Source: a virus. From it: a stretch of 25,822 nt of DNA. The stretch's first letter is position 1. The number at the start of each line of letters is the position of its first letter. Where the stretch lies: IMG/VR virus record IMGVR_UViG_3300025921_000067, positions 1-25,822 of that record. One strand, given 5' to 3'. This document shows, in pieces, positions 1-25,822 of the stretch. A program made the position numbers and the translations under genes. The notes under the pieces are model-generated. The model worked only from the letters and a program-made list of their open reading frames with translations, was not told the origin of the DNA and searched no databases.

Positions 1-1
1 C

Positions 2-400
2 GTGGCAGATCCAAGCAATCCTGGCCTCTGGGGCGGCGAGAATAACCACACCGATCCAGGGCCATTGTTCGACTTCGGCCATCTCGTGACGCTCATCAAT
101 GGCGCGTCACAGCCAAGCGCACCCGCCGATACCGACCGCAAAGATCCCGTAACCGGCTTCAAGCTCATTGGCGGTATCCGCGCGTTCTACGAAGACCTCG
201 AAAAGCGGCTCGGACCTGATGACGCGCTGATGCTGATCGGACGGCCGCTCAATGACGAGCACGGCGTCGATGGCGTGACGATGCAGGACTTCGAGCGCGC
301 CCGCTTTGAATGGCGACCAGGCAGCGCACCGCACCGCTGGGACGTGCTACTCGGCCGCGTCAATGCCGAGCTGCTCGCCGCCCAAAAGGCGGCCGTTTGA
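2..400 (+). CDS. Endolysin C-terminal part (amidase-like), 5' end cut by the window
   Basis: The frame is open to the left edge; base 2 is a GTG, but the gene probably begins upstream. The early residues GGENNHTDPGPLFDF match the end of an Amidase_2-type N-acetylmuramoyl-L-alanine amidase, where a DPG motif carries one zinc ligand and is followed by an aromatic-rich helix. The last 50 residues hold FERARFE and VLLGRV, a tail I know from many Chloroflexota cell-wall and extracellular proteins. Such an enzyme cuts the bond between peptidoglycan sugar and stem peptide to release virions. The next ORF starts in a TGATG overlap, and a holin-like gene follows, which fits a lysis cassette. The family is inferred from the C-terminus only, because the catalytic histidines lie outside the window. 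Confidence 0.6.
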   Translation: MADPSNPGLWGGENNHTDPGPLFDFGHLVTLINGASQPSAPADTDRKDPVTGFKLIGGIRAFYEDLEKRLGPDDALMLIGRPLNDEHGVDGVTMQDFERARFEWRPGSAPHRWDVLLGRVNAELLAAQKAAV

Positions 401-546
401 TGTTCCGACTGACATGGGTGGCGTATGACAACAGCGGCAACCCGCTCATTCAGTACTTCACGATCACACAAAGCGTCGCGCTACTCGAACTCCGCCGGCG
501 CTTCTGTACGGGCGCATTTGGCGGCAAGAACGACGGCGCATCATAG
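400..546 (+). CDS. Small hypothetical protein (48 aa) in the lysis cassette
   Basis: The ATG overlaps the stop of the endolysin gene (TGATG), so translation is probably coupled. The product begins MFRLTWVAYDNSG, is soluble-looking and has no recognised domain. It ends five bases before the Shine-Dalgarno core of the holin-like gene. Position suggests an accessory lysis or control role, but nothing in the sequence proves it. It is too short for confident family assignment. Confidence 0.5.
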   Translation: MFRLTWVAYDNSGNPLIQYFTITQSVALLELRRRFCTGAFGGKNDGAS

Positions 547-554
547 GAGGATCA

Positions 555-932
555 ATGGACAACGCACAGCAATTTAGCCTACTCGTGGGCGCGTTTATGC
601 CCTTCATTCTGGCCATCATCTTGCGCGAGCATTGGAGCGAGACACGAAAGAGCATCCTTGCCTTTGCCGCCTGCGTGGCGGCCGGACTAGCTGGCGCCTA
701 CGTCACGAGCCAGCTATCCTTTGCCAATACCGAGCAGGTCACGACGGACGTGCTGCTCGTGCTCGGCATGGCCTATGGCACCTATCGCGAGTTCTGGAAA
801 CCAACCGGCATCGCCAGTGCCGTCAACCTGACTATACCGTACAAGATCGTGCCGAAGAACGCACCATCCCTACCGGCTGATCTGATGCCCGAACCCGCGC
901 CCGTCGCGCCAGAGACGCCTCCTACTTCCTAA
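555..932 (+). CDS. Putative holin (125 aa, three hydrophobic segments)
   Basis: A strong AGGAGG (545-550) precedes the ATG. Three hydrophobic stretches can be read: about residues 6-24 (FSLLVGAFMPFILAII), 35-52 (AFAACVAAGLAGAYVT) and 62-78 (DVLLVLGMAYGTYREF). A hydrophilic, proline-rich tail ends PAPVAPETPPTS. Three membrane segments, about 125 residues and a place directly after an endolysin fit a class I-type holin, which makes the membrane lesion that releases the endolysin. No family-specific motif was recognised, so the call rests on topology and position. A strong terminator follows. Confidence 0.6.
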   Translation: MDNAQQFSLLVGAFMPFILAIILREHWSETRKSILAFAACVAAGLAGAYVTSQLSFANTEQVTTDVLLVLGMAYGTYREFWKPTGIASAVNLTIPYKIVPKNAPSLPADLMPEPAPVAPETPPTS

Positions 933-966
933 GCACACCAGACCGCCATATCTCCCCTCCTCCTTT

Positions 967-1003
967 GCGGGTGGCCCTTGCCGGGGCTACCCGCTCTTTT
1001 TTT
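967..1003 (+). terminator. Rho-independent terminator after the lysis genes
   Basis: An 11-bp stem (967-977 with 984-994, one G-U pair) closes a six-base loop and is followed directly by TCTTTTTTT (995-1003). It ends the lysis transcript and separates it from the operon starting at 1101. Confidence 0.9.
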
Positions 1004-1020
1004 GTGCCCGGAATCCGAAT

Positions 1021-1034
1021 GGTACGAACGTACC
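1021..1034. promoter_or_regulatory. Palindromic operator candidate GGTACG-AA-CGTACC
   Basis: A perfect 6-bp inverted repeat with a 2-base centre abuts the -35 hexamer of the promoter at 1035. It shares the core ACGAACGT with a second palindrome at 4680-4695. A dimeric regulator site is the simplest reading; the protein that binds is unknown. Confidence 0.5.
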
Positions 1035-1063
1035 TTGTCGCATCCACTGGCATGCGCTACTAT
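1035..1063 (+). promoter_or_regulatory. Sigma-70-type promoter for the 1101-2284 operon
   Basis: TTGTCG (1035-1040) and TACTAT (1058-1063) are separated by 17 bases. An alternative -10, TAGAAT at 1063-1068, overlaps. A palindrome lies immediately upstream and a GAATC-N4-GATT element overlaps the expected start site, so regulation from both sides is likely. Confidence 0.65.
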
Positions 1064-1064
1064 A

Positions 1065-1078
1065 GAATCAACGGATTG
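1065..1078 (+). repeat. GAATC-AACG-GATT element, copy 1
   Basis: One of four near-identical elements at promoters or gene starts (others at 7709, 12628 and 17584). Here and at 7709 it is preceded by TA of a TAGAAT hexamer and followed by a GA-rich run (GACGAGAGAGAAA here, GATGAGCGAGAAA there). It would cover +1, a position typical of repression. Confidence 0.6.
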
Positions 1079-1100
1079 ACGAGAGAGAAACAGGAGATCA

Positions 1101-1301
1101 ATGATGGCAGCGAACGAACGGACAGACGATCTGGTGTCGATCATCGAGGCGCATATCGCCTGTTGCGAGGCGCGCGCTGTTGAACTGCGCAAAGAGGCGG
1201 ACGAGACCGCCAATCCAGACATTGCGCGGGAAATTCGGCGGGAGGCGGTTGCCTGGGAGGTCGCGGCCTATGACATGAACGAGCGGCTGAAGACGGTCTA
1301 A
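1101..1301 (+). CDS. Small hypothetical protein (66 aa)
   Basis: CAGGAGATCA precedes the ATG and gives a good ribosome site. The protein is predicted mostly helical and charged, with two adjacent cysteines (IACCEAR) near residue 20 and repeated Arg/Glu patterns (REIRREAV). No domain was recognised. It is the first gene of a four-gene operon between the lysis genes and the attachment site, a place where temperate phages often carry lysogeny-expressed or accessory genes. Function unknown. Confidence 0.6.
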   Translation: MMAANERTDDLVSIIEAHIACCEARAVELRKEADETANPDIAREIRREAVAWEVAAYDMNERLKTV

Positions 1302-1322
1302 CTGGCCATGCTGGAGGGAAAG

Positions 1323-1541
1323 ATGATGAACCGGGCCACGGAACTGCGAGAGCAAATGATGGCGCTCAACGATCAGTATGACGCCGGTGCCATCACCTGG
1401 AAGGAACGCTGGGATGCGTACGGCCCGCTCAATAAGGAATACCGCGAACTGACCGGCTCGCCCTACATCAGCGGACGCTACGTGGTTAATTCCTTCGGCT
1501 TGAGTGTCAACCACAACCGTGCGCGAATGCATGGTCGCTAA
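1323..1541 (+). CDS. Small hypothetical protein (72 aa)
   Basis: The start at 1323 is chosen because GGAGGG (about 1313-1318) lies five bases upstream; an in-frame ATG at 1308 has no good ribosome site. The N-terminal half is helical (ELREQMMALNDQYDAGAIT) and a WKERWDAY segment follows. The C-terminal third (SGRYVVNSFGLSVN) looks beta-rich. No family was recognised. It lies in the same operon as its neighbours, with short gaps. Confidence 0.55.
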   Translation: MMNRATELREQMMALNDQYDAGAITWKERWDAYGPLNKEYRELTGSPYISGRYVVNSFGLSVNHNRARMHGR

Positions 1542-1553
1542 GGAGAGATGCAG

Positions 1554-1739
1554 ATGATTATCGATCCACGAGAGTTCCGCCGTTTTGCCGAGAGATTGCA
1601 AGAACTCACCAATGAGGAAGCGGCTGAGTTCATCCAACGGTTCAATGCTGAGGAAGCGAACCACGGCATGCCGAATCTCTTAGAGCGTCTTGGCGAGATT
1701 GCAGAACAAGAAGAGCCGAAGCGGACCGGTGCTGAATGA
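1554..1739 (+). CDS. Small helical hypothetical protein (61 aa)
   Basis: AGGAG at 1541-1545 sits eight bases before the ATG at 1554, which is preferred to the ATG at 1548 (two bases). The product is highly charged and probably an all-helical hairpin (REFRRFAERLQELTNEEAA). It ends in an ATGA overlap with the next gene, so the two are probably translated together. No family was recognised. Confidence 0.55.
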   Translation: MIIDPREFRRFAERLQELTNEEAAEFIQRFNAEEANHGMPNLLERLGEIAEQEEPKRTGAE

Positions 1740-2284
1740 CAGTCACGGCCTCGGCGATTGATCTGGTCATGCAGGTGCGAGCGGCCATCGGGCAGATGAA
1801 CGATCGAGATGCCCGCCTCTTCGCCTGCGACTGTGCCGAGCACGTGCTGCCGTTCTACGAACGCGCCTTCGCGGGCGATGATCGAGCGCGGCGCGTGGTG
1901 AATGCGGCCCGTGAACTGGCCGGCGCGCCGGTCGATGTGATGCAAGAGGCGCTGCATGCCGGGCCATATCGCCAGCTTGAGGCAGCGCTCATGAAGGCCA
2001 AAGGCGGCGCGCTCAAACTCAGCTATCGGCGCGGGCGATATCGCCAGATGACGGCCATGGCGGCGATCGCCAGCACGGCCCATTATTGCCTCTATAGCGA
2101 CGCCCATTCGGCGGCCATACTTGCGATGGATATGGCCGGTGAAGCGGTGCGCATGCTTAATAAGGAAGGGAGTGACGCGGAACAGATCGAACGCGCCTGG
2201 CAGCTAGAGCGAGCGGCCTGGTATCTGACAGCTAATTTGACACCTAATTTGGTTTCCATAGGCTCGCGAGAGAGTGCGAGTTGA
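1736..2284 (+). CDS. Imm5-like all-helical protein (182 aa)
   Basis: The start overlaps the previous stop (ATGA). Residues about 25-60 read FACDCAEHVLPFYERAF followed by DDRARRVVNAAREL. This resembles a helical family (Imm5-like) that I associate with putative immunity proteins of polymorphic toxins, where the pattern is ADCAERVL...PDDNRPR.AIEAAR. The middle carries several alanine-rich helices (MTAMAAIASTAHYC). Its 3' end contains the two left arm-type repeats of the proposed attP, so the gene reaches into the attachment region. Position next to att and behind its own promoter is typical of accessory or lysogenic-conversion genes. The family call is from remembered motif patterns only; the function is open. 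Confidence 0.45.
   Translation: MTVTASAIDLVMQVRAAIGQMNDRDARLFACDCAEHVLPFYERAFAGDDRARRVVNAARELAGAPVDVMQEALHAGPYRQLEAALMKAKGGALKLSYRRGRYRQMTAMAAIASTAHYCLYSDAHSAAILAMDMAGEAVRMLNKEGSDAEQIERAWQLERAAWYLTANLTPNLVSIGSRESAS
2225..2252 (+). repeat. Left integrase arm-type repeats (two copies)
   Basis: GACAGCTAATTTG (2227-2239) is followed at once by GACACCTAATTTGG (2239-2252). The first lies within a 13-base sequence, CTGACAGCTAATT, that recurs exactly at 2514-2526 on the other side of the tRNA-like core. Directly repeated short sites on both flanks of a tRNA-derived core, beside an integrase gene, are the usual layout of a tyrosine-integrase attP. Confidence 0.55.
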
Positions 2285-2350
2285 TGCGAGCATCAGGTGC
2301 CGGAATCCTTGATAGAATCAGGGAAAACAGGAGAACACGCGATGATCTGC

Positions 2351-2439
2351 GAGGGTATGAATAGGGCCGTAATCAGTCTTCAAAACTGTTGTGCGGGGTG
2401 ACGAGCCTCGCAGGTGGGTTCGACTCCCATGCACCCTCG
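2351..2439 (+). tRNA. Selenocysteine-tRNA-like sequence (anticodon UCA); probable attP core
   Basis: The acceptor GAGGGTAT pairs with GCACCCTC (2431-2438) with one A-C mismatch and one wobble: eight positions, as in bacterial tRNA-Sec. G73 and CC follow. The anticodon arm has CAGT/ACTG around loop CTTCAAA with UCA at 2380-2382. A 7-bp long variable arm (2392-2398 with 2406-2412) and a 5-bp T arm with loop TTCGACT follow. The region that should form the D arm (2359-2373) is only 15 bases and folds into no stem. An intact 3' part joined to an unrelated 5' part is what an attP taken from a host selC gene would look like, and the integrase lies about 0.3 kb away. A functional phage tRNA decoding UGA is less likely because phage genes here commonly end in TGA. 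Confidence 0.6.
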
Positions 2440-2471
2440 CCCCTCATTCGTACGCGGATATCCACCAATGA

Positions 2472-2499
2472 GGCCGGAGCGCTCAATGCTCCGGCCTTG
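2472..2499 (+). terminator. Terminator-like hairpin after the tRNA-like core
   Basis: GGCCGGAGC (2472-2480) pairs with GCTCCGGCC (2488-2496) around a seven-base loop, followed by TTGTCATTT. It is strong as a stem but has an interrupted T tract. It probably stops rightward transcription from 1101-2284 before the minus-strand lysogeny genes. Confidence 0.6.
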
Positions 2500-2513
2500 T
2501 CATTTCTGACCTG

Positions 2514-2533
2514 CTGACAGCTAATTGGTTAGC
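2514..2533 (+). repeat. Right integrase arm-type site with inverted repeat
   Basis: CTGACAGCTAATT (2514-2526) repeats the left site at 2225-2237 exactly. It runs into GCTAA-TTGG-TTAGC (2520-2533), so a second inverted copy of the core overlaps it. Together with the left pair it brackets the tRNA-like core. Confidence 0.5.
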
Positions 2534-2552
2534 TTATCGGTTTTTGACGATG

Positions 2553-2750
2553 TTACTCGGGCCGCTTGACCAATTCGATGTCATCCATCTTCACGCCGAA
2601 TAGTTCGGCAAGCTTTCTGAGTTGTGAGACTTTCGGCTCATAGATACCGCGCTCCCAGTTCGAGACGGTGCCCGGCGTGACGCCAGCCTTCACCGCAAGC
2701 TCGAACTGAGTCCAGACCTGGCATTCGCGTAGATGGCGAATCGTCTGCAT
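2553..2750 (-). CDS. Small XRE-family helix-turn-helix protein (65 aa)
   Basis: The whole protein is one XRE DNA-binding domain: TQFELAVKAGVTPGTVSNWERG carries the two helices of the HTH, and KVSQLRKLAELFGVKMDDI completes the five-helix fold. It has no C-terminal oligomerisation domain. It lies between the integrase stop and the proposed right arm of attP, in the integrase orientation, so it is probably expressed with it. A role as excision-control or Cro-like regulator would fit, but the target is unknown. Confidence 0.8.
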   Translation of the reverse strand: MQTIRHLRECQVWTQFELAVKAGVTPGTVSNWERGIYEPKVSQLRKLAELFGVKMDDIELVKRPE

Positions 2751-2764
2751 GGTTGCCTCAGTCG

Positions 2765-3916
2765 TTAGCCCAGCAGGGCGTCCATCTCGGCGGCGGCTTG
2801 CTGGTGCATGGCCGGGATGTAGTGGCTGTAGATATCGAGGGTAATGGCGATGGAACTATGCCCCAGCATCTCTGAGACCACCTTCGGATGCACGCCCCGG
2901 CTTAGCAGGAGCGTGGCACAGGTATGCCGCAGATCGTGGAAACGGACATCCGGCAGACCGAGCCGCTTGGTCAGCCGCCCGAAGATCTTCCGCATCTCCG
3001 AGCCGTAGATCGGCGTGCCGTGGCTATTCAGGAATACGAGGTCATCATGGCCGGGCCAGTCCGGCCCCAGGGCTAAGCGCAGTTCGAGGAGCTGCGTGCG
3101 CTGAGCGCGAAGAGCTGTGACCGCCATGGCTGACAGGTGGATCGTGCGGCGCGATGGTTTCGTCTTGGGTTCGGCCGCGTGCTTACCGACGCCCGGCTCA
3201 TAGGTCATCTGTTGGGCGACGTGCAATTGCGCGGCGTCAAGATCCACGTCACGCCAGCGCAGACCGAGGAGCTCGCCTTCGCGCATGCCGGTGGTCACGG
3301 CCAGCACGAGCAGACGGTGATACCAGTGTGGCGCCTGTTCGGTATAGTCCAGCAGCCGCGTCACCTCTTCCTCGGTGAGCGGATGGATCGGCGCCGGTTC
3401 CGGTCGCGGCGGCGTGGCACCGGCGGCCGGATTGCGCATCAAGAGACCCCAATCGACCGCCTGTTTCATCGCCTTCTTGAGCATCGTATGGGTGTTGTGA
3501 ATCGAGCGGTTCGAGAGACCCGACGCGCTCAGGTCCGCATAGAGCTTCTGGATATCGAGCGCCCGGACCTTGCTCAACTTCTTCTTGCCGAGACGCGGCC
3601 CAATGCGCACCCGGACCATCGACTCGTAGCCGCCGTAGACGCGCGGCCGTAATGTCGGCTTGACCGAGGCCAGCCAGTCGGTCAGATATTCGGCCAGCGT
3701 CGGGTTCGTCGAGGCCGTGACGCCGGCGTCGCGCTCATCTCTGAGTTCTTTGAGCTTCGAGCGTGCCGCCGGATAGGTGTCCGCCGAGCGCGTCCGCCGG
3801 ACGCTCTTGCCGCTGGCATCCGTCACCCACAGCGCCGCAATCCAGCCGGGCCGATCCTTGCGCTGGTAGACAGTGCCGAGACCGTATTCACCGCGCTGGA
3901 TCGATTTTTTGGTCAT
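2765..3916 (-). CDS. int: Tyrosine-family phage integrase (383 aa)
   Basis: Three parts can be read. An N-terminal arm-binding, AP2-like segment spans about residues 10-65 (GLGTVYQRKDRPGWIAALWV). A core-binding SAM-like domain spans about 70-165. The catalytic domain spans about 180-383. Catalytic residues are visible: Arg in TTGMREGELLGLRW, Lys in EPKTKPSRRTIHLS, HDLRHT, LGHSS and the nucleophile Tyr in ITLDIYSHY. The length is typical of integrases from temperate phages of Gram-positive hosts and Chloroflexota. It recombines attP with attB; a tRNA-Sec-like attP with arm repeats lies downstream at 2225-2533. The start overlaps the stop of the 3913-4116 gene (ATGA). No frame damage is seen. 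Confidence 0.95.
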   Translation of the reverse strand: MTKKSIQRGEYGLGTVYQRKDRPGWIAALWVTDASGKSVRRTRSADTYPAARSKLKELRDERDAGVTASTNPTLAEYLTDWLASVKPTLRPRVYGGYESMVRVRIGPRLGKKKLSKVRALDIQKLYADLSASGLSNRSIHNTHTMLKKAMKQAVDWGLLMRNPAAGATPPRPEPAPIHPLTEEEVTRLLDYTEQAPHWYHRLLVLAVTTGMREGELLGLRWRDVDLDAAQLHVAQQMTYEPGVGKHAAEPKTKPSRRTIHLSAMAVTALRAQRTQLLELRLALGPDWPGHDDLVFLNSHGTPIYGSEMRKIFGRLTKRLGLPDVRFHDLRHTCATLLLSRGVHPKVVSEMLGHSSIAITLDIYSHYIPAMHQQAAAEMDALLG

Positions 3917-4116
3917 GGCTGATCGTTCGAGAACGTACAGATGTAATCAACGCCGGCGGCCCGACGCGCCAGCCAGCCGGGCAACAATAACCGCTGTGTC
4001 AGTTTCGGCTTGCGCGGCACTTCGCTGGTTGCGACCAATCGCCAGCCCGCGCGGGCGAGTTGATCGACCGCTGCCTGTCCCTCGCGCACGCTGCGATACT
4101 GTTTCGTCATCTGCAT
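3913..4116 (-). CDS. Small hypothetical protein upstream of integrase (67 aa)
   Basis: AGGAGG stands five bases before the ATG, and the stop overlaps the integrase start (ATGA); both support a real gene. The protein contains QAAVDQLARAGWRLVATSEVP, a pattern like small DUF4177-type proteins that pair a helix with a following WRLV strand. Its first 170 bases overlap the 3' end of the ImmA/IrrE frame, which is unusual in this genome. Function unknown. Confidence 0.6.
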   Translation of the reverse strand: MQMTKQYRSVREGQAAVDQLARAGWRLVATSEVPRKPKLTQRLLLPGWLARRAAGVDYICTFSNDQP

Positions 4117-4585
4117 CTCGTCCTCCTAAACCTACGACCTGCCAGAACCACTGAACGTGGGGCAACGGCACGCGACAACGCCGCGCCACCTCCGCACACT
4201 CCACCGAGCCATCCCGCAACCAGCGCGGGATCAATAACTCCAATGCCACCAGATCGGCCTCACGCTCGCGGGGATCGTCACGCGGGCCATGGGCATAGGC
4301 ATACTGGCCATAGCCGTGACCGGCGATTTCATGCCCCATCTCATGGGCGATCGTGAAGCGTATCCATTCGTCCGAGAGCGATTCATTGATGCGCATCGTG
4401 CGACTCGCCTGACTGTAGACCGCGAAGCCGTAGACCGGCCATTCGCAGCCCCAGCCGATACGCCAGCCCTCATGTCGAGCCACCAGCTCGATCGGGACCG
4501 GCAACGACAGCTCAGATGCCTCATGCAGATTCCATCGTGTAATGACCTCATCGAGTCGCCTGCGTATCGCGTGATCGAATTCCAC
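3947..4585 (-). CDS. ImmA/IrrE-type zinc metallopeptidase
   Basis: The motif FTIAHEMGHEIAGHG supplies HExxH, and downstream REREADLVALELLIP supplies the third ligand region; both are hallmarks of the ImmA/IrrE family. In ICEBs1 and related elements such peptidases cleave the neighbouring XRE repressor after DNA damage. Here the repressor gene lies directly upstream on the same strand, so a cleavage-controlled lysogeny switch is likely. The start is a GTG with GGGGAAGAGAAG upstream. The last roughly 55 residues after VPLPHVQWFWQVVGLGG look unlike the family and run through the ribosome site and body of the next gene. This suggests a lost stop or a small indel near 4130. Confidence 0.8.
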   Translation of the reverse strand: MEFDHAIRRRLDEVITRWNLHEASELSLPVPIELVARHEGWRIGWGCEWPVYGFAVYSQASRTMRINESLSDEWIRFTIAHEMGHEIAGHGYGQYAYAHGPRDDPREREADLVALELLIPRWLRDGSVECAEVARRCRVPLPHVQWFWQVVGLGGRDADDETVSQRARGTGSGRSTRPRGLAIGRNQRSAAQAETDTAVIVARLAGASGRRR

Positions 4586-4624
4586 CCGCTTCTCTTCCCC
4601 TCATGGTCACCTGTCGCGCGTTGC

Positions 4625-4640
4625 GAGAGGATAGCCTCTC
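4625..4640. promoter_or_regulatory. Operator candidate GAGAGG-ATAG-CCTCTC
   Basis: Six-base arms are perfectly inverted around ATAG. The ten bases ATAGCCTCTC (4631-4640) occur again at 5362-5371 in the divergent region on the other side of the repressor gene. The site lies between the repressor and peptidase genes, so autoregulation by the XRE repressor is the simplest idea. Confidence 0.55.
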
Positions 4641-4679
4641 TACACATACGAACACCATGAGCGGATCGTTCTACGCTCT

Positions 4680-4695
4680 CAGGACGAACGTCCTG
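4680..4695. promoter_or_regulatory. Palindrome CAGGACG-AA-CGTCCTG
   Basis: Seven-base arms are perfectly inverted around AA. The site sits at the 3' edge of the repressor gene and upstream of the peptidase-integrase genes. The core ACGAACGT is shared with the palindrome at 1021-1034. It could be an operator, or a hairpin at the repressor mRNA end, but it has no T tract. Confidence 0.45.
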
Positions 4696-4697
4696 CA

Positions 4698-5225
4698 TTA
4701 GGCACCGTCGGACACTTTTCGTTCGCGAGACTCATCATGCACGGCACGCAACTGTTGTTCGATCATCGCCCGCATGCGCGGCGGCACATTCGACCAATCG
4801 GTATCGCGCGCCAACGAGGTGACGATCGTCACCATCGGATCATTCTCCGGTTCCGCCTCATCACGCTCCAGGTCATAGCCCCAGAGACGCAGCAAATGGA
4901 CCTGCGTCGTTTGCAACACATCGGCCAGCCCTTCGAGGAAAACGGGACGCGGTGGCAGGTTGCCTAGCTTCATCTGTTCGTACTGGCTGATGTTGGATGA
5001 ATGCATGCCGACGCGCTCGCCGAGTTCGCGCTGGGTCAAGCCGAGCGACAGGCGACGGATGCGTAGGAACGCACTGAACCGTTCCGGACCGGGCCCCTGC
5101 CGGGCCGCCGGTAAGAGCGCTTCGATGCCTTGCCGGTCGCGGATCGGCAGGCGCCATTTCCGCCCGCGTAAGCGCTCCCATTCGACTTCCATTGCCTCCA
5201 TGTCGGGGTCACTGATGGTGTCCAT
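4698..5225 (-). CDS. XRE-family phage repressor (175 aa)
   Basis: The HTH lies at about residues 48-110: FSAFLRIRRLSLGLTQRELGERVGM-type helices are followed by SSNISQYEQMKLG and LEGLADVLQT. The N-terminal 45 residues are charged and atypical, and the C-terminal 60 are acidic and probably mediate oligomerisation. No Ala-Gly or Ser/Lys self-cleavage motif was seen, which fits control by the adjacent ImmA/IrrE peptidase. AGGAGGG precedes the ATG. It is transcribed away from the early operon, with a divergent promoter region of about 200 bases between them, as for CI-type repressors. Confidence 0.85.
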   Translation of the reverse strand: MDTISDPDMEAMEVEWERLRGRKWRLPIRDRQGIEALLPAARQGPGPERFSAFLRIRRLSLGLTQRELGERVGMHSSNISQYEQMKLGNLPPRPVFLEGLADVLQTTQVHLLRLWGYDLERDEAEPENDPMVTIVTSLARDTDWSNVPPRMRAMIEQQLRAVHDESRERKVSDGA

Positions 5226-5284
5226 ATCTTCCCTCCTATTGCATGCCGTGCCATACGTGCGCGCTATCGCTCATTCTATGCCAT

Positions 5285-5371
5285 GAATCCGCCGAATATC
5301 TCTTGACAATCTCTCGCTTTAGAGTTACCGTATTCTCATGAGAGAAAACGCGGATTCACGCATAGCCTCTC
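5285..5371 (+). promoter_or_regulatory. Early promoter with clustered operator candidates
   Basis: TTGACA (5303-5308) and TACCGT (5326-5331) are 17 bases apart. The spacer reads ATCTCTCGCTTT, almost the same as the spacer of the promoter at 12656. Around it lie GAATC (5285-5289), TTCTC-ATGA-GAGAA (5333-5346), CGGATTC (5351-5357) and ATAGCCTCTC (5362-5371, also at 4631). On the opposite strand CATAGAAT near 5270-5277 could be the -10 of the repressor promoter. This is the expected repressor-controlled divergent switch. Confidence 0.7.
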
Positions 5372-5424
5372 ATGTGATCGTACAGGGCAAGCGGCCCACG
5401 GCTCTATAGGAGGTAGGTACTGAT

Positions 5425-5457
5425 ATGGCGGTATACGTAGCGAAATGGAAGGCATGA
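5425..5457 (+). CDS. Ten-residue leader peptide coupled to the annealing-protein gene
   Basis: A strong AGGAGG (5409-5414) precedes an ATG that opens a ten-codon frame reading MAVYVAKWKA. Its TGA (5455-5457) overlaps the ATG at 5454 that starts the next gene. This is the best ribosome site of the region, so translation of the leader probably delivers ribosomes to the main gene. Confidence 0.5.
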   Translation: MAVYVAKWKA

Positions 5458-6089
5458 CGATGACGGACGAGAGCGCGCGCACCTTCGACCCGAGGTCGCA
5501 TCTCCGCCGCGTCCAGGGCGGCGCCGAATACCTCGATGTGAAATGGCGCATCATGTGGTTTCGCTCAGAGCATCCGGACGGCACGATCACGAGCGAGATG
5601 ATTAGCCACGATCCACAGGCACAGCTCGCCATCTTCCAGGCGACGGCTTCTTGGCCGGACGGTGGCAGCGCGACCGATATCGGCTCAGAGACGCGCGAAG
5701 ACTTTCGGGACTACATCGAAAAGGCGAGCACCAAGGCCATTGGTCGCGCACTCGGTGCACTCGGCTACGGCACGCAGTTCGCGACAGATCATGAGATGAC
5801 CAACGAGGACGGCACACCACACATCGTGGATTCGCCGGTCGAGCGCGGCCCGAACGAGCCACGTCCGCCGGCGCCATCCGGCAACGGGCCATACGCCGGA
5901 GCGGCGGCCACGGCGAAACAGGTCAAGTTCCTCTATGCCATCGCGCGCGAAGCGGGCATGACGGATGACGCCCTGCTGGAGCGCCTGAAGGCCAAATACC
6001 AGGTTGAGAATGCCGACATGCTGACGCGCGGTCAGGCGTCCGAAGCAATCGAGGCGCTGCAACAGTGGCGCGAAGCGCATCAGTCATGA
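5454..6089 (+). CDS. Rad52/ERF-like single-strand annealing protein (211 aa)
   Basis: The N-terminal domain (about 1-125) has YLDVKWRIMWFRSEHPDG and, later, DFRDYIEKASTKAIGRALGA followed by LGYGTQF. These are the conserved blocks of a phage family I associate with Rad52-type annealing proteins. A proline-rich linker follows. The C-terminal 60 residues (AKQVKFLYAIAREAGM ... ASEAIEALQQW) form a small helical module often found at the end of phage annealing proteins. The family promotes homologous pairing during phage replication and recombination. It is the first main gene of the early operon. The start at 5454 is chosen for the ATGA overlap with the leader peptide; an in-frame ATG at 5445 lacks a good site. 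Confidence 0.75.
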   Translation: MTMTDESARTFDPRSHLRRVQGGAEYLDVKWRIMWFRSEHPDGTITSEMISHDPQAQLAIFQATASWPDGGSATDIGSETREDFRDYIEKASTKAIGRALGALGYGTQFATDHEMTNEDGTPHIVDSPVERGPNEPRPPAPSGNGPYAGAAATAKQVKFLYAIAREAGMTDDALLERLKAKYQVENADMLTRGQASEAIEALQQWREAHQS

Positions 6090-6600
6090 CCATCGCTCGG
6101 ACGCAGCCAGCGGGCGCGAGCGCAACGCAGCGGAATGGATGGGGAAGGCGTGGGTGATGGTGAGCGGGGCAAGGGGATTGAACGAAGTCGCATCGGCGGA
6201 GCGTAGATACGCCACGGGATTGCAAGGCGGAGCGATGCTCGGGCATGGCATAGCTCGGGACCGCGCCGGGAGGGTAAGGACTCGCATCGGGAACGAAACG
6301 GATGGCTTGGGGAAGGCTATGCGCCGAACAGCCATGGGAACGTGTTGCAGTGCTCAGCACGGCCTCGCACCGGAGAGGCTACGGAACGGTTCGGCCTGCA
6401 TCGGGTGTGCATTGCGCTGCGCCGGGTGCGCAAGGGATTGACAGGCGCCGGGAATGGAGAGGAGCGACGTGCGGAGGATTGGTAAGGCTCAGCAATGGAA
6501 CAGATGCGCTGAGCAGAGGAACCGCTCAGTTTTGGGTGGCGTAGGAATCGCACGGCCTTGCAAGCAGACGCGGTGGGACTGACTGGAAATGGAGAGAGAT
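6090..6600 (+). other. 511-base G-rich non-coding region with short degenerate repeats
   Basis: No convincing gene is present. The plus strand is purine- and G-biased: I counted about 197 G against 104 C in 6121-6600, and 31 G against 8 C in 6121-6180. Short units such as GGAATGG, GGGAAGG, GGGATTG and GGAACG recur at irregular 5-25-base spacing, with small inverted repeats between them (GAGCGATGCTC near 6230; GGCTCAGC near 6486 with GCTGAGC near 6507). It sits between two early genes in the same direction. Origin, structured RNA or recombination-related sequence are all possible; none is shown. Confidence 0.6.
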
Positions 6601-7326
6601 ATGGCACATCCATTGATCGACAATCGCTATATGGTTCGACTCGACTTCACCGAGACGCTACTCGGCTCGCAGCCGACTGACAACATCGCCATCAACTACC
6701 TGCGGGACAAGCAGACCGAGGCGCTGATGCTCGAACTCAAAGCCGAGGGCATGGCCCACAAGGCGGCGCAAGCGGCGGCTGCGGAGCGCGTCAACGAATC
6801 GCTCGAACTGGTCGATGAGGACAACCCGCTGCACGTGACCGGCTTCGCCTCGGACAGTCGCGGCCTGCATCTCTGGGATAACCAGATCAAAGGCGCCATC
6901 AAGGGCATCAATAAGGTGCTCGGACTGAAGGTCGCAGGCAAACGATCCGGCGGCACGGCCTGGGCCAGCCCCGATATCCAGACGAAACTCTGGATCTTCT
7001 CACCCGATGGCAAGCGGCGTATCCCTCTCATGCGCGACGGCCAGCGCATCACCGAGCCGGACCGCCTGCTGGTGCGACCACTCCGCGCCCAGACTCCGCA
7101 GGGCATGCGCACGTCGATCGCCACCAGCGAAGCGATCGACCCGCCCTGTAGCATCTCGTTTCGCATCGACCTCTTGCGCGGCCATCGCATCACGCGCGAC
7201 CTGCTCGAAACGATCCTCAGCTTCGGCGCATTCGAGGGGCTGGGCCAATGGCGCTCCAGCGGCCTCGGACGCTACGAATTGGCCATGCTGGACGAGGTGC
7301 CGCTGAAGGATGAGGTAGCAGTATGA
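6601..7326 (+). CDS. Hypothetical phage protein with RAMP-like glycine-rich loop (241 aa)
   Basis: GGAGAG (6591-6596) precedes the ATG at 6601; an upstream in-frame ATG at 6589 lies in front of this site. The protein opens MAHPLIDNRYMVRLDFTETL, followed by a helical segment rich in Ala/Glu. Near the C-terminus GLGQWRSSGLGRYE fits the GxGxxxxxGxG loop, with a basic residue inside, that marks the RAMP fold of Cas6/Cas7-type RNA-binding proteins. It follows the annealing-protein gene after the G-rich non-coding region. I recall similar proteins with related C-terminal loops beside phage annealing proteins, without a known function. A RAMP-like fold is only a hypothesis. Confidence 0.55.
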   Translation: MAHPLIDNRYMVRLDFTETLLGSQPTDNIAINYLRDKQTEALMLELKAEGMAHKAAQAAAAERVNESLELVDEDNPLHVTGFASDSRGLHLWDNQIKGAIKGINKVLGLKVAGKRSGGTAWASPDIQTKLWIFSPDGKRRIPLMRDGQRITEPDRLLVRPLRAQTPQGMRTSIATSEAIDPPCSISFRIDLLRGHRITRDLLETILSFGAFEGLGQWRSSGLGRYELAMLDEVPLKDEVAV

Positions 7327-7706
7327 GACGACTCACCACCGTGGCCGCCGTCAATGCCCGCATCAATGAACTCTCGAACGAGATCCGCGCGCTGCGGGCG
7401 GGCCTGCCGCTCGACTCGCAGGGCGTGTTCATCCCGGCACGCGAACGTGCGATCGCCGATATCGAAGGCAACCAGGCCGAAATCGACCGGCTCTATACGC
7501 TCAAACGACGCATGCTCAACGAGCAATACTGGCAACTCGCCGAACGCTATGAGACGACCGCCTCGGTGCATGAGATCGCTGAGATGCTGGTCCTCTGGAA
7601 GCGCAACAACGCGCGTACCGCCGATGCGAAGGCGACTCTGACGAGCACGATCAAGCGCTTGCAAGGCCGCACCACGGAACCGGCGCCAACTCTTGGCCCG
7701 AAATGA
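7323..7706 (+). CDS. Coiled-coil hypothetical protein (127 aa)
   Basis: The start overlaps the previous stop (ATGA). Residues about 5-30 (VNARINELSNEIRALRAG) and 45-75 (IADIEGNQAEIDRLYTLKRR) show heptad-like patterns typical of paired helices, and the rest is also helical. No catalytic motif was found. It is co-expressed with the annealing and RAMP-like proteins and may be an accessory recombination or replication factor. The 3' end lies just upstream of a GAATC-N4-GATT element. Confidence 0.6.
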   Translation: MRRLTTVAAVNARINELSNEIRALRAGLPLDSQGVFIPARERAIADIEGNQAEIDRLYTLKRRMLNEQYWQLAERYETTASVHEIAEMLVLWKRNNARTADAKATLTSTIKRLQGRTTEPAPTLGPK

Positions 7707-7708
7707 TA

Positions 7709-7722
7709 GAATCTCCGGATTG
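7709..7722 (+). repeat. GAATC-TCCG-GATT element, copy 2
   Basis: TGATAGAATCTCCGGATTG aligns with copy 1 at 1062-1078 and continues into a similar GA-rich run. TAGAAT (7707-7712) could be a -10, but no good -35 is seen 17 bases upstream. It begins three bases after the stop of the coiled-coil gene and stands ahead of the HTH-sigma-methyltransferase-helicase genes. Confidence 0.55.
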
Positions 7723-7743
7723 ATGAGCGAGAAAGGCACGAAT

Positions 7744-7971
7744 ATGGCACAGACGACTTCCGCGCCGCCTCGGCTGGCGGTAACGGCCGATGAAGCGGCG
7801 GCGATGCTGGCGGTCCATGTCTCGACGGTCTGGCGCTGGCTCAAAGAGGGCCAGCTCCCATCCTCGCTGATCGGTGGCTGCCGGCGGATTCGCATTAGCG
7901 ACATCGAGGCGCTTCTCGCCGCCAACTCAACCGGCCAGTTTCTGTCTGACGAGAGCGAGCCGGAGGGATGA
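7744..7971 (+). CDS. Excisionase/MerR-like helix-turn-helix protein (75 aa)
   Basis: The protein is one HTH_17-type domain: LAVTADEAAAMLAVHVSTVWRWLKEG contains both helices, and LIGGCRRIRISDIEALLA the wing and last helix. GAGAAAGG ends about seven bases before the ATG at 7744, which is preferred to in-frame starts at 7693 and 7723. Family members include excisionases and small transcription regulators. It is expressed with a sigma-like gene (ATGA overlap) and lies far from attP, so a regulatory role is as likely as excision. Confidence 0.75.
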   Translation: MAQTTSAPPRLAVTADEAAAMLAVHVSTVWRWLKEGQLPSSLIGGCRRIRISDIEALLAANSTGQFLSDESEPEG

Positions 7972-8465
7972 CCGGCGAGGATCGCTTAGCGCTCGCCCTC
8001 AGTGTCTATCCGGCCGTGCTGCGACGGGCAGCGTATCTTATGCTGAATCGGGCCGATGCTGAGGATCTAACTCAAGACACGTACGTACGCTTGCTGGCCA
8101 TGCTGCCCCGGCTCGATGAGCGCGCTGATACGAATCGCGGCATGCTGGCGGTGCTCTATCGCATCGCCGACCACCTGGCCATCGATCGGCGCCGGCGCGC
8201 GCATCTGCAAATCGTGCCGCTCATGGACACGCACCGGACGATGCATTCGACCAGCGATCCCCTAACCGATGCCGTGGATGCGATCGACTGCATGCAGCGG
8301 CTTCGCGCGCTCGATGACGAGCAACGTCTGGCCGCGGCCTGCGTCTATGTGCTCGGCATGTCGCAATCCGATCTGGCCAGCGTATCAGGCATGTCATTGG
8401 GGACCATCAAGCGGCGCTGTGTCGAAGCTAAGCGCGCCATCTCTGCTGCATGGGGGCCACGATGA
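7968..8465 (+). CDS. Phage-encoded ECF-like sigma factor (165 aa)
   Basis: Region 2 is visible at about residues 12-65: RAAYLMLNRADAEDLTQDTYVRLL, with the typical DAEDLTQDT pattern, then IADHLAIDRRRR. Region 4 lies at about 105-160: YVLGMSQSDLASVSGMSLGTIKRR, a normal sigma HTH. Total length and the two-domain layout fit ECF (sigma-70 group 4) factors. No anti-sigma gene is seen next to it. Start and stop overlap both neighbours (ATGA). It may redirect host RNA polymerase to phage promoters; the target promoters are unknown. A general sigma-like regulator lacking core binding is the alternative. Confidence 0.75.
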   Translation: MTGEDRLALALSVYPAVLRRAAYLMLNRADAEDLTQDTYVRLLAMLPRLDERADTNRGMLAVLYRIADHLAIDRRRRAHLQIVPLMDTHRTMHSTSDPLTDAVDAIDCMQRLRALDDEQRLAAACVYVLGMSQSDLASVSGMSLGTIKRRCVEAKRAISAAWGPR

Positions 8466-9433
8466 CGGCATTGACGATGGGCAGCCTCTTTAGCGGTATC
8501 GGCGGCTTTGATCTGGCATTCGAGCGGGCGGGCTGCGAGGTGCGCTGGCAAGTCGAGATTATGCCGTCCTGCCATGTCGTTCTGGCCCATCACTGGCCGG
8601 ATGTGCCGCTTTATCATGACGTGCGCGAAGTGGGCGCGCACAACCTCGAACCCGTTGACATCATCACGTTCGGCTCGCCCTGCCAGGATCTGAGTGTCGC
8701 GGGCAAGCGGGCTGGGTTACAGGGGGAACGCAGTGGACTCTTCCACGAAGCCATCCGGATCATCCGCGAACTACGCCCAAGATTCGCTGTTTGGGAAAAC
8801 GTCCCCGGCGCCCTCAGCAGCCATCACGGGCGGGACTTCGCCGTTGCACTGGATGCATTGGCCGAATGCGGGGCGCTGGACCTTGCATGGCGGATTCTTG
8901 ATGCGCAGCACTTCGGAGTGCCCCAGCGCCGCCGTCGCGTGTTCGTTGTCGCAGATTTTAGAGGACAATCCGCCGGCCAAATACTCTTTGAGTCCGAAGG
9001 CGTGCGCGGGGATTCTGCGTCGAGCGACGCGCCGCGGGAAGACGTTGCCGGCACCCTTGGCGGCGGCGCTGGCCAGCGTGGCTGGGCGCCTGATACCGAC
9101 CGAATGACGTTTATCGCTGGAACCGTGAGCGCCAAATGGGCGAAGGGGACCGGCGGTCCATCGGGTGACGAAGCACAGAATCTCATTGCCCATACCCTTC
9201 AGTCCAGCGGTGGCAGCGAGGACGGGACGGGGCGCGGTACGCGGCTCGTAGCGGAATCAGCCGCCGTCCGACGATTGACGCCACTTGAATGCTCGCGCCT
9301 GCAAGGCTTCCCGGATGACTGGCTGGATATCGCCGACCTTTCGGACAGCGCGAAATACCGCATGCTGGGCAACGCCGTGGCAGTGCCGGTGGTCGAATGG
9401 ATCGCACGCCGGATGATGGCGGTGGCGCCATGA
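8462..9433 (+). CDS. DNA (cytosine-5) methyltransferase (323 aa)
   Basis: Motif I (SLFSGIGGFDLAFERAG), motif IV with the catalytic cysteine (GSPCQDLSVAGKRAG), motif VI (WENVPG), motif VIII (PQRRRRVF) and motifs IX/X (RRLTPLECSRLQGFP ... LGNAVAVPVVEWI) appear in normal order. A region of about 80 residues before motif IX is the target-recognition part. The enzyme adds a methyl group to C5 of cytosine in a specific site. No partner restriction gene lies beside it, so it is an orphan enzyme. Orphan phage methyltransferases often protect phage DNA from host restriction. The start at 8462 uses the ATGA overlap with the sigma gene. Confidence 0.93.
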   Translation: MTALTMGSLFSGIGGFDLAFERAGCEVRWQVEIMPSCHVVLAHHWPDVPLYHDVREVGAHNLEPVDIITFGSPCQDLSVAGKRAGLQGERSGLFHEAIRIIRELRPRFAVWENVPGALSSHHGRDFAVALDALAECGALDLAWRILDAQHFGVPQRRRRVFVVADFRGQSAGQILFESEGVRGDSASSDAPREDVAGTLGGGAGQRGWAPDTDRMTFIAGTVSAKWAKGTGGPSGDEAQNLIAHTLQSSGGSEDGTGRGTRLVAESAAVRRLTPLECSRLQGFPDDWLDIADLSDSAKYRMLGNAVAVPVVEWIARRMMAVAP

Positions 9434-10770
9434 TGGCTGACACTCTCGATCGGCTGCCTCCGCACAACCTCGAAGCCGAACAATCCGTGCTGGGCGCCTG
9501 CCTGATCGATCCGAACGTGATCCCGGCGGTGCGGCCGTATCTGACCGATAAGGACTTCTACGCAGCGAACAACGGCGTCATGTGGCGCGCCATCATGCAT
9601 CTCGCGGATAAGCGCATTGTGCCGGACATGGTGACGCTGACTGACTTTCTGCGCAAGGCTGACCCGACCGGACGGCGTGACTGGCTGGAGGATATTGGCG
9701 GCATTGACTATATCATCGCGCTCATCAACGCCGTACCGACCGCGGTCTATGTCAAGAACTATGCGGAGATCGTGCGCGACTGCGCTATCCGCCGGCGCTA
9801 TATCGACGCTGGCGCCGCCATCATCAACCTCGGGTATAACGAGGCGCAGCCGCTGCCTGAACTAACCACGGCGGCCCATCACGCCCTCGATAAGGCCGGG
9901 GCCATCAGCGCGACCGAAGGCTATGGCGACATGGCCGGCGCCGTCGATCGGGCCTTCGAGCGCATCGGCAAGGATCAAGGCAAGTCTACTCATACCGGCA
10001 TTCGTGACTTAGACCGTATCACGCGCGGCTTTCGGGCCGGTCAACTCGTGGTCGTGGCGGCGCGTCCGTCGGTGGGCAAATCGGCACTGGCTGTGCAAGC
10101 CGCCTACTACAACGCGGCGCGCGACGGACGGCCGGTCGGATTCATCTCGCTTGAGATGAGTGAAGAGGAGTTGACTGACCGGTTGCTGGCGCTCTCCAGC
10201 CAGATCAACGCCCACGAACTGCGTGATACGGACATCGACGAATATCGCATGGAGCACATCAGTAACGCGCTGGGACGACTCTCGAATCTGCCGCTCTATG
10301 TCGATGAGCACAGCAATTCGACCTTGCCGGACGTGGTGGCACGAGCGCGCGCCTTACGCGCCGGCGCGGGAGTCGAACTTCTCATCATCGATTATCTCCA
10401 GCTCATGTACGACGGCGACAGCGGGAACAATCGGGTGCAGGAACTGACTCGCATCACCCGCGCCCTCAAGCAACTCGCCCGTGAACTCCATATCCCCGTG
10501 GTGATCCTCTCGCAACTGAGCCGCGCCATCGAAACCCGCACCGAGCACACGCCGATGCTCTCGGACCTGCGCGATTCGGGCTCGATCGAACAAGACGCCG
10601 ATATCGTGATCTTCGTGCATCGGCCGGATTACTACGACGATAAGGCGCCGGCCAACCAGGCGGAATTGATCGTGGCCAAGCAGCGCAACGGCCCAACCGG
10701 CAAGGCCCGCGCCTGGTGGTTGGCGGAACGCACTGAGTTTCGCGCGCTCGCGAAGGAAGAGGCGTCATGA
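9430..10770 (+). CDS. dnaB: Replicative DNA helicase, DnaB family (446 aa)
   Basis: The N-terminal DnaB domain (about 5-110) begins RLPPHNLEAEQSVLGACLID, the classic DnaB start. The C-terminal RecA-like motor has Walker A (ARPSVGKSALAVQAA), Walker B (LLIIDYLQLM), the LSQLSRAIETR switch and LRDSGSIEQDADIVIF with the arginine-finger region. The length matches bacterial DnaB. It unwinds the phage fork as a hexamer. The next gene encodes a probable initiator, so loader or initiator recruitment is likely. ATGATG at 9430/9433 overlaps the methyltransferase stop; 9430 is chosen. Confidence 0.95.
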   Translation: MMADTLDRLPPHNLEAEQSVLGACLIDPNVIPAVRPYLTDKDFYAANNGVMWRAIMHLADKRIVPDMVTLTDFLRKADPTGRRDWLEDIGGIDYIIALINAVPTAVYVKNYAEIVRDCAIRRRYIDAGAAIINLGYNEAQPLPELTTAAHHALDKAGAISATEGYGDMAGAVDRAFERIGKDQGKSTHTGIRDLDRITRGFRAGQLVVVAARPSVGKSALAVQAAYYNAARDGRPVGFISLEMSEEELTDRLLALSSQINAHELRDTDIDEYRMEHISNALGRLSNLPLYVDEHSNSTLPDVVARARALRAGAGVELLIIDYLQLMYDGDSGNNRVQELTRITRALKQLARELHIPVVILSQLSRAIETRTEHTPMLSDLRDSGSIEQDADIVIFVHRPDYYDDKAPANQAELIVAKQRNGPTGKARAWWLAERTEFRALAKEEAS

Positions 10771-11585
10771 CCTATATCCCCTCGCATATCTCGCTGCCTC
10801 AGCATCCGAAGACGCGCCGTCTCTGCCGGATGCTCAATGCGTCCTTACCGGCCGTGATTGGGCACCTTCATCTGCTCTGGTATTGGGCCATGAACTACGC
10901 GCCGGACGGCGATCTCACGCCCTTCGACGCGGCCGACATCGCCGATGCCGCCGGCTGGGAGGGCGACGCCGATACCTTCATGCAGGCGCTCATCGCATGC
11001 GGCCCTGGCCAGACGGCCGGCTTCATCGAACAGGTCGAGAGTGCATTGCACATCCACGACTGGGAGCAGTACGGCGGCAAGCTTCAGCAGCGCAAAACGG
11101 CGAACGCAGACCGCATGCGCAGCGCTCGTGCGGAACATGTGCAACGCACGTGCAACGCACAAGACGAGCACGTGCAAGCCGATGGGGGCGCACGTGCGGC
11201 ACATGTGTTGAGCCAGAGGAGAGGAGAGGAGAGAAGAGAAGAAAAAGAAGAGGAGAGTACGGCGCGTGCGCGCGCCCGTGCCAGCCTCGAAGGATTCGGA
11301 ATTGAGCCGGTCAAGGTTGATGCGTTGTTCGATCTTTTTCCGGATATCAGCGATATGCAATTCGCGGTAGAGGCTGATGCATGCGCATCCTATTGGCTTA
11401 CCGAGCGCAAGGCGCCGCCAAAGAATCGCTATCGCGCCGCGCTCAGTTGGTTTCGGAAAGCACGGGAGTTTCAGGAAGAGCGCATGAAACCCAACAACCC
11501 TGAAGACCGCCCGCCCGGACGCTTGCCAGTGGTCTATCAGCTTTATGACGAGAATGGACCCGTACGCCACGAAGGAGACGATTAA
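10767..11585 (+). CDS. Probable phage replication initiator (272 aa) with an internal origin
   Basis: The start overlaps the helicase stop (ATGA). The N-terminal 110 residues (YIPSHISLPQHPKTRRLCRML ... IHDWEQYGG) look like the winged-helix DnaD/replisome-organiser type found in many phage initiators. The middle (about 115-175) is low-complexity, charged and rich in Arg/Glu because its DNA holds an iteron array and an all-purine run. The C-terminal 80 residues include SYWLTERKAPPKNRYRAALS, a helical pattern seen in phage replication proteins. Location next to DnaB and an origin-like array inside the gene resemble lambda O. Confidence 0.65.
   Translation: MTYIPSHISLPQHPKTRRLCRMLNASLPAVIGHLHLLWYWAMNYAPDGDLTPFDAADIADAAGWEGDADTFMQALIACGPGQTAGFIEQVESALHIHDWEQYGGKLQQRKTANADRMRSARAEHVQRTCNAQDEHVQADGGARAAHVLSQRRGEERREEKEEESTARARARASLEGFGIEPVKVDALFDLFPDISDMQFAVEADACASYWLTERKAPPKNRYRAALSWFRKAREFQEERMKPNNPEDRPPGRLPVVYQLYDENGPVRHEGDD
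11114..11257 (+). other. Putative replication origin: 11-bp-phased iterons plus polypurine run
   Basis: Units of the form CAYGTGCAA begin at 11136, 11147, 11169, 11191 and 11202, with weaker copies at 11114 and 11125. All starts fall on one 11-base grid. A 43-base run of purines only (11215-11257) follows. Iterons in an initiator gene, followed by a strand-biased unwinding segment, reproduce the layout of lambda-type origins. Confidence 0.6.
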
Positions 11586-12229
11586 TGCTCTTGTATGTTG
11601 CCGGTCCCTATCGCGCCGCGACGCCTGCTCTGATCGACGCCAATATCAAGGCCGCCCGACAGGTTGCCGTGGAACTCTGGCGCGCCGGCCATTACGTGAT
11701 CTGCCCGCACCTGAACACGGCTCGCATGGAGGCCGAACTGCCGGACTCGGATGATCTCTTCCTCGATGGCACTCTGGCCATGCTCGCTCGCTGTGACGGC
11801 ATCGTGCTCTTGCCGACGTGGGATGAATCGCAGGGTGCAATCGGAGAGGTTGAATACGCCAAGCTGAATAGCATGCCGTGCTGGACCTATCCTGAGATTC
11901 CCGCCCTGCATCCAACCGAGCAGAAACGCCCAATTCAATGCAACGCGATGATGGCCACGCTGATGCGCTTCTACCGCGTGCATCTCGACAAGAACGCCGA
12001 TTACAGCCCTGCCAATATCCTCGGCACTGGCGAGCTCGGTGTCGTTGTCCGTCTCTGGGACAAAATCGCTCGCCTCATGAATCTTTCCGGCTTTGAAGTA
12101 GAGATACTCCGGAGTCACTATAGAGGAGCCGTAGAGGCGAAAAATGAGGCCGTAGAGGACACGCTGATGGACGCGGCGGTATACGCCATCATCGGTCTGC
12201 TCGTGCGGGCCGGGAAATGGGGCAAGTAA
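11585..12229 (+). CDS. DUF4406-like / DUF1599-like fusion, nucleotide-related (214 aa)
   Basis: The N-terminal half (about 1-105) opens MLLYVAGPYRAAT and has WRAGHYVICPHLNTA and LPTWDESQGAIGEVEYA, a pattern of DUF4406 proteins related to nucleoside 2-deoxyribosyltransferases. The C-terminal half (about 125-214) has VHLDKNADYSPANIL, VRLWDKIARLMNL and VEDTLMDAAVYAIIGL, typical of DUF1599, also named a nucleotide-modification-associated domain. Both halves point to deoxynucleotide metabolism or DNA base modification. It follows the initiator with a TAATG overlap and is itself followed the same way by a nuclease. The substrate is unknown. Confidence 0.65.
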   Translation: MLLYVAGPYRAATPALIDANIKAARQVAVELWRAGHYVICPHLNTARMEAELPDSDDLFLDGTLAMLARCDGIVLLPTWDESQGAIGEVEYAKLNSMPCWTYPEIPALHPTEQKRPIQCNAMMATLMRFYRVHLDKNADYSPANILGTGELGVVVRLWDKIARLMNLSGFEVEILRSHYRGAVEAKNEAVEDTLMDAAVYAIIGLLVRAGKWGK

Positions 12230-12600
12230 TGGCTGATCTCACGGCGGCGCAGATCCGTCATGCGCAGAACAAAGCGATCGAGGACGAGAGTAAGCAGTTC
12301 ATCCTGACGCGCTGCCGGCAGCTCGGATTGCCCGAGCCGGTGGAAGAGCACCGTTTCACGCCCGAACGCCGCTGGCGCTTCGATCTAGCCTGGCCGGATG
12401 TCATGCTCGCCTTGGAGTTCGAGGGCGGCATTCACAGCGGCGGCCGGCATACGCGCGGGAAAGGCTATGAGGCGGACCTCGCGAAATACAACGTGGCCGC
12501 GTTGCTCGGCTGGCGCGTGTTGCGGGTGACGCATCGAGACGTGGTGAACGATGTCGCCACCGCCTTGCTCGAACGCGCCTTCGCCAGTCAGCCCTCATGA
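12229..12600 (+). CDS. PD-(D/E)XK-like endonuclease (123 aa)
   Basis: The start overlaps the previous stop (TAATG). FTPERRWRFDLAWPDVMLAL followed by EFEGGIHSGGRH and KYNVAALLGWRVLRVTH gives the D...ExE pattern and flanking strands of a small PD-(D/E)XK nuclease. The fold resembles VSR/DUF559-type or phage recombination nucleases. An N-terminal helix (QIRHAQNKAIEDESKQFI) precedes the catalytic part. At the end of the replication cluster it could resolve recombination intermediates. The exact specificity cannot be told. Confidence 0.7.
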   Translation: MADLTAAQIRHAQNKAIEDESKQFILTRCRQLGLPEPVEEHRFTPERRWRFDLAWPDVMLALEFEGGIHSGGRHTRGKGYEADLAKYNVAALLGWRVLRVTHRDVVNDVATALLERAFASQPS

Positions 12601-12627
12601 ATCGGTCGCTTTTGCGCTCGTGAATCG

Positions 12628-12643
12628 TGAATCTCCGGATTCA
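12628..12643 (+). repeat. TGAATC-TCCG-GATTCA element, copy 3
   Basis: Six-base arms are perfectly inverted around TCCG, making this the longest symmetric copy. It lies 12 bases upstream of the -35 hexamer at 12656, a position more typical of activation or upstream repression than of blocking the start site. Confidence 0.6.
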
Positions 12644-12655
12644 TACTCTAGACTC

Positions 12656-12684
12656 TTGACATTCTCTCGTTTTGTGCTTATGGT
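12656..12684 (+). promoter_or_regulatory. Promoter for the small-gene cluster
   Basis: TTGACA (12656-12661) and TATGGT (12679-12684) are 17 bases apart. The spacer TTCTCTCGTTTT nearly matches that of the early promoter at 5303, suggesting common control. Confidence 0.75.
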
Positions 12685-12703
12685 GAGCGCATTGAGATAT
12701 GGC

Positions 12704-12728
12704 GCGGGGCCGGCGGCAACCGGCCCGC
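12704..12728 (+). other. GC-rich stem-loop in the 5' leader
   Basis: GCGGGGCCGG (12704-12713) pairs with CCGGCCCGC (12720-12728) with one bulged G around CGGCAA. No T tract follows, so it is not a normal terminator. It lies between the promoter and the ribosome site of the 12747 gene and may stabilise the mRNA or tune translation. Confidence 0.4.
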
Positions 12729-12746
12729 GAGCGAAAGGAACCGCAC

Positions 12747-12857
12747 ATGGCAGCACTCTTCGGATTCTCAGGCCAGTACGACGTTGCGTCGCTGGTCATC
12801 TTCTCGGCGATCGTCTTGTGGGCCGTCATGATGTTTCGCATGGCTTGGAGCGCGTAA
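12747..12857 (+). CDS. Small single-span membrane protein (36 aa)
   Basis: AAAGGA stands about eight bases before the ATG. After a short polar start (MAALFGFSGQYDV) one hydrophobic segment follows (ASLVIFSAIVLWAVMMF), ending RMAWSA. The stop overlaps the next ATG (TAATG). An in-frame ATG at 12699 would add 16 basic residues but lacks a ribosome site. It is the first gene of the accessory cluster and unlike any protein I know. Confidence 0.55.
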   Translation: MAALFGFSGQYDVASLVIFSAIVLWAVMMFRMAWSA

Positions 12858-13075
12858 TGGCTGTGATAGTGCTGGGAGTAGTCAGCGTCATTCTGTTCTT
12901 GCTCGTGCTCTTGTTCATGGTCGGCGGGGCCGGCATCAATCGCGAGCTGGTCAAGCTGCGTGAAGACGCCAGCGATGTACTGGAAGCGCTCGATGCCGGC
13001 TATGCCCCGACTGATGCGCGGCTGGCGTTCGCCGTGCGACGGTTGCAGCGATCGGTGAAGGCGGGCAAGCGATGA
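12857..13075 (+). CDS. Small membrane-anchored protein (72 aa)
   Basis: A strong N-terminal membrane segment (about residues 3-24: VIVLGVVSVILFLLVLLFMV) is followed by a charged, helical cytoplasmic-looking tail (INRELVKLREDASDVLEALD ... FAVRRLQRSVKAGKR). The gene overlaps both neighbours through TAATG and ATGA. With the 36-aa membrane protein before it, it may act at the membrane, for example in superinfection exclusion, but that is only a guess from topology. Confidence 0.55.
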   Translation: MAVIVLGVVSVILFLLVLLFMVGGAGINRELVKLREDASDVLEALDAGYAPTDARLAFAVRRLQRSVKAGKR

Positions 13076-13338
13076 GCGGCACGCAAGCGTATCTTGAAGC
13101 GTTCACAGAGAGCGTCCTGACTGACGAGCAGCGCCAGAACGTCATCCTCAACTTTCTCGCGGTGCGCGACCAGCGCGACCACATGGGCGCCACCATCGAT
13201 GAGATCAAGCAGGTGCTGGATTGGGTGCTTCAGGCCAGCATGGAAGGGCTCTGTGCCGAGCTGGTCATCGATGGACGGATCGGCATTGACATCCGCGACG
13301 GCGATATCTGCTTTACGCCGCTGGAGAGTGGGTTATGA
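13072..13338 (+). CDS. Hypothetical protein (88 aa), paralogue of the next gene
   Basis: The start overlaps the previous stop (ATGA). The protein combines an N-terminal helical part (LTDEQRQNVILNFLAVRDQ), a central helix (EIKQVLDWVLQASMEG) and a C-terminal beta part (DGRIGIDIRDGDICFTPL). It aligns along its length with the next gene product: LTDxxQ, VIL..LA, DW..Q and G.I.IDI.DG.I.F positions correspond. A tandem duplication is therefore likely. The layout is like a winged-helix module, but no DNA-binding motif is certain. Confidence 0.6.
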   Translation: MSGTQAYLEAFTESVLTDEQRQNVILNFLAVRDQRDHMGATIDEIKQVLDWVLQASMEGLCAELVIDGRIGIDIRDGDICFTPLESGL

Positions 13339-13613
13339 GCAAAGAGCCGCAGGAATTTCTAACCGACCGCGAGCAATCGGTCATCTTGTTGAACCTCGCG
13401 TATTCGCGTGGACCCTATGGGTATTCGGCCGAAGAGGGACAGACCGTCATCGACTGGGCACGGCAGTCCCGCGTGGATCTTGGCTTATTGCACAGCATCT
13501 TGACTGGCCGCCTGTTCGTGGATGTGGATACAGATGGGGAAATCTTATTCCGAACATCGCGAGGCGGGCAAGATTTTAGACGCGAGACAGTCTGTAAGGC
13601 GGCGGAGCGATGA
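13335..13613 (+). CDS. Hypothetical protein (92 aa), paralogue of the previous gene
   Basis: The start overlaps the previous stop (ATGA). Matching blocks with the upstream protein are FLTDREQSVILLNLAYSRG, VIDWARQSRVDLGLLHSIL and GRLFVDVDTDGEILF. The two probably arose by duplication and then diverged. No known family was recognised. It is co-translated with its neighbours in the accessory cluster. Confidence 0.6.
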   Translation: MSKEPQEFLTDREQSVILLNLAYSRGPYGYSAEEGQTVIDWARQSRVDLGLLHSILTGRLFVDVDTDGEILFRTSRGGQDFRRETVCKAAER

Positions 13614-13735
13614 ACGAACCGGCTGCTGCGTCCTGCCTTGGTTGCCTACTCTCACTGATTCTGTCATCGCTTTCGCTGGCCTTCACGGTCTTTATCGTCG
13701 TGCTGGTGCTGCGACTGATGGGAGTCGTGCAATGA
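13610..13735 (+). CDS. Small cysteine-containing membrane protein (41 aa)
   Basis: Both ends overlap the neighbours (ATGA on each side), which supports this short frame. After MNEPAAASCLGCLL there is one long hydrophobic segment (LSLILSSLSLAFTVFIVV), ending LRLMGVVQ. The CLGC pair near the start of the membrane segment is notable: it could carry lipids or form a disulfide. It is the third small membrane protein of this cluster. Function unknown. Confidence 0.55.
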   Translation: MNEPAAASCLGCLLSLILSSLSLAFTVFIVVLVLRLMGVVQ

Positions 13736-13950
13736 GCGATGAGACCGGCGCCATGCCCTACATAGAGGCGCGGCGCATTGCGGATGAATACGTGTCCATC
13801 CTTCGGCCCTACACCGCGCGCTGTGTCGCTGATCTGGTCCCGCAATTGGATATCTTCGGACGCGTCACCGGTTGGACGGTCGAGATGACCTGTCAGCTTC
13901 CGCAACAAGCGGCGGCCGGCCAGGTGCGCCAGAGCATCAAGGGGAGATGA
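13732..13950 (+). CDS. Small hypothetical protein (72 aa)
   Basis: ATGA overlap with the preceding gene. The protein starts MSDETGAMPYIEARRIADEY and contains RPYTARCVADLVPQLDIFG and TGWTVEMTCQLPQ. An N-terminal helix followed by beta strands is likely. No family, signal or catalytic motif was recognised. It is placed between small membrane proteins and a beta-rich protein in the same transcription unit. Confidence 0.55.
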   Translation: MSDETGAMPYIEARRIADEYVSILRPYTARCVADLVPQLDIFGRVTGWTVEMTCQLPQQAAAGQVRQSIKGR

Positions 13951-13953
13951 GCC

Positions 13954-14190
13954 ATGGATGAGGAGTCAGAACCGATCATCGATAACCATTGGCGGCTCAC
14001 GGTGCGCACGATGGCGACGCCCGGCGACGTGTTGATTAGCACGGATGTCACCGGCGCGGTTGATATCGAGGAGTCGGATGTGCCGGGTGTGGTCCTGCTC
14101 TCGTACGTCGATTACAGCACCGGCCGGCGTTCGCTCGTGTTCATGCCGGTGCGGAATCTCGAAGCGATCACGTTGGAGCATCTGGACTAG
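13954..14190 (+). CDS. Beta-rich hypothetical protein (78 aa)
   Basis: GGGGAGATG supplies a ribosome site before the ATG. The sequence alternates strands and turns (HWRLTVRTMATPGDVLIST ... GVVLLSYVDYSTGRRSLVF) and is acidic at both ends. No family was recognised. An AGGAGG at its 3' end serves the next gene. Confidence 0.55.
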   Translation: MDEESEPIIDNHWRLTVRTMATPGDVLISTDVTGAVDIEESDVPGVVLLSYVDYSTGRRSLVFMPVRNLEAITLEHLD

Positions 14191-14200
14191 GAGGCAGGCC

Positions 14201-14479
14201 ATGACTATCACCATCGACCCGCGACGCATCCCGCGCGACACGCTGCAAACCCTCGTCAACACCTACATCGACCAGCTCTATGCGGAGCTTGACGAGGCGC
14301 ATGCGACGATCGCCCGTCTGAGCGAAGAGAACGAGGGGCTGAAGGGCGACAAGGAGGATTTAGAGGGCGATCTGGTCAAGGTCATGCAGTGGCGCAAGGA
14401 GCTGATTGACGAGAATGACAGGCTGAAGGCGGAGCTTGCTGAGCGCGGGTCGGTGCTGGGTGTGGAAGGGGTCTTTTGA
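14201..14479 (+). CDS. Coiled-coil protein (92 aa)
   Basis: AGGAGG (14189-14194) lies six bases before the ATG. Residues about 25-80 form a continuous heptad pattern (LDEAHATIARLSEENEGLKG ... IDENDRLKAELAERG), so the protein is probably a helical dimer. The following gene is also a coiled-coil protein and starts in a TGATG overlap, so the two may interact. No function was recognised. Confidence 0.6.
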   Translation: MTITIDPRRIPRDTLQTLVNTYIDQLYAELDEAHATIARLSEENEGLKGDKEDLEGDLVKVMQWRKELIDENDRLKAELAERGSVLGVEGVF

Positions 14480-15183
14480 TGGCACGCTTAGGAGATTCCG
14501 TTACGTTTAGCGCGCGGGTTGTCATGGATCGCGTCGAGACTGATGCACCACCGACTGACTGGAAAGCGGTCTGCACCGCACAGGCGCTCGCGCTCTCCGA
14601 GGAGATGATCGGGTACATCAAACAGCGTGACGAGGCCGTACTCGCTCGTCAATGCGCACAGGACGACGGCAAGCGCTGGCGCAAGGTGAACGCAGAACTG
14701 CGCGATGAGCTGACCGAGGCGCGTGAGACGGTCAAGTGGCTCGGGCAACGTATAGCGAATCAGCGGCGCGCTATCCGTCAGAAGCATGGCGAGGTCGAGA
14801 CGGTGCTGCATCTGAATGATCGTCAACGCAAGATCATCGAGGGCTTGCGCGAACAACTCGATACCGTGAATGGACTCTATCACCAGGCGTGCGAGAACAA
14901 GACGACACTATCTGAGGTCGAACTGATGGATCAGATCAGGTCTATGAAGGCAGAGCGCGAAGAGCTATCGGCACTTGCAAAGCGCCAGGGCCACAGAATC
15001 GATGCGCTGAAGCAGGAACTGGAAGAGGCAAGCCGCAAGCTGGTGGAACGCGATCACCCACTGATCGAACATGCCGAGCCACAGATCGTGATCCCCATTC
15101 ACATGGACGATAAATGGGTGCAGGACGTCGTGCTACGGCTCAGCCACTACACCAAGCCGTACGGATCGGATGGCGCGAAATGA
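14479..15183 (+). CDS. Long coiled-coil protein (234 aa)
   Basis: The ATG at 14479 overlaps the previous stop (TGATG). From about residue 45 to 200 the protein is a nearly unbroken charged helix with heptad spacing (ELRDELTEARETVKWLG, IIEGLREQLDTVNGLY, ALKQELEEASRKLVERD). Short non-helical ends precede and follow it. Similar coiled coils in accessory regions can be structural or bind host factors. No domain was recognised. Confidence 0.6.
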   Translation: MARLGDSVTFSARVVMDRVETDAPPTDWKAVCTAQALALSEEMIGYIKQRDEAVLARQCAQDDGKRWRKVNAELRDELTEARETVKWLGQRIANQRRAIRQKHGEVETVLHLNDRQRKIIEGLREQLDTVNGLYHQACENKTTLSEVELMDQIRSMKAEREELSALAKRQGHRIDALKQELEEASRKLVERDHPLIEHAEPQIVIPIHMDDKWVQDVVLRLSHYTKPYGSDGAK

Positions 15184-15644
15184 CCGCTGACGAGACGACG
15201 GCCCTTGATGATGCGGATACTGTACCGTCGATCACTGAACTGATTGACGAGCTTCGCGAGCACGTGTCGGGACGCGTAGCGTTCTGCCAGATCTGCGACG
15301 GCGCGCTGACCGTGCATCGCGAGTTCACGCCCGATAGCGATTACAGCATTGAACGAGATGATGTCTACGTGACCGGCCCCTGCGTCGATCAGCCAGATCA
15401 CCGGCATGAGCAACGCGAAGACGAAATCATCGCCTATGCCGACGGGCAGATGTTGGAGCGCTCCGTTCTCGAATATGGCGTGTTGAGGCTCTGCGCCGAA
15501 GTCGAACGCCTGCGTGCCTGGCTCGAAAGTATCGAAGCCGTCACTGAAGCTCAGAATGGCCCTCGATGCCCGGGATTGTGGCTATTGGACGCCGCATGGG
15601 AATCAGCGCGCAAGGCATTGGCCGGAGAGGCGGTGCCCGAATGA
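15180..15644 (+). CDS. Hypothetical protein (154 aa) with CxxC motif
   Basis: ATGA overlap with the preceding gene. FCQICDGALTVH and, about 40 residues later, GPCVDQPDHRHEQ provide Cys and His residues that could bind one metal ion. The C-terminal half is helical (LRLCAEVERLRAWLESIEAV) and ends ALAGEAVPE. Its start (MTADET) and end resemble those of the next gene product (MSADET ... ALVGEAVP), suggesting shared or shuffled modules. Function unknown. Confidence 0.55.
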   Translation: MTADETTALDDADTVPSITELIDELREHVSGRVAFCQICDGALTVHREFTPDSDYSIERDDVYVTGPCVDQPDHRHEQREDEIIAYADGQMLERSVLEYGVLRLCAEVERLRAWLESIEAVTEAQNGPRCPGLWLLDAAWESARKALAGEAVPE

Positions 15645-16003
15645 GCGCTGACGAGACGCCGGCCGCCCGCGTGGAGCCGATGAGCGAGGAGCGGATCCTG
15701 GACCTGTATGAATTGGCCTATGACCCATTGGATTGGGATACGGATGGCAACGTCAAGCTGCCTCATGGTCTGGTCGCTGAATATTACGAGGAACTAATCC
15801 GCCTCCGCGCGGTCATCGCCGAGCGGGACGCGGAGATTCGAGAGCTGCTGCCAATGGCGGAAGCCTGGTACGACCACAATTGCGAGTCTGGCGGATATGA
15901 CCCGATCAACGGCGACTGGGCGACGGAGCAATTTCGGCACGATGAACAGGTGATCAGTCAGGCGAAGGCGTTGGTAGGCGAGGCGGTGCCCGATGAGTGC
16001 TGA
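15641..16003 (+). CDS. Hypothetical protein (120 aa), module-sharing with its neighbour
   Basis: ATGA overlap with the preceding gene. It has MSADETPAARVEPMSEERIL at the start, a helical centre (EYYEELIRLRAVIAERDAE) and ALVGEAVPDEC at the end; start and end echo the previous gene. ELLPMAEAWYDHNCE resembles short helical segments in other phage ORFs of unknown role. No catalytic motif was recognised. Confidence 0.55.
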   Translation: MSADETPAARVEPMSEERILDLYELAYDPLDWDTDGNVKLPHGLVAEYYEELIRLRAVIAERDAEIRELLPMAEAWYDHNCESGGYDPINGDWATEQFRHDEQVISQAKALVGEAVPDEC

Positions 16004-16208
16004 GCAGCCGAGCGGACCGACAACGGTGGTCAATACGGCGTCGGTCAATGATAAGCCAGTACCCCTGGCGGGCGGAGTTATCCAGCAGATCATCGAGCAA
16101 CTCTACCCCTTTGTCGCGCTTGATATGGGGCATTGGCAAGAGCCGCCTGCCGTGCAGGAATCGACGGCGATTCGGGCCATGGTGGCGGAACGGAGCGAGG
16201 GAGAATGA
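15993..16208 (+). CDS. Small hypothetical protein (71 aa)
   Basis: The gene overlaps the end of the previous one by 11 bases and the start of the next by ATGA. It reads MSAEQPSGPTTVVNTAS, then a helix (GGVIQQIIEQLYPFVAL) and AIRAMVAERSEGE. The opening MSAEQ again recalls MSADET of its neighbours. No family was recognised. Confidence 0.5.
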   Translation: MSAEQPSGPTTVVNTASVNDKPVPLAGGVIQQIIEQLYPFVALDMGHWQEPPAVQESTAIRAMVAERSEGE

Positions 16209-16501
16209 ATAACCTCCATGCGATTGAACAGACGAAACCGATGGATATTTTGCGTTGTCTCCGACAGCCGCCCGAAGTCTGGCGCGATGTCGAACAGGAG
16301 ATCACGCGACACTGGTTCGGAAAAGCGAAACGCGCTGCCCTCGGTGAGGCGGCTGATGATCCGAGTGCTCGATTCCCGTATGACGGCTGGTTGCGCGTCG
16401 AGATTTTTGAGGTGCTTCTGGCAGTTGATGTCCCGGTGACCCGCCTATTCACGCTGATGGCTCTGCGGCATCGGGCGCGGGCGGAACGGAGCGAGGAGTG
16501 A
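16205..16501 (+). CDS. Small hypothetical protein (98 aa)
   Basis: ATGA overlap with the previous gene. The protein contains PPEVWRDVEQEITRHWFGKA and YDGWLRVEIFEVLLAVDVPV, and is mostly helical with several tryptophans. It ends ARAERSEE, similar to the end of the previous protein (AERSEGE). No domain was recognised. It belongs to the same accessory transcription unit. Confidence 0.5.
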   Translation: MNNLHAIEQTKPMDILRCLRQPPEVWRDVEQEITRHWFGKAKRAALGEAADDPSARFPYDGWLRVEIFEVLLAVDVPVTRLFTLMALRHRARAERSEE

Positions 16502-16511
16502 GGAGGGGTCT

Positions 16512-16826
16512 ATGTCCTACCCATGCTTCCTGACCACAGGCGACAGTGCAGACGCTGAGCGCCCCGGCGCGATGTGGTTTGGTGTCGGCTTCGACGGCGC
16601 GACGGTCTGGATGGTAACGCTGCCCGGTGGCGCCATCTTTAGTCAGGACAACATCGCAATCGACGGCACGCACTGGCAGATAAGCGGCTCGCCACCGAAT
16701 GTCACGGTGCACCCGTCGATCAACGTCATGGCGCCCGAACACATGCGCTATCACGGCTGGCTGCGTGACGGCGTGCTCTCGGACGATCTTGAGGGACGGA
16801 CCTATGAGAGCGAGCAGCCATCATGA
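16512..16826 (+). CDS. DUF6527-like small protein (104 aa)
   Basis: GAGGAGGGG lies about five bases before the ATG. The protein is beta-rich, and its second half reads HWQISGSPPNVTVHPSIN followed by YHGWLRDGVLSDDLEGR. It resembles small phage proteins with the pattern W..G....PTfsPSI ... CH.fv.dG, which I associate with DUF6527. The usual cysteine of that pattern is a tyrosine here. Function of the family in phages is not known to me. Assignment is by remembered pattern only. Confidence 0.5.
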   Translation: MSYPCFLTTGDSADAERPGAMWFGVGFDGATVWMVTLPGGAIFSQDNIAIDGTHWQISGSPPNVTVHPSINVMAPEHMRYHGWLRDGVLSDDLEGRTYESEQPS

Positions 16827-17215
16827 TCGACAAGGTGCGGGTGGAGCGGATACTTGCCGATGTTCGGGAGGCCGAACGATTGCGCGAACGACGCGACTGG
16901 AATCCCGCGATGATTACCGGTGGCGAGTTGTCCGCACGCAGCGCGGCGTTCAATGCGCAAGCCAAGAAGCTTCAGCGATCGTTCCCGCTCGATGTTCAGG
17001 CGCAACTCCTGACCGATTACCTCGCGCTGCGCGCCATCGTCGAGGCACTGGCCAAGAGACAACCGATTACGGTGAGCACGCCGGGCGTCTATTACTGCAC
17101 CCTCTGTGGGGCGGAATGGTCATCTGCTGAGATGCCCACGCTTGAGACGCACGATGAGAACTGCCCGTACCGGATGGCTGTCGAGGCCATAGGATCGGAC
17201 GACGATGACCACTGA
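16823..17215 (+). CDS. Zinc-finger-containing hypothetical protein (130 aa)
   Basis: ATGA overlap with the previous gene. The N-terminal two-thirds is helical (VERILADVREAERLRERRDW). Near residue 92 a C2HC-type finger is visible: YYCTLCGAEWSS, then THDENCPY, giving Cys-X2-Cys and His-X3-Cys. Such fingers bind nucleic acid or protein. It ends in an acidic tail and overlaps the next gene by 11 bases. Target unknown. Confidence 0.6.
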   Translation: MIDKVRVERILADVREAERLRERRDWNPAMITGGELSARSAAFNAQAKKLQRSFPLDVQAQLLTDYLALRAIVEALAKRQPITVSTPGVYYCTLCGAEWSSAEMPTLETHDENCPYRMAVEAIGSDDDDH

Positions 17216-17576
17216 GAACGACTATACGCCACGCCGCGTGCTTCATGGGCTTTCGTTGCTGCCCTATCTGCGTCTGCCGCTCAGCACGCCGGAACACCTC
17301 GGACAGCAACATCAGAAGCGCACCGTTTCAGGTGTCGCGCTAGAGGATCAAATTGACGAGCTGGCCGATCTTGAGCGCGCCTTACGGATGCTGCCCGATC
17401 GGCCCTTTGTGGCTGTCTGCCTGTTCGCGATTTATGGCGTACCGATCGATCAGATTGCCGATGCGCTGGCCATGCCGCAACGCGACGCCGGCTGGCTCTG
17501 CGAACAGGCCGCACGCGAGATGGCGCGGTCACTCGGCTGGCGCGGCCCGCGCTCCTGGCATGCTGAGCGGTGCTAG
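17205..17576 (+). CDS. ArpU/sigma-region-4-like regulator (123 aa)
   Basis: The second half (about residues 50-115) reads LERALRMLPDRPFVAVCLFA, then IYGVPIDQIADALAMP and AAREMARSLGW. This is the architecture of a sigma-70 region 4 HTH, as in the ArpU/RinA late-gene activators of many phages. The N-terminal part is short and basic. It is the last gene before the tRNA-structural region, the usual place of the late regulator, so control of packaging and head genes is likely. It lacks a region 2, so it is not a complete sigma factor. Confidence 0.6.
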   Translation: MTTENDYTPRRVLHGLSLLPYLRLPLSTPEHLGQQHQKRTVSGVALEDQIDELADLERALRMLPDRPFVAVCLFAIYGVPIDQIADALAMPQRDAGWLCEQAAREMARSLGWRGPRSWHAERC

Positions 17577-17583
17577 AATTACA

Positions 17584-17597
17584 GAATCAACGGATTC
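17584..17597 (+). repeat. GAATC-AACG-GATTC element, copy 4
   Basis: Perfect 5-base arms around AACG, identical to copy 1 except for the last base. It lies 11 bases upstream of the -35 of the tRNA promoter, the same geometry as copy 3. Confidence 0.6.
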
Positions 17598-17608
17598 TAC
17601 AGAGAGAC

Positions 17609-17636
17609 TTGACAGATGCAAAAGTCATGCTATACT
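17609..17636 (+). promoter_or_regulatory. Promoter of the tRNA island
   Basis: TTGACA (17609-17614) and TATACT (17631-17636) are 16 bases apart: the best sigma-70 match in the window. The first tRNA begins 27 bases after the -10. Confidence 0.85.
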
Positions 17637-17662
17637 GAGAGTGTGAGGAACGCACGATGCCT

Positions 17663-17735
17663 GCTTTCGTAGCTCAATTGGCAGAGCGGCTGTTTTGTAA
17701 ACAGCGGGTTGTGGGTTCGAAGCCTACCGGAAGCT
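17663..17735 (+). tRNA. tRNA-Thr (UGU)
   Basis: A full cloverleaf: GCTTTCG/CGGAAGC acceptor (one G-U), GCTC/GAGC D stem, GCTGT/ACAGC anticodon stem with loop TTTGTAA, and T stem GTGGG/CCTAC with loop TTCGAAG. CCA is not encoded. This is the most regular tRNA of the island. Confidence 0.9.
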
Positions 17736-17790
17736 CTAGGGTGGCGGCGTGGCTATATGACACGCGAATCGCGCATCAGGGAGTTGTCAA

Positions 17791-17860
17791 CGGGAGGTGG
17801 TGCAGTGGTAGCACGCGCCATGTGGTTGGCAAGGGGGCTGTTCGATTCAGTCCCTCCCGA
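17791..17860 (+). tRNA. tRNA-like RNA, Pro(UGG) or His(GUG) type, abnormal anticodon arm
   Basis: Acceptor CGGGAGG/CCTCCCG, D stem GTGC/GCAC and T stem GGCTG/CAGTC with loop TTCGATT are all good, and A73 follows. The anticodon arm folds only as GCC/GGC around the eight-base loop ATGTGGTT, or as GCCA/TGGC with a six-base loop; no normal 5-bp stem with a 7-base loop exists. C1-G72 with A73 and the bases UGG fit proline; U33 followed by GUG fits histidine. An eight-base loop would recall frameshift-suppressor tRNAs, but degeneration is equally possible. Confidence 0.55.
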
Positions 17861-17926
17861 TTAAAACGAGGCGTCACTTCACGCCTACCTGATGCTTAGC
17901 CGGGGCAGGACCGGCCCACCCTACAC

Positions 17927-17999
17927 GGGCCTATAGCTCTAACGGCAGAGCGGCGCCCTTGCAAGGCGATGGTTCGGGGTTCGAATCCTCGTGGGTCCA
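17927..17999 (+). tRNA. tRNA-Ala (UGC)
   Basis: Acceptor GGGCCTA/TGGGTCC includes the G3-U70 pair that identifies alanine tRNAs. D stem GCTC/GAGC, anticodon stem CGCC/GGCG with loop CTTGCAA, and T loop TTCGAAT are normal; the 27-43 pair is G-A. CCA is not encoded (CAC follows). Confidence 0.88.
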
Positions 18000-18103
18000 C
18001 GGACGGTGTCCAAATACACCCAACCCCGACCGGGTTGTAAAGCCTTGGCATGACGTTGCCGGTAAAGATCGGTGCGAAGAAATCTCGCGGGAAACCGGCG
18101 GTC
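18000..18103 (+). other. Structured spacer between tRNAs; no gene seen
   Basis: Small inverted repeats can be read: GGTGT/ACACC (18005-18020), AACCC/GGGTT (18021-18035) and GCCGGT (18058-18063) with ACCGGC (18094-18099). No cloverleaf or reading frame could be supported. It may be processed spacer or part of an unrecognised small RNA. Confidence 0.35.
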
Positions 18104-18182
18104 GTCTCTGTAGTTCAAATAGAAAGAACACCGGGGCCTTGAACAAGCACCGGCGACATCGGGGCGGTACCGATCAGGGACA
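18104..18182 (+). ncRNA. Degenerate tRNA-like element with non-consensus T loop
   Basis: GTCTCTG pairs with CAGGGAC (18175-18181, one G-U), A73-CC follows, GTTC/GAAC makes a D-like stem and ATCGG/CCGAT a T-like stem. The T loop is GGCGGTA rather than TTCGANT. The anticodon region is CCGG, a 15-base loop containing TTGAA, then CCGG. A T run follows at 18189-18193. The overall geometry is tRNA-like, but it is probably not an ordinary tRNA. Confidence 0.35.
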
Positions 18183-18226
18183 CCGACCTTTTTATTGACT
18201 GGGCATGGCCCTGATGCCGGGCCACA

Positions 18227-18298
18227 GCGCATGTAGCTCAGTGGTAGAGCGGACGGTCTCAACAGCCACGGTCGCAGGTTCGAGTCCTGCCATGCGCA
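18227..18298 (+). tRNA. tRNA-like RNA (CAA in loop; Trp/Leu-like), weak anticodon stem
   Basis: Acceptor GCGCATG/CATGCGC, D stem GCTC/GAGC with loop AGTGGTA, and T stem GCAGG/CCTGC with loop TTCGAGT are perfect. The anticodon arm has only three pairs next to loop CTCAACA (anticodon CAA), with mismatches at 27-43 and 28-42. ACGGTCTC resembles tRNA-Trp, whose anticodon is CCA. A short variable loop argues against a normal leucine tRNA. Confidence 0.6.
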
Positions 18299-18364
18299 CA
18301 CCGAGTGTTAGCCGAGCTTGGAAGGCGCCATAAAGTCGGCTCGTGGCCATGACGAAGCGTGGCA

Positions 18365-18435
18365 GTGCATGTCGTCTAAAGGCAGGACGCCGGCCGATGT
18401 GGCCGGGGGTGGCCGTTCGATTCGACCCATGCGCA
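18365..18435 (+). tRNA. tRNA-like RNA with Glu-like D arm and unusual anticodon loop
   Basis: Acceptor GTGCATG/CATGCGC (one T-G), D arm TCGTCTAAAGGCAGGAC as in tRNA-Glu, a perfect CCGGC/GCCGG anticodon stem, and T loop TTCGATT. The loop is CGATGTG: position 33 is G instead of U and positions 34-36 are ATG, not a standard anticodon context. The 3' strand CATGCGCACA is the same as in the previous RNA. Confidence 0.6.
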
Positions 18436-18482
18436 CAAGGTCCGAGGATCGCGACTGATTTTATTCACATTCTCGCGCTGAT

Positions 18483-18555
18483 CCCTCGGGCCGAACGTGA
18501 GGGCGCGTCTGGCCTTGTAAACCAGACGCGCTCGACCACAATCATCCCCCTGGTC
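18483..18555 (+). other. Three consecutive hairpins after the tRNAs
   Basis: CCCTC/GAGGG (18483-18503), GCGCGTCTGG/CCAGACGCGC (18503-18531) around loop CCTTGTAAA, and GACCA/TGGTC (about 18534-18555). The second loop looks like a Thr(UGU) anticodon loop on a 10-bp stem. No acceptor stem was found. It could be a remnant tRNA or a separate structured RNA. Confidence 0.35.
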
Positions 18556-18607
18556 GCTTCGGTGGCCAGGTAAAGGCGTCGAGTGATCGGCGCCAATATC
18601 GCGTATT

Positions 18608-18656
18608 CCCCCGAGTTTCCATCACGGCGCTCTGCCGTTGACGACTCGGGGGTTTT
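18608..18656 (+). terminator. Terminator closing the tRNA island
   Basis: CCCCCGAGT (18608-18616) pairs with ACTCGGGGG (18644-18652), with an inner hairpin ACGGC/GCCGT, and TTTT follows. It ends the tRNA transcript before the head module. Confidence 0.75.
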
Positions 18657-18679
18657 GCTTGCTCACGGATTGGATACGC

Positions 18680-19753
18680 ATGCCGCAACCACGTTGGGCA
18701 CCGACCGATGCTGAACTGCGTATCCTGCGTGAGCACACTACCACTGAGGCCGCGCGCCTCATTGGTCGCTCGAAAGACACCATCCTTCGCGTGCGCCGCG
18801 AGCGCAACATCCCCGGCCCTGGCCGCCGGTCGGCGCCGCTGCCCGAAGAGGACGAGACCCCGGCCGAACTGCCTGAACTGAAACAACCCATCTGGAATAT
18901 CCCGGCCGATGCGCCGCTCGATTCCGGCATGTGGAACGCGCTTGAGGGCGTGCAGCGGCAGATGGATGCGCTCAATACCGAGCGTGACGAGGTGACGATC
19001 GATCTGCCCGACGATCTGCCGGTGCTGGTGGTCTTTAGCTCCGACTGGCACCTCGGACACACGTCCTGCCTCATGTCGAAGCTGCGTACCGACCTGGAAA
19101 CCATCCGCAACACGCCGGGCGTCTATACCGTGCTCGGTGGCGATCTGATGGATAACGTGGTGACGAGCGTCACGTCGCGCGGCATGAGCCACGAGCAGCT
19201 AACGCCGGTTCGGGTGCAAAAGGAGCTGATCCACGACGCCACGGCCTACCTCGGTGCTGAGAAGGTGCTGGCCATGATTATCGGCAACCATGAGCACTGG
19301 TCATTGAACTCGGACGACTTTGATCCCATGGCCTATTTTGCCAAGCGGCTTCGCGTTCCCTATATGGGCGCGTTTGGCTTCATCAACGTGGTGCTGGGTG
19401 GCATCACCTACCGGATTCTGGCCGCCCATCAGTTCCGCATGCGCTCATCCTTCAACAAGACGCACCAGGGCAAACGGCTCAATGATTTCCACGGCGATGC
19501 GGACGTGGTTTTTACGGGCCATACCCACGATTCCGCCATGGAGACCACGCACATTCGCCAGAAGTCCACGTTCATCGGCCAGGCCGGGACCTATTTGCGC
19601 AGTTCTCGCTACTCCAAGCAGCTCGGCTTTACGCCAGCCACACCGGAGATGCCGGGCGTGATCCTCTTCCCGAGGCGCAAGAAGGCGATCGGTGTCTATG
19701 ACGCGCTGGTCGATGGGCCGCGCATGCTGGCTGCGTTTCGCACAGGAACCTAA
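18680..19753 (+). CDS. Calcineurin-like metallophosphoesterase with N-terminal HTH-like segment (357 aa)
   Basis: The metal-binding motifs occur in order: VVFSSDWHLGH, LGGDLMDN, IIGNHEHW, a histidine in ILAAHQFRM, and VVFTGHTHDS. This is the full set of the calcineurin-like phosphoesterase fold, whose members act on phosphodiesters including DNA. The first 45 residues (TDAELRILREHTTTEAARLI then GRSKDTILRVRRERN) look like a homeodomain-like HTH that could direct it to DNA. It lies directly before the small terminase, where many phages place a packaging-linked nuclease. The start at 18680 is chosen because the in-frame TTG at 18638 falls inside the terminator. Substrate unknown. Confidence 0.85.
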   Translation: MPQPRWAPTDAELRILREHTTTEAARLIGRSKDTILRVRRERNIPGPGRRSAPLPEEDETPAELPELKQPIWNIPADAPLDSGMWNALEGVQRQMDALNTERDEVTIDLPDDLPVLVVFSSDWHLGHTSCLMSKLRTDLETIRNTPGVYTVLGGDLMDNVVTSVTSRGMSHEQLTPVRVQKELIHDATAYLGAEKVLAMIIGNHEHWSLNSDDFDPMAYFAKRLRVPYMGAFGFINVVLGGITYRILAAHQFRMRSSFNKTHQGKRLNDFHGDADVVFTGHTHDSAMETTHIRQKSTFIGQAGTYLRSSRYSKQLGFTPATPEMPGVILFPRRKKAIGVYDALVDGPRMLAAFRTGT

Positions 19754-19759
19754 TCCATT

Positions 19760-20371
19760 ATGGCCACTGAGAAGCGCGAGCGCTGCAAAGCGAAATCCAA
19801 GCGGAGTGGCGAGCGCTGCAAGCTCCCCGCCGTGCCGGGTTATACCGTCTGCCGTCTGCATGGCGCCAACCCCACCAATCCCGGCAAACCCGCACCGAAG
19901 GGCAATAAACGGGCGCTGGTGACCGGCGCACGCGAGCATATCGCCTATGACACCCTGACCGATGAAGAGCGCGCCCTGTGGCATGAAATCGACACCGAGG
20001 GTATCGCGCCGCTGGTCAACGAACTCAAGTTGCTGGAGATTCGCGAGCGTCGCATGATGCAGCGCATCGCCAAGCTGGCCAAGATCGATTTCATCCAGGT
20101 GCGCAAGACGCATCACGCAGGCATGGAAGCGGTCGGCGCATCCGACTGGCGCGAGACGCACAGCGAAGCGACCACGCTGATGATTCAGCGCATTGAACTG
20201 GCACTGACGCGCGTACAGGCCACCAAGCAGGGCGTGATCGCGAAGCTCATGGCATCGGCCACGGATGGCACCGATAGCTCGTTTGATGCGCTGGTTGCGA
20301 TCTTTAGCCAGGTGCGGGATATGCGCCGGGCCGGGAAGGAACGGGATGATGAAGATCAAAATCCTGAGTGA
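19760..20371 (+). CDS. terS: Terminase small subunit (203 aa)
   Basis: The N-terminus has a Cys/His cluster (RCKAKSKRSGERCKLPAV then CRLHG) followed by PAPKGNKRALVTGARE, the signature of many phage small terminase or packaging proteins. A long helical region follows (LLEIRERRMMQRIAKLA) and an acidic end. The protein recognises phage DNA ends or pac sites and presents them to the large subunit encoded 0.5 kb downstream. It starts six bases after the phosphoesterase stop. Its stop overlaps the next gene by about 26 bases. Confidence 0.8.
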   Translation: MATEKRERCKAKSKRSGERCKLPAVPGYTVCRLHGANPTNPGKPAPKGNKRALVTGAREHIAYDTLTDEERALWHEIDTEGIAPLVNELKLLEIRERRMMQRIAKLAKIDFIQVRKTHHAGMEAVGASDWRETHSEATTLMIQRIELALTRVQATKQGVIAKLMASATDGTDSSFDALVAIFSQVRDMRRAGKERDDEDQNPE

Positions 20372-20615
20372 TGGCACACCGATCGGCACGCGCGTCGTTC
20401 ACGCCGAAACTGGCGAGCCGGTTGAAGGCGTCTACTCGGTCGAATGGTCGCACACCGCTCCCGGTGATGTCGTATGCGCCACGCTCAAGTTCTTCCATCT
20501 TCCGGCTGAAGTGGTCGCTGATATGGGCGATGAGGTCGAGATTACGGCGCATGGCGATCAATATCGCGTCTACCAACGCGCGACGCGGAAGGAACAGGAT
20601 GAACCTGCCGAGTGA
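20346..20615 (+). CDS. Beta-rich hypothetical protein in the packaging module (89 aa)
   Basis: GGAAGGAACGGG precedes ATGATG at 20346. The product opens MMKIKILSDGTPIGTRVVHA and is mainly beta (EPVEGVYSVEWSHTAPGDVV). No known fold was named, but similar small proteins are common near terminase genes. It overlaps the end of terS in another frame and the beginning of the next gene. Confidence 0.55.
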   Translation: MMKIKILSDGTPIGTRVVHAETGEPVEGVYSVEWSHTAPGDVVCATLKFFHLPAEVVADMGDEVEITAHGDQYRVYQRATRKEQDEPAE

Positions 20616-20925
20616 GGTACGCGTCGGGCCGTATATCTACCCGGTTGAAGAGGATCAACGCATCAGCGAAGCGACCGGAACCTATGGTCGCATCACCTAT
20701 CAGCCGCACCGGATTACGCTCGACCCGAACACCACCGAGAGCCGGATGATTACCGTGCTCATGCACGAGGTGCTGCACGCCATCTTCGACTATATCGACC
20801 TCGATAGCCGCTTAGCGGATGGCCTCGACGAGACCACCATCACGGCGCTTACGCCGGCTCTGGTCGATACACTCCAGCGCAATCCTGAACTGGTGAAGGC
20901 GATCATGGACAGTGGCGCGGTTTGA
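20599..20925 (+). CDS. Small HExxH metallopeptidase-like protein (108 aa)
   Basis: GGAAGGAACAGG precedes the ATG. VLMHEVLHAIFDYID contains HExxH with aliphatic flanks, and an acidic LDETTITALTPAL helix follows about 25 residues later. The layout resembles small phage zinc-peptidase-like proteins (SprT/ImmA type) of unknown substrate. It lies between the two terminase genes. A structural role without catalysis is also possible. Confidence 0.65.
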   Translation: MNLPSEVRVGPYIYPVEEDQRISEATGTYGRITYQPHRITLDPNTTESRMITVLMHEVLHAIFDYIDLDSRLADGLDETTITALTPALVDTLQRNPELVKAIMDSGAV

Positions 20926-22129
20926 GTTTGGGGACTTTTCGGACGCGCAGATCAATTCGATAGCCGATAGCACGGCTCGCATCAACCTCTGGGAAGGCGC
21001 GGTACGTTCCGGCAAAACCATCTCGTCAATTCTGCGCTGGCTCGAATATGTCCGAACAGCCCCGCAAAACGGCGAACTGCTCATGCTCGGCAAGACCGAG
21101 AGGACGCTCGAACGCAACATCCTGAACCCGATCGCCGATATCGTCGGGCCGCGTGGCTGGAAGTACACCCGAGGCACCGGCCAGGCCAGCCTCTATGGCC
21201 GGCGCATTTTGATATCGGGCGCCAATGATGCCAAGGCTGAGGGCAAGATTCGCGGTCTCACGCTCGCCGGCGCCTATGGTGACGAGGTGACGCTCTGGCC
21301 GGCTGAAGTTTTCCGGCAGGTGATGATTCGCCTCTCGGTACGCGGTGCATCGGCGTTTTTTACGACCAACCCGGACAGCCCGTACCACTGGCTGAAGAAA
21401 GAGTATGTCGATCGTGCCGACGAGTTAGAGATCGCCGTCTTTCACTTCACGCTTGACGATAACCTGACGCTCGATCCGGCCTACGTCGCCGCGCTCAAAC
21501 GCGAATATACGGGCCTCTGGTTCAAGCGCTTCATCTTGGGCCTGTGGGTTGCAGCTGAAGGCGCCATCTTCGACATGTTCGATGCCGAGCGCCACGTCGT
21601 CAATACGCTCCCCGATCCGAAGCTCTGGACGACGGCCGTTGTGGGCACGGACTACGGCACGGGCAACGCGACGGCGGCCGAACTCAACATCGTGAGCGGC
21701 GGCCTCGTCACGGCAGCCCGCGAATACTACTACGACTCGCGCAAGTCCGGGCGCCAGAAGACCGACGCCGAATACGTGGCTGACCTGACCGATTGGGCGT
21801 CGGATCTCTACCCGCAATCGTGGGAGATCGACCCGTCGGCCGCATCGTTCCGGCTGGCCATGCGCAAGGCCGGTGTGGCCCGGGTGCATGATGCTGATAA
21901 CAGCGTGGTGGATGGCATTCGGGTCATGGCGGCGGCGCTCGCCAACGACCGGCTCAAGATCCATGAGTCATGTACCAACCTGATTGAACAGATCTACGGC
22001 TATGCATGGGATCCCAAGGCGCAAGAGCGTGGTGAGGATCGACCGATCAAACGCGATGACCACGCGGTTGACGCGGAACGCTATGCGGTGATGAGGCTAT
22101 TAGGCCGGCGTACCAGCCGGGCGGCATAA
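20912..22129 (+). CDS. terL: Terminase large subunit (405 aa)
   Basis: The ATPase half has Walker A (WEGAVRSGKTISS), Walker B (GAYGDEVTLW) and the motif FFTTNPDSPYHWL. The RNase-H-like nuclease half starts with VVGTDYGTGNATA, has WEIDPSAASFRLAM and ends with DDHAVDAERYAVM, giving the three acidic positions. This is the PBSX/SPP1-type large terminase that drives DNA packaging and cuts the concatemer. The start is GTG, overlapping the previous gene by 14 bases. The length is normal for the family. Confidence 0.93.
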   Translation: MARFEFGDFSDAQINSIADSTARINLWEGAVRSGKTISSILRWLEYVRTAPQNGELLMLGKTERTLERNILNPIADIVGPRGWKYTRGTGQASLYGRRILISGANDAKAEGKIRGLTLAGAYGDEVTLWPAEVFRQVMIRLSVRGASAFFTTNPDSPYHWLKKEYVDRADELEIAVFHFTLDDNLTLDPAYVAALKREYTGLWFKRFILGLWVAAEGAIFDMFDAERHVVNTLPDPKLWTTAVVGTDYGTGNATAAELNIVSGGLVTAAREYYYDSRKSGRQKTDAEYVADLTDWASDLYPQSWEIDPSAASFRLAMRKAGVARVHDADNSVVDGIRVMAAALANDRLKIHESCTNLIEQIYGYAWDPKAQERGEDRPIKRDDHAVDAERYAVMRLLGRRTSRAA

Positions 22130-22138
22130 AGAGGCGCA

Positions 22139-23701
22139 ATGTCCGACATGCTCACGGATCTCTCCTTTCTGGATATCGGGCAGCCCTGGCCACCCGCTTG
22201 CGAGCGCGAACGGCTCGATACCTATCGCAAGAACAAGGATCTCTGGAGCGGCGAGCATCAGCGCGTGTTCAACGACTGGGTGCGCCTGCTCCGTCAGGAC
22301 AATCTCGCGGCGCTGGAGATGATCTTCAACGCCTTCAAGCGGTTATCGACGGTTTGGGCCGATCTCTTGCTCGGTGAGCCGCCGGCCTTTATCGCGGGCG
22401 AAGAGGACTCGGACATTCAAAAGCGCGTCGAGCGCCTGATCCTCGAAACCATGTTTGTCATGACCGCCTATGAGGTGGTGCTCGATATCAGTCGCTATGG
22501 TGACGGACTGTTCAAGGTCACGCTAGAGAACGGCAAGGCGCGCATCGACGGCCAGCCGCCGTCGATGTGGTTCCCGGTCGTCAGTCTCAACAACCTGAAG
22601 CAGGTGCAATACCACGTCCTGGCCTGGACATTCGACGTTGAGACACAAGGCGTCATCGGCAAGAAAATCACGACCTACCTGCGAACGGAAATCCACTCCA
22701 AAGGCTCGATCGAGAATCGTCTCTATCGCCTCGAAGACGGCAAGATCAAGGCCGCCGTGCCGCTGGCTGAGTTCTTTCCGGATGTGCAAGAGGTCGAAGA
22801 GACCCGCATCGATGGTTTTCTGGTCATCCCGGTTGTCGGGCTGCGCACGACGGACTCCTACTATGGCATGGATGATTATAGCGACCTGATTACGATCATT
22901 CAGGAGATTGAGGTACGGGTCGCTCAGATCAGCCGCATCCTTGATAAGCATGCCGATCCGAGCATGTACGGCCCGGCCGATGCTGTCCGCATCAACCCAA
23001 CCACGGGCGATGCCGAGTTCGTGGGCGGCGGCAGTTACTACCCGACCGAAGACGGTGAGAACATCCCCGGTTACATCACCTGGGATGGCCAGATCGACGC
23101 GGCGTTTCAAGAGATCGACGCGCTGATGAAGCAGTTTTACATCGTCTCGGAAACCTCCCCGGCCGCCTTCGGCCAGATGGACGCCGGACTGGTGACGAGC
23201 GGCTCAGCACTGCGACGGCTCATGATGGCGCCGCTGGCCAAGGTCAATCGCGTCCGGCTCCGACTCGAACCGGCCTTGCGCGAAGTGATCGAGACGGCGC
23301 TCGAACTCGAAGGCGCGGCCAGTGGGACGCAAGTCGCGCTGGAAGACATCACCATTCGCTGGCGTGATGGCCTGCCCGAAGACCCACAGGAGATGACCAC
23401 GATCGAGGTGGCGCGCAAGGGCGCCGGGCTCACCTCCACCTATTCGGCCCTGCGTCGGCTGGACAACAGCACCGAGGCTGAAACCCAAGAGGAAATCGAC
23501 CGCATTGACGAGGAAGAGGCAAGCAGCGCCGGCGCGATGGGTGGCCTGCCCAATCTCCGGCTGCGCTTTGGAGGACCGAACGATGGCACGCAAGGCGACC
23601 AAGGACAAGCCAGTCAAACTGGACTTCCGGATAACGCCGGGGGCAATGCAGGCAATCCAGGCCAAACGGCTGGAGCTGGAGCGCAAGGTCCGGCGCGGTG
23701 A
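22139..23701 (+). CDS. Portal protein, SPP1 gp6-like (520 aa)
   Basis: It follows terL at ten bases and precedes minor capsid and scaffold genes. RLDTYRKNKDLWSGEHQRVF at the start, a clip/stem region in the middle and TSPAAFGQMDAGLVTSGSAL near residue 345 match SPP1-type portals. Portals form the dodecameric ring for DNA entry. The last 45 residues are a Gly/Gln/Asn/Pro-rich tail; this stretch is also read in another frame by the gene at 23583, which probably explains its odd composition. Confidence 0.85.
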   Translation: MSDMLTDLSFLDIGQPWPPACERERLDTYRKNKDLWSGEHQRVFNDWVRLLRQDNLAALEMIFNAFKRLSTVWADLLLGEPPAFIAGEEDSDIQKRVERLILETMFVMTAYEVVLDISRYGDGLFKVTLENGKARIDGQPPSMWFPVVSLNNLKQVQYHVLAWTFDVETQGVIGKKITTYLRTEIHSKGSIENRLYRLEDGKIKAAVPLAEFFPDVQEVEETRIDGFLVIPVVGLRTTDSYYGMDDYSDLITIIQEIEVRVAQISRILDKHADPSMYGPADAVRINPTTGDAEFVGGGSYYPTEDGENIPGYITWDGQIDAAFQEIDALMKQFYIVSETSPAAFGQMDAGLVTSGSALRRLMMAPLAKVNRVRLRLEPALREVIETALELEGAASGTQVALEDITIRWRDGLPEDPQEMTTIEVARKGAGLTSTYSALRRLDNSTEAETQEEIDRIDEEEASSAGAMGGLPNLRLRFGGPNDGTQGDQGQASQTGLPDNAGGNAGNPGQTAGAGAQGPAR

Positions 23702-23867
23702 GATAACCGATCGTCAGGCGTTCGCCGAGATGGGTATCGCGAATCTGACGCATGCGCAGTTCCGGCTTGATGATGGCGATTGGCGGCCACTGAGTGAGTA
23801 CGTATCGCAGCCCGCAGGATCTGCTAATTCAAACATACCAGCGGGCCTATCTGCGGATTCTCGATGA
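23583..23867 (+). CDS. Hypothetical protein overprinted on the portal gene end (94 aa)
   Basis: GGAGG (23570-23574) stands eight bases before the ATG, inside the portal gene. The first 39 codons share DNA with the portal C-terminal tail, and the last 24 with the minor capsid gene start. The protein begins MARKATKDKPVKLDFRITPG and has a basic helix (QAIQAKRLELERKVRRGEI), an ordinary protein-like composition. No family was recognised. A head-assembly role is likely from location alone. Confidence 0.65.
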   Translation: MARKATKDKPVKLDFRITPGAMQAIQAKRLELERKVRRGEITDRQAFAEMGIANLTHAQFRLDDGDWRPLSEYVSQPAGSANSNIPAGLSADSR

Positions 23868-24864
23868 CCTGATCGCCGCCGCTCAGGCCGATCGCTCCAC
23901 CGCCTATTATCAGGCACTCCAAGCCGACATCGAAGACATTCTACGCGGCTTGGATAGTCAGGCGCAGAGCTGGATCGAACAGCAAGTGCCGGCCATCTAT
24001 CAGGCAGGCATGCAGGCCGCGATTTCGGGTCTGAGCGCGGCGGGCGTCGAGGGCGTGGCCGTTTCATCGATGACCGGCATACACCGTACAGCGGTCGAGA
24101 TTCTGGCCCAAAACATGTACGGCGATCTGACCGGCGCCACGGCCACCATGGGCCGCTCGGTGAACGATCTCTTCCGGCAAGTCTCGCTCGATACCGTGGC
24201 GCAAAAGGTCGCGACCGGACGCACGATCCCACAGTCAGCCAAGGCGCTGCAAACGGCACTCGCAGACAAGGGCGTAACGGCCTTCACTGATCGTGCCGGC
24301 CGGGACTGGCGACTTGACAGCTATTCTGAGATGGTGGTCCGCTCATCGACGCGCGAAGCCACCAATCACGGCACAATGAACCAGTTGACGAGCCTCGGCT
24401 ATGACTTGGTGCAGGTCAGTTCGCACTTCCCGACCTGCAATATCTGCGCACCCTATCAGGGCCGGGTCTATTCAATCAGCGGTCAGGATCGGCGCTTTCC
24501 GCCGCTCTGGACCACCGTCTTCAGCGCGGGCTATGCCAATATCCACCCGCGCTGCTCGCATGTGGTCATGCCCTACGTCGAAGTCTTCGCCGATGATCTC
24601 GACGGTGATATCGCGCGCTCGAATCAGTCCTTCGATGTTGACCCACGGCTCGAAGCCGAGCGGCAAGCCTTCGCGAACGGACAGGCGCGGAAACGGGCCG
24701 CCAATCAGGACTTCAACCAGTGGCAGCGTTACCGTGAACGGCTGCCCAATGACGCGCCGACGCTGGCCGGATTCCGGCGCATGAAGGCGGCCAATAGCCA
24801 GCGCTATCAAGAGCTGCAAAGCCTCTATCGTGATGCAGGACAGGCGCTCAATGCCGCGTCCTGA
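23794..24864 (+). CDS. Phage minor capsid protein 2-like head protein (356 aa)
   Basis: The start is GTG (MSTYRSPQDLLIQTYQ), overlapping the previous gene by 74 bases. Residues about 185-265 carry the family core: VRSSTREATNHGTMNQL, GYDLVQVSSHFPTCNIC, APYQGRVYSISG and YANIHPRCSHVVMPY, with conserved Cys and His residues, as in phage_min_cap2 proteins. The rest is helical. It is thought to lie inside or at the portal vertex of the head. The position between portal and scaffold supports this. Confidence 0.85.
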   Translation: MSTYRSPQDLLIQTYQRAYLRILDDLIAAAQADRSTAYYQALQADIEDILRGLDSQAQSWIEQQVPAIYQAGMQAAISGLSAAGVEGVAVSSMTGIHRTAVEILAQNMYGDLTGATATMGRSVNDLFRQVSLDTVAQKVATGRTIPQSAKALQTALADKGVTAFTDRAGRDWRLDSYSEMVVRSSTREATNHGTMNQLTSLGYDLVQVSSHFPTCNICAPYQGRVYSISGQDRRFPPLWTTVFSAGYANIHPRCSHVVMPYVEVFADDLDGDIARSNQSFDVDPRLEAERQAFANGQARKRAANQDFNQWQRYRERLPNDAPTLAGFRRMKAANSQRYQELQSLYRDAGQALNAAS

Positions 24865-24865
24865 T

Positions 24866-24937
24866 GGGGATGCCAGGAACGCCCGACCGGTGCCAGTGCG
24901 CTGATCGGATACGGCGGTTCGATTCCGCCCATCTCCA
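24866..24937 (+). ncRNA. tRNA-like RNA without a D arm, between minor capsid and scaffold genes
   Basis: Acceptor GGGGATG (24866-24872) pairs with CATCTCC (24930-24936), including a G3-U70 pair; A73-CC follows. The T stem GGCGG/CCGCC with loop TTCGATT is perfect. A stem CCGGT/ATCGG (24887-24891 with 24904-24908) has a 12-base loop instead of seven. Only 14 bases join it to the acceptor, with no D stem. It starts right after the capsid stop and is followed by a terminator hairpin. Confidence 0.55.
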
Positions 24938-24941
24938 CCGT

Positions 24942-24965
24942 AACCGGCCCACGGCGGCCGGTTTT
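24942..24965 (+). terminator. Terminator-like hairpin behind the tRNA-like RNA
   Basis: AACCGGCC (24942-24949) pairs with GGCCGGTT (24956-24963) around six bases, then TTGTC. The stem is strong but the T tract short, so termination may be partial and allow expression of the scaffold gene. Confidence 0.55.
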
Positions 24966-25027
24966 GTCATATGCCACGGCGGCTAGCCGGTCATGGGCGA
25001 CGGCCCGAAAACGGAAGGACAGCACAC

Positions 25028-25630
25028 ATGGCCGAAGAGACGACGGCTGAGACGAACGATCAAACGACCGAGGATAACCAGACCCAGGACGGCGCTGGGA
25101 CCAATGCAGCCGGTGAACGCACGTTATCGCAGGCCGAAGTCGATCGCATCGTTCAAAAGGCCAAGCGCCAGGCCGCTGAGGCCGCGCGCAAGGAGTTCGA
25201 AGACAAGGCGGCACAGGCGGCCATGTCCGAGACCGAACGTCTCAAGGCCGAAAAGGACAGCGCGACCAAAGCCGCGCAAGCCGCCACCGAGGCCGCCAAC
25301 CAGCGCATCATCCGCGCCGAAGCCAAGGTCAAGGCGCTCGAACTCGGCTTCAAACCCGAGCGCGTCAATGCCGCGATGCGCCTGGCTGATCTGTCCGAGG
25401 TGACGATCACCGACGCCGGCGAACCAGAGGCCGACGCCCTCGAAGCGGCGCTCAAGGCTGTGCTGGCCGAATATCCCGAGTTCAAGGCGAATGCGACCGG
25501 CGCCAATATCGGCAGCGGGAGCAACCCGGCGAGTAGCGGGGCGACGCGCCTCGATACCGCCAACCTCTCGAAAGACGAATTCGACAAGCTCACCCAGCGC
25601 ATCATGCGCGGTGAGGTTGTGCGCCCATAG
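25028..25630 (+). CDS. Scaffolding protein, GP20/DUF4355-like (200 aa)
   Basis: GGAAGG lies about nine bases before the ATG at 25028. The layout is typical: an acidic, disordered start (AEETTAETNDQTTEDN), the motif TLSQAEVDRIVQKAKRQA, a long charged coiled coil to about residue 115, then a small C-terminal domain ending LTQRIMRGEVVRP. Such proteins assemble with the major capsid protein and leave the prohead. The major capsid gene follows after 13 bases. Confidence 0.85.
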   Translation: MAEETTAETNDQTTEDNQTQDGAGTNAAGERTLSQAEVDRIVQKAKRQAAEAARKEFEDKAAQAAMSETERLKAEKDSATKAAQAATEAANQRIIRAEAKVKALELGFKPERVNAAMRLADLSEVTITDAGEPEADALEAALKAVLAEYPEFKANATGANIGSGSNPASSGATRLDTANLSKDEFDKLTQRIMRGEVVRP

Positions 25631-25643
25631 GAGATAAACCCAC

Positions 25644-25822
25644 ATGCCAACCACGCAGACGACGGGAACCTCTGCCATCTCTGAGGAGATGAAGACCTTT
25701 TACTCGCGCCAGCTCTTGGAGCGCGCGCTGCCGGTGCTGGTGCATGGCCAGTTCGGCCAGCCGCGACCGCTGCCGCGCAACGGCGGCAAGTCGATCGAGT
25801 TCCGCCGCTTCAACGTCCTGAC
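25644..25822 (+). CDS. Major capsid protein, N4-gp56-like, 3' end outside the window
   Basis: TAGGAGATA provides the ribosome site. The 59 visible codons include YSRQLLERALPVLVHGQFGQ and NGGKSIEFRRFN, the start of N4-gp56-family major capsid proteins as I know them. It follows the scaffold gene, as expected. The gene continues past the window edge, so domain content cannot be checked. Confidence 0.8.
   Translation, partial: MPTTQTTGTSAISEEMKTFYSRQLLERALPVLVHGQFGQPRPLPRNGGKSIEFRRFNVL

Follow-up and report, generated by a model that had tools for sequence, protein, structure and literature searches.

The DNA analysed here (the window) is a 25,822-nucleotide stretch of the IMG/VR virus record IMGVR_UViG_3300025921_000067. 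Near its left end, a sequence resembling the 3' half of a selenocysteine tRNA (tRNA-Sec) gene, selC, lies between two pairs of short repeats and close to a tyrosine integrase gene. The features of this locus are listed below; the parts of the tRNA were assigned by eye, and the paired repeats were found by a repeat search and have same-spaced counterparts at relatives of the integrase.

1736-2284: gene for a PF21805 Imm5-like protein (E 3.5e-7), whose 3' end includes the P-side arm sites
2226-2249, plus strand: P-side pair of putative arm-type sites, TGACAGCTAATT TGACACCTAATT, 12-nt spacing
2349-2356, plus strand: GCGAGGGT, the perfect complement of 2433-2440 (ACCCTCGC), which imitates a 5' acceptor strand and is not demonstrably a selC 5' half
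2374-2445, plus strand: putative att core, a copy of selC from the anticodon stem to G73 plus 6 nt
2374-2377/2385-2388, plus strand: anticodon stem, CAGT/ACTG
2378-2384, plus strand: anticodon loop, CTTCAAA, with a UCA anticodon
2378-2388, plus strand: anticodon loop and 3' anticodon stem, the proposed strand-exchange region by analogy with Thermomicrobium sp. CFH 73360
2392-2398/2406-2412, plus strand: variable stem, 7 bp
2414-2430, plus strand: T arm
2431-2438, plus strand: acceptor 3' strand, 8 nt
2439, plus strand: G73
2515-2538, plus strand: P'-side pair of putative arm-type sites, TGACAGCTAATT GGTTAGCTTATC, 12-nt spacing, 76 nt past G73
2553-2750, minus strand: 65-aa HTH protein of the Cro/CI type, apparently sharing an operon with the integrase
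2765-3916, minus strand: tyrosine integrase (PF00589 and PF14659) facing the tRNA 3' end, with R212, K251, H327, R330, H353 and Y363

The Rfam model for tRNA-Sec (RF01852) matches positions 2351-2438 (+) with 50.6 bits against a gathering score of 47, and the D-arm region is collapsed in this match. The first-pass annotation had described a UCA anticodon, a long variable arm, an 8-position acceptor and G73 in a sequence that lacks a D arm. The four features are present as listed, and the missing D arm was borne out, as the acceptor-like start and the anticodon loop are separated by 27 nt in the window and by 32 in most of the genuine selC genes compared. The complete cloverleaf with a D arm that is required of a functional tRNA-Sec gene is thus lacking, and ARAGORN called no tRNA for the tRNA-Sec-like sequence at 2351-2438.

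A pattern composed of the anticodon loop, T loop and acceptor, rather than of the whole sequence, was run once, blind, through about 85,000 genomes. It matched four selC genes, all of which are full tRNA-Sec genes, in a Thermomicrobiaceae MAG (locus L002, genome G001), a Chloroflexi MAG, Thermomicrobium sp. CFH 73360 (G003), and a Syntrophobacteria MAG. Positions 2374-2445 are 97.2% identical to the selC of the Thermomicrobiaceae MAG over 72 nt (70/72), and the match runs from the anticodon stem past the 3' end, while the DNA upstream of 2374 is not selC. The phage site therefore carries the 3' part of a bacterial tRNA gene up to its 3' end, starting at the position that the first-pass annotation had predicted when it proposed a search of Chloroflexota selC genes. 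The remaining selC genes of the class are 72-94% identical to this core. One of the two mismatches is a base in the loop of the variable arm and the other is the last base of the encoded CCA (GCCA in the host, GCCC in the phage), so that the selC of a lysogen would need CCA addition, as appears already to be so for those Thermomicrobium selC genes that do not encode CCA. A selB gene scores above the family cut-off in G001, G003 and a third genome, G127, and selC is therefore probably in use in these organisms.

Could the likeness to selC reflect general tRNA consensus, with the site serving another tRNA or another target? Sister integrases do target other tRNAs, and one member of the integrase clade described below sits at a tRNA-Tyr gene. 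However, the 70/72 identity spans the selC-specific anticodon loop, variable arm and 8-nt acceptor, and the best alternative match within the class is another selC, which makes this reading extremely unlikely.

It was also considered whether the sequence represents more than half of a selC gene. The 8-bp inverted repeat formed by GCGAGGGT and ACCCTCGC makes the selC half score as a tRNA-Sec; such pairing has a probability of 0.0009 in Markov sequence, a figure for a feature that was examined after the fact. A decayed full selC was rejected as the source of the upstream 28 nt, because 143 of 2000 shuffles match selC 5' halves as well and 429 of 2000 random phage 28-mers align as well. In 11 other half-sites the longest acceptor complement is 3-5 nt (nine sites), 6 nt (L188) or 7 nt (L103), so that 6-8 nt complements occur in three of the 12 half-sites compared, the window included, with about 0.4 expected. 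The L103 site (1918-2009), from another virus, is a tRNA-Sec-like half that lacks a D arm (47.3 bits); the 7-nt acceptor complement belongs to this site, and an integrase fragment lies at 1059-1691. The complement might be kept so that attP, or its remnant in attR, is made into a tRNA-like transcript, which might for instance act as a decoy or be a processed 3' end; we regard this as improbable, and if true it would make the D-armless unit in attP more than a recombination site.

Another proposal is that the phage encodes a tRNA-Sec that is functional without a D arm and assists in decoding UGA as selenocysteine, in its own genes or in those of the host. The score above the Rfam gathering threshold, the upstream 8-bp complement to the acceptor strand and the presence of other phage-encoded tRNAs at 17663-18436 fit such a role. 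Yet the sequence lies outside that tRNA cluster, between the arm sites and beside the integrase, and its 5' part resembles selC 5' halves no better than chance (the same 143/2000 shuffles). Bacterial SelA binds tRNA-Sec at its D arm, which is missing here. A functional tRNA is accordingly very unlikely. The cluster at 17663-18436 consists of five phage tRNA genes (Thr, undetermined, Ala, Glu, His). A further RNA-like sequence of 75 nt lies between head genes at 24866-24940; it matches Rfam tmRNA with 36.9 bits (E 1.4e-11), which is less than the gathering score, and it includes the tmRNA 3' end and lacks an mRNA-like part. Exact copies of its 27-nt 3' end are present in 60 viral stretches, and ARAGORN found no tmRNA within the 450 nt preceding that end in those 60 stretches.

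The core is flanked by repeats of the kind expected of arm-type sites. The first-pass annotation had reported 13-base repeats bracketing the tRNA-like sequence together with degenerate copies, and the repeat search recovered the exact 13-mer at 2225-2237 and 2514-2526; the degenerate copies are those at 2238-2249 and 2527-2538. An exact repeat of this length arose in 17 of 5000 Markov resamplings of a 500-nt stretch, and TGACAGCTAATT, with at most one mismatch, occurs in the whole window only at 2226, 2238 and 2515 (0.05 expected). In all five integrase relatives examined (G003, G110, G122, G127 and G131), a tandem pair of ~12-mers with exactly 12-nt spacing is found in the spacer between the tRNA and the integrase, beginning ~62-95 nt past G73, and in G003 a second pair lies within the far end of the element, so that pairs are present at both ends. 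In a survey of 33 integrase loci, counting pairs with at least 9/11 matches, 12 was the commonest best spacing (10 loci), followed by 11 (5 loci). Because pairs spaced by 12 nt lie on both sides of the core and recur in the relatives, the 13-base repeats are best explained as arm-type sites that the integrase would bind.

The integrase gene (2765-3916, minus strand, PF00589) adjoins the site, confirming its earlier placement beside the tRNA-Sec-like sequence, and its catalytic residues are kept in relatives. The closest solved structure is Tn1549 Int (PDB 6emy; E 5e-25), with which the phage enzyme shares the tyrosine recombinase fold over residues 96-381. Tn1549 Int differs in being the enzyme of a conjugative transposon, and the match leaves out the phage N-terminal domain, which had no meaningful match among solved structures. 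Tn1549 is not known to target tRNA genes. Pfam searches of the N-terminal domain in 17 members gave weak AP2 matches in six and Arm-DNA-bind_4 in two. The 65-aa HTH protein is a putative regulator, or possibly a directionality factor.

The integrase and tRNA-Sec were each searched through 158 genomes of the class. In four of these genomes a close relative of the integrase lies beside selC, with 29-125 nt between its end and the selC 3' end, and is antisense to selC as in the window.

G131: integrase 47% identical, 116 nt from selC
G127: integrase 45% identical, 29 nt from selC
G003: integrase 42% identical, 57 nt from selC
G110: integrase 54% identical over 137 aa, 125 nt from selC

More relatives are likewise placed at tRNA-Tyr, Gln, Val, Lys, Phe, Thr, Pro, Leu and Ala genes. 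In a tree of 36 integrases, the phage enzyme belongs to an eight-member clade (support 92/98) that contains the four selC neighbours, one tRNA-Tyr neighbour and two integrases without a tRNA. The integrases closest to that of the phage, G128 (53-55%) and G133 (48-50%), have no adjacent tRNA. The placement of all four selC neighbours among the seven non-phage clade members of 33 in-group rows has a hypergeometric probability of ~0.0009 (35/40920) when relatedness is ignored, and a tree shuffle test of all seven labels, outgroup included, gave the weaker figure of 33/500. The clade is not confined to selC, as the G122 integrase, sister to that of G127, sits at tRNA-Tyr. These sister integrases are joined by short branches (L094 11440-11669 compared with L086 4200-4410), and the pair represents a recent target change between two tRNAs with long variable arms. 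For the G127 integrase, no convincing second core was found within the next 27 kb, and it may be a remnant, since the genes checked ~3 to 10 kb beyond it encode ABC-transporter and TPP-enzyme proteins.

Thermomicrobium sp. CFH 73360 (G003) provides a direct view of what a related element does to selC. A full selC gene lies at C33:217411-217503 and a second selC 3' half in the same orientation at 208217, 9.2 kb apart, and the region between them encodes an integrase, a primase-polymerase and a family A DNA polymerase. No structural phage genes were recognised in this 9.2-kb element (L051, G003:C33:200486-220485), which is plasmid- or satellite-like. The far 3' half has the same sequence as the 3' half of selC in the relatives G121, G123 and G124, while the selC in place carries an element-specific 3' half (GAGCTCCGTCGG... 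ATGCACCCTC). When the host 5' half is joined to the far 3' half, the intact selC of G121 is obtained, and in G126 the DNA flanking both sides of the element is contiguous at an empty selC. The original host half is thus found at the far end of the element, in agreement with the half-swap predicted for integration. The host and element versions switch within CTTCAAAACCGGTGGGCGGGGTGACGAGC, which places strand exchange of the G003 element in a 29-nt interval beginning at the anticodon loop.

The first-pass annotation had also proposed looking for prophages whose attL and attR contain the phage sequence. The outcome was favourable, as it was for the selC search: the att duplication in G003 and the integrases at selC 3' ends agree with the proposal. 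No lysogen of this phage was found in the 158 genomes of the class, where attL/attR junctions were seen only for the element of a relative. Compared with the same genomes, the phage DNA is similar only in short local stretches, among them parts of dnaB, terminase and tRNA genes. Among viral records, another record is identical to the window's record over 9.9 kb, blastn of 1700-4000 against phage records gave no match, and integrase patterns found no relative in viral contigs.

The record is linear and incomplete (a 25.8-kb IMG/VR fragment), and the window might for this reason be read as an attL or attR, the terminus of an integrated prophage that borders on host DNA to one side. Against this, the partial product of 2-400 on the left flank shares 39% identity with products encoded by Thermomicrobium selC prophages (L088, L089 and L105) and weakly matches a PHROG endolysin family, and the integrase on the right flank is followed by replication, terminase and portal genes. 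Additionally, the core has an arm pair on each side, and the window contains no full selC and no host flank. A prophage end is highly improbable; because phage genes lie on both sides, the site is an attP.

That selC serves other elements as an integration site, as had been stated in the first-pass annotation, agrees with reports from Pseudomonas (PMC7549136), Burkholderia (PMC7266877) and E. coli islands (PMC6174562). In Pseudomonas aeruginosa, Pf-tRNA-Sec filamentous prophages reside in the 3' part of tRNA-Sec via a dedicated tyrosine integrase; the integrase type of Pf prophages follows the tRNA target, and their attP comprises a 27-bp piece of the T-arm and 3'-end region (PMC7549136). The phage described here resembles them in its target and enzyme type, but it is a tailed phage of Chloroflexota rather than a proteobacterial filamentous one, and its site covers 72 nt from the anticodon stem. 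Burkholderia phage PhiE067 is likewise temperate, tailed and found in selC, which its authors termed a rarely identified phage integration site, whereas its attachment site at the 3' end is 19 bp and its host is Burkholderia (PMC7266877). The selC-linked E. coli islands share the insertion site, but are enterobacterial islands and not a phage attP (PMC6174562 and others). Restoration of the tRNA by an integrating element is textbook knowledge (Islander, PMC4383910).

Closer to the present host group, the 54-kb record IMGVR_UViG_3300020567_000320 (L104 and L105) is bounded by a full selC and, at its opposite end, by a selC 3' half, and is a whole prophage in a Thermomicrobium selC. Its integrase has ~30% identity to that of the window, the opposite orientation and a different lineage, and close relatives of it adjoin selC in G121 and G124. 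A broad pattern scan found more viral contigs with tRNA-Sec 3' halves; a stricter selC pattern had no match in viral contigs.

Taken together, we consider it very likely that a temperate tailed phage has its complete attP at 2226-2538 and that the attB is the selC of a Thermomicrobiaceae host. The proposal that the host selC serves as attB, made in the first-pass annotation, is supported by the 70/72 core, the integrases of relatives at selC and the half-swap in G003. We propose that the N-terminal domain of the integrase would bind the arm-site pairs on both sides (2226-2249 and 2515-2538) and that the enzyme would exchange strands within the core common to phage and host, with the anticodon loop as the most probable place. 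On integration, the host 5' half would receive the phage 3' half, leaving selC complete, and the host's own 3' half would be displaced to the far end of the prophage.

The principle is already known; in the literature searched, no selC-targeting viruses have been shown for this Chloroflexota group, and the titles and abstracts searched contained nothing relevant on Thermomicrobium prophages, Thermomicrobia phage integrases, or Chloroflexi selenocysteine tRNA with an integrase. The attachment site points to the likely host of an uncultured phage, a member of the Thermomicrobiaceae; we infer the host species from the identity of the attachment site, the kinship of the integrase and a small number of phage genes in common. 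The complete attP and integrase, with core and arm sites from a thermophilic clade, form a candidate integration system. The Thermomicrobium element is a sequenced record of a mobile element replacing one half of a selenocysteine tRNA gene, and at least two integrase lineages that are unrelated to each other share selC as a docking site in Thermomicrobia.
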